In this document: positions 1 to 64,000 of the stretch, one piece after another
Position numbering within the stretch: the stretch's first letter is position 1
Layout of the letters: every line of letters begins with the position of its first letter
Made by a program: the position numbers and the translations under genes
Origin: Chloroflexota bacterium
GTDB taxonomy: Bacteria > Chloroflexota > Anaerolineae > Promineifilales > Promineifilaceae
Assembly: GCA_022616275.1 (NCBI GenBank)
Contig: JAKEFB010000115.1
Span: 32,814 to 96,813 of the forward strand
DNA length: 64,000 nucleotides
Direction of reading: 5' to 3'
Notes under the pieces: model-generated
The model's database searches: none
Told to the model about the DNA's origin: nothing
Seen by the model: the letters and a program-made list of their open reading frames with translations, nothing else

Positions 1-138
1 GCATTCGCTGCCCCGGCCAATTAAAAACTCCTCTGCGTCCAACGTCCAACGCTCCCCGGCCAGTTGACCTTCACGAACAATGAGTACCGGTTTTTCGTCC
101 ATGATCATTCAGCCCTCTTCAATTACAATTATGCAAGC
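1..138. other. Gene-free left edge
   Basis: No gene is visible here. The stretch holds a short tandem of CAACGTC-like words near 39-53, of the same style as the intergenic arrays elsewhere. A TTG codon at 64 is in frame with the following kinase, but it lacks a ribosome binding site and would add a non-conserved N-terminus. Confidence 0.5.
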
Positions 139-1122
139 ATGATACCAGCACTTGAAAGTGGAACTATTTTACGCGGACGCTACAAGCTGACCAAAATAGT
201 CGGCCAGGGAGGTATGGGTAACGTCTACCGGGCCGAGGATTTGCGCTTGCCGGGCCGCTTGTGCGCCATTAAAGAAGTCCGGCCGGAACCAGGCGCCTCG
301 CCAGAAATTCGCCGGCAGGCGCAGAGCCAGTTTTTGCGCGAGGCCAGCCTGCTGGCGCAACTGGACCATCCGAACCTGCCGAAGGTGTCCGATTTCTTTA
401 CCGAGGGTGATCAGGATTACCTGGTGATGGACTTTGTGCCAGGTCATGACTTGAAAGAATTGATTGACGAGGCCCGAGCCGCCGGCCGCCTGCTGGACGC
501 TACCGTCGTCTTGAACTGGGCTATCCAAATCATAGACGCCATTACTTACCTGCACCAACAAGACCCCCCTGTTTTACACCGGGATATTAAACCTGCCAAC
601 ATCAAATTAACCCCGGACAACCGGATCAAGCTGGTTGATTTTGGATTGGCCAAGCTGCTGGCCAGCGACGACACGCGGACCATCACCGTTATCCAGGGAC
701 GGGGTACAGCGCTTTATACACCCTTGGAACAATATGGCGGCGAAAGTGAACATACTGACGTGCGCTCCGATATTTATGCGCTAGGGGCTACGCTGTACCA
801 TTTGCTTACCTGCCAGCCCCCACCGGAGGCCAAGGAAAGATTTCTGAACCCTAGTGTACTCCGCCCGGTACACGTGATCAACAAGGAAGTAAGCTTGCAG
901 GTCTCGGAAGCGGTACAGTGGGGGATGGAAATGCACCCCGACGACCGGCCGGAAAGCATGGCCATGTTTCGTCAAGTCTTGTTGGGCGACCGCCGCCGGC
1001 CTGGTAAGGCGGAACTGCTGCCGGCCGAATCAGACCTGCGAGAAGCGCTAAAAGACAACTCCGTCATTGCCGTCGTGGCCCTGGGGCTGTTTGTGCTGGC
1101 CATCCTACTCACTATCTTGTAG
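139..1122 (+). CDS. Membrane-anchored Ser/Thr protein kinase
   Basis: Hanks-type protein kinase of about 327 residues that phosphorylates Ser/Thr on unknown targets. The Gly-rich loop GQGGMGNVY is at about residues 22-30, the ATP-binding Lys is in AIKEV, the catalytic loop is HRDIKPAN near 147 and DFGLA is near 167. The last 20 residues form one transmembrane helix (VIAVVALGLFVLAILLTIL) ending at the C-terminus. There is no room for an extracellular sensor domain, so the enzyme is tail-anchored with the kinase in the cytoplasm. I chose the ATG at 139 because the kinase fold begins shortly after it. The next gene is 170 bp away behind its own promoter, so this gene probably ends a transcript. 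The family is certain, the substrate is not. Confidence 0.9.
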   Translation: MIPALESGTILRGRYKLTKIVGQGGMGNVYRAEDLRLPGRLCAIKEVRPEPGASPEIRRQAQSQFLREASLLAQLDHPNLPKVSDFFTEGDQDYLVMDFVPGHDLKELIDEARAAGRLLDATVVLNWAIQIIDAITYLHQQDPPVLHRDIKPANIKLTPDNRIKLVDFGLAKLLASDDTRTITVIQGRGTALYTPLEQYGGESEHTDVRSDIYALGATLYHLLTCQPPPEAKERFLNPSVLRPVHVINKEVSLQVSEAVQWGMEMHPDDRPESMAMFRQVLLGDRRRPGKAELLPAESDLREALKDNSVIAVVALGLFVLAILLTIL

Positions 1123-1156
1123 AAACCTTTCCAAAAGATATTTTTCTCTGGCCAAC

Positions 1157-1188
1157 TGTCGTCTATCGTCCATCGTCTGTCGTCAAAT
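1157..1188. repeat. Tandem heptamer array (CGTCTAT type)
   Basis: Four near-identical 7-nt units of the form TCGTCTA/TCGTCCA/TCGTCTG follow each other just after the kinase gene. The same unit recurs at 39847-39896 and 40700-40733. Only one arm is present here. Confidence 0.7.
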
Positions 1189-1190
1189 GC

Positions 1191-1218
1191 TTGACACATT
1201 GGCAAGCTTTGATATATT
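1191..1218 (+). promoter_or_regulatory. Sigma70-type promoter of the ABC ATPase gene
   Basis: TTGACA at 1191-1196 and TATATT at 1213-1218 are separated by 16 bp and lie about 75 bp before the next start codon. The -35 box is a perfect match to the consensus. Confidence 0.65.
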
Positions 1219-1292
1219 TTGGATAGTCTGATTTCTCATAGTTAGGCTGCTTCCTTTAATTCAACCAGTTGCCCCATGAAGGAGAAGGCGCC

Positions 1293-2393
1293 ATGGCAAG
1301 TGTAACCTATAGACATGTATACAAGCGGTTCGGGGACTTCACAGCGGTCGCCGACCTGAGTATTGACGTCGCCGACAAAGAATTCGTCGTCTTCGTCGGG
1401 CCGAGTGGCTGCGGCAAGTCCACTTGCCTGCGGATGCTGGCCGGACTAGAGGAAATCACCGATGGCGAAATCCTCATTGGTGACCGGGTGGTTAACGACG
1501 TGCCGCCCAAAGACCGGGACATCGCTATGGTCTTCCAGAGCTACGCCCTGTACCCGCACATGAGCGTCTACGACAACATGGCCTTCGGGCTGAAGCTACG
1601 CAAGACACCGAAGGCGGAGATAGATCGGCGGGTGAAAGAGGCGGCCGAAATCTTAGGACTGGGCCAGTTGCTCGACCGTAAGCCAAAGGCGCTATCGGGC
1701 GGGCAGCGGCAGCGGGTGGCGGTGGGGCGAGCGATCGTGCGCGAGCCGGCCGTGTTCCTGATGGACGAGCCTTTGTCGAACCTGGACGCCAAGCTGCGGG
1801 TATCGGCACGGGCGGAGATCTCCAAGCTGCACAAACGGCTGGGGACGACGTTCATCTACGTCACCCACGACCAGGTGGAAGCGATGACGATGGGCGACCG
1901 GATCATGGTCATCAAGGACGGGGTCTTGCAGCAGATAGACACGCCACGGTCGTTGTATACGGAGCCGCACAACATCTTCGTCGCCGGGTTCATCGGTAGC
2001 CCGAGCATGAACTTCTTCAACGCCACCCTGGTCAGCGAAGACGGGCGGCTGTACGCCGACGCGGGCGACTTCCGGGTCCACGTGCCGGAGGATCGCAGGA
2101 GCGCCTTCCAGAACTACACCGGCAAGGAAGTGGTCTTGGGGCTGCGGCCGGAAGACATTCATGGGACGAACTATGCCCCGCCGAACATCAACGCCGCACC
2201 CATGGAAGGGACGGTTGAGGTAGTGGAGTTGCTGGGGCACGAGTTACACCTGTACATCAACACGGGCAAGAATAACCTGGTGGCCATTGTAGACACCCGG
2301 ATGGCGCCGAAGGTCGGCAACAAGGTTGGGTTGGTGGCCAACGTGGACCACCTGCACATGTTTGACAAAGAATCGGAGATGGCCATCCGCTGA
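1293..2393 (+). CDS. ABC transporter ATP-binding protein, CUT1 sugar/glycerol-phosphate type
   Basis: Nucleotide-binding subunit (366 aa) of a carbohydrate-type importer of the MalK/UgpC/MsmX family. Walker A GPSGCGKST is at residues 36-44, followed by the Q-loop, the signature LSGGQRQR near 134, Walker B FLMDEPLSNLD and the switch His in VTHD. The C-terminal third is the TOBE/MOP-like regulatory domain typical of CUT1 ATPases. The ATG at 1293 follows GAAGGAGAAGG; a TTG at 1269 is less likely. No permease or binding protein lies beside it, so it may serve several distant importers, as MsmX does. A hairpin terminator follows. Confidence 0.93.
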   Translation: MASVTYRHVYKRFGDFTAVADLSIDVADKEFVVFVGPSGCGKSTCLRMLAGLEEITDGEILIGDRVVNDVPPKDRDIAMVFQSYALYPHMSVYDNMAFGLKLRKTPKAEIDRRVKEAAEILGLGQLLDRKPKALSGGQRQRVAVGRAIVREPAVFLMDEPLSNLDAKLRVSARAEISKLHKRLGTTFIYVTHDQVEAMTMGDRIMVIKDGVLQQIDTPRSLYTEPHNIFVAGFIGSPSMNFFNATLVSEDGRLYADAGDFRVHVPEDRRSAFQNYTGKEVVLGLRPEDIHGTNYAPPNINAAPMEGTVEVVELLGHELHLYINTGKNNLVAIVDTRMAPKVGNKVGLVANVDHLHMFDKESEMAIR

Positions 2394-2400
2394 TCTGATA

Positions 2401-2469
2401 ATTCAGTAATTAGGTAATTGGGTAATTACCCAAGACCAATTACTGAATTACCCAACTACCCCTAATTGG
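2401..2469. repeat. Intergenic inverted repeat of TAATTNGG units
   Basis: Direct 8-nt steps of the GTAATTGG type read toward the right and are mirrored as CCAATTACTGAATTACCC, giving a long imperfect hairpin. The same unit is found at 5772-5820, 34497-34556 and 41286-41347. Confidence 0.8.
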
Positions 2470-2481
2470 AGGAAGTGAGGG

Positions 2482-2513
2482 GCCGCTGCTCAACGAGCAG
2501 CGGCTTTTCTTTT
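2482..2513 (+). terminator. Rho-independent terminator
   Basis: The arms GCCGCTGCT (2482-2490) and AGCAGCGGC (2496-2504) are perfectly complementary with a 5-nt loop and are followed by TTTTCTTTT. It ends the ABC ATPase transcript and lies immediately before the next ribosome binding site. Confidence 0.85.
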
Positions 2514-2522
2514 GGAGCAGGT

Positions 2523-3446
2523 ATGGAAGATCGAAAAGTCTGGAGCGCGTTCCTATTGTTAGCCCTTACCTGGGGAACCTCCTTCTTGTTCATTAAAGTG
2601 GCCTTGCGGACCTTGCAGCCCATCACCTTGGTGGCGCTGCGGCTGCTGGTCGGTTGGCTAGGGTTGATGGTCATTGCTCGCTGGCAGGGGCTGACCCTGC
2701 CCCGGGAACGGCGGTTGTGGAAACATCTGGCATTGATGGGGTTGCTGAATACGGCCGTGCCCTTTGTCCTGATCACCTGGGCCGAGTCGGGGCCAAAAGG
2801 GGTAGACAGCGCCGTGGCTTCGGTGTTAAACAGCACGGTTCCCCTTTTTAGCCTGGTCATTGCCGGCTGGATCTTGCGGGCCGAGCCAACCACAGCCGGG
2901 CGGGTGGTTGGGTTGTTGGTGGGCTTCGCCGGGGTACTCTTGCTCTTTAGCCGCAACCTGACCGGCGAGTGGGGTGGGCTGGCCCCGCAACTGGCCGTAG
3001 TGGCGGCTGCCCTGTGCTACGCCCTTTCTTCCAGCTACGCCCGCCGCTACCTGGTGGGCGTCAAGCCGGTCGTTGTCTCCGCCGGGCAGTTGTTGGTCGC
3101 CACCGGGGTGGCCTGGCTGGCCGCCTTTCTGGGGGAAGATTTCGCTCAGCAGAGCCTGACGGTAGCCAGCGCCGGGGCCATTCTCTGGCTGGGGTTACTC
3201 GGTTCCTGCCTGGCTTACATTCTCTACTTTTACATCTTGCAGCAATGGGGAGCAACTCGCACCACCCTGGTTACTTACATCTTGCCGGTGGTAGGCGTAT
3301 CGGCCGGGGCGCTGTTCCTGGGCGAACAGGTAGACTGGCGACTGGTAGTCGGCGGCTTGCTCATCTTGAGTGGGGTTGGCGCCGTGAATTGGCGGCCGCG
3401 CCGGGTCCCTCTGTCCGAACCGGTTAAGGCAGAGATTGGAGATTAG
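2523..3446 (+). CDS. EamA/DMT-superfamily transporter
   Basis: Integral membrane protein of 307 aa with about ten hydrophobic helices in two homologous halves. The first half starts ALTWGTSFLFIKVAL, with the WGxxF motif of EamA repeats; the second begins near residue 150 (AALCYALSSSYARRYL). Such carriers export metabolites or amino acids; the substrate cannot be told. The start at 2523 follows TTGGAGCAGG. The gene ends KAEIGD, where GD and the stop come from a GAGATTAGAGATT array shared with the convergent MFS gene. Confidence 0.9.
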   Translation: MEDRKVWSAFLLLALTWGTSFLFIKVALRTLQPITLVALRLLVGWLGLMVIARWQGLTLPRERRLWKHLALMGLLNTAVPFVLITWAESGPKGVDSAVASVLNSTVPLFSLVIAGWILRAEPTTAGRVVGLLVGFAGVLLLFSRNLTGEWGGLAPQLAVVAAALCYALSSSYARRYLVGVKPVVVSAGQLLVATGVAWLAAFLGEDFAQQSLTVASAGAILWLGLLGSCLAYILYFYILQQWGATRTTLVTYILPVVGVSAGALFLGEQVDWRLVVGGLLILSGVGAVNWRPRRVPLSEPVKAEIGD

Positions 3447-3500
3447 AGATTGTGAGCAACCCCTGGTTGCCAATCTCCTAATCTCCAACCTCTAATCTCC
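3432..3500. repeat. Inverted repeat of GAGATTG heptamers between convergent genes
   Basis: Three direct units GAGATTG/GAGATTA at 3432-3452 are mirrored by units of CAATCTC at about 3470-3500. Both flanking coding regions run into the arms: the EamA and MFS genes each end in GAT-TAG contributed by the repeat. The same unit recurs at 23709, 41964 and 47405. Confidence 0.85.
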
Positions 3501-4704
3501 CAAACAGCGGCAGCAACAACACCGTCAGGAACGCGCAGAAGGCAAAGACCGCCGGAAGGCCGGCCACTTCGGCAATGCCGCCGGCCACGGCCGCACCCAG
3601 CGACAGAGAGCCAAAGCCGAAAAGCCGCATCACGCCGCTGACCCGGCCCAACATGGCGTCTGGCACGACCTGTTGCCGGATGGACGTAACGACGACCCCC
3701 CACATCGTGCTGCCAATTCCACCGATGACGGCTGCCGCGCCGATGGCCCAGGGGTTGGCCGTGAACGCCGGAATGGCCAGCATGACGAACGTGCCCAGAA
3801 TATCCGCGCCAATAGCCCAGCGCCGGCCGAGCCAGCGCACGAGAGGGGTGGCCAGCAGCGCCCCGGCCACGCCGCCAATGCCGATGCTGGTCAACAACAC
3901 CCCATAGCCGAATTCGGATAGACCCCCGGGGCCGGGCGCGACCACGTACAACACCATGACGGCCGCCCAGGCGCTCCAGCCCAGGTTCATGACAGCCACA
4001 ATTATGGCTAACGAACGCAATAGCGCATGATTCCATACGTAGTGGAGGCCGGCTCGAATGTCTACGAGCATTTGCGGCCGGCTCGTATTCACTGGACGGA
4101 AGGAGCCGGCCATGAGCAACAGCGCCAGGGCCGCAGCCAGGTAAAGCCCTGAACTTGCGCCAAAGGCCAGCGCCAGGCTGAGGGCGGCAATCGCCCCACC
4201 CAGGGGCGGTCCAATGAACTCGTTGGTGATTGTGGTAACGCCCACCAGCCTCGCGTTGGCGCGCTCAAGCTCCGCTGGTTTGACTATGGACGGCAAAACG
4301 GTTGAGGCCGCCGTATCGGCCAGCGTTTCGGCAACTCCCAGGGCGAGCGCGACCAGGTACAAGAACGGCAGGGACAACAGGTCGGTGGTAAAGCCTACCA
4401 CCAGCGCGGCCAGAACGCCCATGCGCAGCAGGTTTGCGCCGACCATCATCTGCTGCCGGTCGTGTCTGTCGGCCAGGGCGCCGGCCGGGAGGGCAAAGAG
4501 GAGCCACGGCAGCCGGACGGCGAAAGCCACCCCGGCCACCAGGCTCGGAGAGGTGGTTAGCCTGGCGGCGAGCAGGGGCAGAGCCAGCTTAAAGACGCCG
4601 TCGGCCAGGTTAGAGACGGCCGTCGCCGTCCACAAGGCCCAAAAACTGTTGACCTGGCGGAACCGGGCCAGTGTGTTGGTTGATCCAGCGATGAGATCGG
4701 ACAT
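3478..4704 (-). CDS. MFS transporter, MFS_3 exporter-like
   Basis: Major facilitator of about 408 aa with twelve predicted helices. The loop 2-3 motif appears as GALADRHDRQQMM, and a weaker copy follows helix 8. The overall pattern resembles enterobactin exporter/MFS_3 proteins, which export small molecules by proton antiport. The ATG at 4704 is preceded on the minus strand by GAAAGAGAG; an upstream ATG at 4749 would add 15 non-conserved residues. It is divergent from the CGNR regulator at 4858 across a 150-bp region with symmetric motifs, so that regulator probably controls it. Confidence 0.88.
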   Translation of the reverse strand: MSDLIAGSTNTLARFRQVNSFWALWTATAVSNLADGVFKLALPLLAARLTTSPSLVAGVAFAVRLPWLLFALPAGALADRHDRQQMMVGANLLRMGVLAALVVGFTTDLLSLPFLYLVALALGVAETLADTAASTVLPSIVKPAELERANARLVGVTTITNEFIGPPLGGAIAALSLALAFGASSGLYLAAALALLLMAGSFRPVNTSRPQMLVDIRAGLHYVWNHALLRSLAIIVAVMNLGWSAWAAVMVLYVVAPGPGGLSEFGYGVLLTSIGIGGVAGALLATPLVRWLGRRWAIGADILGTFVMLAIPAFTANPWAIGAAAVIGGIGSTMWGVVVTSIRQQVVPDAMLGRVSGVMRLFGFGSLSLGAAVAGGIAEVAGLPAVFAFCAFLTVLLLPLFGRLEVGD

Positions 4705-4760
4705 TGTGTGCTCTCTTTCAGGTTTGTACTGTGCATTTAATGCGCACAATGAACGGGGCT

Positions 4761-4850
4761 ACTCCTTGACAAACGGTAGATACCATGCTAAAAAGTAAGG
4801 AGTAAAACTAGTAATGAGGCTTACTATATCAGAATTCGCGTAAGGAGTCA
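4761..4850. promoter_or_regulatory. Divergent promoter region with repeated TAAGGAGT motif
   Basis: TTGACA at 4766-4771, a 17-bp spacer and TAAAAA at 4789-4794 form a promoter reading toward the CGNR gene. TAAGGAGT occurs at 4796 and 4841 and in inverse orientation as ACTCCTTG at 4761. The copy at 4841 also serves as ribosome binding site. The arrangement is a plausible operator for the CGNR regulator. Confidence 0.5.
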
Positions 4851-4857
4851 ATAGGCT

Positions 4858-5409
4858 ATGAGTGCTTACTATGAGCGTTTGGCGGCGCTGGTCGAGGAGT
4901 TGATTAACACGTATGACACCTACCTGGAAGAGCCTGAACATCTGCGGGAACCGGCCGATCTCCAGCGCTTTTTGCGGGAACAGGGGATACGAGTAGACGC
5001 TCCAATCGGCAAGGCAGAGCTTGAAGCGGTACGTGAGTTGCGCAGCCAGTTGCGGGAAATTTGGCTCGCGGACGAAGAGGCGGGCGTGGCTGTTGATCGG
5101 CTGAATGGATTGTTGGCCACTGCCTGTGTAGCGCCACAGCTTAAGGCCGGCCAGGAGGGGACGTGGCGCCTCGAATTTGCTGTCGAGGCCAGCACGCCGC
5201 TCGTCCGGCGACTGGCCGTTGAAAGCGCCCTGGGGTTGAGCGCCGCGTTGGCCGAGCATGGCTTCGAACGCATGAAAGCCTGCCAGGCCGAACCCTGCCG
5301 TGACGTTTTTATTGATACGTCCCGCAACCGCTCTCGCCGCTTCTGCTCGGACCGCTGCGCCAACCGCTATCACATCGCCGCATTTCGTGATCGCCAGCGG
5401 TTAGCTTAA
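4858..5409 (+). CDS. CGNR zinc-finger (ABATE-domain) transcriptional regulator
   Basis: A 183-aa protein with the N-terminal ABATE-like helical region (residues 1-130) and a C-terminal zinc finger: Cys at CQAEPC, then FIDTSRNRSRRFCSDRCANRY. The usual CGNR signature is CANR here, so the Gly is replaced but both metal Cys pairs are kept. Members are putative stress or antibiotic-responsive regulators. TAAGGAGT gives a good ribosome binding site. Divergence from an MFS exporter supports a local-regulator role. Confidence 0.85.
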   Translation: MSAYYERLAALVEELINTYDTYLEEPEHLREPADLQRFLREQGIRVDAPIGKAELEAVRELRSQLREIWLADEEAGVAVDRLNGLLATACVAPQLKAGQEGTWRLEFAVEASTPLVRRLAVESALGLSAALAEHGFERMKACQAEPCRDVFIDTSRNRSRRFCSDRCANRYHIAAFRDRQRLA

Positions 5410-5419
5410 GGGTACGCGG

Positions 5420-5776
5420 ATGCCGGAAGCCAATTACCAGGTCGGTGAGACCTTTCACGTTCAATTTGTCTGGCGGCTGCCGGAGGGCGACTTTTTGCGG
5501 GCTATTTTCACGGCCGAGGTGCTGCATCGCGACTTTGTTTCCGACAAGTACGTCGTCCGCCTGGCCGAATTTGTCGCCGGCCGGCAGGAGGCGGCCGATG
5601 GCACGATGCGGCCGGAAGCAGAGCTGTCTCGCGACTACTGGGCCATGGTCGGCCGTCTGCCCGGCCGGAAAATCTCCCTCGCCTTTGAAGCCGGCGACGG
5701 CCGGCCGTTGTGGCTCCGCCTGGCAACCCTGACCGGAGAGCACAACTTCTTCTCCCGCCTCAACAGGCCGGAGTAA
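5420..5776 (+). CDS. Conserved-looking hypothetical protein, 118 aa
   Basis: Starts 10 bp after the CGNR gene and is probably co-transcribed. The protein is soluble, without signal peptide or membrane helix, and has alternating beta-strand-like segments (FHVQFVWRLPEG, KYVVRLAEFVAGR, PLWLRLATLTGEHNFF) suggestive of a small beta-barrel. I do not recognise a family. The stop codon TAA and the preceding GAG fall at the edge of the following TAATTGAG array. Confidence 0.6.
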   Translation: MPEANYQVGETFHVQFVWRLPEGDFLRAIFTAEVLHRDFVSDKYVVRLAEFVAGRQEAADGTMRPEAELSRDYWAMVGRLPGRKISLAFEAGDGRPLWLRLATLTGEHNFFSRLNRPE

Positions 5777-5820
5777 TTGAGTAATTGGGTAATTACCCAA
5801 TTACTCAATTACTCAATTAC
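5772..5820. repeat. Inverted repeat of TAATTGAG/TAATTGGG units
   Basis: A near-perfect palindrome lies between convergent genes: GAGTAATTGGGTAATT faces AATTACCCAATTACTC, with a further direct copy. It supplies TAA stop codons to both the 118-aa gene and the minus-strand gene beginning at 7349. It may act as a bidirectional terminator although no long U-tract is present. Confidence 0.8.
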
Positions 5821-7349
5821 TTCTCCTGCTGCGCCTTGACCGTAATATTCTGAATCGTGCCGAAGGCCGCCTCGCTGACACTTTTGACCGCTTGCAGACG
5901 AGTGAGCTGATCGTGCCAGAAGCTGGAGCCAGCGCTGGCGGCCAGTCCGGTGAGGATGATGCCGGCCGTGATATTGTTGGCCAGGGTCACGTTGAAAAGG
6001 AGCAGGGAGTAAGTGCCCTGGGGCACCAGGATAGCGGTTAGAAAATTGGCTGCGCCGTCGGGCAGCAGCGGGTCCAGGAGGTTGGCCGAATCAATTTGCA
6101 GCATATAGGCCAGCACGATGCCGACGATAACCGACAACGTCCGCAGCCAACGAACCCGCGAAGCGGCTTCGTCCTGGTGCCGTTGTTCCAGCTCCAACAT
6201 GACCCGCGCTGTCTCGGTAACGTCGTCAATGTGGGGAGAGATGCGCAACGTTCTGTCGTCGTCCCCCCGGCGCATCAGCCGGTTCCACGCCCGCTCAATG
6301 CCGCTCAGCACCTGGCCGATGCCCGGCCAGGTGCTGAGCTTCCGCCAGACCTTGCGCGCCGGGCTCTGGATCATGTAGCGTTGCCGCTCTACCCCTTTTA
6401 ATAACTCGTTGAGGGAAGCCAGGTAAATGTCCACCTGCTGGCTGGAGAGGCTTTCAAATTTTGTCAGGAACGTTTTAAACCAATCGTCCACCGCCTGCAG
6501 CTCGGTCTCCGGCAGGCCCAACCCGCTCAGTTGCGGCCGTAGCACCTGGAAGTAATTCTTCTCGACCACACTGCGGGAACCGGCCGACAGTATACCGAGC
6601 TGGTTGCGGGCCCAGGTGACGACAATGTCGGCCGTCTGGCCTTGTAACAACAGGACAGTTCGGCGTAGCAACTCCTGGGCGTCGGCCTGCGACAACTGGA
6701 CCAGCAACTGGTTAATTTTGTCCTGCAGGGGAACAGTGATGTAGTCGCCCAGGCTAAGCTCGGCCGCCAGCCGGCTGATAGCTTCGCCCAATTCCTTGCT
6801 GACCAGTTGGACCAATTCTTCCTGTGTAGGTAATGGTTCGGCTTTGACCTTTTGCAAAATCGTTTTAACAGCCTGGCCGATGTGCCCTTCTTGCAACTGG
6901 AAAATAAAGTCCTCGGCCTCGGCGACCGGCTTGAGCAAGTTACTCAGGGCCGTAATGTGGCGCTGTAACTGCTGTTCCGCCTCCAAACTGGCCCCCAGGT
7001 TTTCCAGCGTCCCGGGGACCAGGTCCTTAAACTGTTCCATCGCCTGGCGAGCCGTGGGTTTGGTTTTCAGGCCGATGGCCAGCTTGGCCACGTCTACAGT
7101 AATTTCCGTGCCGATGGCCATTGTGAACATGATAACCACGTACAGGCCCAACGTAGCCAGGATGGCCGACAGTCCTGCCGGTAGGGCCGACTCTTCCTCC
7201 CCACCATCCTGCTCCACCGGCTGGCTGCCAGTGGTGGTCGTTGTCTTCTGCGGCTGGTCCTGGCCCTGCCCGGCCGCCGGCGGGGCCGCCGACATCATGC
7301 CAACCATCAAGACAAATGCTACCCCCAACGAGAGAACTCGACGCGACAT
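5817..7349 (-). CDS. Exported multi-helix membrane protein of unknown function
   Basis: A 510-aa protein with a clear signal peptide (MSRRVLSLGVAFVLMVGMM, cleavage after AAG). One helix is at about 55-80, a long amphipathic helical region at 95-380 may be coiled coil, and three helices lie near the C-terminus (SVIVGIVLAYMLQ; FLTAILVPQGTYSLLLF; ITAGIILTGLAAS). No enzymatic motif is visible. The helical middle would be extracytoplasmic or form a scaffold. AAGGAGG just before the ATG supports the start. Family not recognised. Confidence 0.7.
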   Translation of the reverse strand: MSRRVLSLGVAFVLMVGMMSAAPPAAGQGQDQPQKTTTTTGSQPVEQDGGEEESALPAGLSAILATLGLYVVIMFTMAIGTEITVDVAKLAIGLKTKPTARQAMEQFKDLVPGTLENLGASLEAEQQLQRHITALSNLLKPVAEAEDFIFQLQEGHIGQAVKTILQKVKAEPLPTQEELVQLVSKELGEAISRLAAELSLGDYITVPLQDKINQLLVQLSQADAQELLRRTVLLLQGQTADIVVTWARNQLGILSAGSRSVVEKNYFQVLRPQLSGLGLPETELQAVDDWFKTFLTKFESLSSQQVDIYLASLNELLKGVERQRYMIQSPARKVWRKLSTWPGIGQVLSGIERAWNRLMRRGDDDRTLRISPHIDDVTETARVMLELEQRHQDEAASRVRWLRTLSVIVGIVLAYMLQIDSANLLDPLLPDGAANFLTAILVPQGTYSLLLFNVTLANNITAGIILTGLAASAGSSFWHDQLTRLQAVKSVSEAAFGTIQNITVKAQQEK

Positions 7350-7361
7350 AGTCCCTCCTTA

Positions 7362-7466
7362 AACAGTGATGAGCAGTGAGCGATGAGCGATGAGTGATAC
7401 ACTAAGAGTTGCTCATTGCTTGCGATTGGCTTTGCCAATCGTCACTCATTGCTCATTGCTTATTAT
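7362..7466. repeat. Inverted repeat of GAGCAATGA/GTGATGAGC units
   Basis: Units such as GATGAGCAGTGAGCGATGAG on the left face CACTCATTGCTCATTGCTTA on the right, with a central TTGGCTTTGCCAA hairpin. The right arm encodes the last residues (ISNEQ) and stop of the FAD oxidase on the minus strand. Confidence 0.8.
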
Positions 7467-8948
7467 TGGCACAAAAATGCGCCGCCAGAGATTAGTTTGC
7501 AGAATGTTGTCCGGGTCGCAGCGGGCTTTGAGGGCCCGGAACCGGTCAATGGTATCCCGGCCCAGGGTGGCGACAGCGACCTCCGGCCGCAAGGTGCTGT
7601 CCTTGGCCAGGTAAAAGCGGCCGCCGGCCGCGAGCACAATTTCGTCCAGCTCGGCCGCCAGGCGCACGACCGCCGCCCGGCGGCGTGGCGTAATACGGAA
7701 ATCCATAGCCAGAGAGTAGCCGTCCAGGGCGTGAGTGATCAGGAAGTTGTTGTCCGGCCGGTGGCGCTTGAGCACGGACAGGTAATTGGGTAGGCCACGC
7801 CGCTGGCACAGCCGCAGCATCTCGCTGAAAGCGTCCAGAGTGTTTTCGGCCGGGATGAAACTCTGGTATTGAATCAGACCACCTGGCCCGTACGACTTCT
7901 TCCAATCGGGAATATAGTTGAGCAAGAAATGAAAAGCGGCGTGAGGCTGCTGGTACTTTTGGCCGTGAGTGAAGCGGGAAGACCAATATTTGCCCATGTT
8001 GACCAGGCGCGTTCCGGCGTTGTTCATGAACGGCTGCATGAAGCGCCACATGATGGAGCGAGGCACAAAACCCAACAAGGTGTCGGGCAGGTGCTGGCGG
8101 TCCAGCCGCAGCGTCTGGCTGGGGTTGGGGTCGGCCCCGGGCGGCAGGTAGTTAGCCTTGTGGATCTGGCCCCGGCCGAGCGACTTCCCCCGGGCCAAGG
8201 CGTCAATCCAGCCTACCAGGTAATCGGCCGTGGGCAGGTGTTCGTCGAACTGGGCCAGCATCTCTTTCAGGCTGCCGCTGGCCAGGGCTTCCACATTGAG
8301 CAGGCCAGAGTAGACCCGCTTCAGGCTCAGCGTAATGCTGGTAAAAGTGCCCACCACGCCGAAGCCGCCAATGGCCGCGTGAAAGAGGTCGGCGTTTTTC
8401 TCCCGGCTGCAGGCGATAATCTCCCCGGAGGGGAGCATCAGGTCAAATTCGTAAATGTGGTCGCCGATGGTGCCCACTTTCCAGGCGTTTTTGCCGTGGA
8501 TGTTCATCCCGGCGCAGCCGCCGATGGTCGGATGCATCGTGCCGGGGACCACGGCCGGCCACCAGCCGTCTTCCAGGGCGTACTGCCACAACTGGGCCAT
8601 GGTGACGCCTGGTTCGACCTGGATCCGGCCGCCGGCCGGGTCCCAGGCCAGGATGCGATTCATGCGCTGCATGTCCAGGGTAATTTGCTCGCTATTTAAG
8701 GGCGCGTCGCCGTAACTGTTGCCGGCCCCGCGCAGGCCCACGCTCCGGCCGCTGCGGCGGGCCAGGTCAAAGACGTCGCGCAGCCCCTCGGTCGTGCTCG
8801 GCCGGAAAACGTAGCCCATCGCGCTGCTGGCCCCGCCCCAGGCCGGGACGTTTTCCAGCTTGTCGGCCGGCAACGGGGAGAAGAGTTGGTCACCTGGAAT
8901 CTCTTGTTCGTTGTTCTGGCGTCGAACGCGCCGTTTTTCCTCTATCAA
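7446..8948 (-). CDS. FAD-linked oxidase (aldonolactone oxidase/DprE1-like)
   Basis: A 500-aa flavoprotein of the PCMH-type FAD-binding family. Residues 55-225 form the FAD domain, with GLRGAGNSYGD, VEPGVTMAQLW and VPGTMHPTIGGCAGMNIHGKN, the Pro/Gly-rich loops that hold the flavin. The C-terminal half resembles D-arabinono-1,4-lactone oxidase and decaprenylphosphoryl-ribose oxidase. A likely role is oxidation of a sugar or lactone alcohol, passing electrons to O2 or a quinone; the substrate is unresolved. The C-terminal ISNEQ is encoded inside the repeat array. Confidence 0.82.
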   Translation of the reverse strand: MIEEKRRVRRQNNEQEIPGDQLFSPLPADKLENVPAWGGASSAMGYVFRPSTTEGLRDVFDLARRSGRSVGLRGAGNSYGDAPLNSEQITLDMQRMNRILAWDPAGGRIQVEPGVTMAQLWQYALEDGWWPAVVPGTMHPTIGGCAGMNIHGKNAWKVGTIGDHIYEFDLMLPSGEIIACSREKNADLFHAAIGGFGVVGTFTSITLSLKRVYSGLLNVEALASGSLKEMLAQFDEHLPTADYLVGWIDALARGKSLGRGQIHKANYLPPGADPNPSQTLRLDRQHLPDTLLGFVPRSIMWRFMQPFMNNAGTRLVNMGKYWSSRFTHGQKYQQPHAAFHFLLNYIPDWKKSYGPGGLIQYQSFIPAENTLDAFSEMLRLCQRRGLPNYLSVLKRHRPDNNFLITHALDGYSLAMDFRITPRRRAAVVRLAAELDEIVLAAGGRFYLAKDSTLRPEVAVATLGRDTIDRFRALKARCDPDNILQTNLWRRIFVPIISNEQ

Positions 8949-8958
8949 GGGCTACTCC

Positions 8959-9312
8959 TTAAGACCTGGCTTTCGCGCTTACAATAAGATAGTTACTTAA
9001 CGTCCTTAACAGTCGTTTATGCCGCTCTGGAGAAATAGTGCCAATAGAACCGATAATGCGATTACCGGGAATAATAGCCAGGAAACCAAGTCGGATTAGT
9101 GACTGAGTCAACAAGCCACTTGAGGGAAAATCTGCGTCGTTCGGCCAGATTATTTCATCAAAGCCTTTGACTCGTTGGTGTAGTTGTGTGCTGACGCCAC
9201 AAACGAGCAGATCATTGTAGCCTGGCATTTTTCGTAGGACGATTGCCGGCCGGTTTTTTAATCGACCATCCGCTTGAGGAATCGGCGTCAAAATGACATC
9301 ACCCTCGTTCAT
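8959..9312 (-). CDS. PemK/MazF-family toxin-like endoribonuclease
   Basis: A 117-aa protein opening GDVILTPIPQADGRLKNRPAIVLRK, the SH3-barrel start of the PemK/MazF fold with the conserved GDV, Pro and RPA. In this family the fold cleaves mRNA. It overlaps the upstream HEPN gene by 14 bp (start codon inside the last codons of that gene), so the two are translationally coupled. No MazE-like antitoxin is visible; the HEPN protein takes the antitoxin position. Base composition is clearly more AT-rich than the neighbours, which suggests transfer. Confidence 0.8.
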   Translation of the reverse strand: MNEGDVILTPIPQADGRLKNRPAIVLRKMPGYNDLLVCGVSTQLHQRVKGFDEIIWPNDADFPSSGLLTQSLIRLGFLAIIPGNRIIGSIGTISPERHKRLLRTLSNYLIVSAKARS

Positions 9313-10036
9313 ACTTTGGGTTTGGTTCCTTGATTAAATCTAAGGAATAGTCAGGTTCATTCTCACCGTAAGCATAGGATAACTGGCTGGCTGAGAAATG
9401 TAGCCATATTTCTCGCTCTTGAATAGCCTGTAGATCCTCTTCCTTAATAAAGTGCTTTACTACCATCGCCACTAGCGAAAGCGCCTTCTCCAGGACTTCG
9501 TTATCATCTGCATCATCAGCTCGTTTGCCGCCGTGGAACAGGTTGTTTCTAACAGTATAGAGCATAAGAACAATCTGTTCAGCTAAAGCATCTCTATTCA
9601 CATCTTCTTGATCGCCCTGCATATAATTTTCATAGAGCTTTGTGTCAATAGGACTCCAGACAGGGTGTCTTGAGCTTGTGGTACGACCAACATTAAGCAC
9701 ACCATTTAGCTTTTTACCAGAGGCATCGTATTCGATTTTATGTCCTCGCCAGCTCGGTATTCGATATGCAAAGAATCTTGTACTGTCATGGGTTATTAAT
9801 TGATGTTTCAAATCATCACCCAGTTCATTAACTGCCATTACGATCTGAGCTTTTTCTCCTGGCCTTTTTGCTTGGCCTCCTTTTTTTTGGTCGGCAATTT
9901 TCACATAAATATTGTTAAATGCTGCCCAGAAACACAAAAACTCTGCATACGGTGGGGTAGTTTGTTTTACCAAATACACTTCCGCAAGTTCAAGCATTGA
10001 GTATGCCACTGGGATTTCTTCACGGGCAAAAACCAT
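9299..10036 (-). CDS. HEPN-like protein with R-x4-H motif
   Basis: A mostly helical 245-aa protein. The C-terminal half has VRNNLFHGGKRA, the R-x4-H (RNNLFH) signature of HEPN nucleases in a form typical of Apea-like HEPN proteins. The N-terminal segment (FLCFWAAFNNIY) fits the first HEPN helices. The ATG at 10036 is preceded by TAAGGAG; an ATG at 10063 overlaps the SDR stop and has no ribosome binding site. It lies directly upstream of and overlaps the PemK/MazF gene, and both are AT-rich. A defence or toxin-antitoxin function is inferred from family and context. Confidence 0.7.
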   Translation of the reverse strand: MVFAREEIPVAYSMLELAEVYLVKQTTPPYAEFLCFWAAFNNIYVKIADQKKGGQAKRPGEKAQIVMAVNELGDDLKHQLITHDSTRFFAYRIPSWRGHKIEYDASGKKLNGVLNVGRTTSSRHPVWSPIDTKLYENYMQGDQEDVNRDALAEQIVLMLYTVRNNLFHGGKRADDADDNEVLEKALSLVAMVVKHFIKEEDLQAIQEREIWLHFSASQLSYAYGENEPDYSLDLIKEPNPKYERG

Positions 10037-10062
10037 TTTGCTGTTCTCCTTACTCGCATTCA

Positions 10063-10848
10063 TTACACGTTCAAACGGCGGAAGATGACGGATGGGATAT
10101 TGCGAATGACCAGGCTGACGAAACGCCAGCGGGCTGGGATGTAAACGGCCTGCTTTTTGTTTTCGATGGCTTTATAGATTTGCCCGGCCGCCTCATCCGG
10201 GGAGATGACCCAGAACGTCTTGGGGGCGTTTTCCAACAGGACGGTGTCTACAAAGCCGGGTTTGATTGTAGTCACGGTCACGCCGTGCTGCGACAGCCGG
10301 TTGCGCAGCGCCTCCAGGTAGGTGTCCAGGCCGGCCTTGCTGGCGTTGTAGCCGGGATTGAGCCGCCGGCCGCGGTCGGCCGCAATAGAGGAAATGGCGA
10401 CGACGTGGCCGGCTTTAGCCCGTTCGAAGCGCAGCGCCGCCTGGCCTAGCCAGGCCATCGCCCCCAATAGATTGACGTTGACCATGGCCGCGTCTTTTTC
10501 AAAGTTGTACTCGTCTGGAGCCATGGCCGGCTGGACGCCGGCCGTGTAGAGGATCAGGTCCAGGCCGCCCAACTCGGTGACAATGCGCTGGAACAACTCC
10601 GGCGTTTCCTCAAAACGGGTGACGTTGTGCGGGTAAGATAGGGCCCGGGCCCCATTGGGCGAGGCGCTGTTGATGCCCTGGCACAGCTCGGCCAGCTTAG
10701 CCTCGCGCCGGGCGACGGCGGCCACATGGTAACCCTGGTGGGCCAGCTCGCGGACCACGGCCGCACCGATGCCGGACGAAGCGCCGACGACGATAGCCGT
10801 TTTGCGTGGTTCCAGCGGCCGGGTAGGCGGCAGCGATTGCTCACTCAT
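10063..10848 (-). CDS. Short-chain dehydrogenase/reductase
   Basis: Classical SDR of 261 aa. The NAD(P) motif GASSGIG is near residue 22, the NAG equivalent is TAGVQ, the catalytic Ser is in AISSIAA and the pair Tyr/Lys is YNASK. A C-terminal hydrophobic stretch (FVSLVIRNIPSVIFRRL) may bind membrane. The ATG at 10848 follows GGGAAGAA on the minus strand. Substrate unknown. The downstream HEPN gene begins 26 bp after its stop, but the abrupt base-composition change argues against a functional link. Confidence 0.9.
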   Translation of the reverse strand: MSEQSLPPTRPLEPRKTAIVVGASSGIGAAVVRELAHQGYHVAAVARREAKLAELCQGINSASPNGARALSYPHNVTRFEETPELFQRIVTELGGLDLILYTAGVQPAMAPDEYNFEKDAAMVNVNLLGAMAWLGQAALRFERAKAGHVVAISSIAADRGRRLNPGYNASKAGLDTYLEALRNRLSQHGVTVTTIKPGFVDTVLLENAPKTFWVISPDEAAGQIYKAIENKKQAVYIPARWRFVSLVIRNIPSVIFRRLNV

Positions 10849-11072
10849 ACTGTTCTTCCCTTGATTCAGCAGACCCATCTGGCGCCGGCATATCAGCCCG
10901 GCCGCGCCCAGGTCTGAATCTGCCGAGGTTCAGATCGTTATTTTAACACAAGCACAATGAGATAACAGTGTCGAAAGACAGTCGGTTAGTATGACAGTCG
11001 TCTAGGCAGGCCATTTTGTTACGGGCTGGCCGATTTGCCGATTATAATACAACAACCGGAGGTTTTTCAGAG

Positions 11073-11270
11073 ATGGAAGATTGGCTGGTTGCGGGTGTTA
11101 TGGGCGGAGCTGTTGGTCTGATCGTTGGTTTGTGCGGCGCCAGTAGTGTATTCTGGCTGTTAGCCGCCTATCATCTGCATCCCTTTGTTGTTTACGGCGG
11201 CGCAATCCTGGTCGGTCTCGCCTTGTTTATGGTGACGACAGTTTTGATTGCCAAGCGAGTCAATGAGTGA
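11073..11270 (+). CDS. Small membrane protein, two helices
   Basis: A 65-aa protein with two hydrophobic helices (VAGVMGGAVGLIVGLCG...WLLAAY and VVYGGAILVGLALFMVTTVLIA) joined by a short polar turn, and a basic C-terminus. ACCGGAGG is placed correctly before the ATG at 11073. Function unknown. It stands alone between a minus-strand SDR and the histidine leader. Confidence 0.65.
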   Translation: MEDWLVAGVMGGAVGLIVGLCGASSVFWLLAAYHLHPFVVYGGAILVGLALFMVTTVLIAKRVNE

Positions 11271-11305
11271 GGAAACAGAAATATTGGCGGTTGCGATTTG
11301 CCAAT

Positions 11306-11333
11306 TTGCCAATTAGCGTAGCTTTGTTACAAT
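11306..11333 (+). promoter_or_regulatory. Promoter of the histidine operon
   Basis: TTGCCA (11306-11311), a 16-bp spacer and TACAAT (11328-11333). Transcription would start near 11340, only a few bases before the leader-peptide ATG at 11345, so the leader may be translated from a leaderless or nearly leaderless start. Confidence 0.6.
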
Positions 11334-11344
11334 TCCGTTCCAAT

Positions 11345-11437
11345 ATGAACAGTATGACACGCACGTTTGCCCACCATCATCATGGCTTTAACCAACCGCC
11401 TGGTCGGGCAGAACGGCTTGCGTGTCCGCAGTCATGA
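11345..11437 (+). CDS. Histidine leader peptide (attenuation control)
   Basis: A 30-codon reading frame ending in TGA at 11435-11437. Residues 10-13 are four consecutive His codons (CAC CAT CAT CAT at 11372-11383). From the internal ATG at 11354 it reads MTRTFAHHHHGF, strikingly like the MTR...HHHH pattern of the enterobacterial his leader. It lies between a promoter and a strong intrinsic terminator upstream of hisG, the layout of ribosome-mediated attenuation: stalling at His codons when charged tRNA-His is scarce would favour read-through. No clear ribosome binding site is present. Confidence 0.8.
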   Translation: MNSMTRTFAHHHHGFNQPPGRAERLACPQS

Positions 11438-11470
11438 TGTAACTCGATTCATTTCCTAACTGCGACAGAC

Positions 11471-11508
11471 AAAAGCGCTCCCTGGTCCAGGGCGCGCTTT
11501 TTATTTTA
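11471..11508 (+). terminator. Attenuator terminator of the histidine operon
   Basis: AAAAGCGC-T-CCCT pairs with AGGG-C-GCGCTTTT around a 5-nt loop (12 pairs, one mismatch) and is followed by TTATTTTA. A competing helix can be drawn between 11423-11431 (TGTCCGCAG) and 11460-11467 (CTGCGACA), possibly extended by GCTT/AAGC into the terminator's left base, a candidate antiterminator. Confidence 0.8.
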
Positions 11509-11546
11509 GATTTTAGATTTTAGATTTTGGATGGAGTGAGGAAGAG

Positions 11547-12551
11547 ATGACGACAGACCGAACTGAGATCCGCCTGGCATTGCCGAGCAAGGGGGTGCTG
11601 GCTGAGGATGCCCTGGCCTTACTGGCCAACGCCGGGCTGCGGGTACACAAGCCCAACCCGCGCCAGTACCGGGCCACGATTCCCAGCCTGCCCGGCCTGA
11701 CCGTCCTGTTCCAGCGCGCCGGCGACATCGTTGTCAGCGTGCGCGATGGTAGCGTGGACTTTGGCATTACCGGCCGGGACGTGGTGGCCGAGCAGGGTGG
11801 CGAAAACGGCCGGGTGCTGCTGCTCCAGCCGGAGCTGGGCTTCGGCAGTTGTACGCTGAACGCCATTGTCCCCGAAAGCTGGGAAGAGGTGCGCCGGATG
11901 GCCGACCTGGGCCGCAAACAAGCCGGGCTGGGCCATCCCCTGCGGGTAGTGACCCGTTTCCCGAAGCTGACCCGCGCCTTCTTTGACCGGCACGGCCTGG
12001 CGGACGCGCAACTGATTTCGGCCGAAGGCACGCTGGAAATCGCCCCCAGCATTGGCTATGCCGACCTGATTGTGGACCTGGTCTCGACGGGAACGACGCT
12101 GCGCGACAACCGGCTGCGGGCGCTGGACGACGGTCTGATTCTCCGCTCTCAGGCCTGCCTGATTGCCAACCGGCCGGCGCTGCAAGAGCGGCCGGAAGTG
12201 TTGGCCCTGGCCCGGCAACTACTGGAGTTTATCGTCGCTTACTTGCGGGCGGTGGACAACGTCTCCATTTTTGCCAACGTGCGCGGCGACTCTCCCGAGG
12301 CGATTGCCGGCCGGGTCCTGACCCAGTCGGTCATCGGCGGCTTGCAGGGGCCGACCATTTCCCGCGTCTTCGCCCGTGAGGGGGGCGACTGGTACGCCGT
12401 CAACGTCGTCATCCGCAAAGACCAACTGGCCCAGGCCATTGCCGAGCTGCGGGCCATCGGCGGCAGCGGCGTGGTCGTCACCCCGGTGACCTTTATCTTC
12501 GAGGAAGAGCCACCGGCCTACCAGCGCATGCTCGCCGCCCTAGAAGAATGA
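11547..12551 (+). CDS. hisG: ATP phosphoribosyltransferase, long form
   Basis: First step of histidine synthesis: ATP plus PRPP gives phosphoribosyl-ATP. The protein has 334 aa, longer than the usual ~290. The N-terminal catalytic bilobe starts IRLALPSKGVLAEDAL, with DFGITGRDVV and the PRPP-site loop VSTGTTLRDNRLR. The C-terminal ~75 residues (VNVVIRKDQLAQAIAELRAIGGSGVVVTP) are the regulatory ACT-like domain of long-form HisG, so His feedback inhibition is expected. Start at ATG 11547 after GAGGAAGAG. First gene of the operon, behind the attenuator. Confidence 0.97.
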   Translation: MTTDRTEIRLALPSKGVLAEDALALLANAGLRVHKPNPRQYRATIPSLPGLTVLFQRAGDIVVSVRDGSVDFGITGRDVVAEQGGENGRVLLLQPELGFGSCTLNAIVPESWEEVRRMADLGRKQAGLGHPLRVVTRFPKLTRAFFDRHGLADAQLISAEGTLEIAPSIGYADLIVDLVSTGTTLRDNRLRALDDGLILRSQACLIANRPALQERPEVLALARQLLEFIVAYLRAVDNVSIFANVRGDSPEAIAGRVLTQSVIGGLQGPTISRVFAREGGDWYAVNVVIRKDQLAQAIAELRAIGGSGVVVTPVTFIFEEEPPAYQRMLAALEE

Positions 12552-12587
12552 AGGGACACAGCTTTTCATGATGAAAGCTGACTGGTC

Positions 12588-12690
12588 TTTAATCACGAAT
12601 GTCGCGAATGGACGAATGTCGCGAATGCTTTATATTTTTTATTCGCGTCATTCGTTTTATTCGTGTCATTCGCGTTTCATATCGGCGTCT
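12588..12690. repeat. Inverted repeat of CGAATG(T)CG units within the his operon
   Basis: Left arm units of CGAATGTCG and right arm units of CATTCG(CG/TT) flank an AT-rich loop (CTTTATATTTTTT). It separates hisG from hisD inside the operon, and the same family also separates hisC and hisB, so the hairpin cannot be an absolute terminator. It could stabilise or process the mRNA. Confidence 0.8.
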
Positions 12691-12708
12691 ATTTGATCGG
12701 AGGTGCAA

Positions 12709-14049
12709 ATGTTCAAGATTTATGACCTGGAGACGGCGCGGCGGACGATTTTGCGGCGGGGCGTTGTTGGCCAGGAAGCCTATCCGCCGGCCGTGCTGGC
12801 CCGGACAGAGGCGGTCTTTGGCCCTGGTGTGCCACCGCCCCAGGCGGTGGCTCGCATTCTGGCTTCGGTCCGGGAGGAAGGGGACGCCGCCCTGCGCCAT
12901 TGGTCGGAACTGCTGGACAGGAACCGGCCGGACGATTTTCGGATTCCGGCGGCCGAATTGGCGGCCGCTTACCAGGCCTTGCCAGCCGCCCTGGCCCAGG
13001 CGCTGGAGACGGCCGCCGGCCGCATCCGCGCCTTTCACCAGCGGCAGCCGCTGCCCAACTGGCAGACGGCCGAGCTGGGCGGTGTCCTCGGCCAGCGGGT
13101 GACGCCGATTGAGCGCGTCGGCGTCTACGTGCCCGGTGGCTCGGCCCCACTCCCTTCTTCCCTGCTGATGTCGGTCATTCCGGCCCGGGTGGCCGGCGTC
13201 CGCCAGATCGTCGTCTGCACCCCGCCCCGGCCGCACCCGGCCATTCTGGCTGCTGCCCACCTTTGCGGGCTGGAGGCGGTCTACCAGGTCGGCGGAGCCC
13301 AGGCCATTGCTGCCCTGGCTTTTGGCACGGAGAGCGTGCCCCGGGTAGACAAGATCGTTGGAGCCGGCAACCTGTTCGTCACCCTGGCCAAACAGCAGGT
13401 CTACGGCCTGGTGGGGCTGGACGGGCTGGCTGGCCCGACCGAGACGATGGTCATTGCCGACGAAACGGCCAATCCGGCCTGGGTGGCGGCCGACCTGCTG
13501 GCCCAGGCCGAGCACGACACGCTGGCCAGCGCCATCTTGCTGACGCCGGAGCGGCCGCTGGCCGAGGCTGTCCAGGCTGAGATAGCCCGCCAGGTGGAGA
13601 GTCTGTCGCGAGCTGAAATCATTGCCATTTCCCTGGCCCAGCGGGGTGGAGCGGTACTTACCCCAGATCTGGAGACGGCCGCCGGCTTGGCCAACGACTA
13701 TGCCCCGGAACACCTCTGCCTGTCCGTAGCTGACCCGGCGGCGCTGGCCGGCCGGATACAGCACGCCGGTGGCCTGTTCCTGGGCGAGCGCTCATTTGAG
13801 GTCCTGGGCGATTACGCGGCCGGCCCCAGCCATGTTATGCCAACTGGCGGCACGGCCCGTTTTGCCTCGCCGCTCAACGTCTTGGACTTCGTCAAGATCA
13901 CCAGCCTGGTCGCCCTGGACGCCGAAACCAGCCTGGCCCTCAGCGGGGTAGCGGCCGAGCTGGCCCAGGCCGAGTCTCTCACCGCCCACGCCGCCGCGGC
14001 CGGGTTCAGAATGTCAAGAGGAAGAAGATGTTTGATCCGACAGCATTAG
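12709..14049 (+). CDS. hisD: Histidinol dehydrogenase
   Basis: Catalyses the last two steps, L-histidinol to L-histidine, with two NAD+ and one Zn2+. The 446 aa show the family landmarks: GVYVPGGSAPLPSSLLM, the DGLAGPTETMVIADE segment, QAEHDTLASAIL with a zinc-ligand His, and the catalytic pair region NDYAPEHLCL. GATCGGAGGT precedes the ATG at 12709. Its 3' end overlaps hisC by 22 bp, and the C-terminal ~15 residues (GFRMSRGRRCLIRQH) are an extension into that overlap, unusual for HisD. Confidence 0.97.
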   Translation: MFKIYDLETARRTILRRGVVGQEAYPPAVLARTEAVFGPGVPPPQAVARILASVREEGDAALRHWSELLDRNRPDDFRIPAAELAAAYQALPAALAQALETAAGRIRAFHQRQPLPNWQTAELGGVLGQRVTPIERVGVYVPGGSAPLPSSLLMSVIPARVAGVRQIVVCTPPRPHPAILAAAHLCGLEAVYQVGGAQAIAALAFGTESVPRVDKIVGAGNLFVTLAKQQVYGLVGLDGLAGPTETMVIADETANPAWVAADLLAQAEHDTLASAILLTPERPLAEAVQAEIARQVESLSRAEIIAISLAQRGGAVLTPDLETAAGLANDYAPEHLCLSVADPAALAGRIQHAGGLFLGERSFEVLGDYAAGPSHVMPTGGTARFASPLNVLDFVKITSLVALDAETSLALSGVAAELAQAESLTAHAAAAGFRMSRGRRCLIRQH

Positions 14050-15125
14050 TCAGGCCGCAGGTGAGGGAGATGCCGGCCTATGAGCCGATTTTGCCGTTTG
14101 AGGTCTTGTCGCAGCAATTGGGCCGGGCGGCCGGGCGGATTACCAAGCTGGACGCCAACGAGAACCCCTACGGCCCGCTGCCGGCCGTGGCCGAAGCCCT
14201 GGCTGCCTTGCCCTATGCCCACGTCTACCCGGACCCGGAGAGCCGGCGGCTGCGTCAGGCGCTGGCGGCTTATCACAACCTGCCGGCCGGGAATCTACTG
14301 GCCGGGGCCGGGGCCGACGAGTTGATTGACCTGATCATGCGCCTCTTCCTGGAGCCGGGCGATAGCGTCGTCAACTGCCCGCCAACCTTCGGCATGTACG
14401 CCTTTGACGCCGACATTCATGGGGCCAGGGTTATTTCCGTTTACCGCCGGCCGAACTTTTCCATAGACATAGCGGCCATTGAAGCGGCCGTGGCGGCGCA
14501 CCGGCCGAAGTTGCTCTTCCTGGCCTCGCCCAACAACCCGGATGGTAGCCTGTTGCCGGCCGGCGCGCTGGAACGACTGCTGGCCCTGCCGGTGGTGGTG
14601 ATCCTGGACGAAGCGTACGTCGAGTTTGCCCCGGCCGGGACTAGTCGGCTGTGCGACGTGCTGTACTATCCTAACCTGGTGGTTCTGCGGACCTTCAGCA
14701 AGTGGGCCGGGCTGGCCGGGCTGCGGGTAGGCTATGGCGCTTTCCCGGCCGGGTTGATGCCCCACTTGTGGAAAATCAAGCAGCCCTATAACGTCTCCGT
14801 GGCGGCGACGACGGCGGCGCTGGTGTCGCTTCAGTATGCCTCCCAGTTGGAACAGACAGGCCGGAAGCTTATCGCCGAACGGGAGCGGCTGTACAACCTG
14901 CTGCAAGCCGTCCCCTGGCTGAAACCGTACCCGTCCCAGGCCAACTTTATCCTCTGCCGCGTGGCCGGCCGGGACGCGGCGGCGCTGAAGCGGCGGTTGG
15001 CCGCAGCCGGCGTTCTGGTCCGCTACTTCGACAAGCCGGGCCTGCGAGACCACCTCCGCATCAGCGTCGGCCGCCCCAAAGACACCGAGGCGTTGTTGCA
15101 AGCTTTGATGATTTGCAGTGAATGA
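14028..15125 (+). CDS. hisC: Histidinol-phosphate aminotransferase
   Basis: PLP enzyme (365 aa) of aminotransferase class I/II that converts imidazole-acetol phosphate and glutamate to histidinol phosphate. Evidence: KLDANENPYGPLP at the N-terminus, ASPNNPDGSLL, VVILDEAYVEFA, and TFSKWAGLAGLRVGYG, where the Lys (about 225) is the PLP Schiff-base residue. It overlaps the end of hisD, so translation is coupled. A GAATGACGCC-type array separates it from hisB. Confidence 0.96.
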   Translation: MFDPTALVRPQVREMPAYEPILPFEVLSQQLGRAAGRITKLDANENPYGPLPAVAEALAALPYAHVYPDPESRRLRQALAAYHNLPAGNLLAGAGADELIDLIMRLFLEPGDSVVNCPPTFGMYAFDADIHGARVISVYRRPNFSIDIAAIEAAVAAHRPKLLFLASPNNPDGSLLPAGALERLLALPVVVILDEAYVEFAPAGTSRLCDVLYYPNLVVLRTFSKWAGLAGLRVGYGAFPAGLMPHLWKIKQPYNVSVAATTAALVSLQYASQLEQTGRKLIAERERLYNLLQAVPWLKPYPSQANFILCRVAGRDAAALKRRLAAAGVLVRYFDKPGLRDHLRISVGRPKDTEALLQALMICSE

Positions 15126-15236
15126 TGACTAATGAAAAATCGCGAATAGCGCGAATAGGCGAATGACGCCAATGGTTTTTCTCGAAAATAAAAAAATTCG
15201 CGCCATTGGTGCATTCGCGTTATTCGCGTTTTCCCC
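15118..15236. repeat. Inverted repeat of GCGAATAGC/GAATGACGCC units
   Basis: CGCGAATAGCGCGAATAGGCGAATGACGCCAATGG on the left is mirrored by CCATTGGTGCATTCGCGTTATTCGCG on the right around a TTTTTCTCG...AAAAAAA core. It lies between hisC and hisB inside the operon. Confidence 0.85.
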
Positions 15237-15259
15237 TCTACCCGGGAAAGGAGGCATTT

Positions 15260-15847
15260 ATGCGTAGCGTTGAGATTGAACGGAAGACGAAAGAGACGGA
15301 GATTCGCCTGGGGCTGAAGCTGGACGGGACGGGACATGCTGAGATAGACACGGGTATTGGCTTCCTGGACCACATGCTGCACCACGTTGCCGGGCATGGG
15401 CTGTTTGACCTGCGGCTAATAGCCCGTGGAGACCTGCACGTGGACAACCACCACACCGTAGAGGATTGTGCCCTGGCCCTGGGCCAGGCCTTTGACCTGG
15501 CGCTGGGCGAGCGGGCCGGGATTGCCCGCCTGGGGTCGGCTTACGTGCCGATGGACGAGGCCCTGGCCTTTGTGGCCGTGGACCTTTCCGGCCGGCCCTA
15601 CTGCGTGGTCGAGGCAACCTGGTACACCCCGGCCGTGGGCGGCATTGCCACCAGCCTGTTCCCGCACTTTCTGCACTCGCTGGCGGTAACGGCCCGCTGC
15701 AATCTGCACGCCCGGCTGCTTTACGGCCGGGACGACCACCACCAGGTCGAGGCGCTGTTTAAGGCCCTCGGCCGGGCGCTGGACGTGGCCACGCAACTGG
15801 ACCCACGCCGGGCCGGGGCCATTCCTAGCACCAAGGGGGTGTTGTGA
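15260..15847 (+). CDS. hisB: Imidazoleglycerol-phosphate dehydratase
   Basis: Monofunctional HisB (195 aa) that dehydrates IGP to imidazole-acetol phosphate with two Mn2+. Both metal-binding repeats are present: [15 protein letters not shown] and [16 protein letters not shown] in the first half, then FPHFLHSLA and [19 protein letters not shown] in the second. AAAGGAGG lies before the ATG at 15260, favouring this start over a GTG/TTG 54 bp upstream. The stop TGA overlaps the hisH ATG. Confidence 0.97.
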
Positions 15848-16449
15848 TGATTGCTCTGGTAGATAGCGGTGTCGGAAATTTGCGCTCGGTGGAGAAGGCG
15901 TTGGCCACTGTGGGGGCCGAGGTTTGTCTGACGGCCGACCCGGCGATCATCCTGGCGGCCGGGAAAGTGGCGCTGCCGGGGGTGGGGGCCTTTGGCGATA
16001 CGATGGACGGGCTGCGGCGTTGGAGCCTGGTGGGCGTCCTGGAACAGGTGGCCGGTCGGTGTACGCCGCTGCTGGGCATTTGCGTGGGCATGCAGGTCTT
16101 GTTTGAGGGCAGCGAGGAGATGGGCGACCACGCCGGGTTGGGCCTGTTGCCCGGCCGGGTGCGGCGCTTTGCCTTGCCGGGGCTAAAGGTCCCGCAAACT
16201 GGCTGGAACCAGTTGGAGCCGGTGCGGCCCAGCCCGCTATTTCGGGATTTGCCGCCGGGCAGCTACGCCTATTTCAACCACAGCTACTACTGCGACCCGG
16301 CCGACCCGGCCGACGTCCTGGCCGTCACCGAGTATGGGCTGCCCTACGCCTCGGCCGTGCAGCGTGGCAACCTCTACGGCGTCCAGTTCCACCCGGAGAA
16401 GAGCCAGGCGGTGGGGCTGGCTATCCTGCGTAATTTTGTGGCGATGTAG
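15847..16449 (+). CDS. hisH: Imidazole glycerol phosphate synthase, glutaminase subunit
   Basis: Class I glutamine amidotransferase of 200 aa that feeds ammonia to HisF. The N-terminus is [19 protein letters not shown], the nucleophile Cys is in LLGICVGMQVLF, and the His/Glu of the triad is in YGVQFHPEKSQ. ATG overlaps the hisB stop (TGATG), so it is coupled. hisA follows after one base. Product acts as a HisH-HisF heterodimer in the cytoplasm. Confidence 0.96.
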   Translation: MIALVDSGVGNLRSVEKALATVGAEVCLTADPAIILAAGKVALPGVGAFGDTMDGLRRWSLVGVLEQVAGRCTPLLGICVGMQVLFEGSEEMGDHAGLGLLPGRVRRFALPGLKVPQTGWNQLEPVRPSPLFRDLPPGSYAYFNHSYYCDPADPADVLAVTEYGLPYASAVQRGNLYGVQFHPEKSQAVGLAILRNFVAM

Positions 16450-16450
16450 G

Positions 16451-17176
16451 ATGGATACTTTTACCGTATACCCGGCGATAGATTTGCGAAAGGGGCGGGT
16501 GGTGCGGCTGGTGCAGGGAGACCCGGCCCGGCAGACGGTCTATGGGGATGACCCGGCGGCCGTAGCCCGGCGCTGGCTGGCCGCCGGGGCGAATTGGCTG
16601 CACGTGGTCAACCTGGATGGAGCTTTTGGCGAGGAAGAGTCGGCCAACATAGCTGCACTACGGGCTATCCTGGCCGCGGCCGGACCGGGCCGGGTCCAAT
16701 TTGGCGGTGGGCTACGCAGCCTGGCCGATATGGAGCAGACGCTGGAGTGGGGCGTCGGCCGGGTCATCCTGGGCACGGCCGCGGTCGAGTCGCCTGAGCT
16801 GGTAGCCGAAGCTGTCGCTCGCTTTAGCCCGGAGCGGGTGGGGGTGGGCATTGACGCTCGCGACAACCGGGTGCGGGTGAAGGGTTGGGTTGAAGCCAGC
16901 GACCTGGAGCCGGCAACGTTGGGGCGACAGTTGGCTGGACTGGGCGTTCGCACCGTGGTCTACACCAACATTGCCCGCGACGGCGCCGGTCGGGGGGTGG
17001 ACGTGGCCGCGTCGCAACAACTGGCTGAGGGCACTGGCCTGGCGGTCATTGCCTCTGGTGGGGTAGCCTCGGCCGCCGACGTGGCTGCGGTGCGGGCCGC
17101 CGGGTTGAGCGGGGTGATTGTCGGCCGGGCCCTGTACGAAGGGCAGGTCCGGCTGGAGGAGATGTTGTCATGTTAG
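16451..17176 (+). CDS. hisA: ProFAR isomerase
   Basis: (Beta-alpha)8-barrel isomerase of 241 aa that converts ProFAR to PRFAR. The catalytic Asp is in [15 protein letters not shown] (first strand), the second Asp is in [14 protein letters not shown] (fifth strand), and phosphate loops are GGGLRS and [11 protein letters not shown]. The ATG at 16451 immediately follows the hisH stop. The 3' end overlaps hisF by 7 bp. Confidence 0.95.
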
Positions 17177-17943
17177 CCAGGCGCATTATCCCCTGCCTGG
17201 ACGTGAAAGACGGCCGGGTGGTCAAGGGCGTCAACTTTGTGAATTTGCGGGACGCTGGCGACCCGGTGGAGCAGGCCCGCGTCTACGACCGGATGGGGGC
17301 CGACGAGCTGGTTTTCCTGGACATTTCGGCCACGCCGGAAGGGCGGCGGACGACGGCCGGCATGGTCCGGCGGGTGGCTGACGAGATTTTTCTACCGCTG
17401 ACGGTCGGCGGCGGCATTCGCACGATTGAGGACGTGCGGGCGCTGCTGCTGGCCGGGGCCGACAAGGTCAGTATCAATTCGGCGGCGGTGCGCGACCCGG
17501 CGCTACTGACGGGGGCGGCCGAACGGTTTGGCAGCCAGTGCGTGGTCCTGGCCATTGACGCCCGGCGGGCTGGCGATAGGCGGTGGGAGGTGTTCGTCAA
17601 CGGCGGCCGGCGTCCGGCCGGGCTGGACGCCGTCGCCTGGGCCAGGCGCGGCGTGGCGCTGGGCGCGGGCGAGATCCTGCTGACCAGCATGGACGCCGAC
17701 GGCACGCTGGCCGGCTACGACCTGGCCCTGACGCGAGCCGTGGCCGAGGCGGTCAGCGTGCCGGTCATTGCCAGCGGCGGGGCCGGCGCATTGGCCCATT
17801 TTGCCGGGGTGTTGACTGAGGGCCGGGCCGACGCCGCCCTGGCCGCCTCACTTTTTCATGACAGGAAGCTGACAGTGAGCGAAGTAAAGGACTATTTGCT
17901 GGCCCAGGGGATCCCGGTCCGGCCGGTGATGGAAGTTTTTTGA
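17170..17943 (+). CDS. hisF: Imidazole glycerol phosphate synthase, cyclase subunit
   Basis: Barrel enzyme of 257 aa that makes IGP and AICAR from PRFAR with ammonia from HisH. Typical start [22 protein letters not shown] contains the catalytic Asp. The second is in [17 protein letters not shown], and VGGGIRT and ASGGAGA form the phosphate sites. Homologous to HisA next door. Overlap with hisA implies coupled translation. Confidence 0.97.
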
Positions 17944-17969
17944 CGCAAAGATGCGGAGGCACAAAAAGG

Positions 17970-18287
17970 ATGGCATTAAAATTTAATAGGAGTGGTTTGA
18001 TCCCGGCCGTGGTCCAGGACGCGGCGACGAGAGAAGTGTTGATGGTAGGCTGGATGAACGGTGAGGCGCTGCGGTTGACCCAGGAAACGAGCCAGGCCCA
18101 TTTCTGGAGCCGCAGCCGGGGCGAGCTGTGGCGTAAGGGAGCGACGTCGGGCAACACCCTGGCCGTTCAGGAAATTTTTGTGGATTGTGACAGGGATGCC
18201 CTGCTGCTGCGGGTGACGCCGGCCGGGCCAACCTGCCACACAGGGGAGCAGTCGTGTTTTTATCGCCTGCTTGAGGAGTTGGAGTAA
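17970..18287 (+). CDS. hisI: Phosphoribosyl-AMP cyclohydrolase
   Basis: Zn/Mg-dependent cyclohydrolase of 105 aa, opening the purine ring of PR-AMP. Shows FLAGSHIP-equivalent segments [27 protein letters not shown], the metal motif DCDRDALLL and [12 protein letters not shown] with two zinc Cys. It is monofunctional; hisE is separate. The start at 17970 is preceded by AAAAAGG. The C-terminal LLEELE runs into the GAGTTAGAG array, which supplies the TAA stop. Confidence 0.95.
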
Positions 18288-18342
18288 GAGTTAGAGGATT
18301 GAGTGAATAAACTCTAACTCTAACTCAAAGCTCTAACTCTTT
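18284..18342. repeat. Inverted repeat of TAACTC/GAGTTA hexamers
   Basis: GTTAGAGGATTGAGTGAATAAACTCTAACTCTAACTC with a further CTCTAACTCT forms a hairpin between hisI and hisE. The same unit family is at 23576-23632 and 61276-61302. Confidence 0.75.
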
Positions 18343-18352
18343 GGAGGAAGAG

Positions 18353-18628
18353 ATGTTGCAGGAGTTGTTTGCTATTATTGAGGCGCGGAAAGTGGAGGCA
18401 GTGGCAGGGTCGTACACGGCCGAACTACTGGCTGGTGGTGAAGACGTGATCCTGAAAAAAGTGGGTGAGGAGGCGATGGAGGTGATCCTGGCCGCCAAAG
18501 GCCAGGGCAACCAGCGGCTGGTGGAGGAAACGGCCGATCTCTTCTACCACGTGCTGGTCTTGCTGGCCCAGCGAGGGCTGAGCCTGGCCGACGTCGAGGA
18601 GGAACTGCGCCGCCGTCACCGCCGTTGA
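18353..18628 (+). CDS. hisE: Phosphoribosyl-ATP pyrophosphatase
   Basis: All-helical MazG-related enzyme of 91 aa that hydrolyses PR-ATP to PR-AMP. The motif KKVGEEAMEVILAAKG, followed by LVEETADLFYHVLVLLA, gives the Glu/Asp Mg2+ ligands. TTGGAGGAAG is the ribosome binding site for the ATG at 18353. Last gene of the operon. Confidence 0.95.
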   Translation: MLQELFAIIEARKVEAVAGSYTAELLAGGEDVILKKVGEEAMEVILAAKGQGNQRLVEETADLFYHVLVLLAQRGLSLADVEEELRRRHRR

Positions 18629-18752
18629 AGGGGCTGGCCTGGTAATAAGGAAGCGACACAATCTAACTACAGATATACCCGCAGGTTATAGGCGGATACA
18701 TGACGCCGCGCCTGGTTCCATGCTACGATGGCTGGTGACGTTTTTATATGTG

Positions 18753-18794
18753 CTCGTTATCGAGAACCGTTCTCGTTATAGAGGACCGTTCTCG
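18753..18794. promoter_or_regulatory. Tandem operator-like palindromes
   Basis: A perfect palindrome CGAGAACCGTTCTCG is at 18761-18775, and a degenerate second copy (GAGGACCGTTCTCG) at 18781-18794. The 19-bp direct repeats start CTCGTTAT at 18753 and 18773, a spacing of two helical turns. They lie 22-60 bp before the next start codon and look like a dimeric repressor site. Confidence 0.55.
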
Positions 18795-18815
18795 TCATCG
18801 GGATTGGAGGCAGGT

Positions 18816-19307
18816 ATGAGTGTCAAAGCCCCGGCCCGGCTGCGCCAGCTTGTAGACTGGCGAGCGGCCGTCATCGCCGGCGTCGTCGCCGGCGCCGTCT
18901 TTTTGGTGCTGCAAATGATATTGTTTCCCCTGGTAACAGGCGGCGCTCCCTGGGTGGTCATGCGGATGATTGCCGCCATTGTCATGGGAGAGGGTGTGCT
19001 GCCGCCGCCGGCCGACTTCGATCCCGTCATTTTCCTGGTGGCGCTGCTGGTCAATTTTGCCCTGTCTATCCTCTTTGCCCTTATCCTGGCCGTCATTGTC
19101 CACCGCTGGGGCCTGCTGGTGGGGGTTATAGGCGGTGCGCTTTTTGGCCTGGCCGTGTACGCCATCAATTTCTACACCTTCTCCTTTTTCTTTCCCTGGT
19201 TTTTCCCTGTTCGTAGCTGGATAGATGTACTGACCCTTGTCATCTACGGCGCGGTGGCCGGCGGCGTGTACGAGGCCCTGGAAGTGGAGCGGTTTGTGCC
19301 GGTTTGA
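18816..19307 (+). CDS. Four-helix membrane protein of unknown function
   Basis: A 163-aa protein with four hydrophobic helices (AAVIAGVVAGAVFLVLQMILFP; FDPVIFLVALLVNFALSILFALIL; VGVIGGALFGLAVYAINFYTF; VDVLTLVIYGAVAGGVYEAL). ATTGGAGGCAGG precedes the ATG at 18816. No catalytic motif is seen. The upstream twin palindromes imply dedicated regulation. Confidence 0.7.
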   Translation: MSVKAPARLRQLVDWRAAVIAGVVAGAVFLVLQMILFPLVTGGAPWVVMRMIAAIVMGEGVLPPPADFDPVIFLVALLVNFALSILFALILAVIVHRWGLLVGVIGGALFGLAVYAINFYTFSFFFPWFFPVRSWIDVLTLVIYGAVAGGVYEALEVERFVPV

Positions 19308-19336
19308 GTGTTCGGCACTGGTTTTAGGAGTTGCTT

Positions 19337-20176
19337 ATGGTCGTACGACGATCGCGCGCGCGGGGAGGAATTAGCTGGGGGAGGATTATTATTGCCCTGA
19401 TTGTGGCGGCTTTTTCATTGATATCGTACTTTGGCTCCAAGGTCTATAACCCTGTTACCGACGAAGATCAGTACATCAGCATGACCAAGGAGCAAGAAAT
19501 TGCTTTGGGCTTGCAGGCGGCGCCGGAGATGGCCCAGGAGTTCGGCGGGCTGGACCCGGATGAAGACGCCCAGGCGTTTCTGGACGCCGTTTGCCAGCAG
19601 TTGACGAGCAGCAGCGACATCACCCAGGCGGACTGGCCGTTTGAGTGCCACCTCCTGGCCGACCCGGAGACGATCAACGCCTTTGCCCTGCCTGGCGGGC
19701 AGGTGTTCATTACCGCCGCCCTCTTTGACCAGTTGGAGACGGAAGGGCAACTGGCCGGGGTGATGGCCCACGAGATTGGCCACGTAGTCGCCCGCCACGG
19801 GGCGGAGCACCTGGCCAAGGCTCAGTTGACCCAGGGGTTGACCGGTGCGGCCGTCATTGCCACTTATGATCCCAACGATCCGAACAGCCAGCGGACGGCC
19901 CAGGTGGCCTTGTTGATCGGCGAGTTGATTAACTTGAAATTCAGCCGCGAGGACGAGTTAGAGTCGGATCGCCTGGGGGTGCGCTTTATGGCTGACGCCG
20001 GCTACGATCCCCGGTCGCTGATCCGGGTGATGGAGATCCTGGCGGCGGCCAGCGAAGGGGCCGGGCCGCCCGAGTTTTTCAGCACTCACCCCAACCCGGA
20101 CAACCGCATTACCCGGATTCAAGAGGCCATTGACGCGGAATTTCCTGATGGGATCCCGGAGGGGTTAATTCCATAA
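19337..20176 (+). CDS. M48-family zinc metalloprotease
   Basis: A 279-aa exported peptidase with one N-terminal membrane anchor (IIIALIVAAFSLISYFG). The zinc site is MAHEIGHVVARHGAEH, with the third ligand Glu in EDELESDRLGVRFM. It resembles BepA/LoiP-type proteins acting in the cell envelope. The C-terminal FSTHPNPDNRITRIQEAI motif is typical of the family. The ATG at 19337 follows TTAGGAG. Confidence 0.92.
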   Translation: MVVRRSRARGGISWGRIIIALIVAAFSLISYFGSKVYNPVTDEDQYISMTKEQEIALGLQAAPEMAQEFGGLDPDEDAQAFLDAVCQQLTSSSDITQADWPFECHLLADPETINAFALPGGQVFITAALFDQLETEGQLAGVMAHEIGHVVARHGAEHLAKAQLTQGLTGAAVIATYDPNDPNSQRTAQVALLIGELINLKFSREDELESDRLGVRFMADAGYDPRSLIRVMEILAAASEGAGPPEFFSTHPNPDNRITRIQEAIDAEFPDGIPEGLIP

Positions 20177-20212
20177 GCGGTGTTTTTTCGACCAGCAGCA
20201 CCCGCCTGATCA

Positions 20213-20277
20213 TTCACAATATTCGCGCCATTCGCCCGGTGTAATACGCTCATTCGCAGCCATTCGCGATTTCCTGC
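20213..20277. repeat. Array of CATTCGC units
   Basis: Repeated ATTCGCGCCATTCGCCC, CATTCGCAG and CATTCGCGA words in one orientation, the right-hand arm type of the arrays at 12588 and 15118, here without an obvious left arm. Confidence 0.6.
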
Positions 20278-20319
20278 GGCCGTTGGTTTTCTATAGGGCT
20301 GGACGGTACACTTAACAGG

Positions 20320-21288
20320 ATGCCGCCTTCCTACATTGAATGGATTCGCAGCCGGGTCGGCCGGCGCAAGATATTCCTGACTTTCGCCACCACCGTGTTG
20401 CACGACGACGCCGGGCGGATTCTGCTGCAGCGGCGGACTGACTTTGACTGGTGGGGGTTGCCCGGTGGCGTGCTGGAAATAGAGGAAGATATCTTAACCT
20501 GCGCCCGGCGCGAGTTACTGGAAGAGGTCGGGCTGGCGGCTGGCGAATTGCGATTGGTCGGCGTTTACACCGACCCGCGCTACGAGGTGACTTACCCTAA
20601 CGGCGACCAGGTCCAGCAATTTACCGTATGCTTCAGTGGCCCGTTGGCCGGCGGCCGGTTGCGGCTGGAGGAAACGGAAGTTCGCGGCGTCCGGTGGTTC
20701 GAGCCGGCCAGCCTGCCCTGGGGCGAGATTCCTCTCTGGTACACTGATATGCTACGCAACTACCTGGCCGGCGGCCCGCCGGCTTTCGAGCCGCCCGCCC
20801 GCACCGGACAGACGGCAGCCCAGATCGCCTCGGTCCGGGCGTTCATTGGCCAGGCAATGGTTATCGGCGTTGGCGGGAAAACGGCCGTCGTTCGCGACGA
20901 CGGCCGGGTGCTGATGGTCCGGCGCGGCGACAACGGCGCCTGGGTTTTCCCCGGCGGCTTTTGCGACCTGGGGGAAAACGTGGCGGCCACGGCCGTGCGG
21001 GAGATGCGGGAGGAAGCAGGGCTGGAGGTGGCGCTGGAACGCATCCTGGGCGTTTATTCCTCGCCGCACTTCCATTACACCTACCCCAACGGCGACCAGG
21101 TCAAGAGCGTGGCCGTGCTTTTCCGGGCCCGCCCGGCCGGTGGTATGGCCGGGGTGGATGGGCAGGAAAGCCTGGAACTGGCCTGGCTGACGCCGGCCGA
21201 AGTCCTGGCGAAAATGGATGGCCATCCCTTTAAGCCGCTCTACACGGCCGCCATCCAGCACCTGGACGAGGGCCACTTCGTCTTGTAA
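20320..21288 (+). CDS. Tandem Nudix hydrolase fusion
   Basis: A 322-aa protein with two Nudix domains. The first (about 18-150) has the box GGVLEIEEDILTCARRELLEEVGL. The second (about 180-310) has GGFCDLGENVAATAVREMREEAGL. Both keep the REXXEE metal ligands, so both should be active on nucleoside-diphosphate-X compounds. The two halves share YTYPNGDQV segments, which points to internal duplication. The potassium channel begins 3 bp after its stop. Confidence 0.92.
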   Translation: MPPSYIEWIRSRVGRRKIFLTFATTVLHDDAGRILLQRRTDFDWWGLPGGVLEIEEDILTCARRELLEEVGLAAGELRLVGVYTDPRYEVTYPNGDQVQQFTVCFSGPLAGGRLRLEETEVRGVRWFEPASLPWGEIPLWYTDMLRNYLAGGPPAFEPPARTGQTAAQIASVRAFIGQAMVIGVGGKTAVVRDDGRVLMVRRGDNGAWVFPGGFCDLGENVAATAVREMREEAGLEVALERILGVYSSPHFHYTYPNGDQVKSVAVLFRARPAGGMAGVDGQESLELAWLTPAEVLAKMDGHPFKPLYTAAIQHLDEGHFVL

Positions 21289-21291
21289 GCC

Positions 21292-22305
21292 ATGCTTTCT
21301 CTGAGGCGAAGCCTGGTCCCCGTGATTTTGCTGCTGACCCTGGTCTTCGGCCTGGGGACGGCCGGCTACTGGCTGATTGAAGGCTGGCCGCTGCTCGACT
21401 CGTTTTACATGACGGCTATTACCTTGACGACGGTCGGCTTTAGCGAAGTCCGGCCGCTATCTAACGATGGCCGGCTATTTACCATTGCCTTGCTTTTCCT
21501 GGGGGTGGGCACGGCCGCTTACGGCTTTAGCGCCGTGGGTGAATACGTTCTGGCCAGCGGGCTGGGGCCACGGATGAGGAGAAGGCGGATGATGCGAATT
21601 ATCAACGGCTTGCACGATCATGTCATTGTCTGCGGCTACGGCCGGGTGGGGCGCAGCGCCGTGGCGACCCTGCTGGAAAGCCAGCGAAAAGTGGTTGTCG
21701 TCGAGCTGCAGACAAGGCTGGTCGAGGAATTGCAAGAGCTGGGTGTTACTGTCGTGCATGGCGACGCTACCAGGGATGAGACGCTGCGCCAGGCTGGCAT
21801 TGAACGGGCCACGGGGTTAATGGTCTGCGGCGGCAGCGACGCCGACAACCTGTTCATCGTTCTCTCGGCCCGAACGTTGAACTCCAGGCTGCATATCGTC
21901 GCCCGCTGCGTGGTCTCGGATAACGAAAGCAAAATGCGCCGGGCCGGGGCCGACCGGGTCGTGTCGCCCTACCAGATCGGCGGCCGTCACATGGCTAACG
22001 TGCTTCTCCGGCCGCACGTGACCGAGTTCCTGGACGTGGTGACGCTGGATAGCGGCCTGGAGCTGTGGCTGGAAGAGTTGTTGATTGCGCCGGATTCGTC
22101 CCTGGCCGGCCAGACGGCGATCGAGGCCGATTTGCGCCGGCGGACCGGGGTGACGCTGGTGGCGCTGCTGCGCGGTTCGTCCCGGGCCACGCTGACGCCG
22201 GACGAAAACACCCGCTTTGAGCCCGGCGACGAGTTGATCGTCCTGGGAACGCGAGAACAACTGCTCAACCTGGAACGTCTGGCCAATGGGAAGATGGGAC
22301 ACTGA
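21292..22305 (+). CDS. Two-helix potassium channel with RCK (TrkA-N/TrkA-C) domains
   Basis: A 337-aa channel. TM1 is at about 8-28, the pore helix and selectivity filter TTVGFSE follow near 47 (TVGF replaces TVGYG), TM2 is near 68-90, then the RCK Rossmann domain with VIVCGYGRVGRSA near 106 and a TrkA-C domain at 255-330. The MthK-like layout suggests ligand-gated K+ flux, perhaps by NAD(H) or nucleotides. It is coupled to the tandem Nudix gene, whose substrates are nucleotide derivatives, a suggestive pairing. Confidence 0.88.
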   Translation: MLSLRRSLVPVILLLTLVFGLGTAGYWLIEGWPLLDSFYMTAITLTTVGFSEVRPLSNDGRLFTIALLFLGVGTAAYGFSAVGEYVLASGLGPRMRRRRMMRIINGLHDHVIVCGYGRVGRSAVATLLESQRKVVVVELQTRLVEELQELGVTVVHGDATRDETLRQAGIERATGLMVCGGSDADNLFIVLSARTLNSRLHIVARCVVSDNESKMRRAGADRVVSPYQIGGRHMANVLLRPHVTEFLDVVTLDSGLELWLEELLIAPDSSLAGQTAIEADLRRRTGVTLVALLRGSSRATLTPDENTRFEPGDELIVLGTREQLLNLERLANGKMGH

Positions 22306-22310
22306 ATAGA

Positions 22311-22381
22311 ATTTTAGATTGTGGATTGTGGATTTTAGATTGGCCTTGAATCCAAAATCTAAAATCAAAAATCCAAAATTG
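22311..22381. repeat. Inverted repeat of TTTTAGATT/GTGGATT units
   Basis: TTTTAGATTGTGGATTGTGGATTTTAGATTGG pairs with CCAAAATCTAAAATCAAAAATCCAAAAT. The same TTTTAGAT unit occurs three times at 11505-11530 before hisG. Confidence 0.8.
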
Positions 22382-22392
22382 ATGGAGTGCTG

Positions 22393-23592
22393 ATGAGTAA
22401 GGATAAGCAACCTTCCTGGGGCCAGCAGACGGCGGCCATTCACGCCGGGGACGCAGCTAACCCGTCTACCGCCGTGGTCTCGCCGATTTACCAGAGCGCC
22501 ACGTTTCGTTTTGAAGAGCCGGCCGACATTGCCACGGCGATGGTGGCCACGGCCCATCCCCAGTTTTACGGCCGCTACGCCACGCCCAATACCAAGCAGG
22601 TTGAGGCGACTGTGGCCCGGCTGGAGGGAGGCGAGGCGGCGCTGGCTGCAGCTTCCGGCATGGCCGCCATTTCCCTGGCGCTGCTTAGCCATCTGCAGGC
22701 GGGCGACCACGTGGTCGCCCAAACGACCCTTTACCCGACGACCTACAACTTAATCGCCCACAAACTGCCGACCCTCGGCATTGAGTCCACCCTGGTGGAG
22801 CAGACCGACCTGGCGGCTTTCGCCGCCGCCATCCGGCCCAATACCCGGCTGGTCTACGTGGAAAGCCCGGCCAACCCCGTTCTGTCCCTGACCGACCTGG
22901 CGGCCGTGGCCCAACTGGCCCAGACCCACCACCTGGTCGCCATAGCCGACAACACCTTTGCCACGCCGTACAACCAGCGGCCGCTGAGCCTGGGCTTTGA
23001 CGTGGTCGTCCACAGCGCCACCAAGTACCTGGCTGGCCATTCCGACGTGGTCGCCGGGGTGGTGGTCAGCAGCGCGGCGCGCGTTGAGCAGATGTGGCGC
23101 AATCATGTCATGCTGGGAGCCGTGTTACACCCCTTCGAAGCCTGGCTGGTGGAGCGAGGCTTGAAGACCTTTGGCCTGCGCCTGGCCCGGCACAATGCCA
23201 ACGCCCAGGCCGTGGCCGAATTCCTGCAGGGACACCCGGCCGTACGTCGGGTCTATTACCCCGGCCTGCCCGGCCACCCCCAACACGAGCTGGCCCGGCA
23301 GCAGATGCCCGGCGGCTTTGGCGGCATGGTCTCTTTTGACTTGCGGGGCGGCCGGGCGGCTGGCTACCATCTCTTAAAGCATCTCAAGCTGATCTGCCAG
23401 GCAGTCAGCCTGGGCGGCGTCCACTCCCTGATTACCCACCCGGCCAGCACCATTTCGGCCGTGCAAACAGACGAGGAGATTGCCGCCAGCGGCGTCTTGC
23501 CGGGGCTGGTCCGCCTGTCGGTGGGCCTGGAAGAAGCAGCCGACCTGGTGGCCGACCTGGCTCAAGCGTTGGAAGAGTTAGAGTTAGAGTAG
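22393..23592 (+). CDS. Cys/Met-metabolism PLP enzyme (trans-sulfuration family)
   Basis: A 399-aa fold-type I PLP enzyme of the cystathionine gamma-synthase, methionine gamma-lyase and O-acetylhomoserine sulfhydrylase family. Landmarks: YGRYATPNTKQVEATVARLEGGEAALA, VYVESPANPVLSLTDL, IADNTFATPYNQRPL and SATKYLAGHSDVVAG, where the Lys binds PLP. C-terminal VRLSVGLEEAADLVADL is the substrate carboxylate region. Motifs alone cannot separate lyase from synthase; methionine gamma-lyase or OAH sulfhydrylase look closest. The last residues EELELE are encoded by the GAGTTAGAG array. Confidence 0.88.
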   Translation: MSKDKQPSWGQQTAAIHAGDAANPSTAVVSPIYQSATFRFEEPADIATAMVATAHPQFYGRYATPNTKQVEATVARLEGGEAALAAASGMAAISLALLSHLQAGDHVVAQTTLYPTTYNLIAHKLPTLGIESTLVEQTDLAAFAAAIRPNTRLVYVESPANPVLSLTDLAAVAQLAQTHHLVAIADNTFATPYNQRPLSLGFDVVVHSATKYLAGHSDVVAGVVVSSAARVEQMWRNHVMLGAVLHPFEAWLVERGLKTFGLRLARHNANAQAVAEFLQGHPAVRRVYYPGLPGHPQHELARQQMPGGFGGMVSFDLRGGRAAGYHLLKHLKLICQAVSLGGVHSLITHPASTISAVQTDEEIAASGVLPGLVRLSVGLEEAADLVADLAQALEELELE

Positions 23593-23632
23593 GGAGTTAG
23601 AGTTCTGGAACTCTAACTCAAAACTCTAACTT
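23576..23632. repeat. Inverted repeat of GAGTTA units overlapping a gene end
   Basis: GAAGAGTTAGAGTTAGAGTAGGGAGTTAGAGTTC is followed by GAACTCTAACTCAAAACTCTAACT. The left arm is translated as the last residues of the PLP enzyme. Confidence 0.85.
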
Positions 23633-23708
23633 AGGGTTGCCAAGCGCGCTAACAATTAGTAGTATATAGGTACGTGCAACCTCATTCATTGCTACAACGT
23701 ATGGTGTA

Positions 23709-23777
23709 GAGATTCGAGATTCGAGATTGGAGATTATGAGCAGCCCAATGGTTGTCAATCTCTAATCTCCAATCTCC
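23709..23777. repeat. Inverted repeat of GAGATTC/GAGATTG heptamers
   Basis: GAGATTCGAGATTCGAGATTGGAGATT is mirrored by AATCTCTAATCTCCAATCTCC around a loop with GCAGCCCAATGGTTGTC. It is the same family as at 3432, 41964 and 47405. Confidence 0.85.
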
Positions 23778-23803
23778 CTTGATAAAAAGGAGCGTGGGCC
23801 AAA

Positions 23804-24169
23804 GTGTTTGATCCAGAACCCGAACTAATTACAATTGTCGAAGGGCCAACGCCGGAGTTCCGGCCGAGTCCCCATTTGTCGTTCCAATCTATTTACGAAG
23901 GCCCGGAAGATTCCGAGATTGCCATGTGCGAGCTGCGGACGCTGAAAGGGGATTCCATCCTGAAGCGCTGCCGTGACGCCTGGAAGGAAGGCCGGCCGGT
24001 CAAGCTGGATTATCCCGACCACCTGCGCCTGCGCCAACAAGTGGACGTGGTGGCCATGCGGCTGCACGAGCTGGAAGAGGGGCCGTTGCTGGTGTTGTGG
24101 ATTAGCCAGCCGGTTAATCAGCTTACCGAGGAAGAGCAGGATGAGGGCGAAGACGACGTGGGCTTTTGA
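23804..24169 (+). CDS. Small acidic hypothetical protein, 121 aa
   Basis: Begins with GTG after AAAGGAGCG and ends 9 bp before the GAF kinase, so the pair is probably one operon. Sequence is acidic, with a C-terminal EEEQDEGEDD tail and no membrane segment or known motif. It could be an accessory to the kinase, but only position supports that. Confidence 0.65.
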   Translation: MFDPEPELITIVEGPTPEFRPSPHLSFQSIYEGPEDSEIAMCELRTLKGDSILKRCRDAWKEGRPVKLDYPDHLRLRQQVDVVAMRLHELEEGPLLVLWISQPVNQLTEEEQDEGEDDVGF

Positions 24170-24178
24170 GAGCCAGGG

Positions 24179-27100
24179 ATGACTCATTGGGCCGCGCCAA
24201 GCCAGCGGGCTGACCACCTAGCCGGTCTCTATGCCATCAGCCAGATTCTGAGCAGCACCCTGGACCTGGATGAACTTTTGGCGGCCCTGGTAACGGAAAC
24301 GGCCCGGCTGTTGGCGGCGGCCGAGTGTACCGTTTCGCTGCTGGAGGGGAACGCCCTACACGTTTTTCAATCCTCACAAGCGCAATCGCCGGGCCAATTG
24401 CACCAACCACAATTGCCGGGCCAATTGCGCCCGCCATCACCACAACCAGCGAGGGGATACGACCTGAATGCTTACCCGGCTACCTGGCGGGCCATTCGGG
24501 AGCGCCAACCATTTTTCATAACCATTGGTGAGCCGGCCGTGCTGGCCGAATTTGGCTACCAGAGCCTGGTGCTGGCCCCCATTGTTTCCGGGGGGACAGC
24601 TATCGGCATCCTGGCGGCCTTCAGCGAGGCGGCCGGTTACTTTGACGAAGGGGCGGCCCAGTTGTTGCAGGCGGTTGCCAACCAGGCGGCGGCCGCTATT
24701 CGTAACGCCCGCCTGTACCAGGAAACGCAGCGCCAGGCCGAAGAACTGGACCTGCTCTACCGGGTCAGCCAGGCGATCAGCAGCGAGCTATCGGAGCGGG
24801 CCACCGTCCACCAGATTGCCCAGCAGGTCACACGGGCCTTTGGGGCGAGTGGCTGCGCTGTTTCTCGCTATGACCGGCAGCGAGAGTGCCTGGTCACGTT
24901 GCTGGATTACGAACCTGACGCGCCGCCGGCGAAGCTGGCCCTGGAGGGGACCGTTTATTTTCTGGACGATTATCCCCTGACGTGCCGGATCATGGCCGAA
25001 GGCCGGCCGGTGGTGGTCCAGCGCAATGACCCGGATACGGACCCGGCCGAGCGGGCGCTGCTGGATGAGACCGGTGTACAAACGGTGCTCGTGGCTCCAC
25101 TGGTGGTGCGCGGCAACGCCATTGGCCTGTTGGAGATTTACCAGAGCGCCGCCCCTCGCCACTATAGCCCAGCCGAGCTTCGGCTGGCCGAGCGGCTGAG
25201 CGTAGACATTGCCGCCAGCCTGGACAACGCTCGCCTGTTCGACCAGACCCAGCAGCAGGCGCAACAGATGGCCATGCTCAGCGCCATCCAGCACGCCATT
25301 ATGTCGGCGCTGACGCCGGAGGCCATTCTGCGGGAAATTGTTAACCAGATCCAGTTTTTCCTGGAAGTAAATAGCTGTTCCGTTTTCCTTTACAATGAAC
25401 GGACCAACCGGTTGGACCTGGCGCTGACGGCCGATCCGGACCTGGCCGGCCAGACGATTTCCATCCCGGTAGACAAGGGAATTGCCGGCCAGGCCATGCG
25501 CACCCGGCGCTCAATCCTGGTCAATGATACGGCCAGGAGCGCCGAGCACCAGGGTGTACTGCCTGGCTCAAAGCTGACCATTCGCTCCTTGCTGTGCGCC
25601 CCCCTCATTTTCCAGGACCGGGTGTTGGGCGTTATTCAGGCCTTGAGCGGCCTGCCGGAGGCTTTTTCGGAGTTGCACCTGACGCTGCTGGATTCGGTGG
25701 CCGCGGCCATGGCCGTGGCCCTGGAAAACGCCCGGCTGCACGCCGGCGTGCTCCGCCGGGTGGCTGAGCTAGACGCCCTATCCGGCTCCGGCTGGGCGGT
25801 GGCCGGGACCGGCGAACTGACCGAAATTTTACAGGCCATCGTCGCCGGGGCCAGCCGCGTGCCGGGCGTGGATTGGGCCAATATTCTCCTCTACTCGGCC
25901 GAAGAGAATCGCTTTTTCCAGCACATTTCCAGCCGGGGCAACGGCGCGCCGCCAGGGGACTCTCGCTCCAACGTCCGCAGCAGCGGCATCAGCGCCCGAA
26001 TCCTGCAGGAGAAAGCGCCCCTGCTGGTCAATGACGCGGCCGACGATCCCCGTGTCAGTCCCCGGGTGGTGGAGTACATGGGCATCCGCTCGTTCATTGG
26101 CGTGCCGGTTGTCATTGGCAACCTGCCCGTGGGCGTGCTATACGCTAACTCTTACCAGCCGCACGTGTTTGACGACGGGCACGTGTCGGTTATTGGCAGC
26201 CTGGCCACCCAGGCGGCCGTGGCCATTGAGCGGGCCCGCCTGCAGGACAGCATTCGCCAGAATGAACGCCAGTTGCAGGCCATCCTCAACAGCACGGCCG
26301 ACGCCGTTATCGCCACCGGCGCCGACGGCCGGGTGACCCTCTTTAACCGGGCGGCCGAGGAATTGTTTCACCAGGCGGCGGCCCAGACGGTGGGCCGGCC
26401 GGCGGCCGAGTTGTTTGCCGGGACCGACCTGGCCCGGACCCTGGCCGAAGCCGGCCAGGCGCCGGAAGTGGCCAACTTTGAGATGAAGCTGCCTGACGGC
26501 CGGACGTTTCTGGCCGCCTTGTCTATGGTCGCCGACGATGCCGGCCGTGGCCTGGGCCAGGTGGCGGTGCTGCACGACATTACTTATCTGAAAGAGCTGG
26601 ACCAGATGAAAAATGAGTTCGTGGCCACAGTGTCCCACGACCTCAAGAACCCCATCACCATCATTCAGGGCTTCGCCAAGCTGCTGCCGGCGCTGGGCCC
26701 GGTGAATACCGACCAGTTGTCTATGTTGCGGCGTATTGAGGATGCCAGCAACCGGATGTTGAGATTGGTGACAAATTTGCTAGATCTGGGCAAAATTGAG
26801 GCTGGTATGTCGGTCAATAAAAAGGGCTGCGACCTGGCGGAAATTACCCGCGAGGCGGCGATGCAGCTTGAGGAGCAGGCCCGGGCCAAGAACGTTTCCC
26901 TGGAGGTGGCAGCCGAGGCGGACACGCCCCTGCACGGCGACCCGGAGCGCCTGCAGCAGGTGGCCTACAACCTGATCCACAACGCCATCAAGTACACCCC
27001 GGCCGCCGGCCGGGTCCAGGTGCGGGTGGTACGTAACGGGGCCGCCGCCAGCCTGGAAGTGTGCGATACCGGCTACGGCATCCCGGCCGCCGATTTGCCT

Positions 27101-27307
27101 TACATCTTTGACAAATTCTACCGGGTATCCAGCGACGAACTCCGGGAAATCGAAGGCACTGGCCTGGGGCTATCCATCGTCAAAGCCATTGTGGACCAGC
27201 ACCAGGGCCAAATTAAGGTCGAAAGCGAGCCAGGCCAGGGGACGACGTTTTTGGTGAAGTTGCCAACAGCAATGAGCAATGAGTTGAAAGCAATGAGTAA
27301 TGAGTAG
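24179..27307 (+). CDS. Soluble multi-GAF/PAS sensor histidine kinase
   Basis: A 1042-aa cytoplasmic kinase with no membrane helix. GAF-like domains lie at about 20-190, 200-360, 370-515 and 530-690, a PAS domain at about 695-815, a HisKA dimerisation helix with the phospho-acceptor His820 in VSHDLKNPI, and HATPase_c at 925-1035 with N, G1 (DTGYGIP) and G2 (GTGLGLSIV) boxes. GAF1 holds a Gln/Pro insertion (SPGQLHQPQLPGQLRPPSP) made of duplicated CAATTGCCGGGCCAATTG DNA. The C-terminal AMSNELKAMSNE is encoded by an intergenic-type CAATGAG array. No response regulator is adjacent. Confidence 0.9.
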   Translation: MTHWAAPSQRADHLAGLYAISQILSSTLDLDELLAALVTETARLLAAAECTVSLLEGNALHVFQSSQAQSPGQLHQPQLPGQLRPPSPQPARGYDLNAYPATWRAIRERQPFFITIGEPAVLAEFGYQSLVLAPIVSGGTAIGILAAFSEAAGYFDEGAAQLLQAVANQAAAAIRNARLYQETQRQAEELDLLYRVSQAISSELSERATVHQIAQQVTRAFGASGCAVSRYDRQRECLVTLLDYEPDAPPAKLALEGTVYFLDDYPLTCRIMAEGRPVVVQRNDPDTDPAERALLDETGVQTVLVAPLVVRGNAIGLLEIYQSAAPRHYSPAELRLAERLSVDIAASLDNARLFDQTQQQAQQMAMLSAIQHAIMSALTPEAILREIVNQIQFFLEVNSCSVFLYNERTNRLDLALTADPDLAGQTISIPVDKGIAGQAMRTRRSILVNDTARSAEHQGVLPGSKLTIRSLLCAPLIFQDRVLGVIQALSGLPEAFSELHLTLLDSVAAAMAVALENARLHAGVLRRVAELDALSGSGWAVAGTGELTEILQAIVAGASRVPGVDWANILLYSAEENRFFQHISSRGNGAPPGDSRSNVRSSGISARILQEKAPLLVNDAADDPRVSPRVVEYMGIRSFIGVPVVIGNLPVGVLYANSYQPHVFDDGHVSVIGSLATQAAVAIERARLQDSIRQNERQLQAILNSTADAVIATGADGRVTLFNRAAEELFHQAAAQTVGRPAAELFAGTDLARTLAEAGQAPEVANFEMKLPDGRTFLAALSMVADDAGRGLGQVAVLHDITYLKELDQMKNEFVATVSHDLKNPITIIQGFAKLLPALGPVNTDQLSMLRRIEDASNRMLRLVTNLLDLGKIEAGMSVNKKGCDLAEITREAAMQLEEQARAKNVSLEVAAEADTPLHGDPERLQQVAYNLIHNAIKYTPAAGRVQVRVVRNGAAASLEVCDTGYGIPAADLPYIFDKFYRVSSDELREIEGTGLGLSIVKAIVDQHQGQIKVESEPGQGTTFLVKLPTAMSNELKAMSNE

Positions 27308-27368
27308 TCAGTAGTGAAGAGGGGAAGTCACTTATTGCTCATCGCTCATTGCTCATTGCTCATCACTG
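27272..27368. repeat. Inverted repeat of AGCAATGAG units overlapping a gene end
   Basis: AGCAATGAGCAATGAGTTGAAAGCAATGAG is mirrored by CTTATTGCTCATCGCTCATTGCTCATTGCTCATCACT. The left arm is coding for the last ten residues of the kinase. The same family is at 7362 and 45068. Confidence 0.85.
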
Positions 27369-27381
27369 TAAGGAGTTTGCG

Positions 27382-28167
27382 ATGAGTTACGAGACGATTT
27401 TGTACGACGCGGCCGATGGGATTGCCAAAATTACGCTGAACCGGCCGGAGACGCTGAACGCCTTTAACAACAAGATGACCGAAGAGACGATAGACGCCTT
27501 TAAGCAAGCCGGCCGGGATAAAGCGGTGCGCTGCATCGTCATTACCGGCAGCGGCCGGGCCTTTTCCTCAGGGCAGGACTTGAAGGCCGTCCAGGACCGG
27601 GGCGAGGATTTCTCTATTGGCGACCACCTGCGCAGCGGCTATAACCGGCTCATTCTGCAGATGGTCCAATTGGAGAAGCCAATCGTCGGGGCGATTAACG
27701 GCGTCGCCGCCGGGGCTGGTTGCGGCGTGGCCCTGGCCTGTGACCTGCGAATCGCCTCTCACAAGGCCTGCTTTATGCAGGCCTTCAGCCGGGTGGGCCT
27801 CATCCCCGACAGCGGCACGACCTGGTTGCTGACGCGTCTCATCGGTTATTCGCGGGCCTACCAGATGGCCGTTACTGCCGACAGAATTCCGGCCGATAAA
27901 GCCCTGGAGTGGGGACTGGTGAACGTCGTGGCACCGGAGGAGCAGTTGATGGAAATAGTTATGGCCTGGGCCGGGCCGCTCTCCACCGGCCCGACGCTGG
28001 CCTATGGCCTGACCAAGCGGGCCATGATCAAAGCCATGAACATGACCCTGGAAGAGGCCTTGGCCTATGAAGCGCAACTCCAGGAAATCGCCGGCCGCAG
28101 CCACGACCGGATGGAAGGGGTGCAGGCGTTTCTGGAGAAGCGTGAACCACAGTTCAAAGGCGAGTAA
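27382..28167 (+). CDS. Enoyl-CoA hydratase/isomerase, PaaG-like
   Basis: Crotonase-fold protein of 261 aa. Oxyanion-hole segments are SGRAFSSGQDLKAV and INGVAAGAGCGVALACDLRIAS. The stretch FMQAFSRVGLIPDSGTTWLLTRLIG, with Asp in place of the usual Glu, is typical of PaaG 1,2-epoxyphenylacetyl-CoA isomerase and relatives. It likely acts in beta-oxidation or aromatic acid catabolism. GTAAGGAG precedes the ATG. The 3-hydroxyacyl-CoA dehydrogenase gene follows, which fits a pathway pair, though no other paa genes are here. Confidence 0.88.
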   Translation: MSYETILYDAADGIAKITLNRPETLNAFNNKMTEETIDAFKQAGRDKAVRCIVITGSGRAFSSGQDLKAVQDRGEDFSIGDHLRSGYNRLILQMVQLEKPIVGAINGVAAGAGCGVALACDLRIASHKACFMQAFSRVGLIPDSGTTWLLTRLIGYSRAYQMAVTADRIPADKALEWGLVNVVAPEEQLMEIVMAWAGPLSTGPTLAYGLTKRAMIKAMNMTLEEALAYEAQLQEIAGRSHDRMEGVQAFLEKREPQFKGE

Positions 28168-28292
28168 GTGTCATGGTGTCAGGTGTCGGAGTTGGTCCAG
28201 CCAACTCTTGTCACGTGTCACGTGCCATGTACCGTGTCGTACTTGACACTTGACACTTGGCACTTGATACTGAAACACCTGACACATGGAAT
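28168..28292. repeat. Array of GTGTCA/ACACTTG units
   Basis: GTGTCATGGTGTCAGGTGTCGG and CACGTGTCACGTGCCATG are followed by mirrored units GACACTTGACACTTGGCACTTGATAC and CACCTGACACATGG. It lies between the two acyl-CoA genes. A related array is at 39778-39812. Confidence 0.75.
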
Positions 28293-28305
28293 GCGAGAGA
28301 ACAAG

Positions 28306-29160
28306 ATGAATACAGTTAGTGTGATTGGCGCGGGGACGATGGGTGGGGGGATTGCTCAGGCGGCCGCTTTGGCTGGCTACCAGGTCACTGTTTACGACGT
28401 CAACGGCGAGATCCTGGACCAGGCCAGGGAGCGGATCGTGGTCTCGATTGAGAAGGGCGTTTCCCTGGGCAAGACGGCCGGCGAGGTGGCCGAAAAGGCC
28501 AGGGGTAGCCTGCGCTTTACCAGTACGCTGGCAGAAACGGCCGCCGCCGACCTGGTCGTCGAGGCCGCGCCGGAGTCGTTGGTGCTGAAGCGAGAGATCT
28601 TTACCACCCTGGACACGGCCGCGCCGCCCCACACCATCCTGGCCAGCAATACCTCCAGCCTGAGCATCAACGCCCTGGCCGGGGCGACGAAACGGCCGGA
28701 CCGCTTCCTGGGGCTACACTTTTTCAACCCGGCCCACCTGATGAAGCTGGTCGAGGTCATTGCCGGCGACGATACCAGCCCCGAGACGCTGGCCGCCGCC
28801 AACGCCTTCGTTGCCAGCCTGGGCAAAACGGCCGTCCCGTGCCAGGATACCCCGGCCTTTATCGTCAATCGCGTGGCCCGGCCGTTTTACGGCGAGGCGT
28901 TGCGCCTGTTGGGCGAGGGCGTGGCCGACGTGGACACCATTGACCGGCTGCTGAAGTCGGCCGGCTTTCGCATGGGGCCGTTTGAGCTGATTGACCTGAT
29001 CGGCTGCGACGTGAACCTGGCCGTCGCCGAATCGGTCTACGCCGCTTACTTTCAGGACCCTCGCTACCGGCCGCACCCCATTCAGCGGCGCATGGTGGAG
29101 AGTGGCCGGCTGGGGCGCAAGAGCGGCCGGGGCTTCTACAACTACGCGGACGAGAAATAA
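28306..29160 (+). CDS. 3-hydroxyacyl-CoA dehydrogenase
   Basis: NAD-dependent enzyme (284 aa) oxidising 3-hydroxyacyl-CoA. The Rossmann motif VIGAGTMGGGIAQAAALAGY opens the protein; the catalytic region LGLHFFNPAHLMKLVEVI contains the His, and IVNRVARPFYGEAL starts the C-terminal domain. It resembles PaaH/HbdA. The ATG at 28306 follows GAGAGAAC. Paired with the PaaG-like gene; a divergent paralogue is at 34568. Confidence 0.93.
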   Translation: MNTVSVIGAGTMGGGIAQAAALAGYQVTVYDVNGEILDQARERIVVSIEKGVSLGKTAGEVAEKARGSLRFTSTLAETAAADLVVEAAPESLVLKREIFTTLDTAAPPHTILASNTSSLSINALAGATKRPDRFLGLHFFNPAHLMKLVEVIAGDDTSPETLAAANAFVASLGKTAVPCQDTPAFIVNRVARPFYGEALRLLGEGVADVDTIDRLLKSAGFRMGPFELIDLIGCDVNLAVAESVYAAYFQDPRYRPHPIQRRMVESGRLGRKSGRGFYNYADEK

Positions 29161-29176
29161 GCCTATCAATAAAGAA

Positions 29177-30049
29177 ATGGATGATCATATTGTCAGAACA
29201 ATTGCCAGGTTGGTCGGGGTGCGGGCGATGGCCTGCGCCACGACCAACCTGGTGAATGAAGCCAACCGCCGCCACGGGACTGCCCCGACGGCCGCCGCCG
29301 CCCTGGGGCAGGCCCTGACTGGCGGGGTGCTGCTGGGCGCTTTGTTGAAGGTCCAGCAGCGGATGGCGCTCAAATTCGAAGGGGATGGCCCGCTGCAAAA
29401 AATTGTCGTCGAGGCGGACAGCTACGGCGCGGTGCGCGGCTACGTCACCGTGCCGGCCATGGACCTGCCGAAGCGCCAGGACGAGTACGACGTGACTGGG
29501 GCTATCGGCGACGGTTTTCTGACGGTAGTCAAGGATCTGCGGCTGAAAAATCTGTATGAGAGCGTGGTGCCCCTCACCGGCGGCAAAATAGACGCCGATC
29601 TGACCTATTACCTGAACCAGTCGGAACAGGTTCCGACGGTCGTGCAGCTTGGGGTGGACGTTGGCGAAGATAGCCGGGCCGCGGCCGCTGGCGGCCTGTT
29701 GATCCAGGCCATTCCTCCCTACGACGTCGAAGTGGCCCGCCAACTGGCCAATCGGGTCCAGGAGTTGCCGCCGGTGGACGCCTTGCTGAAGGGCGGCCAG
29801 AGCCCGGAGGAAATCCTGGCCCTGGTCTTTGCCGACGTGCCCTACAAGGTGCTGGAGCAACGGCCGGTCCACTTTAAGTGCCAGTGCAGCAAGGAACGAA
29901 CGGCCCGGGCTCTGATTGCCCTCGGCCGGGAAGAAATCCAATCCCTTCTGGAAACGGAAGGGCAGGCAGTCGTAGACTGCCACTTTTGCCACGAGCAGTA
30001 CCTCTTCAACCGGGAGGAGTTAGAGGAGCTGCTTAAAGAGATGGGTTGA
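29177..30049 (+). CDS. hslO: Redox-regulated chaperone Hsp33
   Basis: A 290-aa holdase activated by oxidation in the cytoplasm. The N-terminal domain includes FEGDGPLQKIVVEAD and VRGYVTVPAM. The C-terminal redox switch has CQC (in HFKCQCSKER) and CHFC, giving the CXC and CXXC zinc site. The start at ATG 29177 has only a weak AATAAAG ribosome binding site and lies 16 bp after the dehydrogenase stop, so translation may be coupled. Confidence 0.95.
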   Translation: MDDHIVRTIARLVGVRAMACATTNLVNEANRRHGTAPTAAAALGQALTGGVLLGALLKVQQRMALKFEGDGPLQKIVVEADSYGAVRGYVTVPAMDLPKRQDEYDVTGAIGDGFLTVVKDLRLKNLYESVVPLTGGKIDADLTYYLNQSEQVPTVVQLGVDVGEDSRAAAAGGLLIQAIPPYDVEVARQLANRVQELPPVDALLKGGQSPEEILALVFADVPYKVLEQRPVHFKCQCSKERTARALIALGREEIQSLLETEGQAVVDCHFCHEQYLFNREELEELLKEMG

Positions 30050-30116
30050 GAACCTCCCGGAGGTTGGCGATTGCGCCGGGCGGCCCGGCGACCATCACTT
30101 GAGCCTCAGGGAGGTT
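30050..30116. repeat. AACCTCCCGGAGGTT inverted element
   Basis: AACCTCCCGGAGGTT at 30051-30065 is repeated in part as CTCAGGGAGGTT at 30104-30115, with a GCCGGGCGGCCCGGC hairpin between. The same 15-mer occurs as a full pair at 50360-50416. Confidence 0.75.
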
Positions 30117-30159
30117 AAGCCACTTGATCCCCCACGTGCGGCGAAGTACCATTAACCTT

Positions 30160-31050
30160 ATGGAACACCACCATCATCACCACTCACACGAGGGCGCCGC
30201 CAGCTTGCGGACGGCCTTCTTCCTGAACCTGGCGTTTACCCTGCTGGAGATTGTCGGCGGTTTCTGGACCAACAGCCTGGCTATCTTATCCGACGCCATC
30301 CACGATTTGGGGGACAGCCTATCACTGGGGCTGGCCTGGTATATGGAGCGCTATTCGCAGCGCGGCCGGGACCGGCGCTTTTCTTATGGCTACCGGCGCT
30401 TTTCCTTGCTGGGAGCGGTCATCAGCACCATCGTCCTGATCGTTGGCTCCCTCTTTATCCTGAGCGAAGCCATTCCCCGGCTAATGAATCCTGAACCGGC
30501 CTACGCCCCCGGTATGGCCCTTTTTGCTCTCGTCGGCATCCTGGTGAACGGATTGGCCGTGCTCCGGCTGCGGGGCAACCGCTCGTTAAACGCCCGGGTG
30601 GTCGCCTGGCACCTGCTGGAGGATGTGTTGGGCTGGGCGGCCGTGCTGGTTGTCAGCTTGATCCTGCTCTTTTGGAACGCTTACATCCTCGACGCCATCC
30701 TGTCCATTTTGATTACTCTCTACGTGCTCTATAACGTCGCCGGCAACCTGCGCCAGACGCTGGCCCTCTTTCTCCAGGCCGTGCCGGAGAACGTGGACGT
30801 GGAGGAGATCGAGCGCCAGTTACTGGCTATTGACAGAGTCCGATCAGTCCACCACACTCATGTCTGGTCTCTGGATGGGGAGCACCACGTCCTGACGACT
30901 CACGTGGTAGTGGACGAAGAAGCCAGCAAGGACGACGTGCTCCGGGTCAAGGGAGCGATCAAGACCCTGACCGATGCCTTAGACGTGAGCCACACCACGG
31001 CCGAAATCGAATACCAGGACGAAGATTGCCGCATGGCCGAACTCATGTAG
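30160..31050 (+). CDS. CDF-family zinc/cobalt efflux transporter
   Basis: Cation diffusion facilitator of 296 aa in the inner membrane. The N-terminal His cluster EHHHHHHSHE probably binds metal. Six helices follow, with HDLGD in helix 2 and HLLEDVLGW in helix 5 giving the two-plus-two His/Asp transport site. The C-terminal domain has VHHTHVWSLDGEHHVLTTHVVVD with regulatory metal ligands. Exports Zn2+ or Co2+ in exchange for protons. The ATG at 30160 lacks a strong ribosome binding site. Confidence 0.93.
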   Translation: MEHHHHHHSHEGAASLRTAFFLNLAFTLLEIVGGFWTNSLAILSDAIHDLGDSLSLGLAWYMERYSQRGRDRRFSYGYRRFSLLGAVISTIVLIVGSLFILSEAIPRLMNPEPAYAPGMALFALVGILVNGLAVLRLRGNRSLNARVVAWHLLEDVLGWAAVLVVSLILLFWNAYILDAILSILITLYVLYNVAGNLRQTLALFLQAVPENVDVEEIERQLLAIDRVRSVHHTHVWSLDGEHHVLTTHVVVDEEASKDDVLRVKGAIKTLTDALDVSHTTAEIEYQDEDCRMAELM

Positions 31051-31052
31051 AC

Positions 31053-31457
31053 CTACGGCACGACAGCAATCGCTTCCATTTCCATAATGAAGTCGGGGTG
31101 CGCCAGGCCAGCAACATACGCCATCGTGATCAGGGGTGGATTGGGGCGGTTGCCCCAAATACGCTGGAACACCTCGAACCCGGGCTGCAGAGAATGCCCC
31201 TGCACGACGTAAAGGTTCCACTTGATGACGTGCTCCAGTGATGCGCCACCGGCCGCCAGCGCGACCTGCAAATTGTGCATCACCTGCTCGGCCTGGGCTT
31301 TAACGTCTTCCTTCCCCACGATGTTGCCGGCCGCATCCACCGCGTCCTGCCCGCCGACGTAAATCGTTTTCGCAGCCCCGGTGACGACAACGACGTTGGT
31401 AAAGGCGGCAGGGTTTTTGTTCAGCCCATCAGGGTTGAGATATTCGACGGATCCCAT
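31053..31457 (-). CDS. RidA/YjgF-family enamine/imine deaminase
   Basis: A 134-aa protein of the RidA fold, which hydrolyses reactive 2-aminoacrylate-type imines. Seen: IYVGGQDAVDAAGNIVG, VKAQAEQVMHNLQVALAAGGAS and the C-terminal MEMEAIAVVP. The usual active-site Arg context (NRPNPPLITM) is present, although the normal N-terminal Pro-tract differs. AAAGGAGAA precedes the ATG at 31457. Convergent with the CDF gene, with 2 bp between stops. Confidence 0.88.
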   Translation of the reverse strand: MGSVEYLNPDGLNKNPAAFTNVVVVTGAAKTIYVGGQDAVDAAGNIVGKEDVKAQAEQVMHNLQVALAAGGASLEHVIKWNLYVVQGHSLQPGFEVFQRIWGNRPNPPLITMAYVAGLAHPDFIMEMEAIAVVP

Positions 31458-31519
31458 AGCGTATTCTCCTTTGATACAAACTACACCGCTATAATACAGT
31501 AGATTGGGTGACGTGGAGA

Positions 31520-32068
31520 CTACAAACCGAGTAGGGTACGGAGCCAGGCCAGGGTCGCTTGTTGCCCGGTCGTTGGGTAGGGGTAGCTCCATAGAGTGGC
31601 CGTTTCGGCCGCCAGCCAGTCCAGTAAATCCAGGGTGGCCAGCAGGGCGCGCCTCAGGTCGGCCGCGTCGTAGCGGGCGAAGGTGTCCGGCAGGGCGGCT
31701 ACGGCACGAGGGTCGGCCCACTGCTCCAGGAAAGCGGCCAACGCCTGTTGCAGCGTTTCCCCGGCCTGGATAGAGGTAAAGACAAAGTCCACCTTGTAAC
31801 CCCCGGCAAAAAGCGCCAGCCACTCCGGGTCGCCCCGGCCGGTGCGGTTGGGTACGGCCAGCCAGAGCGGGCCGATGGTCGCCAGCCACTCGGCCGAGGC
31901 GGCGTAAACGGCCGGGTCCAGGACAAAGAGCACCAGGTCCACGTCCGCATAAGCATCGGCCGGCTGGTCCTCGCGAGCCTGCGAACCTACCAGAACCACA
32001 GCCCGGAGGTCAGGCTGCTCGCCAGCCCAGGCCAGCGCGTTAGTTTGCAGTTGAGTTAGTGACATCAT
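31520..32068 (-). CDS. Short nucleotidyltransferase-domain protein (AadS/ANT(6)-like N-terminus)
   Basis: A 182-aa protein with the pol-beta signature GSQAREDQPADAYADVDLVLFV (GS, then D-x-D), as in streptomycin adenylyltransferases. Those enzymes are ~280 aa and carry a longer C-terminal helical domain; here only a short helical part remains. It may be a small family variant or a truncated copy. Antibiotic resistance should not be assumed. Two ATGs (32068, 32065) are possible starts. Confidence 0.75.
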   Translation of the reverse strand: MMSLTQLQTNALAWAGEQPDLRAVVLVGSQAREDQPADAYADVDLVLFVLDPAVYAASAEWLATIGPLWLAVPNRTGRGDPEWLALFAGGYKVDFVFTSIQAGETLQQALAAFLEQWADPRAVAALPDTFARYDAADLRRALLATLDLLDWLAAETATLWSYPYPTTGQQATLAWLRTLLGL

Positions 32069-32159
32069 TGGGATTTAGAGATTGGAGATTTATGAAGCTT
32101 AAAAATTGATTTCGGTAATCGTTCGCTGGTCAACCTGGCACTCAAGAATGCTCACCAGC

Positions 32160-32207
32160 CGGTTTTAACCGGCGTCGTTTTGTAGCCCGGCGGTTGACCG
32201 CCGGGGG
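32160..32207. repeat. Paired GC-rich hairpins
   Basis: GCCGG-TTTTAA-CCGGC at about 32158-32173 and a perfect CCCGGCGGT-TG-ACCGCCGGG at about 32188-32207 lie just downstream of the large minus-strand gene. There is no U-tract on either strand, so they resemble REP elements more than terminators. Confidence 0.6.
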
Positions 32208-32211
32208 GCCC

Positions 32212-34413
32212 CTATTGCTGGGTAGCGACGTACAGGGTGTTGTCGGCGACGATAAAGACGCGCAGCGGGTTTTCGGCCACGGCAAAATCGGCCGCCCGGG
32301 CAAAAAGCTCCTGGCCGGTCGTGTCGGTCGCTTTGAACTGGCCCAGGAAGCCGCCCCCCAGGCTTAAATAAAGCAGCCGGCCGGTGCTGGGGTCCAGAAC
32401 GTAGATAGAAGAGTTGAGCCCCTGGCCGGCAATCTTGACCGCCGTAGGGGCCTGCATAGGCACGATTGGCGGCGAATCTGTGTCGCTGGTCAGGAATTCC
32501 GCTTCATTCCAAAGCAGACGGTCGCCCACGTAGCGCCGCAGCCGGCCGTCCCGGTAAGCCAGGATAACGCTGCCGTCCTCGCTGTAGATGGCCAGGTCCG
32601 CCGCCTGGTCCAGGTCACCGCTGTCGCCAAAGGTCAGGGAGCGCTGCTCGTCATTGATCGTAAAGCCATCCCCCTCGGCAAAGTAGCGCCAGATCTGTTC
32701 GCTGCCACTGTCCAGGATGTAGAGGCGCTCGTTGAAGCTGGTAATGGCCACCGGCTGCCGCCAGTCGCTGGCCAGGCCCAGGCGGACGGCGCGTACGTCG
32801 CCCAGGTTGGGGTAATAAGTGACCAATGCGCCATTGCTATCCAGGACGGCCATGCCGTCACGGCTGACTGCCTGGCCACGCGGCCGCCACATCAGGTCAA
32901 TCAACTGGCCGACGACGTGGTTGCCGACGACATCGCTGCCAGACAAAATGAGTTCCGGGTCTAGGGTGGTCAAGTTAAGGTAAGTTTCGTCTGTCTCGTG
33001 GCGATAGACCCGGTTGCCGGCTGCGTCCAGCAGGAATATGCCCCCGTTTAACTCGTCACCCAGGGCAATGGAAGTCAACAGCGTTCCCTCAGGGTACTCG
33101 TAGAGGGGTTGGACCACCAGCCGGGTAATGCCTTCCAGGGTGTCCAGCTCCTTCTGGGCCTCACGGCGCAGGCGGTTGATTTCCTCGTTGCCCGGCTGTA
33201 GGCTTTCGGCGTAGTCGGCCAGGGCCAGCACTCGGAAGTAATGATTCTGTTCCTCCTCACGCGTCGTGGCGGCCTGGGCCAGGGTCAGGTTTTGGTTCAT
33301 TTCCTGCCGGATTTCGGCCACGCGGACGATCCGGCCGCGCTGCAAGAAGACCGTTGTGACGGCTACGGTGACGATCAGGGGAATGAGAATGGCCAGAATG
33401 GCCGGTATCGCCCAACCGGTATATTCACCAGGCGCCGGCCGGCCCGGCCGAAGCCGATCCAGCAGTTGGGCCAGCCAGCCGGTAAAGCGTGATAGCCCTT
33501 TGGCCGCCTGGGCCGTGGTCTTACGGGCTGTAGTTTCCACCGTTTCGACGTCCAGGTTGGCCACGGCCGGCGGCAGCCGGCGCGGCACGAAAGGCATGCT
33601 GCGGGCGGCTACGGGCCTGGCAGGTTCCAGGTCGCGTTGGGGTCGGCCGGTCGGCGGCGAGAGACGTTGCCCCGAAGGACGGGTAGCCGGCAGAGAAACG
33701 GCCGCGGCCGAAGGCCGGGTGGCGTCGGGTACGTAGTCGGGCGCTTCGTCAGTAAACTCCAGCACCAACACCCGGGCCGAGTCCTGGCCGATAATTTCGC
33801 TTAACTCGCGTAGGCTGTTCTCAATCTCTGCGCCGATGAGGATGTTGTTGAAGGCTCGTGTAGGCAAGTGGGCCAGGCGTGGGTCGGCCAGCAGGAACAT
33901 ATTGCCTGGCTGGAGCCAGTTGTGGAAGAAGCGAATGTCCAGCCCGGCCGTGCGGCCCATGGGCGTGATGCGGGGCGGGTCGTTGGGCGGCAGCCGCTCG
34001 ACGCCGAAATTGTGGCCGACGAAGGCAAAGGTTTCCCCCGCCTGGGCTATGTATAGCTCTTCGCCGCGCAAAACGGCGCAGGTGATGGCGCCCTCGCGGG
34101 CCACGTTGGCCCCGCTGACGTTATGTTGCAACAGGAGCCGGTTGGTCTCGATGATGGCCCGGCGCAGGGCGGCCGTCACGCTGCCAGGCGTCTGGTAAAA
34201 GAGATTGCTGATCGAGTCCAGCAAGTCCTGGGCCAGGACGGCCGTTTCGGCCGGCGGCCCGCTCAACGTCAGGTGGGCGAAGAGAAAATCCCTGTCCCGG
34301 CCGTGGGCCGCCCGGGATGGGGCTTTTTGGGCCAGCAAACCTGGCACACTCTCTGTGTCCTGAGGCTGCCCGTTGACAATATAAAGCTGGCCGGTGATTG
34401 CTTGTAATTCCAT
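32212..34413 (-). CDS. Membrane protein: PP2C-like domain, one helix, beta-propeller
   Basis: A 733-aa protein in three parts. Residues 1-220 look like a PP2C/PPM-type phosphatase fold (DRDFLFAHLTLSG; helices around ALRRAIIETNRLLLQHN; ITCAVLRGEELYIAQAGET), but the metal-binding DG motif is not clear, so it may be catalytically dead. A Pro/Arg-rich linker at about 240-350 precedes one transmembrane helix (WAIPAILAILIPLIVTVAVTTVF). After a coiled coil, the extracytoplasmic part has repeated strands (LYILDSGSEQIWRY; SIYVLDPSTGRLLYL) of an NHL-like propeller. It may counteract Ser/Thr kinases. Start at ATG 34413. Confidence 0.7.
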   Translation of the reverse strand: MELQAITGQLYIVNGQPQDTESVPGLLAQKAPSRAAHGRDRDFLFAHLTLSGPPAETAVLAQDLLDSISNLFYQTPGSVTAALRRAIIETNRLLLQHNVSGANVAREGAITCAVLRGEELYIAQAGETFAFVGHNFGVERLPPNDPPRITPMGRTAGLDIRFFHNWLQPGNMFLLADPRLAHLPTRAFNNILIGAEIENSLRELSEIIGQDSARVLVLEFTDEAPDYVPDATRPSAAAVSLPATRPSGQRLSPPTGRPQRDLEPARPVAARSMPFVPRRLPPAVANLDVETVETTARKTTAQAAKGLSRFTGWLAQLLDRLRPGRPAPGEYTGWAIPAILAILIPLIVTVAVTTVFLQRGRIVRVAEIRQEMNQNLTLAQAATTREEEQNHYFRVLALADYAESLQPGNEEINRLRREAQKELDTLEGITRLVVQPLYEYPEGTLLTSIALGDELNGGIFLLDAAGNRVYRHETDETYLNLTTLDPELILSGSDVVGNHVVGQLIDLMWRPRGQAVSRDGMAVLDSNGALVTYYPNLGDVRAVRLGLASDWRQPVAITSFNERLYILDSGSEQIWRYFAEGDGFTINDEQRSLTFGDSGDLDQAADLAIYSEDGSVILAYRDGRLRRYVGDRLLWNEAEFLTSDTDSPPIVPMQAPTAVKIAGQGLNSSIYVLDPSTGRLLYLSLGGGFLGQFKATDTTGQELFARAADFAVAENPLRVFIVADNTLYVATQQ

Positions 34414-34496
34414 CCCCGCACAAGGATAGCACGGGAGCGAAGGGAGCACAAAGGGATTTTTCACAAGGGGTGGGTGGGGGTAAAATGGGGCCGGGA

Positions 34497-34556
34497 GTAA
34501 TTTGGTAATTGGGTATTGGTTATTGGTTATTTTATAACCAATAACCAACCACCACT
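34497..34556. repeat. Inverted repeat of GGTTATT/AATAACC units
   Basis: GGTATTGGTTATTGGTTATTTTATAACCAATAACCAACC forms an almost perfect hairpin in the divergent region. The first units GTAATTTGGTAATTGGG link it to the TAATTGG family. Confidence 0.8.
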
Positions 34557-34567
34557 GGAGGTTCATG

Positions 34568-35323
34568 ATGAAAGTCTTGGTTGCCGGAGAGTTGCCTTTG
34601 GTGGAAGAGGTGAGCCAGTTGTGCCTGGCGGCCGGGCACAGTACGGACCTGTACCTGGTTGAGGATTTCTTCAGCGCCGTGCAGAGCGGCTACCTGTTGG
34701 ATAACACGTCCGAGGTGGACGTGGTCATTGAGTTGCACAATGAATCGGCCGCCGCCAAAAACGAGTTAATGGTGGCCCTGGCCGACGCCGTGCCTTTTGG
34801 CGCACTGATCTTAACTTCAGCCCTGGCCACCAGCGCCACCCAGGCGGCCTCCTGGGTGCCGAAGCCGGAGCGGGTAGTAGGCTTTGGTTTGCTGCCGCCG
34901 CTGGCCGCCAACGGCCTGGTCGAACTGGCCCCCGCCCTGCAGACGGCCGGGGCCAGCCTGGAGCGGGCCAAGAGCTTTTGGCAGGGGCTGGGCTACGAGC
35001 CGATTGTCGTGGCCGACGGGCCAGGCCTGGTACGCGCCCGGACGGTCTGCTGTCTGATTAACGAGGCGGTCAGCGCCCTGATGGAGGGAGTGGCCTCGGC
35101 CGCCGACATTGATAAAGCCATGAAGCTGGGCGCCAACTACCCCCTCGGCCCCCTGGAGTGGGCCGACCACATTGGTCTGGACGTCGTCCTGGGCGTAATG
35201 ACCGGTCTGTTTAACGAGTGGGGCGACGACCGCTACCGGCCGGCCCCCTTGCTGCGCCGCATGGTCCAGGCCGGCCGGCTGGGCAAGAAGAGCGGCGAGG
35301 GGTTTTATACGTATGAGGGGTAG
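34568..35323 (+). CDS. 3-hydroxyacyl-CoA dehydrogenase-like protein with degenerate NAD site
   Basis: A 251-aa paralogue of the HCDH family. The C-terminal domain is well kept (VCCLINEAVSALMEGVASAADIDKAMKLG; PLGPLEWADHIGLDVVL; LGKKSGEGFYTYEG). The N-terminal Rossmann start, normally GxGxxG, reads VLVAGELPLVEEVSQLC, so the dinucleotide loop is absent and the catalytic region has FGLLPPLAANGLVEL in place of HFFNP. It is probably not a normal dehydrogenase. TGGAGG precedes ATG 34568 (alternative 34565). Confidence 0.8.
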   Translation: MKVLVAGELPLVEEVSQLCLAAGHSTDLYLVEDFFSAVQSGYLLDNTSEVDVVIELHNESAAAKNELMVALADAVPFGALILTSALATSATQAASWVPKPERVVGFGLLPPLAANGLVELAPALQTAGASLERAKSFWQGLGYEPIVVADGPGLVRARTVCCLINEAVSALMEGVASAADIDKAMKLGANYPLGPLEWADHIGLDVVLGVMTGLFNEWGDDRYRPAPLLRRMVQAGRLGKKSGEGFYTYEG

Positions 35324-35332
35324 TTGGCCTGA

Positions 35333-35396
35333 AGGTGACTGGCACTTTAGGAGGCTATTTTAGGGTAACGGTCCCCTGAAAAAGTGCCAGTCACCT
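35333..35396. repeat. Inverted repeat with 16-bp perfect arms
   Basis: AGGTGACTGGCACTTT (35333-35348) and AAAGTGCCAGTCACCT (35381-35396) are perfect reverse complements 32 nt apart. A related element begins at 48756 with AGGTGACTGTCACTT. Confidence 0.85.
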
Positions 35397-35422
35397 GGGT
35401 GGATACGGTGGCGGATAGGGCG

Positions 35423-35671
35423 ATGGCCGTTAAGCGGTGTTATTTGTGTGCGGAGGACCCGGAGGCGCGGCGGCTTTACGGCCGTCAGGGACTGGCCCAG
35501 GGGAGCGACTGCCCACTCTGTTACCGGCCGGCCTGCCGCTTTCACCTGACAGTCGTCCGCTGGCGCTGGCGCGAGAGCGGCCTGGTAGACTCAACCCTCA
35601 TCTGCAAACGCTGCAAAAACACCTACGAACACCGCAATTGGGACGTGGCCAGGCGGGACTGGATTACATGA
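35423..35671 (+). CDS. Small multi-Cys zinc-ribbon-like protein
   Basis: An 82-aa protein with CYLC near the N-terminus, then CPLC, CRFH and CKRC, enough ligands for two zinc sites (treble-clef/ribbon style). It is basic and soluble. I do not recognise the family; a nucleic-acid or protein-binding adaptor is plausible. The start at 35423 follows GATAGGG; a GTG at 35384 would begin inside the inverted repeat. Confidence 0.6.
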   Translation: MAVKRCYLCAEDPEARRLYGRQGLAQGSDCPLCYRPACRFHLTVVRWRWRESGLVDSTLICKRCKNTYEHRNWDVARRDWIT

Positions 35672-35844
35672 TGGGGAGAGCGGGGGAGGGGGTGAGGGGG
35701 AGAACGCTCCTTGTCACCTTGAAGCTGTGCTTTTTCTTTGCCTTCAACGCTAATCGTAGGCGAACTTTGTTTTCAGCGCAACTAACCAGGGCCAACTTTC
35801 GCAAGCGAGCGCTGCCCACGCCGGGCTGGTTGCCGTGAGGCGAA

Positions 35845-38493
35845 TCAATACCGGCGGGGGGGTGGGATGTCTTCAAACAGCGCTTTGGCCTCTGTCGCCA
35901 GATCCATCCTTCCGCCCCGCTCCCAGAGCGCCGCGTATCTTTCTGCGCCTAGTTCCGCCTGTAGGCGGGCACGACATTCCGCTAGCAGTGGCCACTTTTC
36001 CATCCAGCCCCTGGCGCTGAGCGGATGGTTCTCGACCAGTCCCAATATCTCTACCGCCCGTTCTTTCTGGCCTTCGTGGGCAAGCAGGACGGCCGCGATA
36101 GGCAGCAGCCACGTCCAGGTGCCCCGTGTCCGGACCACTTGGGCGGCGGCGTATAGATGGTGCCAGGCAAGATCGTAATTGCCCGACCCGCAGTGGGCCA
36201 GCGCCAGGGGCCAGCCGCTATAGAAGATAGCCGGCGCCTTTGAAGAGCTTACTTCGCTTTCCTGGCCCAACGCCTGGCTCAGAACGTAATTGCCGGCGAT
36301 GCCGGCTACCAGGCTGAGAGCGGCTCGGGCTTGCGTGTTGGAGGGAGGGATATCGGCGATGGCCAACCCCTCCTCCGCCAGTTGCCTGGCTTTGTCCATC
36401 TCGCCCTTCAAGAAGTGAGCCAGAGCAAGCCCTGCTTTAGAGGACGTCAGGATGCTCAATGCCCCTGCTTCACTGGCAATGCCAACCGCTTGATGCCAAT
36501 ACTGTTCGGCGGCCGCATAGTCGCCCGTATGCTGCGCACCAAACCCGAGCAGAGTGAGTATTCCGCATTCATCTACTTTGCTCCCGGCCTGGCGCGTTAG
36601 CTCCAGGCATTCCCCCCTGAGCTTCATAATGTCAAGCCCTTGAAAATAGCCAAGGTAACTAACCATGTACAGGGCCCGTGCCATATAGAAGAGGTCGTTC
36701 AGTGCCCGGAAACGCTCAAAGCTTTCCTGGCTGGCCTTCAGACCGCTGGCAACGTCACCGGTGAGATCATGGTATGCGGCAAGCGCAAACAAGGAGAAAG
36801 CGATCTCCGCCTCGTCGCCCTGCTGCCGGGCGAGGGCCATCCCACCTTCCACATTCCTCTTGACCTCCTCGGCCGGCGCGATGAGGAACTTTTGTAATAT
36901 GGCCAGACGCGTGCTGATTCTTCCCCATACCGGACCTGGCTCCTCTCCTTCAAGTCGCGCCAATTTATCCTGGGCCAGGCGCAAAAGCTCGACACCTTCT
37001 TGAAATCGGCCGCGCATCTTAAAGAAGAGGAAGAGCACTTCCACCGCCCGATTGATGCCCTCGACATCTCCGCGTTGCGCCGCCCAGCGCCAGGCGGCGC
37101 GCACGTTCTCCAGGTCTGCTTCAATCTCAGCCAATGCCTCTAGCTGCCTCTGCCCTTTCAGGCCGGCTTCTTGTGCCTGGAGCCACTTCAGAAAGTAGGC
37201 GCTGTGCGCATCACGGGCGGTCTCACTCGAGCCGGCCGCCTTCAGTTTGTCCATTCCATAGCGGCGCAACAGTTCGTGCATCTCATAGCGGCCTTCGCGA
37301 GCCATGGTGAAAAAGGATTTATCGGCCAGCTTGCGGAGCACGGGCAGGCTGGCACCGGCCACGTCCTGCGCCGCCGGCCGGGTAAAGCCGCCGCGGAAGA
37401 CGGCTAGCTTCATAAACTGGTGCTGCTCTGCTTCCGGCAGCCGACTCCAGGAGTAGTCAAAGCTGGCCCGCACACTTCGCTGGCGCGGCGGCAGGTCCTG
37501 CAATTCACCTTCCAGGAAATCCAGGCCCTTGGCAATCTCCTCCGCAATTTCGGCCAGGGAAAGCAGTTCCAGCCAGCCGGCGGCCAGGACAATGGCCAGG
37601 GGCATTCCCTCCAGGAGCTGGCAGATGCGGAGGATCTGGCCGGTCTCTTCCTCACCAGGCTGCAGTTCAGGACGGACATGGCGGGCATGCTGAACGAATA
37701 GCTGGGCGGCGCTGTAAGCTTCTAGCCTGGCAGCGGGCAGGGCGTGACCGTTCTGGTCCCAGTCGGGGAAATCCATCTCATGCACCACGACGAGGACCTC
37801 ATTCTGAAGATTGAGACGCTCGCGAGACGTCACCAGAAGCTTCACGCCTGGCGCGCCCTGCAGCAATTCGGTCAACAGCTCAGCGCCATCCAGCAAATGC
37901 TCGAAGTTGTCCAGGACAAGCAGGATCTCTTTATTGCCTAGATAGCCCAGCAGTTGTTGTTTGGGTTCTTCTGGGTTGGAAAAGCGGAAGCCCAGCCGCT
38001 CAGCGATGGTTGCTGCGATGTGGTCCGGCGATTCGAGCGCTGCCAGCGGAACAAACGCAACGCCATGATGGAAGGCTTTCTGTGCCCGTGAAGCGGCCTC
38101 TAGCGCCAGCCGCGATTTGCCAATGCCGCCGGGACCGATGAGCGTCAAGAGGCGATGGCTGCGCTCCGCAAACAGCTTGCTAATGTCGGCAAGTTCCTGC
38201 TTGCGGCCGACAAACGGCGTGGCCGGCACCGGCAGGTTTTTCCTGAGAACTGAAGCCTGGGACCAGTCGTAGAAGGGTATGGAGGGTAAGAGACCCAGCT
38301 CTCTGCCCCTGGCCACGGCCCCGGTGCGGTTGCTCACATCCAGCTTGCCGAAGATCTGCCGGTTGTACCACTTCACCGTGCCAACCGTCAGCACCAGCGC
38401 CCCGGCAATCTCCGCATCGGTCAATCCCTCGGCAAGAAGGGACAGCACCTGCAATTCCCTGCTGGTAAGGAGTTCATACAGCTCTTCGCTCAT
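35845..38493 (-). CDS. LuxR-type STAND regulator with N-terminal HTH, AAA/NB-ARC and TPR
   Basis: An 882-aa regulator. The HTH is at the N-terminus (residues 1-65: LTSRELQVLSLLAEGLTDAEIAGAL...TVKWYNRQIFGKL), opposite to the classic LuxR/MalT order with C-terminal HTH. An ATPase follows with Walker A GPGGIGKSRLALE near 127 and Walker B LLVLDNFEHLLDGA near 205. The rest (about 430-870) consists of TPR-like helical repeats for ligand or protein sensing. Such proteins oligomerise on inducer binding. Target unknown; the gene is isolated on its strand. Confidence 0.88.
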   Translation of the reverse strand: MSEELYELLTSRELQVLSLLAEGLTDAEIAGALVLTVGTVKWYNRQIFGKLDVSNRTGAVARGRELGLLPSIPFYDWSQASVLRKNLPVPATPFVGRKQELADISKLFAERSHRLLTLIGPGGIGKSRLALEAASRAQKAFHHGVAFVPLAALESPDHIAATIAERLGFRFSNPEEPKQQLLGYLGNKEILLVLDNFEHLLDGAELLTELLQGAPGVKLLVTSRERLNLQNEVLVVVHEMDFPDWDQNGHALPAARLEAYSAAQLFVQHARHVRPELQPGEEETGQILRICQLLEGMPLAIVLAAGWLELLSLAEIAEEIAKGLDFLEGELQDLPPRQRSVRASFDYSWSRLPEAEQHQFMKLAVFRGGFTRPAAQDVAGASLPVLRKLADKSFFTMAREGRYEMHELLRRYGMDKLKAAGSSETARDAHSAYFLKWLQAQEAGLKGQRQLEALAEIEADLENVRAAWRWAAQRGDVEGINRAVEVLFLFFKMRGRFQEGVELLRLAQDKLARLEGEEPGPVWGRISTRLAILQKFLIAPAEEVKRNVEGGMALARQQGDEAEIAFSLFALAAYHDLTGDVASGLKASQESFERFRALNDLFYMARALYMVSYLGYFQGLDIMKLRGECLELTRQAGSKVDECGILTLLGFGAQHTGDYAAAEQYWHQAVGIASEAGALSILTSSKAGLALAHFLKGEMDKARQLAEEGLAIADIPPSNTQARAALSLVAGIAGNYVLSQALGQESEVSSSKAPAIFYSGWPLALAHCGSGNYDLAWHHLYAAAQVVRTRGTWTWLLPIAAVLLAHEGQKERAVEILGLVENHPLSARGWMEKWPLLAECRARLQAELGAERYAALWERGGRMDLATEAKALFEDIPPPRRY

Positions 38494-38968
38494 CGTTCCT
38501 GCGAACCTTCGCCTTCACTTGGCCTGCCCGATGGCGGTGCGGAGAGCGCCAGGCCAATAATACCCTCCTATCTGCAGGCGGGTCAAATCCCTCCTTGAAC
38601 CCTGTCTTTCGACAGGTGACAGCTAGCCCAAGGAGCGGTTATGCTGTAGATAGTGGTTAATCTTGCAGAGACCGTTTGAGTGGAGGTAAAGAGATGAATA
38701 CAGTCATTCGTATCGCTGCGGGTCGTGAAAGGCGCCTCCTGATGCTTGGCGGCACACTCGTCTTACTCTTGATTTTCGCCACCTGACATCACGTGCGATG
38801 GACTTAAGCATACTCAAATTGGAGTTGTGCCAGAATACATGTAATATGGTCGATCCACTTTGTGAGCGGGCTCGGCGGTGCTGGCTCGGCGTGCTGCTGA
38901 GCTACGGGTTCATCCCGCCTGCCGTGCCCGATTTTGAAAATGCAGCAGGCTAAAGTAAGGAGAATTTT
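38494..38968. other. Gene-poor interval with a possible gene remnant
   Basis: Contains a CCTGTC-TTTC-GACAGG hairpin near 38601-38616 and the short frame at 38694-38786. The stretch 38787-38950 has no coding frame but has patches of gene-like composition, so it may be the eroded rest of a gene whose beginning is the 38694 frame. Confidence 0.4.
38694..38786 (+). CDS. Very short hydrophobic peptide or 5' end of a lost gene
   Basis: A 30-codon frame behind an excellent ribosome binding site (GTGGAGGT, 8 nt before ATG). The peptide is basic, then hydrophobic (LLMLGGTLVLLLIFAT), like a signal anchor. Either a small membrane peptide or the start of an exported protein whose remainder has decayed. 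Confidence 0.4.
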   Translation: MNTVIRIAAGRERRLLMLGGTLVLLLIFAT

Positions 38969-39370
38969 ATGCGTATCAGACTGGTAATAGCTGTCCTGAT
39001 GATCGTGATCAGCGGGCTGGCGTGTGCTCAGACAGAAGCCAACGACCCCCCTGCGCAGGATTTGCTGGACCTTTCGGGCACCTACAACGTGACCGGAACG
39101 TCGCTGGATGGGGTGCGCTATGCGGGCGATGCGATCATCACCCGCACCACAGGGAACGATTACCGCATCGAGTGGACGTTCGCCAGCCAATCGCAGACGG
39201 GCACGGGCACGTTTGACGGCACGACCTTTAACGTCAAGTGGCAGATGGGCTCGGAGGCATCCGGCACGGCGACCTACACGCTCCAGCCGGATGGATCGCT
39301 GGTGGGCACATGGACCCAGGACGGCGTCGAAGGGGAAGGATCGGAGTCGCTCACGCCGCAGATCGAGTAA
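38969..39370 (+). CDS. Putative lipoprotein, beta-rich
   Basis: A 133-aa exported protein. Signal peptide MRIRLVIAVLMIVISGLAC ends in a lipobox-like GLAC, so Cys19 is the probable lipid attachment site. The mature part alternates Gly/Thr-rich strands (GTYNVTGTSLDG; TGTGTFDGTTFNVKW; PDGSLVGTWTQDG), fitting a small beta-barrel anchored outside. TAAGGAG gives a good start. Function unknown. Confidence 0.75.
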   Translation: MRIRLVIAVLMIVISGLACAQTEANDPPAQDLLDLSGTYNVTGTSLDGVRYAGDAIITRTTGNDYRIEWTFASQSQTGTGTFDGTTFNVKWQMGSEASGTATYTLQPDGSLVGTWTQDGVEGEGSESLTPQIE

Positions 39371-39492
39371 GAGCCTCGCTGGCGATCAATCAACCGCTGT
39401 CCACAGGATGCGCACATGCAGCGCGCATTTTGGAAACATCCGAAGAAGAATAACTATTCATCTCCCCCTCACCTTGTCACTTTGTCACCCCC

Positions 39493-39774
39493 TCATTCAC
39501 TCTCAGGGTAGGTAGGCACATCCGGGCCGACAATCTCCCGGAAGAGGGCCAGGACTTCGCCTGGCTCGGCGTGGCGGCGCTGGATCGTCTTTTTAGAGAA
39601 GATGAGCGTGTCGTCAACACGTACTTCAAAAGCGCCTTTGCTGCCGGTAATGAGCGCCAGGCTCTCGATAACGTGTTGATAATTGCTGAGCAGGTCGTCC
39701 GTCACCCTGACGGCTCGCGACTCATAGTTTCAGGGGACGCAGTATTCAATCGAGATACGGTATTTTTTGTCCAT
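39493..39774 (-). CDS. SelW/Rdx-family selenoprotein (UGA = Sec15)
   Basis: A 93-codon frame interrupted once by TGA at 39730-39732. Read as Sec, the start is MDKKYRISIEYCVPU-NYESRA, the exact CxxU redox motif of the SelW/SelT/SelH (Rdx) family, followed by that family's C-terminal pattern GAFEVRVDDTLIFSKKT. Without the UGA the remaining frame would lack the motif and the first strand. A hairpin with 6 perfect pairs and a GGG loop (39699-39713) lies 22 nt after the UGA, as expected for a bacterial SECIS. The ribosome binding site is poor. No sel genes are in the window, so decoding is inferred. Confidence 0.8.
39699..39713 (-). promoter_or_regulatory. Putative bacterial SECIS hairpin of the SelW-like gene
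   Basis: On the minus strand CCGTCA-GGG-TGACGG, perfectly paired, with outer GTCG/CGAC pairs across a small internal loop. The loop begins with G and starts 22 nt after the UGA, within the range known for bacterial elements. Confidence 0.65.
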
Positions 39775-39844
39775 AGTGCCAGGTGTCAGGCGTCAAGTGC
39801 CAAGTGTCATGTATGACGAGCCGGCATCTTACCCCAATTCTGCC

Positions 39845-39896
39845 CTATCGTCCATCGCCCGTCGTCCATCCGTCGTCCGTCGTCCGTCCGTCACCT
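39845..39896. repeat. Tandem CGTCCAT/CGTCCGT heptamers
   Basis: CGTCCATCGCCCGTCGTCCATCCGTCGTCCGTCGTCC, of the same unit family as 1157-1188 and 40700-40733, next to the 3' end of the GNAT gene. Confidence 0.7.
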
Positions 39897-40661
39897 CCCC
39901 TTCCAATCATAATCACACGCCTGCGCCACCAACTGGAAGCCATGCCGGGCGACGATCGGCCGGCTCATGGCGCTGGCGTCAATCGTCAGGTAACGAGTGC
40001 CCCGCTGCATCGCTTCCTGGACGCGGACGGCCAGGACGGCCGTATACAGCCCGCGCTTACGGTAAGTCGCTACCGTCGAGCCGCCCCACAGCCCGGCAAA
40101 ATGGCCGTTGCCATAAAAATAGGTCCAGCCGGAGCAGACTGGTTGGCCCTCCACGTAGGCGACGTAGACACTCAGGTAGCCTGGTATCTCCAGGTGGTCG
40201 CCCAGCCGCTGTTTAATCCAGGCGAAACTGCCGCCCCAGACCTGCTCTTCCACCTTGATGACGTCTGCCAATTGGCCGCGTTGCCTGATAGGTCGAACGT
40301 CGGCCGTGACCGGCTCTAGCAGGGCGGCCGGCGCCTCGCGCAGATCCAGGACCATAATAGCATCCGGCTCTTGTCGCTCAAAACCGTGGGCCACCAGGCG
40401 CTCCCCTAAGTCGGGCGGTGTATCGTAGTCGTGTACTTTCCAGCTAAAAGGCTGGTTCAAGGGGGCCAGGGCGGCGATTTGCTCCTCGATGACGGCGTCG
40501 GCGTTGCTTTCGTTCAAACGGCTGTAGGCAATGAGGTTCGCGCCGGGCGCCGGCCGCACAAAGCGCACGACGTGAGGCAGCACGTCTTTCCGCGTGCCGG
40601 GATGCTCAATTTCGATCCGTTGCTCTTTGTCGTATAAGGCCAGCACTTCCTGAGTGTCCAT
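39891..40661 (-). CDS. GNAT-family N-acetyltransferase
   Basis: A 256-aa protein whose C-terminal half has the GNAT core: LSVYVAYVEGQPVCSGWTYF, then GLWGGSTVATYRKRGLYTAVLAVRVQEAM, the motif A acetyl-CoA loop (V.T....RG..TA), and YLTIDASAMSRPIVARHGF. The N-terminal half resembles a degenerate second GNAT fold. Substrate unknown. Confidence 0.85.
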   Translation of the reverse strand: MDTQEVLALYDKEQRIEIEHPGTRKDVLPHVVRFVRPAPGANLIAYSRLNESNADAVIEEQIAALAPLNQPFSWKVHDYDTPPDLGERLVAHGFERQEPDAIMVLDLREAPAALLEPVTADVRPIRQRGQLADVIKVEEQVWGGSFAWIKQRLGDHLEIPGYLSVYVAYVEGQPVCSGWTYFYGNGHFAGLWGGSTVATYRKRGLYTAVLAVRVQEAMQRGTRYLTIDASAMSRPIVARHGFQLVAQACDYDWKGR

Positions 40662-40699
40662 CTGTAAAATTATAGGCTGCCCGGCCGCGAAAGGAAAAT

Positions 40700-40733
40700 A
40701 CTATCGTCTATCGTCTATCGTCTGTCGTCAAAC
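40700..40733. repeat. Tandem CGTCTAT heptamers
   Basis: CTATCGTCTATCGTCTATCGTCTGTCGTC immediately upstream of the tRNA promoter, same unit as at 1157. Confidence 0.75.
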
Positions 40734-40779
40734 TGACAAACTACTCTGGACCAGGGCGATCCTTTACGTCAATCTGGTC

Positions 40780-40808
40780 TTGACAACCGGCCGGGCCTGG
40801 GATAACAT
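40780..40808 (+). promoter_or_regulatory. Strong promoter of the tRNA/T-box/leuS transcript
   Basis: TTGACA (40780-40785), 17-bp spacer, TAACAT (40803-40808). The first tRNA begins 13 bp later. No equally good promoter is seen before the T-box, so tRNA and riboswitch appear to share it. Confidence 0.7.
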
Positions 40809-40821
40809 ACCCCCTGCTTTC

Positions 40822-40894
<73 letters not shown>

Positions 40895-40920
40895 CTGCCG
40901 GGTTAACAACTTCATAAAGA

Positions 40921-41100
40921 AAAACGCCGAACAGGAGTAGTAAGTACCAGTGTTCGCTACGGCGACAGGCCAGAGAGCTGCCCCACGGCTGGAAGGGCGG
41001 CAAATCGTACTGAACTCGCCTGGGAGTTGCGATGGTGAGCGGGCAGTGCTCAACACGGTCCTAATAGTCATCGCCGGGTCACACACGTTACGTGTTTGAG
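40921..41100 (+). promoter_or_regulatory. T-box riboswitch, Stem I to Stem III part
   Basis: Contains the conserved series of Stem I: AGTA (40936-40942 region) directly before AGTAC, the AGAGAG bulge at 40972-40977, GGCTGGAAGGGC at 40987-40998, and GTACT-GAA at 41007-41014, which closes the loop-E/specifier helix. The codon after GAA is CTC (41015-41017), a Leu specifier that matches leuS downstream. CAGG/CCTG forms the helix below. GAGC...GCTC and ACACG-TTA-CGTGT fit Stem II and III. The antiterminator is not adjacent but beyond a tRNA gene. Confidence 0.85.
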
Positions 41101-41107
41101 TGGATGG

Positions 41108-41140
41108 TTTAATAGCTGTTAGCTATCAGCTATTAGCTTA
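41108..41140. repeat. Hairpin of TTAGCTA units in the T-box linker
   Basis: TAATAGCTG and CAGCTATTA are perfectly complementary around TTAGCTAT, followed by GCTTATTTTAT. Built from AGCT-containing heptamers like the other arrays. With its T-rich tail it might terminate weakly between Stem III and the second tRNA. Confidence 0.7.
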
Positions 41141-41146
41141 TTTTAT

Positions 41147-41219
41147 GGGCCTGTAGCTCAGTTGGGAGAGCGCCACAATGGCATTGTGGAGGTCAAGGGT
41201 TCGAGCCCCTTCAGGTCCA
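41147..41219 (+). tRNA. tRNA-Ala (anticodon GGC)
   Basis: A 73-nt cloverleaf: acceptor GGGCCTG/CAGGTCC, anticodon stem CCACA/TGTGG with loop ATGGCAT (anticodon GGC), T arm AAGGG/CCCTT with TTCGAGC. CCA not encoded. It is nearly identical to the tRNA at 40822 in the acceptor, D arm and T loop, so the two are recent paralogues. It sits inside the T-box leader. Confidence 0.95.
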
Positions 41220-41230
41220 CAGACCATCAA

Positions 41231-41284
41231 TCAGAGTGGTACCGCGGAACCCCTTTCGTCTCTGGAGTCGAAAGGGGTTTTTTG
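41231..41284 (+). terminator. T-box antiterminator sequence and intrinsic terminator
   Basis: AGAGTGGTACCGCGG (41233-41247) is the 14-nt T-box consensus that binds the uncharged tRNA 3' end. AACCCCTTTCG (41248-41258) and CGAAAGGGGTT (41269-41279) form a perfect 11-bp terminator followed by TTTTG. GTCTCTGGAG is in the loop. Confidence 0.92.
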
Positions 41285-41285
41285 T

Positions 41286-41347
41286 TTGTAATTCAGTAAC
41301 TGGTAATTGGGTAATTACCAATTACTCAATTACTAAATTACCCAATG
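41286..41347. repeat. Inverted repeat of GTAATT(G/C) units
   Basis: AATTCAGTAACTGGTAATTGGGTAATTACCAATTACTCAATTACTAAATTACCCAAT; same family as 2401, 5772 and 34497. It lies directly after the T-box terminator and before the hydrolase start. Confidence 0.8.
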
Positions 41348-41354
41348 ACTGGCC

Positions 41355-41951
41355 ATGCACGAGTTATGGATTGATACCCCCCACGGCCGTATCTACGGCC
41401 AGGCGGCCGGCGACGCGGCCGATCCGCTGGTGCTGGGTATTCACGGCTGGAGCCAGCGTAACGGCTGGCACACCTGGGAACCGCTGCTGGAACCCCTGGG
41501 AGCGGCCGGTTTTTACGCCGCCAGCGTGGATATGCCCGGTTGGGGCCAGAGCCGGCCGGCGAACGGCGGGCAGGTAACGGGCGAGCGGGCCGTCCAGGTG
41601 GTGCTGGCGATTCTGGATAGTCTGGGCAAAGAGTCGGCCGCCCTGATGGGCAAGAGTTGGGGTGGCGGCGTGGCCCTGGCGGTCGCCCTGGAACACCCCC
41701 GGCGGGTGAGCAGGCTCATCCTGACCGCGCCGGCTTTCAACGACCTGGACCGGCTGCGAACGTTGCCCCAACCGGTGTTGCTGGCCTGGGCCGAGGACGA
41801 CCCGGTGATACCCTACCGCTACGCCGCCGAATTCGTCCGCGCCATCCCCAACGCCCGGCTGGAAACGTACCCCACCGGCGGCCACAGCGCCGCCCCCAAA
41901 AACGCGGCCGATTTCACGCCGAAGGCGATAGCGTTTTTGCGGAGTAAGTAA
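41355..41951 (+). CDS. Alpha/beta hydrolase
   Basis: A 198-aa serine hydrolase. The oxyanion region LVLGIHGWSQRNGWHTWEPL and the nucleophile elbow GKSWGGG (Ser in G-x-S-x-G form GKSWG) are clear, the acid is Asp in LAWAEDDPVIP and the catalytic His is in PTGGHSAAP. It is shorter than typical (~260 aa), lacking a large lid domain. It is the first gene after the T-box and is probably co-transcribed with leuS, although a metabolic link to leucyl-tRNA is not obvious. Confidence 0.85.
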   Translation: MHELWIDTPHGRIYGQAAGDAADPLVLGIHGWSQRNGWHTWEPLLEPLGAAGFYAASVDMPGWGQSRPANGGQVTGERAVQVVLAILDSLGKESAALMGKSWGGGVALAVALEHPRRVSRLILTAPAFNDLDRLRTLPQPVLLAWAEDDPVIPYRYAAEFVRAIPNARLETYPTGGHSAAPKNAADFTPKAIAFLRSK

Positions 41952-41963
41952 TGTGGGAGATAA

Positions 41964-42014
41964 GAGATTGGAGATTAGAGATTGGAGATTGACCAATCTC
42001 TAATCTCCAATCTC
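41964..42014. repeat. Perfect 22-bp inverted repeat of GAGATTG/GAGATTA heptamers
   Basis: Left arm 41964-41985 and right arm 41993-42014 are exact reverse complements with a 7-nt loop that is itself a repeat unit (AGATTGA). It lies between the hydrolase and the leuS ribosome binding site. Confidence 0.92.
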
Positions 42015-42030
42015 AATTCTGGAGAGAAGA

Positions 42031-44950
<2,920 letters not shown>

Positions 44951-45067
44951 TCACACTCCACACTATACCCCACAACACGGCCGCTGCCTGCTAAGTGGCT
45001 TAGCAGACAGCGAGGCTGTCCTGGTTTACTATGGGGAAGGTACACGGGTTTGCGAGTCTGCAAACCT

Positions 45068-45148
45068 GCGACCAGGATACTCATTACTCATCACTCATCA
45101 CTCATAGTTGGCCTTGCCAACTACGCTCATTGCTCATTGCTTATTACA
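45068..45148. repeat. Array of ACTCAT(T/C) and GCTCATT units with central hairpin
   Basis: ACTCATTACTCATCACTCATCACTCATAG, then GTTGGCCTTGCCAAC, then GCTCATTGCTCATTGCTTATT. Same unit and same TTGGC-TTGCCAA core as at 7362. Just upstream are perfect hairpins CTGCTAAG-TGG-CTTAGCAG (44987-45005) and GGTTTGC/GCAAACC (45049-45068). Confidence 0.75.
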
Positions 45149-45161
45149 GGAGACAGCCCCT

Positions 45162-46121
45162 ATGACAACAAAACGCGCCTTAATCACGGGGATTACCGGT
45201 CAGGATGGTTCTTACCTGGCGGAGTTCTTGTTGGAGCAGGGGTACGAGGTCATAGGCATGATCCGCCGCTCCAGCACCGTCAATTTCGAGCGGATTGAGC
45301 ACATCCAGGAGCGGCTGATACTGGTTTCCGGCGACCTGATGGACCAGGTGTCACTGATTAACCTCATTGACGAGTACCGGCCGGGTGAAGTCTATAACCT
45401 GGCCGCCCAATCCTTTGTGCCGGCTTCCTGGGGGCAGCCGGTCTTTACCGGCGAAGTGACGGCCCTGGGCGTCACTCGACTGCTGGACGCGGTCCGGTTA
45501 GTGGATCCGGACATCCGTTTTTACCAGGCCAGCTCCAGCGAGATGTTTGGCAAGGTGCGCGAAGTGCCGCAAAATGAGCTGACCCCCTTTTACCCTCGCA
45601 GTCCCTATGGTGTGGCCAAGGTCTACGGCCACTGGATTACGGTCAATTATCGAGAGAGCTACAACCTCTACGCCTGTTCAGGCATCTGTTTCAATCACGA
45701 AAGCCCGCGCCGGGGATTGGAATTTTCGACCCGCAAAATTGCCCGGGCGGCGGCCCAGATCAAGCACGGCCGGGCGCAGGAATTGCGCCTGGGTACTCTG
45801 GACTCCCAGCGGGACTGGGGCTACGCGCCCGATTACGTTCGGGGAATGTGGCTGATGCTACAGCAGGACAGCCCGGATGACTACGTCCTGGCCACCGGCC
45901 GGACCCACACCGTGCAGCGGTTTGTGGAGCTGGCTTTCGAGGCGGTGGGCCTCAACTGGCAAGATTACGTCGTCCAGGACCCGCGCCTGATCCGGCCGGC
46001 CGACGTGGACCTGCTGGTGGGGGACTCGTCGAAAGCCAGGACCAGGCTGGGCTGGGAAGCGACGACCTCTTTTGAAACGCTGGTCGGCATTATGGTCGCG
46101 GCCGAATTGGCCACTGCCTAA
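45162..46121 (+). CDS. gmd: GDP-mannose 4,6-dehydratase
   Basis: Extended SDR of 319 aa that converts GDP-mannose to GDP-4-keto-6-deoxymannose, the route to fucose/rhamnose-type sugars. Features: [22 protein letters not shown], the catalytic Thr/Ser region [23 protein letters not shown] with the Tyr/Lys pair, and [16 protein letters not shown]. Slightly shorter than the enterobacterial enzyme (~370 aa). ACAGGAGA lies before the ATG. No fucose synthase gene is beside it. Confidence 0.93.
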
Positions 46122-46253
46122 GGGGCTTTTTCGCTTTAGGGAACACCCGCTTCCAGCCGGCAGTCGTGAGCAGGGGTGCTCGCGGTCCTCCCCACAACTG
46201 AAACGCTTCCACCACATCGAAAAATCGAGCACAATCGGGTACAATGCTGTCAC

Positions 46254-46279
46254 GCCGGCCGGTCCACGGACCGGCCGGC
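46254..46279. repeat. Perfect GC hairpin
   Basis: GCCGGCCGGTCC (46254-46265) and GGACCGGCCGGC (46268-46279) are exact reverse complements, in the 5' region of the histidine kinase gene. Without a U-tract. It could hinder initiation or mark the end of gmd transcripts. Confidence 0.7.
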
Positions 46280-46306
46280 CTATATCTAACAGCGTCAAGT
46301 GCTAAA

Positions 46307-47401
46307 ATGACAGCGCCGCCAGATGCAGACCTGTCTCGCCACCTGTCCAGGGGGCAGATTGCCCTGGGCGTTGCTATTGGCGTCCTGGCCGCCATCATGG
46401 GCATTCTGGCGGTTAGCGCCTACATCGGCATTAACCAGTTAAGCGAAGAGAGCCTCCTTTTTGCCACCATTGGTGACGCCCTAAGCGCCCAGCGCACCTT
46501 CCAAACCGCGCTGCTAACCCTCGGTTCCCTGTTCATTATCTTGAACCTGGCCCTGGTCCTCTCGGTCCGGCGCACGATCCGCCGCGATTTTGAGCAGGCT
46601 TACAGCCTCCTGGCCCAGGAACTGGCCGAGCGCCGGCGGGTGGAGGCGGCCCTGGTGGAAGCCAAAGAAGCGGCCGAGGCGGCTAACCGGGCCAAGAGTG
46701 ACTTTGTTTCCCTGGTCTCCCATGAGTTGAAAGCGCCGATGACCGCCATTAAAGGATACGCCGATTTGCTCCTGGTCACTGCGGCCGGGCAGGTGGGCGA
46801 AGGCCAGCTCGGGTTCCTGGGCAACATCAAGACGAGCGTGGAGCAAATGGTCCGGCTGGTCTCCGACCTGGCCGACATTTCACGCATTGAGGCGGGACGC
46901 CTGAAATTGGACTTTAGCCGGGTGCCGGTTGATCTGCTGCTGGACGAAGTGGTCAGCTCCACCCAGTCCGGCTTTACCGCCAAAGATCAGACCCTGGTGC
47001 TGGAGCTGCCGGAAGATTTACCGCCTATTTATGGCGATCATCTGCGCCTGCTGCAGGTGCTGACGAACCTGGTCAACAACGCCCACAAGTACACGCCGGC
47101 CGGAGGCCAGATCATTGTCCGGGCTAGCTGTCTGGACGGGGAAAATGGCCATGGCGTTGGGGATCAGAAATTGATTCAAATTACCGTCCAGGACAACGGC
47201 ATTGGCATCCATCCTGACGAGCAAGAGCGCGTTTTTTCCAAGTTCTTTCGCTCTGAAGATGAGGAGGCCCGTTCCAGGCCTGGCACCGGCCTGGGCCTGA
47301 ACATCACCCGTTACCTGGTGGAAATGCACCAGGGCAAAATCTGGTTTGAGAGCCATTACCGCCAGGGAACGGCCTTTCACTTCACCGTGCCGGCTGCCTG
47401 A
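46307..47401 (+). CDS. Membrane sensor histidine kinase
   Basis: About 364 aa. Two transmembrane helices (about 22-44 and 75-97) flank a ~30-residue external loop, too small for a large ligand domain. A coiled-coil linker leads to HisKA with the phospho-His in LVSHELKAPMTAIKGYADLL and an HATPase_c domain (N box LVNNAHKYTP, G1 DNGIGI, G2 GTGLGLNI). No partner response regulator is adjacent; the REC-GGDEF protein 1.4 kb downstream is a candidate. The ATG at 46307 lacks a clear ribosome binding site. Confidence 0.85.
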   Translation: MTAPPDADLSRHLSRGQIALGVAIGVLAAIMGILAVSAYIGINQLSEESLLFATIGDALSAQRTFQTALLTLGSLFIILNLALVLSVRRTIRRDFEQAYSLLAQELAERRRVEAALVEAKEAAEAANRAKSDFVSLVSHELKAPMTAIKGYADLLLVTAAGQVGEGQLGFLGNIKTSVEQMVRLVSDLADISRIEAGRLKLDFSRVPVDLLLDEVVSSTQSGFTAKDQTLVLELPEDLPPIYGDHLRLLQVLTNLVNNAHKYTPAGGQIIVRASCLDGENGHGVGDQKLIQITVQDNGIGIHPDEQERVFSKFFRSEDEEARSRPGTGLGLNITRYLVEMHQGKIWFESHYRQGTAFHFTVPAA

Positions 47402-47404
47402 AGA

Positions 47405-47465
47405 GGAGATTGGAGATTAGAGATTAACCAATCTCTAATCTCCAATCTCCAATCTCTAATCTCCA
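47405..47465. repeat. Inverted repeat of GAGATTG heptamers with extra arm
   Basis: GGAGATTGGAGATTAGAGATT (47405-47425) is the exact reverse complement of 47430-47450, followed by a further CAATCTCTAATCTCCAC. It lies between convergent genes. Confidence 0.9.
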
Positions 47466-47470
47466 CTCAC

Positions 47471-47737
47471 TCACTCTTCTTCATCGTGTTCATGCTCATC
47501 ATCGTGAGCGTGATGGTGATGATGGTGGCCTGCTGGACCAGCGGCCGGGTCTTCTACCTGTCAGCAGCCGGGCTCACCGGGGTGGCCGCAGCAGCCACTG
47601 AGCGTGATCGCCCGCCTGGTAATGTTGCGCGTCAACACGTACACCTTGCGTGGCAGGGGCATGGGCGCGTTCAGGTTGGTGAAAACGTTGCGCATTCCCT
47701 TGATTGGGTTGCGAGGTGGACCAAGACGCTTGCTCAT
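47471..47737 (-). CDS. CCGHPGEPGC small protein with in-frame UGA and His6/acidic tail
   Basis: AGAGGAAC precedes an ATG at 47737. Residues 1-58 are basic and helical, ending SGCCGHPGEPGC; codon 59 is TGA (47561-47563). The same frame then stays open for 29 codons: a GPAG linker, six consecutive His, then AHDDEHEHDEEE and a real TGA. Such composition is unlikely for non-coding DNA, so UGA is probably read through, perhaps as Sec next to Cys58 (a Cys-Sec pair). A hairpin with its loop 22 nt after the UGA fits a SECIS. Alternative: the gene simply ends at PGC, as I recall for related short proteins. It lies 27 bp after the VOC gene on the same strand. A metal- or redox-related role is inferred. 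Confidence 0.6.
47527..47546 (-). promoter_or_regulatory. Putative SECIS-like hairpin in the CCGHPGEPGC gene
   Basis: On the minus strand GGCCGCTG-GTC-CAGC-A-GGCC: eight pairs, one bulged A, loop starting with G 22 nt downstream of the UGA, the same distance as in the SelW-like gene. Confidence 0.5.
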
Positions 47738-47764
47738 GTTCCTCTTCTTATCCCGTTCTCGTTT

Positions 47765-48625
47765 CTAGGCTGTGGTTAAAAGAATACCATTTTGCGCCGG
47801 ATCGCGCACAAAAAAGCCGGCCGGTTGCTCTTCCAGCGGCCGGTTGGCCTGGCGAAGGCGATCCACGACCTGATCAAGGGCGGCCGCGTCGGGCAGTCGG
47901 ATTTCGTACCAGCGCAGTCCAACCGCGTCCGGTGGGGGCGGCGGCGCGCCAACGCCGGCCCAGACATTGTAACCAATGTGGTGGTGGTAGCCCCCGGCCG
48001 AAACAAAGCCGGCCGAATGGCTCAGGCGGGCGATCAGTTCAAAGCCCAGAACGCCCACGTAAAAGGCCTCGGCCGCCTCCAGGTCGGCCACGTGCAGATG
48101 CATGTGGCCAATCGTCGTCTCCGGGTCCAGCCCTGTCCAGGGAGCGTCCTGGCCACGCAGCTCGGCCAGAATACCTTCGATGTCTAACGGGTCGCTGGCC
48201 ATTTGCACCTGGCCGTTGCGCCGCGGCCACTCGCTGCGCGGCCGGTCCCGGTAAATTTCGATACCATTGCCGTCCGGATCGGCCAGGTAGATAGCCTCAC
48301 TCACCAGGTGATCGGCAAAGCCCTGCAACGGCGTTTGCGTGTCGGCCAGGTGCTGCAGAGAGCGGGCTAACGCTAGGCGAGAGGGCGTCAGAACGGCGAA
48401 GTGGTACAGGCCGGTAACACCGCGCAGATGGCGGCGCGCCCCCGGCCGCTCATGAAGAACCAGCAAGTCGGCCGCGCCCGCCCCCAGCCAGGCGACGTCG
48501 CCATCGCGCCGGTGCAATTGAAAGCCAAGCTGCTCTCGGTAGAAGGCCAGGGACTGTTCCAGATTGGAAACGGTTAAATGGACCCGGCCAATGCTCGTTG
48601 CCGGGTGGATAGTTGTCGTATTCAT
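47765..48625 (-). CDS. Two-domain VOC protein (catechol 2,3-dioxygenase-like)
   Basis: A 286-aa protein with two vicinal-oxygen-chelate modules: residues 12-125 (IGRVHLTVSNLEQSLAFYREQLGF; YHFAVLTP) and 165-280 (IGHMHLHVADLEAAEAFYVGVLGF; GYHHHIGYNVW). Metal ligands His/His/Glu are suggested by H15, the H in GLYHFAV and E in GIEIYRDR. Resembles CatE-type extradiol dioxygenases or glyoxalase relatives. AAAGGCGGAA precedes the ATG at 48625. The Cys/His-rich UGA gene follows in the same direction. Confidence 0.88.
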   Translation of the reverse strand: MNTTTIHPATSIGRVHLTVSNLEQSLAFYREQLGFQLHRRDGDVAWLGAGAADLLVLHERPGARRHLRGVTGLYHFAVLTPSRLALARSLQHLADTQTPLQGFADHLVSEAIYLADPDGNGIEIYRDRPRSEWPRRNGQVQMASDPLDIEGILAELRGQDAPWTGLDPETTIGHMHLHVADLEAAEAFYVGVLGFELIARLSHSAGFVSAGGYHHHIGYNVWAGVGAPPPPPDAVGLRWYEIRLPDAAALDQVVDRLRQANRPLEEQPAGFFVRDPAQNGILLTTA

Positions 48626-48638
48626 GATTCCGCCTTTC

Positions 48639-48704
48639 AAACCCCGTAGGTCCAAGAGCACATTTCGTGCTCCGGGCACGCTTCGTGCCCCAACCTACGG
48701 GTTT
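48639..48704. repeat. Nested hairpin element with GGGCACG-CTT-CGTGCCC core
   Basis: Outer arms ACCCCGTAGGT and ACCTACGGGT enclose two hairpins, GAGCAC-ATTTC-GTGCTC and GGGCACG-CTT-CGTGCCC (48674-48690). The latter is identical to 58206-58222, where the outer arms differ. Confidence 0.85.
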
Positions 48705-48755
48705 CATCTGGTTCGCAATTGCATCAAATGCGCCTATACGTATACTTAATTCTAG

Positions 48756-48806
48756 AGGTGACTGTCACTTCGGCAAGTGGCCCTTTGCCTGGCAAAGCCG
48801 TCACCT
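48756..48806. repeat. AGGTGACTGTCACTT inverted element
   Basis: AGGTGACTGTCACTT (48756-48770) with GTCACCT at 48800-48806 and an inner CTTTGCC-T-GGCAAAG hairpin. Related to the 35333-35396 element. Confidence 0.7.
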
Positions 48807-48831
48807 GGCATATAGACCAGGATAAAAAACC

Positions 48832-49743
48832 ATGCAGGAACAAGGTCAGGCAGTTAAACGAACCAAAGTCCTCCTGGTGGAAGATCATCACCTTCACGCG
48901 GCGCTCATCAAACGCATGTTTGACTCCTTGGCGGCCGGCGAGTTTGAATTGCTGCACGTCGAACTTTTAGAACGGGCCCTGGAGCTGTTGGACCGGGAAC
49001 CAATAGATGTCGTCTTATTAGACCTCAACCTGCCGGATAGCCGGGGGTATAACACCTTCCGGCGCATGCAGGAACACGTCCTGACTGTGCCCATCATTTT
49101 ATTGACCGCCACTCACGACGAAGGGATCGCCCAACGGGCTATCCAGGAAGGCGCCCAGGATTACATGGTCAAGGGCGAAACGGACGTCAACGTCATGGTC
49201 CGCGCCGTCCGTTATGCTATCGAGCGCCACCACTTGCAATCCCAGCTCCGTAACTTATCTCTGACAGACGACTTGACCGGTTTGTATAACCGGCGCGGTT
49301 TCCTGACCCTGGCCGAGCAGCACGTCAGGCTGGCCCGGCGGACGGGGCAGGGCTTTTTCGTCGTCTTTGTGGACCTGGACGGGCTTAAACGGATTAACGA
49401 CACCTATGGCCACGCCGAAGGCGATACAGCACTCACGGCCACGGCCGACATCCTGCGCCATTCCTTCCGCGAATCCGATATTATCAGCCGCATGAGTGGC
49501 GGGGCAGACGAATTTGTCGTCTTGGCCGTGGATGCCGACCCTGGCGGCGCCACCATTATTCGCCAGCGATTGTTAGAAAAAGTGGCCGCCTTTAACCAGA
49601 AAGGACTGAAACCGTACCCCCTGTCTGTCAGCATCGGCCTGGCCTATTACGATCCGGCCGATCCTGCTCCATTGCAAAAGTTGTTGGATGTGGCCGACGA
49701 GGCCCTGTATATTGACAAGCATCGGAAAAAAGAAAAAAGGTGA
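48832..49743 (+). CDS. REC-GGDEF response regulator with altered GGDEF loop
   Basis: A 303-aa protein. REC domain 10-130: DHHLHAALI, the phospho-acceptor Asp in VVLLDLNLPDSRGY, Thr in LLTATHDEG, Lys in MVKGETDV. The GGDEF domain starts LTDDLTGLYNRRGF with FVDLDGLKRINDTYGHAEGD (metal Asp). The active-site signature reads RMSGGADEFVVL, with an extra residue, i.e. GADEF instead of GGDEF, so diguanylate cyclase activity may be reduced or absent. No EAL domain or RxxD I-site is evident. It may receive phosphate from the kinase at 46307. Confidence 0.88.
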   Translation: MQEQGQAVKRTKVLLVEDHHLHAALIKRMFDSLAAGEFELLHVELLERALELLDREPIDVVLLDLNLPDSRGYNTFRRMQEHVLTVPIILLTATHDEGIAQRAIQEGAQDYMVKGETDVNVMVRAVRYAIERHHLQSQLRNLSLTDDLTGLYNRRGFLTLAEQHVRLARRTGQGFFVVFVDLDGLKRINDTYGHAEGDTALTATADILRHSFRESDIISRMSGGADEFVVLAVDADPGGATIIRQRLLEKVAAFNQKGLKPYPLSVSIGLAYYDPADPAPLQKLLDVADEALYIDKHRKKEKR

Positions 49744-49764
49744 GGATGGTTGCCATCCTCACCT
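49738..49764. terminator. Perfect hairpin between convergent genes
   Basis: AGGTGAGGATGG-TTG-CCATCCTCACCT: 12 perfect pairs. The left arm contains the TGA stop of the REC-GGDEF gene. No U-tract follows, so this is either a rho-independent variant or an mRNA-stabilising stem. Confidence 0.6.
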
Positions 49765-49783
49765 CCGGCCGCGGCCTCGTTCG

Positions 49784-50323
49784 TTAAACAGCTACCGCTT
49801 CCGGCTGTTTGACCAGCTCCAGCTCAATTTCAATGTTTATCTTGTCGCTCACCAGGACGCCGCCAGTTTCCAAGGTCCGGTTCCAGGTCAGCCCCCAATC
49901 TTTGCGGTTAATGCTGGCTGAGGCAGTAAAACCGGCGCTGGTGGCCCCCCAGGGGTTTTGCCCCTGGCCCAGGTGCTCGACGTCCAGGGCTACCTCGCGG
50001 GTGACGCCGCGAATGGTCAGGTCGCCGATGAGCCGGCCGGTGTTTTCGTCTAGCTGCTCCACGCGCTTGCTCTGGAAACGCAACACGGGGTAATTTTCCG
50101 CGTCCAGGAAGTCGGCCGAGCGGAGGTGCGCGTCACGCTGTGGTTCGTTGGTATTGAGGCTGGCCGCGTTAATGGTTATGTCAATAAGTGTATTGGTAGG
50201 CTCTTCATCGTCGAATTGGATAATGCCGCCGAACTTTTCAAATTGGCCGCGTACCCGGGCCATCATCATGTGGTGGGCGACGAAGTAGATACGACTGTGG
50301 GCAGAATCAATTTGCCAGGACAT
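49784..50323 (-). CDS. YceI-family protein
   Basis: A 179-aa lipocalin-like barrel protein that binds isoprenoid-type amphiphiles in known members. Seen: WQIDSAHSRIYFVAHHMMMARVRGQFEKFGG at the start, IDITINAASLNTNEPQRDAHLRSADFLDAENYPVLRFQS in the middle, and WGLTWNRTLETGGVLVSDKINIEIELELV at the end. No signal peptide, so it is cytoplasmic. Divergent from the TetR gene, whose operators lie between. Confidence 0.93.
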   Translation of the reverse strand: MSWQIDSAHSRIYFVAHHMMMARVRGQFEKFGGIIQFDDEEPTNTLIDITINAASLNTNEPQRDAHLRSADFLDAENYPVLRFQSKRVEQLDENTGRLIGDLTIRGVTREVALDVEHLGQGQNPWGATSAGFTASASINRKDWGLTWNRTLETGGVLVSDKINIEIELELVKQPEAVAV

Positions 50324-50359
50324 TTGTTATAATCTCCTTTTCCTGTACGAGAGTTTAGT

Positions 50360-50416
50360 AACCTCCCGGAGGTTTATGCCTGTTGCCGAGCTGCGGTGCC
50401 GAACCTCCGGGAGGTT
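50360..50416. repeat. Pair of AACCTCC(C/G)GGAGGTT 15-mers
   Basis: AACCTCCCGGAGGTT (50360-50374) and AACCTCCGGGAGGTT (50402-50416) are exact reverse complements, each itself nearly palindromic. The first also occurs at 30051. Confidence 0.85.
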
Positions 50417-50425
50417 GCTGTAAAG

Positions 50426-50475
50426 CGGACTTGAGTCCGTTTGTGTTGTGTGGTATAATAACGGACTATAGTCCG
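50426..50475 (+). promoter_or_regulatory. TetR autoregulatory promoter with two operators
   Basis: TTGAGT (50431-50436), 17-bp spacer, TATAAT (50454-50459). Operator 1, CGGACTTGAGTCCG (50426-50439), covers the -35 box. Operator 2, CGGACTATAGTCCG (50462-50475), follows the -10 box. Same half-site ACTNNAGT with centres 36 bp apart. Binding would block polymerase. Confidence 0.75.
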
Positions 50476-50527
50476 TTTGTCAACTCTTGAGTGAAAAGAC
50501 TGTACTTTTGGACAGGTAACCTGACCC

Positions 50528-51166
50528 ATGAACAATAGTATTCCCCTGGAACTGGTAGAACGGGCCGACGCTACCGGCCGGCCGGAACGCCGGGATGCCG
50601 TGGCCAATCGAGCCCGGCTCCTGGAAACAGCCCAACGGTTGTTTAATGAGCGCGGCGTGGCCGAGGTCTGTATGGCCGAGATTGCCGAGGCGGCCGGCGT
50701 GGGCAAGGGGACCCTCTACCGCCACTTTGCCAGCAAAGGCGCGCTCTGCCTGGCCCTGATGGACAGCCAGTTGCTGGAATTTCAAAACCGGACGCTGGGC
50801 CAACTGCGGGCGATGACCGGGACTGGCGTACACTACGTGGAACAGTTAGAGCAGTTTCTGGAGGAGCTGGTCTATTTTACCGAGGAGCACACGCCGCTGT
50901 TGTATGAAGTCCAGCGAGAGGGGATCGAGACTGTCGGCGACGCAAGCACGCCCCACTTGTGGCTCTATTTGACCGTGCGGGGCTTGTTGGAAAAGGCCAG
51001 GACGGCCGGTGAATTCCCGGCCGATCTTGACGTGGTCTACCTGGCGGATTTGATACTCTCGTCCTTAAGCGCCCAATTCTTCCGTTTCCAGCGCCAGGAA
51101 CGGGGATACTCGCTGGAGCGAATTTACGAGGGGTTGCGCTCTCTGGTCCGTAATCTGGCGTCTTAA
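50528..51166 (+). CDS. TetR-family transcriptional repressor
   Basis: A 212-aa protein. The N-terminal HTH is NRARLLETAQRLFNERGVAEVCMAEIAEAAGVGKGTLYRHFASKGAL (about 28-75). The C-terminal helical domain (76-205) would bind an unknown ligand. Two palindromes over its own promoter strongly suggest autorepression and perhaps control of the divergent yceI-like gene. A GNAT gene follows by 16 bp and is likely in the same transcript. Confidence 0.92.
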   Translation: MNNSIPLELVERADATGRPERRDAVANRARLLETAQRLFNERGVAEVCMAEIAEAAGVGKGTLYRHFASKGALCLALMDSQLLEFQNRTLGQLRAMTGTGVHYVEQLEQFLEELVYFTEEHTPLLYEVQREGIETVGDASTPHLWLYLTVRGLLEKARTAGEFPADLDVVYLADLILSSLSAQFFRFQRQERGYSLERIYEGLRSLVRNLAS

Positions 51167-51182
51167 CCTGGAGAAAAGTATC

Positions 51183-51743
51183 GTGGAAAATATCATGCGT
51201 GATTTCCCCCACAGCTTTGAGACTGAACGGCTGACCATTCGCTGCCCTTTGCCAGGGGATGGGGCCGAACTGAACGTGGCCATAGTGGAATCCTGGGACG
51301 AGCTGGGCCAGTGGCTGCCCTTCGCCACAGGGACCAAGCCAACGGTCGAGGAATCCGAGGCCAACGTGCGCCGGGCCTACCTGAAATTCCTGGATCGCGA
51401 GGATCTGCGACTGTCTCTCTTTCTAAAAGGCACGAACACGATGGTTGGCAGCAGCGGCCTGCACCGCATTGATTGGAAAGTACCGCGCTTTGAGATCGGT
51501 TACTGGGTCCAGACCCGCTTTGCCCGCCAGGGTTACATCACCGAGGCGGTAGCTGGGGTTACGGACTTTGCTTTTAATGTGCTCGGCGCTAAGCGGGTGG
51601 AGATCCGCTGCGACGCCGAGAACGTGCGCAGCGCGGCCGTGCCCCGGCGGCTGGGTTTTGTCCACGAGGGCACGCTACGAAACGAAAGCCGCCACCACCT
51701 GACCGGCCAGTTGCGCGATACGATGATCTTTGCCAAGGTGTGA
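51183..51743 (+). CDS. RimJ/RimL-type GNAT acetyltransferase
   Basis: A 186-aa protein starting at GTG (or ATG 51195) after CTGGAGAAAA. Motifs ETERLTIRCPLPGDGAEL, RFEIGYWVQTRFARQGYITEAVAGVTDFAF (acetyl-CoA loop Q/RxxGxI) and DAENVRSAAVPRRLGFVHEGTL are typical of ribosomal-protein Ser/Ala acetyltransferases. Probably co-transcribed with the TetR gene. Substrate unknown. Confidence 0.9.
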   Translation: MENIMRDFPHSFETERLTIRCPLPGDGAELNVAIVESWDELGQWLPFATGTKPTVEESEANVRRAYLKFLDREDLRLSLFLKGTNTMVGSSGLHRIDWKVPRFEIGYWVQTRFARQGYITEAVAGVTDFAFNVLGAKRVEIRCDAENVRSAAVPRRLGFVHEGTLRNESRHHLTGQLRDTMIFAKV

Positions 51744-51761
51744 AATTGTAGAGCTACAATC

Positions 51762-52847
51762 TCACACCTCGCCAGCAATAAACTCCTCGGTCAGGCGGCG
51801 GGCCTCATCGTCGGTGTACTGGACCGGCGGACTCTTCATGAAGTAAGAGGACGGGGCCACTAGCGCCCCCGAAATCTTGCGGTCCAGGGCCAGCCTGGCG
51901 CAGCGCACGGCGTCAATGACCACGCCGGCCGAGTTGGGCGAATCCCAGACTTCCAGCTTCAGTTCCAGGTTTAAGGGCACGTCGCCAAAGGCTTTGCCCT
52001 CCATGCGAATGTGGCACCACTTCCGGTCGGTGAGCCAGGGTACGTAGTCGCTGGGGCCGACGTGGACGTTTTCTGCGCCCATATCGTAGGGCAACTGGCT
52101 GGTGACGGCGTTGGTCTTGGAGATTTTTTTAGACTCCAACCGTTCCCGTTCCAGCATATTATAAAAGTCCATGTTGCCGCCAAAATTGAGCTGGTAGGTG
52201 CGCTCTAAAAGGACGCCCCGGTCGTGGAACAGGTTGGTCAGCACGCGGTGGGTGATGGTCGCCCCGACCTGGCTCTTGATGTCGTCGCCAATAACAGGCA
52301 GGCCCCGTTCCCGGAAGCGGCCGTCCCAATATTGCTGGCTGGCAATGAAGACGGGGATGCAGTTGACAAAGGCGCAGCCGGCCTCCAGGATCTGCTCCAC
52401 GTACCACTTGGTGGCCATTTCCGAGCCGACCGGCAGGTAACTGACGACCACGTCGGTGCGGGTATCTTTCAGGATTTGAATGATGTTGTCGGTCGGGCCA
52501 GGGGCCTTTTCGACCACATTTTTCAGGTAGCGGCCCAGGCCGTCGTGGGTCATGCCGCGGCAGACGGGAACGTTGAGCCGGTGTACGTCGGCAAACTTGA
52601 TCGTGTTGTTGGGCTGGGCCCAGATAGCCTCGCTCAGGTCCAGCCCCACCTTGCTCTTGACCACGTCAAAGGCGGCCGAAAACTCGATGTCCCGGATGTG
52701 ATAGCCCCCCAGGTTGGCGTGCATCAGGCCGGGCACTTCGGCGTTGTCGGGCGCGTTTTTGTAATACTCAACCCCCTGGACGAACGACGAGGCGCAATTG
52801 CCGACGCCGATAATAGCTACCCGCACCTTGTTGCTTTTTTTCGACAT
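51762..52847 (-). CDS. Myo-inositol-1-phosphate synthase
   Basis: A 361-aa NAD-dependent cyclase that turns glucose-6-phosphate into inositol-1-phosphate. N-terminal [22 protein letters not shown] is the dinucleotide fold. [45 protein letters not shown] and [10 protein letters not shown] are active-site segments of the actinobacterial/archaeal type. AGGAGG precedes the ATG. Suggests inositol lipids or inositol-based solutes in this organism. Confidence 0.93.
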
Positions 52848-52872
52848 GAAGAAAACCTCCTAAAAGAAAAAA

Positions 52873-52911
52873 GTGATGAGTGATGAGTGGTAGAGACGCA
52901 AGATTTTGCGT
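52873..52911. repeat. GTGATGAG array and AGACGCAA hairpin
   Basis: GTGATGAGTGATGAGTGG is followed by AGACGCAA-GATT-TTGCGTCT (52892-52911), a perfect 8-bp hairpin, in the region upstream of the inositol synthase gene. Confidence 0.65.
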
Positions 52912-53020
52912 CTGAGGTGGGCTGTCGTTTATGGCGACTCCTTGGTATAGTTGTTCGCGATGGTAGTTTGATTGTATCAAAGAGTCGGGTAATTGCCCTA
53001 TTTTTCACAAAGGTGACCGG

Positions 53021-53941
53021 ATGTCGCAACCACGTATCGTTTCTTTAATTGCCAGCAGCACGGAGATTGTTTGCGCCCTGGGGCTTCAGGCTTGGCTGGT
53101 CGGCCGGTCGCACGAGTGTGATTACCCGCCGTCGGTCAGGCGGTTGCCGCACTGTACGACCCCCAAGTTCGACCTCAACGGCACGAGCTACCAGATTGAC
53201 CAGCGGGTCAAGGCGATTTTGCAGGAGGCGCTGTCCGTCTACCGCGTAGACGCGGCCGTGCTGGAGGCGCTCCGGCCGGACGTCATCATTACCCAATCCC
53301 AGTGCCAGGTCTGCGCCGTGAGCCTGCGAGACGTGGAGGAAGCTGTTTGCCAGTTGATTAGTTCCCGGCCACGTATCGTCAACCTGGAGCCGAACGAGCT
53401 GGCCGACGTCTGGGCCGACATCGGCCGGGTGGCCGATGCCCTGGGCGCGCCGGAGCGCGGCCGGGCGTTGGTGGCCGGCTTGCAGGAGCGGATGGCGGCC
53501 ATTGCCGAAAAGGTGCTGGTACTGCCGGAGCGGCCGGCGGTGGCCTGCATCGAGTGGATCGAGCCGCTGATGGCCAGCGGCAACTGGATGCCGCAACTGG
53601 TGGAGATGGCCGGGGGCCACAACCTCTTTGGCCAGGCTGGCCGGCACGCGCCCTGGCTAAGTTGGGAAGAACTCCAGGCGGCCGATCCGGAGGTCATCGT
53701 CGTCTTGCCTTGCGGTTGGGACGTAGCCAAAGCCCGCCAGGAAATGCCCGCCCTGACCCAACGACCGGGCTGGGCCGCGCTGCGGGCCATGCAAAACGGC
53801 CGCGTCTACCTGGCCGACGGCAACCAATATTTCAACCGGCCGGGGCCGCGCCTGGCCGAGTCGCTGGAAATCCTGGCCGAGCTATTCCACCCCCACCATT
53901 TCCACTTTGGCCACGAGGGCAGTGGCTGGGAGAGGTTTTAA
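53021..53941 (+). CDS. BtuF-like (class III) substrate-binding protein, cytoplasmic form
   Basis: A 306-aa protein with the periplasmic-binding-protein class III fold: RIVSLIASSTEIVCALGLQAWLVGRSHECDYP, PDVIITQSQCQVCAV, then a long helix and PAVACIEWIEPLMASGNWMPQLVEMAGGHNLFG. It lacks a signal peptide and lipobox, unlike transport BtuF, and carries a clustered CQVC. Standalone cytosolic forms are common near corrinoid genes, but none are here. It may bind a cobalamin or other chelate. Confidence 0.85.
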   Translation: MSQPRIVSLIASSTEIVCALGLQAWLVGRSHECDYPPSVRRLPHCTTPKFDLNGTSYQIDQRVKAILQEALSVYRVDAAVLEALRPDVIITQSQCQVCAVSLRDVEEAVCQLISSRPRIVNLEPNELADVWADIGRVADALGAPERGRALVAGLQERMAAIAEKVLVLPERPAVACIEWIEPLMASGNWMPQLVEMAGGHNLFGQAGRHAPWLSWEELQAADPEVIVVLPCGWDVAKARQEMPALTQRPGWAALRAMQNGRVYLADGNQYFNRPGPRLAESLEILAELFHPHHFHFGHEGSGWERF

Positions 53942-54022
53942 CGCGAATGACGCCAATGTGGGCGAATGACGCGAATATTTTTAAGAAAATTCGCGTGATT
54001 CGCTCATTCGCGCGATTCGCGA
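53942..54022. repeat. Inverted repeat of GCGAATGAC units between convergent genes
   Basis: CGCGAATGACGCCAATGTGGGCGAATGACGCGAAT is mirrored by ATTCGCGTGATTCGCTCATTCGCGCGATTCGCG around TTTTTAAGAAAA. The right arm encodes the C-terminal YRESRE and stop of the DUF4129 gene. Confidence 0.85.
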
Positions 54023-55749
54023 TAGTTCGTCCGCATAGCTGTCTTGATCCGTTGCCAGGCGCGCCGGGCGGGGGAAACTTCCTCCCGGCCGACCGGCCGG
54101 GTGCTGTAGCGAGCTTTCAGGAAAGCGCCCGTCAGTTCGGCGACCTCGGTCTCGGCCTCCGGCCACTCTTGCTGCAGGTTGGCGGCGTATTCCAGGGGCG
54201 TCTCGCTCAGCTTGCGGGCCACGCCCTGCTGGCCGGCGCGGCGCACCGCCGCCAGGTAAAAATAGCGCACCTGCTCGCGGGGCGAGAGCGCCTTAAGCCG
54301 CAGGAAGCGCCAGGGGGAGGCGCCCTCGCCGTCCGGCCGCTCCCTGGCCGGCCAGCGGGCGCGCACGGCCGCGCCCAGGCTTTCGACCCGGCCGGAAAAG
54401 GCCAGCCACCACTCCTCCAGCCAGGCCAGGAGCTGGCGCCAGCCCAGGCGCAGCCGGCCGGCGGTTACTTCCACCCCCCAGCCACGCAGGAAAAAGAGGA
54501 GCGCTAAAACAGTCACGACGACAATGACCAGCCAGAAAAAGCTGCCCAAAATGAGCGAGGCGGCTTGGCTGGCGGGTGTGGCCGGCTCTACCAGGGGGAA
54601 TAATCCTTCCAGGTCCGGGGGAGGCGGACTGGGGGCCGGCCGGGGCCGGCCCAGGAGGGAGAGCAGGCTATAAAAGAGGAAGGAGATGAGCGTCAGCAAA
54701 AGGCCGGCGAAGAGGACTATAACCAGCGCCAGTAACTCGATGAGCCGGGCAATGGCAAAGGTGGAACCGATAGGCAAAAAGGCAGCAATGAAGGCCACGG
54801 CCAGGAGAAGGGCCAGGCTGGTGCGGTGCCAGGTGCGGCCGACGTCCGGGCCGGGGAGCGTGCCGTCGGCCAGCCAGCGCGCTTGCAGGCTGGCCAGCCG
54901 TCCCTGGCTGGCCAGCCATAACCCACCCATAAAGTAGACCAACAGGGCCAGCAGCAGTTCCGGCCGCAGGCCCAACCGGCCGATGGTTCGCAAGTTCAAG
55001 CTCCCGTCTGTTCCTAGGGAAAGGTTGGACAACTCGAAGGTCGTCAGGGCAGCGCAAAAGCCCAGGACGAGCCCGCCGGCGATCCACTGCTGAAAATAAC
55101 TCTGCATCAACTGGCCCCGATTGACGGGAAAATTGCGGTCCAGGCCCAGTCGCAGCCGCTCCGCGTCGGGCAGGGTGAACTGGACGATTTCGGAGGGGCT
55201 GAGCGCCAGTTGCTGGAAGAGGTGGCTTAGTTGGGCCGCCCGCTCCCAGGCCAGAACGGCCGCCAGGGTGTAAATGACGAAAAAACCGTCAAAGAAGGCC
55301 AGGGGCCGCAACAGGTAGAGACGCAGGCCGGCCAGCGTGGGCAGCGGCCCGGCCACCGTCCAGGTCAGCAAGCGCAGGACCAGGGCAATGACCGCCAGCT
55401 CGGCCGCCCGGTAGGCCACCTTGCTGAGCCGCCGCTCGGTGTGGGCCAGCCAGCGCGTGGTGATCACGCTTTCCAGCGCCACCAGCAAGGCCACCAGCGG
55501 CAAATAACGCCACTCCCCGGCCGGCACCACCACCCGCACCACACTCACCGGCCCCAACACCAGCGCCGTGACGACGGCCGTGATCAACAATGGCTGGAGA
55601 CGGGTCTGTAACCAAGTCGCCTCCAGCCCAGGGACGAGGGGGGGTGGGGGAGCAGGGGGGCGGGAGAGCAGGGGTGAAGGGGGGGCTCCTTGTCTCCCTT
55701 TCTCCTTGTCTCCCCCTCTCCTTGTCTCCTTGTCTCCTTGTCCTAACAT
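54004..55749 (-). CDS. DUF4129 multi-helix membrane protein
   Basis: About 581 aa with roughly nine transmembrane helices and a cytoplasmic C-terminal DUF4129 domain (VRYFYLAAVRRAGQQGVARKLSETPLEYAANL ... LTGAFLKARYSTRPV). DUF4129 normally accompanies transglutaminase-like proteins of MoxR-DUF58 operons; here the transglutaminase is missing. The N-terminus is uncertain: the first ~45 residues (GDKETRRGGDKEKGRQG...PPAPPPPL) come from an ACAAGGAG repeat array, and the true start may lie further in, before TWLQTRLQPLLITAVV. The stop falls in another array. Confidence 0.8.
   Translation of the reverse strand: MLGQGDKETRRGGDKEKGRQGAPPSPLLSRPPAPPPPLVPGLEATWLQTRLQPLLITAVVTALVLGPVSVVRVVVPAGEWRYLPLVALLVALESVITTRWLAHTERRLSKVAYRAAELAVIALVLRLLTWTVAGPLPTLAGLRLYLLRPLAFFDGFFVIYTLAAVLAWERAAQLSHLFQQLALSPSEIVQFTLPDAERLRLGLDRNFPVNRGQLMQSYFQQWIAGGLVLGFCAALTTFELSNLSLGTDGSLNLRTIGRLGLRPELLLALLVYFMGGLWLASQGRLASLQARWLADGTLPGPDVGRTWHRTSLALLLAVAFIAAFLPIGSTFAIARLIELLALVIVLFAGLLLTLISFLFYSLLSLLGRPRPAPSPPPPDLEGLFPLVEPATPASQAASLILGSFFWLVIVVVTVLALLFFLRGWGVEVTAGRLRLGWRQLLAWLEEWWLAFSGRVESLGAAVRARWPARERPDGEGASPWRFLRLKALSPREQVRYFYLAAVRRAGQQGVARKLSETPLEYAANLQQEWPEAETEVAELTGAFLKARYSTRPVGREEVSPARRAWQRIKTAMRTNYRESRE
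55684..55743. repeat. Tandem AAGGAGAC array within or before the DUF4129 start
   Basis: On the minus strand GACAAGGAGACAAGGAGACAAGGAGAGGGGGAGACAAGGAGAAAGGGAGACAAGG. It resembles the gap-filling arrays elsewhere but is in frame with the gene, and contains many ribosome-binding-site-like GGAG words. Confidence 0.75.
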
Positions 55750-55772
55750 CTTCGCGCCTTCGCGTCTTTGCG

Positions 55773-57149
55773 TTAAATAAACCCCCCCGCCGGCCGTCGC
55801 CAAACATCCAGGTCGCGCGGCTCGGCCACCGGGTAGGCGGCGAAGCCCAGCCGGCGCGCCCGCTGCCGCACCAGGCCAAAATTGCCCTCCGGCTCGACGA
55901 CCAGCAGGACCGGGTTAAAACCCCGCTGGGCCAGGCGATGCAGGGCCTGGCAGATGCGTTCGTCGCCGGCCGGGGTGACGACCAGGATGGTAACGCCCCA
56001 GCTCAGCTCCAGGCAGGCGCGCGGTATCCAGCCGGCAAAGTGTACGGTGTGGCCGGCCTCGATCCGGGCCAGCCGCTCCAGCACCTTCATCAGGTGCTCC
56101 CGGCCGGGCCGGGGCGGAATGGGCGCCGGCACCCAGATAGCCGCCGGGCCGGCCGGCGAGGGGCCGTCGCCCAAAGGCGAGGGGCCATCGCCTGAAGGCG
56201 AGGGGCCGTCGCCCGAAGGTGCGGGACCCTTACCCGGAGGCGGCTGGGGCTGGCCCATCAGCAGCCGGCCGCTCTCCTCGTCAAAAGCCAGGAATTCAGT
56301 GGCCGCACCTGCCTGCTGCAAGAACGGGTCGGCCCCATTGGTGGCCAGGCCCACCGCCTGGCGCTGGTTCACCAGGTGGGCCGCCAGCGAAGCAGCCACC
56401 TCAATCGCCCATTCCGGGCCGTCGTAGCGGTTGCGAGGGTGGTATTCCTGGTTGTTCAGGTTGAGCAGAATGACCGTTTCCAGCGAAATGGCCGGCTGGA
56501 ACGTTTTGACCAGCAGGTTTTCGGTGTGGGCGCTCACCTTCCAGTTAATGTGGCGCAGCGAGTCCCCGGCGTCATACGGCCGGACACCCATCGGCCGGGC
56601 CGGGTCCTCAAACAGTCGTTGGCGGCTGGGCAGCGTGCCAAAAGGTAGCCGTGAGGGCAGGCCCAGCCGGGAAAGCGGGATCAACCGGGGATAAACCGTC
56701 AGATAATTGGCTGCCAGCCGGGCCGGCTGCTCAAAAAAGCCAAAGACGTCGCCGGCCGTCAACAGCAGCGGCCCCAGGCGATAATACCCCCGGCGCATGG
56801 CCCGCACCTGGTAGATAATAGCCTGGCTGCCGCGGCCGGCCAGGGAAATGACCTGCCTGGCCGGCTGGCCCACGTGCAGGGCTGTCGGCACGCTCTCGCT
56901 GAATTGCAGCCAGGGCAGCGGAAAACGGCTCTTATTCTCCAGTTTCAGCGTAATGGGAATCGGCTCGCCCAGGAAGGCGTGGTCCTGGAAGGAACGCTCC
57001 AGCCGTAGCTCCCGTATGGCGCGGGGCGTCCGCCATAAGCTCCAGAAATAAATCCCCACGCAGACGTAGACGATGTAAAAAATAAAGTCAATCCGCAAGG
57101 CGAAAGCCAGCACCAGGAGAACAATAATCAGAAACGGAAGGTTGTTCAA
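55773..57149 (-). CDS. DUF58 (von Willebrand A-like) membrane protein
   Basis: A 458-aa protein with two N-terminal helices (LPFLIIVLLVLAFALRIDFIFYIVYVCVGIYFW) and the DUF58 signature RPYDAGDSLRHINWKVSAHTENLLVKTF near 190-215, followed by a vWA-like fold. At about 305-340 there is a low-complexity insert of G(D/K)GP(S/A)P(S/L) heptapeptides, coded by 21-bp tandem units (56155-56235). It functions with MoxR in many bacteria in assembly or metallation of partner complexes. Second gene of the MoxR-DUF58-DUF4129 set. Confidence 0.92.
   Translation of the reverse strand: MNNLPFLIIVLLVLAFALRIDFIFYIVYVCVGIYFWSLWRTPRAIRELRLERSFQDHAFLGEPIPITLKLENKSRFPLPWLQFSESVPTALHVGQPARQVISLAGRGSQAIIYQVRAMRRGYYRLGPLLLTAGDVFGFFEQPARLAANYLTVYPRLIPLSRLGLPSRLPFGTLPSRQRLFEDPARPMGVRPYDAGDSLRHINWKVSAHTENLLVKTFQPAISLETVILLNLNNQEYHPRNRYDGPEWAIEVAASLAAHLVNQRQAVGLATNGADPFLQQAGAATEFLAFDEESGRLLMGQPQPPPGKGPAPSGDGPSPSGDGPSPLGDGPSPAGPAAIWVPAPIPPRPGREHLMKVLERLARIEAGHTVHFAGWIPRACLELSWGVTILVVTPAGDERICQALHRLAQRGFNPVLLVVEPEGNFGLVRQRARRLGFAAYPVAEPRDLDVWRRPAGGFI
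56155..56235. repeat. In-frame 21-bp tandem repeat in the DUF58 gene
   Basis: Four copies of a GGCGAGGGGCCGTCGCC-like unit (with variants CATCGCC, CGAAGGT) encode the heptapeptide G-D-G-P-S-P-x. Unit length is three times seven, which keeps the frame. Confidence 0.85.
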
Positions 57150-57185
57150 TGGTTCACCACTGTAGCGCGAATTGCCAAATCGCGT

Positions 57186-58148
57186 TTACGTACCCGGCGA
57201 TTTCGCCAGCTCGCCAATCTCCAGCGGCGTCGCTTCCAGGATTCTGGCCAGCGTTTTGTGAATCGTGACGCCCCGCAGCGCACTTTCGGGGTGAACGATG
57301 CAGCGGTGGGCCAGCACGGTCGGGGCCAGGTCCTTCACGTCGTCGGGCAGGACGTACTCCCGGCCATGAATGGCGGCGTAGGCCTGGCTGCTGCGGTACA
57401 GGGCGTGGCTACCGCGTGGGCTGGCCCCCAGCAACAGGTCGGGATGGCTGCGCGTGGCAAAAACCAGCCGGACAATGTAACGGCGCACCGTGTCGTCAAC
57501 GTGTACCTCCCACACCTGGCGGGCCAGATCCGGCAGGTCCCGGCCGTTGACCACCTGCTGCAAGCGCTCGATGGGGTGCTCCTGGCCCAGGTTGAGCAGC
57601 ATCTGGCTTTCCGTGGCCTCGTCCAGGTAGCCCAGGCTCAGCTTCATCAGGAAGCGGTCCAGTTGCGCTTCCGGCAGGGGGAACGTGCCTTCGTATTCGA
57701 TCGGGTTCTGGGTGGCCAGGACGAGAAAGGGGCGCTGCAGCGGCCGGGTGACGCCGTCCACCGTAATTTGCCGCTCGCCCATACATTCCAGCAACGCCGA
57801 TTGGGTCCGCGGCGTGGCCCGGTTGATCTCGTCGGCCAGCAGCACGTTGGTGAAAGCCGGGCCGGGGATGAAGGTAAATTCGCGGCTCTGCTGGTTATAA
57901 ACGGAAACGCCGGTCACGTCGTTGGGCAGCAGGTCGGGGGTGCATTGCAGCCGTTTGAACCCCACGCCCAGCGAAGCGGCCATAGAACGGGCCAGCATCG
58001 TCTTGCCCAGGCCAGGCACGTCCTCCAGCAGCACGTGCCCCTCGCACAGCAAGGCGACGGTCACCAATTCAATAACCGGCCGTTTGCCGATAATGACCTG
58101 CTCCACGTTATCGGCCAGTTGCCTGGCAAAATGCTCGATGGCCTGCAT
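57186..58148 (-). CDS. MoxR-family AAA+ ATPase
   Basis: A 320-aa chaperone-like ATPase. Walker A is EDVPGLGKTMLARS near 43, Walker B is NVLLADEINRATPRTQSALLE near 107, sensor 1 is FLVLATQNPIEYEGTFPLPEAQLDRF, and the C-terminal lid domain carries GASPRGSHALYRSSQAYAAI. Acts with the DUF58 protein encoded 37 bp downstream. Start at ATG 58148 chosen because homology begins at once; it has only a weak ribosome binding site. Confidence 0.93.
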   Translation of the reverse strand: MQAIEHFARQLADNVEQVIIGKRPVIELVTVALLCEGHVLLEDVPGLGKTMLARSMAASLGVGFKRLQCTPDLLPNDVTGVSVYNQQSREFTFIPGPAFTNVLLADEINRATPRTQSALLECMGERQITVDGVTRPLQRPFLVLATQNPIEYEGTFPLPEAQLDRFLMKLSLGYLDEATESQMLLNLGQEHPIERLQQVVNGRDLPDLARQVWEVHVDDTVRRYIVRLVFATRSHPDLLLGASPRGSHALYRSSQAYAAIHGREYVLPDDVKDLAPTVLAHRCIVHPESALRGVTIHKTLARILEATPLEIGELAKSPGT

Positions 58149-58186
58149 GGGGGCAGAGAATATCACGAACAGAGAGAGTTGGCGAA

Positions 58187-58237
58187 AGACCCCGCAGGTC
58201 GCCGAGGGCACGCTTCGTGCCCCGACCTGCGGGGTCT
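58187..58237. repeat. Nested hairpin element with GGGCACG-CTT-CGTGCCC core
   Basis: Outer arms AGACCCCGCAGGTC (58187-58200) and GACCTGCGGGGTCT (58224-58237) are perfect complements around GGGCACGCTTCGTGCCC (58206-58222). It overlaps the stop of the kinase gene and precedes moxR. The core is shared with 48674-48690. Confidence 0.9.
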
Positions 58238-60353
58238 AACGCGCCGGGTCTAACTCGCCCACCCGGCGCAGCGCCTCACTTTTCAGCCACAGCAGTTGCG
58301 GCGAGGACTGTTCTTCGGCCGGCAGCGTCTCCAGGTAGGCCAGCGCTTCCTTAAACCGCTCCTGGCCAAAGAGGATGGCAGCCTTAAAGACGCGGGCCAT
58401 CGCCAGCTCCGGGTTCAGGGCCAGGGCCCTGTCTACGTAGGCCAGCGTTTCCTCCGGCTTACCCAGCTCGTAAGCGGCCGTCCCGGCGAACAGGTGCATA
58501 ATGCCCCGAAAACTATTCAACTCCGCCGCACTACCTTGAGACCGCTGGTCAGTATCGTCGGCAATAGCCAGGGCTGTCTCAAAGGCGCGGGTGGCCTCCT
58601 CCAGCCTGTGGGCGCTACGCAGCAGCAACCCCTTTTCATATTCCCGCAAGCCCAGAAAAAACCCCTTTAACAGCTCGGGCGATTGGGCCAGCCCCTGGAG
58701 CAGCACTTCCCGGTCCAGGCCAAAGCCGGCGCTGCCGCTGTCGTGAGCGTGGTGGGTGGCCAGGATGGCCTCTAACGATTGCCGCCACTCCTCGGCCGGC
58801 AGCTTGGCAATTTCCACCGTCATCTTGTTCAGCAGGCGCAGGAAATTGTCCAGGTCGGGCGGCGCCACTTCCTTGGGGATTGGACTGAGCAGCAGTTGCA
58901 GCTTTTCCTGGGCGCCGACGGCCGAGCGCGAGGCCCGTATCCATAGGTCGGCATATTCCAGCCCGCTGAGCGTTCCACGAGGCAAAGAAAGCTTGGCCGA
59001 CAGGGCGTGATAATTCCAGGGGTCCACCGCCAGGGCGCGGTCCAGCAGCGCCTGGGCTTCCTGGAACTGTCCCTGGGTTTTCAGCAGGATGGCTTTGTTG
59101 GCCAGCGCTTCCACGCTGTTTCCGTTTCGCTGCAGGGCTTCGTCGTAGCTGGCCAGGGCCTGGTCCGGCCGGCCCAGTTGCTCGAACAGGATGCCCTTGT
59201 TGCACCAGGCGGCCACGTTGCTGGGGTCTATCTCAATCGCCCGCTCCAGGCAGGCCAGGCTTTCCGTTAACTGGCCCAGCTTCATCAGGCAGATACCCTT
59301 GTCGTTCCACGCTTCCCAGCTCTGCGGGTCCAGGGCCAGGGCCTGGTCGTGGTAGCGGACCGCTTCGGCAAAATAGCCCAGGACAATGAGGGAAACGCCC
59401 AGGTTGTTCAAGTCCTTGACGGTGACTTTGCTGGCCGGCTGCTGCAGTTCGAATCGTTCGCTGAAAAGCTGGTGATACGCGCCGGCCAGAACGCTCCCAA
59501 TGTCGGCGAAGCAGGCCAGGCGCTGCTCGCGGTCCAGGGCCAGGCAGGCGACCAGCAATTCTTCCAGGGCGGGCGTTGCCCCGGCGTGGTCCAGGCGGTC
59601 GCTGGCCGCGAACTCCCATTCGCCCGGCGGCCGGCCTGGCAGCGGCGGCCGGCCGGTCACCATTTCGTACAGGATACAGCCAAAGGCGTAAATGTCGGAG
59701 CGGACGTCCAGCTCTTCGCCCCGGGCTTGTTCCGGCGACATATACTGGAGCGTGCCGGCCCGTTTACCGCCGCGCAAAAAGTTGGTCCGCAGCGGATCGC
59801 GAGCGCCGTCGCCGGCCGGTTCCAGCCCGGCCTCTTTCTGGATTTCCAGCCCGGCCCGGGCCAGGCCAAAGTCCGTGATCTTGGCCACGCCCTCCCGGTT
59901 CACCAACACGTTCTCCGGTTTCAAGTCGCGGTGGACCAGCTTGGGCGCCTGGGCCAGGGCCTGTTCCATCCCCAGGCAGATCTGGATGCCAAAGGCCAGC
60001 GCCTGGCGCAAATGGACCCGGCCGTGGGTCAGCCAGCTTCGTAGAGTGGCCTCCAGCCCTTCCGGCCCGGTAATCAATTCGACCAGGAGGTGCGGCTTGC
60101 CCTCGATCTTTCTCAGCCGGTAGGCCTTGACGATGTTGGGCTGGCTGCCCAGGTTGATCCAGGTCCGCACTTCCTGGGCAAAGTAGTCGCGGGCCCGCCA
60201 GTTGTCCAGGAAGCGGTCCTGGAACGTCTTAATGGCCACCGGCTCTTTTCGTTTGTGGTCGTAGGCGAGGTAAACAATCCCCATCCCCCCCAACTTAATG
60301 TCGTGGACTTCGTAACGCTCTTCAATTCGCCGGCCAATGGTATAAGTTGTCAT
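58236..60353 (-). CDS. Ser/Thr protein kinase with TPR domain
   Basis: A 705-aa soluble kinase. Residues 10-280 are the kinase domain: loop KLGGMGIVYLA (first Gly replaced by Lys), AIKTF, LVHRDLKPENVLV near 135, ITDFGLARAG and GTLQYMSPEQARGEEL. From about 320 there are tandem TPRs (WEAWNDKGICLMKLGQLTESLACLERAIEIDPSN; AAWCNKGILFEQLGRPDQALASYDEAL), then a helical region and further TPRs to the end. The TPRs probably recruit substrates. It is upstream of MoxR on the same strand and may phosphorylate that system. Confidence 0.93.
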   Translation of the reverse strand: MTTYTIGRRIEERYEVHDIKLGGMGIVYLAYDHKRKEPVAIKTFQDRFLDNWRARDYFAQEVRTWINLGSQPNIVKAYRLRKIEGKPHLLVELITGPEGLEATLRSWLTHGRVHLRQALAFGIQICLGMEQALAQAPKLVHRDLKPENVLVNREGVAKITDFGLARAGLEIQKEAGLEPAGDGARDPLRTNFLRGGKRAGTLQYMSPEQARGEELDVRSDIYAFGCILYEMVTGRPPLPGRPPGEWEFAASDRLDHAGATPALEELLVACLALDREQRLACFADIGSVLAGAYHQLFSERFELQQPASKVTVKDLNNLGVSLIVLGYFAEAVRYHDQALALDPQSWEAWNDKGICLMKLGQLTESLACLERAIEIDPSNVAAWCNKGILFEQLGRPDQALASYDEALQRNGNSVEALANKAILLKTQGQFQEAQALLDRALAVDPWNYHALSAKLSLPRGTLSGLEYADLWIRASRSAVGAQEKLQLLLSPIPKEVAPPDLDNFLRLLNKMTVEIAKLPAEEWRQSLEAILATHHAHDSGSAGFGLDREVLLQGLAQSPELLKGFFLGLREYEKGLLLRSAHRLEEATRAFETALAIADDTDQRSQGSAAELNSFRGIMHLFAGTAAYELGKPEETLAYVDRALALNPELAMARVFKAAILFGQERFKEALAYLETLPAEEQSSPQLLWLKSEALRRVGELDPAR

Positions 60354-60624
60354 AGATAGTACCATTGTACCACGCTTTTAGGAGGTGAGAGATATAAATC
60401 GGGGAGGGGTGAGCGGCAAAGTTGTTGATGGTGGCTCAAATTGTGAGTGGCGCAGGACGGCAAGGGTCCGTTTGGTGGGGCGGCCGGTAGTTGTGTTGAT
60501 GGTTTAACGTGTTGGTTGAGGGAAAGAAAGTGGAATGGATAGTAGTGATTAGAGGCGCCGGCCGGTTGAGCCACTCACCCCACCGGCCGGCCTGCCTTCA
60601 AACCGCACACACCCACGACCGGCC

Positions 60625-61233
60625 TTATTTAATGACCCGATACGCCAGATGGGTCACGCCATCCCCCTCAATCGCCGCCAGTTGTTCCAGCTCAATGGGC
60701 TTATCGCCCAATTGCTCAAACAAGCGCACGCCGCCGCCGAGCAGGACCGGCGTCACGGCCAGGTGGATCTCGTCCAGCAGCCCGGCCCTGATACACTGCT
60801 GGGCGATGTTGGCCGAGCTGACAGCGACAGAGTTGTCGCCGGCGGCCGCTTTGGCTTGCTCGATGGCGCTTTCAACGCCGTCTGTGACGAATATAAACGG
60901 CGATCCTTCCTTGACCCATTCTTGTGGGGCGGTATGCGTCACTACAAAACAAGGTTCGCCGGGGGGAGTGCCGCCCCACGCGCCGGCGATATCGAACATT
61001 CTCCGTCCCACGACCATCGCCCCTATCGTTCTGATTCCTTCCAGAAAAACCTCGGCGCTGCGCTTTGACATCTTAAGCGCCGGGCTACCTGGCAACTGAA
61101 CTTCGGTGTCGCCGCTAAAATACCACCTGAAGAGGGCCTCACCGCCATCGCCCAAGGGGTTTCCAGGGCCATCGTTCGGCCCGGCCACAAAACCATCCAG
61201 CGACACCGAATTATGAAAAATTACCTTACCCAT
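60625..61233 (-). CDS. Dihydrofolate reductase-like (RibD C-terminal) protein
   Basis: A 202-aa protein of the RibD_C/DHFR-like family: KVIFHNSVSLDGFVAGPNDGPGNPLGDGG, GAMVVGRRMFDIAGAWGG, VAVSSANIAQQCIRAGLLDEIHLAVTPVLLGGGVRLFEQLG. It likely reduces a pterin- or flavin-precursor-like compound with NADPH. Of three consecutive ATGs, the third (61233) has the best spacing to AAAGGAG. Isolated gene. Confidence 0.9.
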   Translation of the reverse strand: MGKVIFHNSVSLDGFVAGPNDGPGNPLGDGGEALFRWYFSGDTEVQLPGSPALKMSKRSAEVFLEGIRTIGAMVVGRRMFDIAGAWGGTPPGEPCFVVTHTAPQEWVKEGSPFIFVTDGVESAIEQAKAAAGDNSVAVSSANIAQQCIRAGLLDEIHLAVTPVLLGGGVRLFEQLGDKPIELEQLAAIEGDGVTHLAYRVIK

Positions 61234-61275
61234 CATCATACTCCTTTAGATTGTTTGCCGCTCCGCCAATTCTTC

Positions 61276-61302
61276 CTCTAACTCTCACTCTCACTCTAGC
61301 TT
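61276..61302. repeat. CTAACTCTCACTC array at a gene end
   Basis: Hexamer-type CTCTAACTCTCACTCTCACTCTAGC units overlap the last codons of the SRPBCC gene and provide its stop. Same family as 18284 and 23576. Confidence 0.7.
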
Positions 61303-61773
61303 TCGCTCTCGCAGAACCTCCTCCAACCGGTCCCAGGTCTCGACAGCGCCGCCCTCCATGCCCGACTGGAGCATTCCTTCAAGGTCTTCCAGCGTGTCAA
61401 ACGTGGTCGTGGCCGTCATCTTCGTCTTGCCGCCTGGCAATTCTTCGAGAGTTATCGTATCAACCGACACGTGGCCCGCCATCGGCTCGAATTCAAAAGT
61501 GTAGGATAGCCGTTCAGGCGCTTCAATCTCTTTGTATACGCCGTTGAACGCGTACTCATTGCCCTCGGCATCTTTTTGGACGTACCGCCACACGCCGCCG
61601 GCTTTCACCTCCATCTTATCCACCACAGTCGTCAGGTATCTGGGGCCCCACCACTCCGGGATCAGCTTCGGGTCCGTACATACTTGCCACACCCGCTCGC
61701 GTGACGCGTCAAAGACGCGCGACATGGTGAAGGACAACTTCTCGCGCTCTACAACCAGGTTATTCTTGTTCAT
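61291..61773 (-). CDS. SRPBCC (AHSA1-like) domain protein
   Basis: A 160-aa START/Bet v1-like fold: FTMSRVFDASRERVWQVCTDPKLIPEWWGPR, GGVWRYVQKDAEGNEYAFNGVYKEIEAPERLSYTFEFE, and the C-terminal helix SGMEGGAVETWDRLEEVL. Members bind hydrophobic ligands and are often paired with an ArsR repressor, as here: it overlaps the ArsR gene by 14 bp. AAAGGAGAAC precedes the ATG at 61773. Confidence 0.92.
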   Translation of the reverse strand: MNKNNLVVEREKLSFTMSRVFDASRERVWQVCTDPKLIPEWWGPRYLTTVVDKMEVKAGGVWRYVQKDAEGNEYAFNGVYKEIEAPERLSYTFEFEPMAGHVSVDTITLEELPGGKTKMTATTTFDTLEDLEGMLQSGMEGGAVETWDRLEEVLRERKLE

Positions 61774-62092
61774 CACTGTTCTCCTTTTTGGTTTCTTGTT
61801 GCAATATCCTATCCAAAGCATCGAAGCGCTGGTTCCACAGTTGCCTCAATTGCCTGGCCCAAGCTTCCAGTTCAAGCATGGCCTCCGGATTAATCCGGTA
61901 AATCCGCTGCTGCGCCCGTTTTTCCACCTGCACCAGCTTCGCCTCGCGCAGAATTTTCAGGTGCTGCGAGATCGCCTGAGCACTGACAGGAAATTGCTCG
62001 CTTATCTCTGTAGCCGCCAATTGGCCATACCTGGCCAGCAGCTCCATAATCTTGCGTCTCGTCGGATCGGCCAGTGCAGCGAACGTATCCAT
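61760..62092 (-). CDS. ArsR-family repressor without obvious metal site
   Basis: A 110-aa winged-helix regulator: FAALADPTRRKIMELLARYGQLAATEISEQFPVSAQAISQHLKILREAKLV. The ELxVC metal motif is absent, placing it in the SdpR-like non-metal group that accompanies SRPBCC genes. Translationally coupled to the next gene. Twin CTTAATTAAG palindromes directly before the start are the likely operator. Confidence 0.92.
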   Translation of the reverse strand: MDTFAALADPTRRKIMELLARYGQLAATEISEQFPVSAQAISQHLKILREAKLVQVEKRAQQRIYRINPEAMLELEAWARQLRQLWNQRFDALDRILQQETKKENSDEQE

Positions 62093-62112
62093 GCTCTTAT
62101 TATAAAGCATTC

Positions 62113-62139
62113 ACTTAATTAAGTCAATACTTAATTAAG
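62113..62139. promoter_or_regulatory. ArsR operator pair
   Basis: ACTTAATTAAGT (62113-62124) and CTTAATTAAG (62130-62139) are perfect palindromes with the same 10-bp core, 16 bp apart, 21-47 bp upstream of the ArsR start in AT-rich DNA. Confidence 0.7.
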
Positions 62140-62623
62140 AACTCATTTTTCGTTGACCTGATTCTTGAAATACCGGCCGGTGGCTGATTAGTAAACTAAC
62201 GGCCGGCTTTTAGGGGATTGATCCGGCCGGTGGGGTGGTGTGGAGGGTGATAGTTGCAGCATGCACAGTTGTCTCCCCAGCTCAGACGAAGACGGTCGTT
62301 TGTAAACAGGGAGAACGGCCGCGTCCAACCAATTAGTTGCCACAAGTTGGATTTCAGCCTGTTTCCTCGCGCAGCTTCACCACCAGGGGCCGGCCGGCGA
62401 TGAATGGCTCGTTGGCTTGAGGTGGGATGAGGAGGATGGCCGGCTATCTCTTGCAGCAGGGCGTCGCCGGGCAAGACTCCGGCCATCGGCCGGCAATGAA
62501 TCGCTCGTTGCCTTGAGGCAGGGTGGGGAGGGCGGCCGGGGGTTCCCCATACGCGTAGGGATAGACCAAGCCGCGGCCGGCCGCTCCCCAGTCCCATACT
62601 CTCACCTGCCATCGCCAACGGCG
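62140..62623. other. Gene-free interval with a 52-bp direct repeat
   Basis: No convincing gene. The segment 62392-62443 is repeated imperfectly at 62488-62539; both begin GGCCGGC(G/A)ATGAAT and contain GCTCGTTG then CTTGAGG. It may be the eroded remains of a duplicated element. Confidence 0.5.
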
Positions 62624-63020
62624 TCACTCTACGGCCGCACTTTGCAGCCATGCCCGCAACTCTGCAATAGCCTGGCTGGTTTCTCTAAAGAGAATCGCCT
62701 GGATGCTAAACTCCTGAGCCGCAGCGACATTCGGCTCAAAATCATCGAGGAGGACCATCTCTTCCGGCCGCACGCCCAGGCGTTGGCATGCCAGGGCAAA
62801 GATACGCCTGTCCGGCTTCTTAATGCCTACTTCATGAGAGTAAATGATCAGGTCAGCCAGCTCATCAAAATGGTAGCGTTCTTGCTCTTTGCTGCGCGCA
62901 CCGAGAAAACTGTTGCTCAGCGCTAAGCTGGAGACGCTCTTCCCATTTTTCCCTCCATCCTGTATCGGGCGTGATTTCCAGAACGCCACCAATATCAAAA
63001 ACAACTGCCCTGATAGCCAT
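62624..63020 (-). pseudogene. HAD-superfamily hydrolase with internal deletion and frameshift
   Basis: From ATG 63020 the frame reads MAIRAVVFDIGGVLEITPDTGW, the HAD motif I start, to about QLSAEQQFS and soon stops. The C-terminal part is in another frame: ALSNSFLGARSKEQERYHFDELADLIIYSHEVG and KPDRRIFALACQRLGVRPEEMVLLDDFEPNVAAA (motifs II to IV). About 60-70 residues of the cap domain are missing between them, so a deletion fused the two halves out of frame. Not a functional hydrolase unless sequencing error explains it. Confidence 0.75.
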
Positions 63021-63312
63021 CGCTACATTCCTTGCGCATTATTGATCCTATGAGTTTCGGATCGAAAATGTCTCATAAGAATTGGAGGCATGGTTCATAA
63101 AGCGGAGAATCTTCTTTACGGATTCAATCTCGAATGCGTCATTCTGAGCGGACTCTTCGGAGCGAAGAATCCCTGAAACCTGCTATTCAGCACGACCTGA
63201 AATTGTCAAGCTCTTTTCGGATGAAATGGACCACGCCGAATTGGAGAATGTTGGTTACATCCGGCCGGCGTAGGGCCAACCCTCATCCCCCAATCCCGGC
63301 CGAAAACCCTGG
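63021..63312. other. Gene-free interval
   Basis: No supported gene. It includes GCGTCATTCTGAGCGGACTCTTCGGAGCGAAGAATC, which looks like a dispersed non-coding element and contains an inverted TTCTGAGCGG/GAGCGAAGAA pair. Confidence 0.4.
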
Positions 63313-63650
63313 CTATGGTGGAGGGCCAAAGTAAAACGTATCACTCCCCGGATCAACAGCAAACCGCAGCCGCTCCAGGCAGCCGCCCAGGCCAATAAAA
63401 GAAGGTAAATCTCCCCAACTTTCCTCTTGAGCAGGATCAGGTACAAACGCAGTGGCCGTTACATCAAGACGCTCTCCATCTGTTACCGGAAAGCGCACGT
63501 TCAACTTGTATAATCAAACGCGGCGAACTCTCGTGCTCGGTAGCCGGGCGGTAAGCGTAATTAGTTCCACCCATTGCAAAAGGTTCACCATCAGCAAAGG
63601 ACAGAAGCGCTACCATAACTTGGTCACCAAAATGCCAGTGTTCTTTATTG
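63313..63650 (-). pseudogene. Broken retropepsin-like protein gene
   Basis: Two overlapping frames together resemble a small clan-AA aspartic-protease-like protein: the upstream frame has LSFADGEPFAMGGTNYAYRP...PRLIIQVE, the downstream frame FPVTDGERLDVTATAF and PSFIGLGGCLERLRFAVDPGSDTFYFGP, which resembles the C-terminal LGRDxLxRxRxxxDP region of such proteins. The frames switch near 63505-63520 and the DTG loop is missing. Likely decayed. Confidence 0.45.
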
Positions 63651-63918
63651 GACCCACCTGATCAATGATCCCCTCGAAGGAATCGGCCATTGCTAACAAT
63701 TGCCCTCCCCGCAGCGCCACCCATTGGCCCTTGTACTCATCCCAATGGGTGTTTAACCAGGCCATGTTACCCTTGATCCCCGGATCGGGGGGACGCTTGC
63801 TCACGGTCACTTTTGGCGGGGCCAGGATGCGTGCCATTTTTTGCAGCTCGACGTGGTCGGGATAGCGTTCGGCTCCTTCTAAAGCCAGGTTACGGGCGAC
63901 TAAGCCTAAATTTCGCAC
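63610..63918 (-). CDS. DUF5678-like protein
   Basis: A 102-aa protein with WLNTHWDEYKGQWVALRGGQLLAMADSFEGIIDQV, the pattern of the DUF5678 family, often found next to retropepsin-like genes, as here. The first ~40 residues are helical (LQKMARILAPPK). The ribosome binding site is unclear. The 3' end overlaps the broken protease gene. Confidence 0.6.
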   Translation of the reverse strand: MRNLGLVARNLALEGAERYPDHVELQKMARILAPPKVTVSKRPPDPGIKGNMAWLNTHWDEYKGQWVALRGGQLLAMADSFEGIIDQVGPIKNTGILVTKLW

Positions 63919-64000
63919 ATTAAAAAACGAATAGAGAAACGAAAAGGTGGTGAAGATGCCCCCTTGGTGGCAAAGTATATGGTGTCAACCCTTTACCGGA

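Follow-up and report, generated by a model that had tools for sequence, protein, structure and literature searches.

A SelW-like gene in a Promineifilum-related Chloroflexota genome with an in-frame UGA very probably decoded as selenocysteine

Here, we describe a SelW-like gene of a Promineifilum-related Chloroflexota bacterium in which UGA codon 15 would be decoded as selenocysteine (Sec) with the help of a SECIS element lying downstream of it in the same mRNA, a reading that we regard as close to certain on the sequence evidence. Five observations were each established directly, namely the open frame, the match to the family, the presence of Sec genes in the genome, a column of Sec or Cys codons among homologues and a conserved hairpin. 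The predicted SECIS hairpin occurs in two placements among the relatives, and Sec use is widespread across the class.

Results

The gene lies on the minus strand of the window, i.e., the whole 64,000-nucleotide stretch of DNA that was analyzed (Table 1). Translated with UGA as Sec, it gives MDKKYRISIEYCVPUNYESRAVRVTDDLLSNYQHVIESLALITGSKGAFEVRVDDTLIFSKKTIQRRHAEPGEVLALFREIVGPDVPTYPESE, followed by TGA. The initial annotation had placed the UGA at the redox position of a CxxU motif in this frame and had assigned the protein to the SelW/SelT/SelH family. Direct reading and translation agree with the former, the N-terminal redox motif of the SelW/Rdx family being present as C12-V-P-U15, and profile searches agree with the latter: the Pfam Rdx profile (PF10262) spans the UGA, matching residues 6-78 and thus sequence on both sides of it, well above its cut-off (E 5.4e-18; 65.4 bits vs 22.6), and the NCBIfam model for SelT/SelW/SelH (TIGR02174) is passed with 53.6 bits against 34.2. 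The NCBIfam equivalog NF041051 scores 82.1 bits, 6 bits short of its cut-off of 88. Seven solved proteins matched by sequence, namely six of Rdx type (3dex, 2fa8, 2ojl, 2p0g, 2obk, and 2oka; E 1.7e-10 to 2.4e-3, with at least about two thirds of the query covered) and C17orf37 (2ljk). In the whole window genome, this gene is the only Rdx match. As had been anticipated, ordinary annotation would yield only the C-terminal 70 residues from a GTG, which is the ORF returned by translation table 11; because that product lacks the residues before the UGA, the whole CxxU motif is missing from it.

Table 1. Features of the SelW-like locus (positions of the window)
Feature	Position	Strand	Basis and remarks
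SelW/Rdx-family selenoprotein gene (predicted)	39493..39774	-	ATG to terminal TGA, 93 residues, Sec at position 15
UGA codon 15, predicted Sec, fourth position of CxxU	39730..39732	-	Aligned codon in 130 homologous loci
TGC codon 12, Cys of CxxU (C-V-P-U)	39739..39741	-	Sequence; Cys also in homologues displayed
70-residue GTG ORF, given by table 11 in place of the gene	39493..39705	-	ORF list, SelW frame
Predicted SECIS upper stem-loop CCGUCA-GGG-UGACGG	39699..39713	-	Five outer pairs conserved in relatives; RNAalifold
Possible extended SECIS, lower helix 39724-39720 with 39691-39687	39687..39724	-	Single-sequence fold only

A SelW homologue is present in 179 of the 397 genomes of the class (185 matches, with two in each of six genomes). 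The codon aligned to Sec was read in 130 of these matches, from 126 genomes (loci L020-L149): it is TGA in 123, TGT in six, and TGC in one, and in none is it TAA, TAG, or another sense codon. Within the family of the window genome, 26 of 32 genomes have a homologue, all 26 with TGA. Two expectations of the initial annotation can be set against this alignment. The Cys homologues at codon 15 that it had asked for were found (7 of 130), and homologues ending at the UGA with no conservation upstream, which it had named as evidence against the gene, were not (0 of 130), since all keep the family sequence upstream; residues immediately before the site (ISLEYC, IEYC) recur in frame among the homologues displayed. 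The Cys copies belong to G326 (two), G252, G351, G146, G153, and G200, and G252, G351, and G200 have a TGA copy as well. Among their matches, G326 (95% complete, with a single 5.63 Mb contig carrying its two matches) and G146 (95% complete) have Cys copies only, and neither tRNA-Sec nor selA was detected in these two genomes at the thresholds used. In G153, where tRNA-Sec is present, the sole SelW form is a divergent one with Cys (CTQC). G326 and G252 are in one genus (g173; L047, L055, L049, and L112), and G252 combines tRNA-Sec and selA with SelW in both a TGA and a Cys copy; a recent loss of the Sec trait is possible in this genus. Eight named relatives from a scan of genome contigs all have TGA at the Sec codon. 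One of these MAGs is named Chloroflexi (73% identity) and one Promineifilum (60%), five bear the names Acidimicrobiia, Acidimicrobiales, or Actinomycetes, and one is from Acidobacteria. The homologues of the last six (L152-L157) are 54-62% identical to the window protein, which is above many families of the window's own class, and horizontal transfer may have taken place.

The hairpin pairs 39713-39708 with 39704-39699 around a loop at 39707-39705. The 6-bp stem and GGG loop described initially thus exist; the distance of 22 nt given for the hairpin, however, is that from the UGA to the loop, whereas the stem starts after 16 nt. The bSECIS model, in the parts of PMC13188914 on which we draw, has a loop of 3-9 nt, the first two positions of which contain G, a stem of 4-16 bp, a spacing of 16-37 nt, and a minimum free energy of at most −7.5 kcal/mol (PMC13188914). 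At the window locus, a 6-bp stem closes a 3-nt GGG loop at a spacing of 22 nt, a layout that agrees with this model (PMC13188914), and the hairpin is SECIS-like also by covariation in relatives, with a reservation on energy: the bare 6-bp stem reaches −6.5 kcal/mol as compared with −7.5 kcal/mol in the model (PMC13188914). Folding including the lower helix gives −13.3 kcal/mol, no better than shuffled sequences, and the lower helix is absent from the family consensus. Likewise, the fold of the region had no excess stability over shuffles (z −0.17 and −0.43), and a search of 39600-39800 against Rfam gave no match at E up to 10. In the window, hairpins of this kind with a stem of at most −7.5 kcal/mol follow 149 (at least six pairs) to 195 (at least four pairs) of 1594 TGA sites, and the SelW hairpin itself fails that scan on energy. 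Single-sequence folding was rejected as proof of a SECIS element because it is not significant against shuffles, and the case for the element therefore rests on comparison with relatives. On its own, the hairpin is not beyond chance; the protein match around the UGA and the conservation in relatives are.

For this comparison, the 60 nt starting at the UGA were taken from the 123 Sec loci, which gave 121 distinct sequences. Counting the UGA as columns 1-3, the five outer pairs join columns 20-24 with 30-34. All five are formed in 87 of the 121 sequences, where 300 rounds of synonymous resampling gave 18.4 on average and at most 31, and in 26 of the 28 closest sequences (26 from the window family and two from another family; resampling mean 4.7, maximum 11). 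At slid positions, 0-10 of the 121 form them, and none of the seven Cys sequences does. In the alignment of the 28 relatives, RNAalifold picks the five-pair stem alone, the five pairs are formed in 98.6% of cells, and changes on both sides occur in two pairs (21-33 and 22-32), in three cells. None of 500 shuffles attained the covariation score, whereas 139 of 500 attained the number of further pair types, which is thus not unusual. Six pairs together with a loop of 3 nt whose first two letters are GU or GG are found in 52 of the 121, the loops being GTT in 24, GTC, GGT, and GGA in seven each, GGG and GTG in three each, and GTA in one.

These data also bear on a reading in which gene and frame are right and the hairpin arises as a side effect of conserved RAVRV codons and of GC-rich DNA, the true SECIS element lying elsewhere. 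It would agree with the nonsignificant single-sequence fold and with like hairpins following some 9-12% of the TGA sites in the window, and we nevertheless hold it to be very unlikely: the count in relatives lies far above the resampling maximum, the stem is missing in the seven Cys homologues, and the both-sided changes preserve pairing. On this comparative evidence, we take the hairpin to be, very probably, a bacterial SECIS element.

Among the 34 Sec sequences lacking the first placement, five pairs centered 4 nt closer to the UGA are formed by 28, and six have neither hairpin; synonymous resampling puts the second placement in 2.2 of the 34 on average and in no more than 7. Overall, it can form in 57 of the 121 (null mean 10.0, maximum 23), and 29 sequences can form both. 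Counted from the UGA, the loop of 5 nt starts at nt 22 in the first placement and at nt 18 in the second, for which CCGGGC-CGUGA-GCCUGG is an example. G374 and G133, two of the 28 closest relatives, break one pair of the first placement, and both form the second. By eye, L152-L157 (Actinomycetes and Acidobacteria) show CGCGC-CGUGA-GCGCG at the second placement; none of the seven Cys sequences has a hairpin there. Most simply, the element would have shifted its position over the RAV(R/S) codons in separate lineages. The 29 sequences compatible with both placements may represent intermediates, or shared sequence may account for the double fit.

The window assembly, which is probably a metagenome bin, has 8.53 Mb in 309 contigs and is 98.25% complete and 5.5% contaminated. 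The initial annotation had called for a search of the genome for selA, selB, selD, and tRNA-Sec(UCA), with absence of selB or tRNA-Sec from a complete genome counting against Sec decoding. All were found: a tRNA-Sec with anticodon tca (UCA; 70.2 bits), SelA (569 bits), SelB (334 bits), and SelD (366 bits). The selD gene (G000:C60:33807-34742; L016:1501-2436) has an in-frame TGA of its own (...ASCAGUASKLG...) at ASCAGU, which we take to be the usual Sec site in SelD, and SelD is therefore likely a selenoprotein itself. selB lies ~13 kb from selD on the same contig. tRNA-Sec, selA, selB, and selD are all on contigs other than that of the window, and given the contamination, an origin from a contaminant is conceivable in principle; however, tRNA-Sec is present in 26 of the 32 genomes of the window family, as many as have the SelW gene, and the trait thus belongs to the lineage.

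Across the class, tRNA-Sec was detected in 296 of 397 genomes (E up to 1e-9) and selA in 321 (E up to 1e-40; 316 above the curated cut-off). Among the 179 SelW-bearing genomes, 155 have tRNA-Sec and 174 have tRNA-Sec or selA. In 54 genomes of the class neither was detected, and five of these have a SelW gene: the Cys-only G326 and G146, G132 and G370 with a TGA SelW (86 and 85% complete, respectively), and G205 (77% complete), the codon of which lies outside the 130 read. The association between the gene and tRNA-Sec has a Fisher p of 4.9e-7, which is only indicative because related genomes are not independent. In 14 of the 15 SelW-bearing genomes of genus g141, the match to selA is broken into two parts and has weaker E-values, while tRNA-Sec is present and SelW has the internal TGA; selA may be split or interrupted in this genus.

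Around 38 loci (L020-L049 and L150-L157), stop-to-stop ORFs of at least 90 codons were clustered. Among the eight largest clusters, the biggest cover 14, 13, 11, and 11 of the 38 loci. Several consist of frames that overlap the SelW gene or of antisense frames; others, by eye, are presumably an alpha/beta hydrolase and a hydroxyacyl-CoA dehydrogenase. Because no neighbor in these eight clusters occurs in most of the loci, we do not propose a conserved SelW operon. Two tRNA-Ala genes lie close together on the plus strand of the window (40822-40895 and 41147-41220; anticodons cgc and ggc).

Discussion

We infer that UGA specifies Sec in the cell, and our proposals for the start codon, protein fold, and redox function are of the same standing. 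The claim of the initial annotation that this genome decodes UGA as Sec has gained support from the Sec genes and from the homologues and keeps its conditional wording here. In the mechanism that we suggest, translation would start at the ATG at 39774-39772, and seryl-tRNA synthetase together with SelA would charge tRNA(Sec), SelD providing the selenophosphate. SelB would bind the mRNA hairpin at 39713-39699 and bring Sec-tRNA(Sec) to the UGA at 39732-39730, so that Sec is inserted and translation runs on to the terminal TGA. The product would be a small protein, probably with a thioredoxin fold, in which Cys12-Val-Pro-Sec15 forms a selenol-thiol redox center and which most likely reduces disulfides or oxidized thiols together with thiol partners. 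The proposed fold, redox role, and decoding steps follow general knowledge of the SelW family and of bacterial Sec decoding.

Two further explanations concern the UGA itself. It might be read through as Trp or Cys, or by leaky suppression; Sec decoding is predicted here from sequence, which leaves room for such a reading in principle. Several observations make it exceedingly improbable. The long genes nearby at 42031-44478 (815 residues) and 35845-38493 (882 residues) are open under table 11 without an in-frame UGA, which shows that UGA does not generally serve as a sense codon. In addition, the codon exchanges only with Cys codons, the hairpin accompanies TGA and is missing from the seven Cys sequences, and the four Sec genes are present. 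That the UGA is a true stop, with the 70-residue GTG ORF as the real gene or with a decayed SelW pseudogene, agrees with table 11 ORF calling in the SelW frame and has hardly any probability left, because the codon is TGA or Cys throughout the 130 loci and never another stop, the upstream residues recur in frame, the CxxU motif would vanish, and the Sec genes are present.

Standard gene calling truncates this gene so that the entire active site is lost, and the locus is a clean example of this error. As the SelW gene occurs in 179 of the 397 genomes of the class, the annotation correction could apply widely. We lean slightly toward a broader picture in which the SECIS element has two placements and has slid along a fixed protein motif, perhaps by way of sequences able to pair in both, in which Sec use is widespread in the class, and in which SelW may count among the common genes of the class that annotation cuts short. 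Sec and Cys forms of one gene with a covarying SECIS element in two placements could also be used to train and test selenoprotein finders.

The underlying biology of SelW is already established, and the gene is very probably a further selenoprotein of a family long known. In the parts of the sources on which we draw, the SELENOW-like family (PF10262, CxxU) is listed among prokaryotic selenoproteins "predicted with high confidence" (PMC13188914), 10 SelW-like selenoproteins are counted, with three selenoproteins in three families for Chloroflexi (PMC1794560), and SelW-like genes with bacterial SECIS elements are described (PMC1088965). Mentions of SelW or of Chloroflex- were not found in PMC12013277 and PMC5029168, nor were Chloroflexi, Anaerolinea, or SelW in PMC5330540, and in all three the spelling SELENOW would escape such a search. 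Literature joining Promineifilum and selenocysteine was not found either, which says little given the limited coverage. The family and the SECIS mechanism having been described, the window gene adds one member. It shares with the bacterial SelW-like selenoproteins, as far as the portions of these sources go, the family, the size, the Sec position, and a SECIS element directly downstream of the UGA, whereas the solved Rdx-type proteins (3dex and the other five) are only distant relatives in sequence. As far as is known from these portions, only the host lineage, a Promineifilum-related Chloroflexota bacterium, and the local SECIS sequence set it apart from the known SelW-like selenoproteins.
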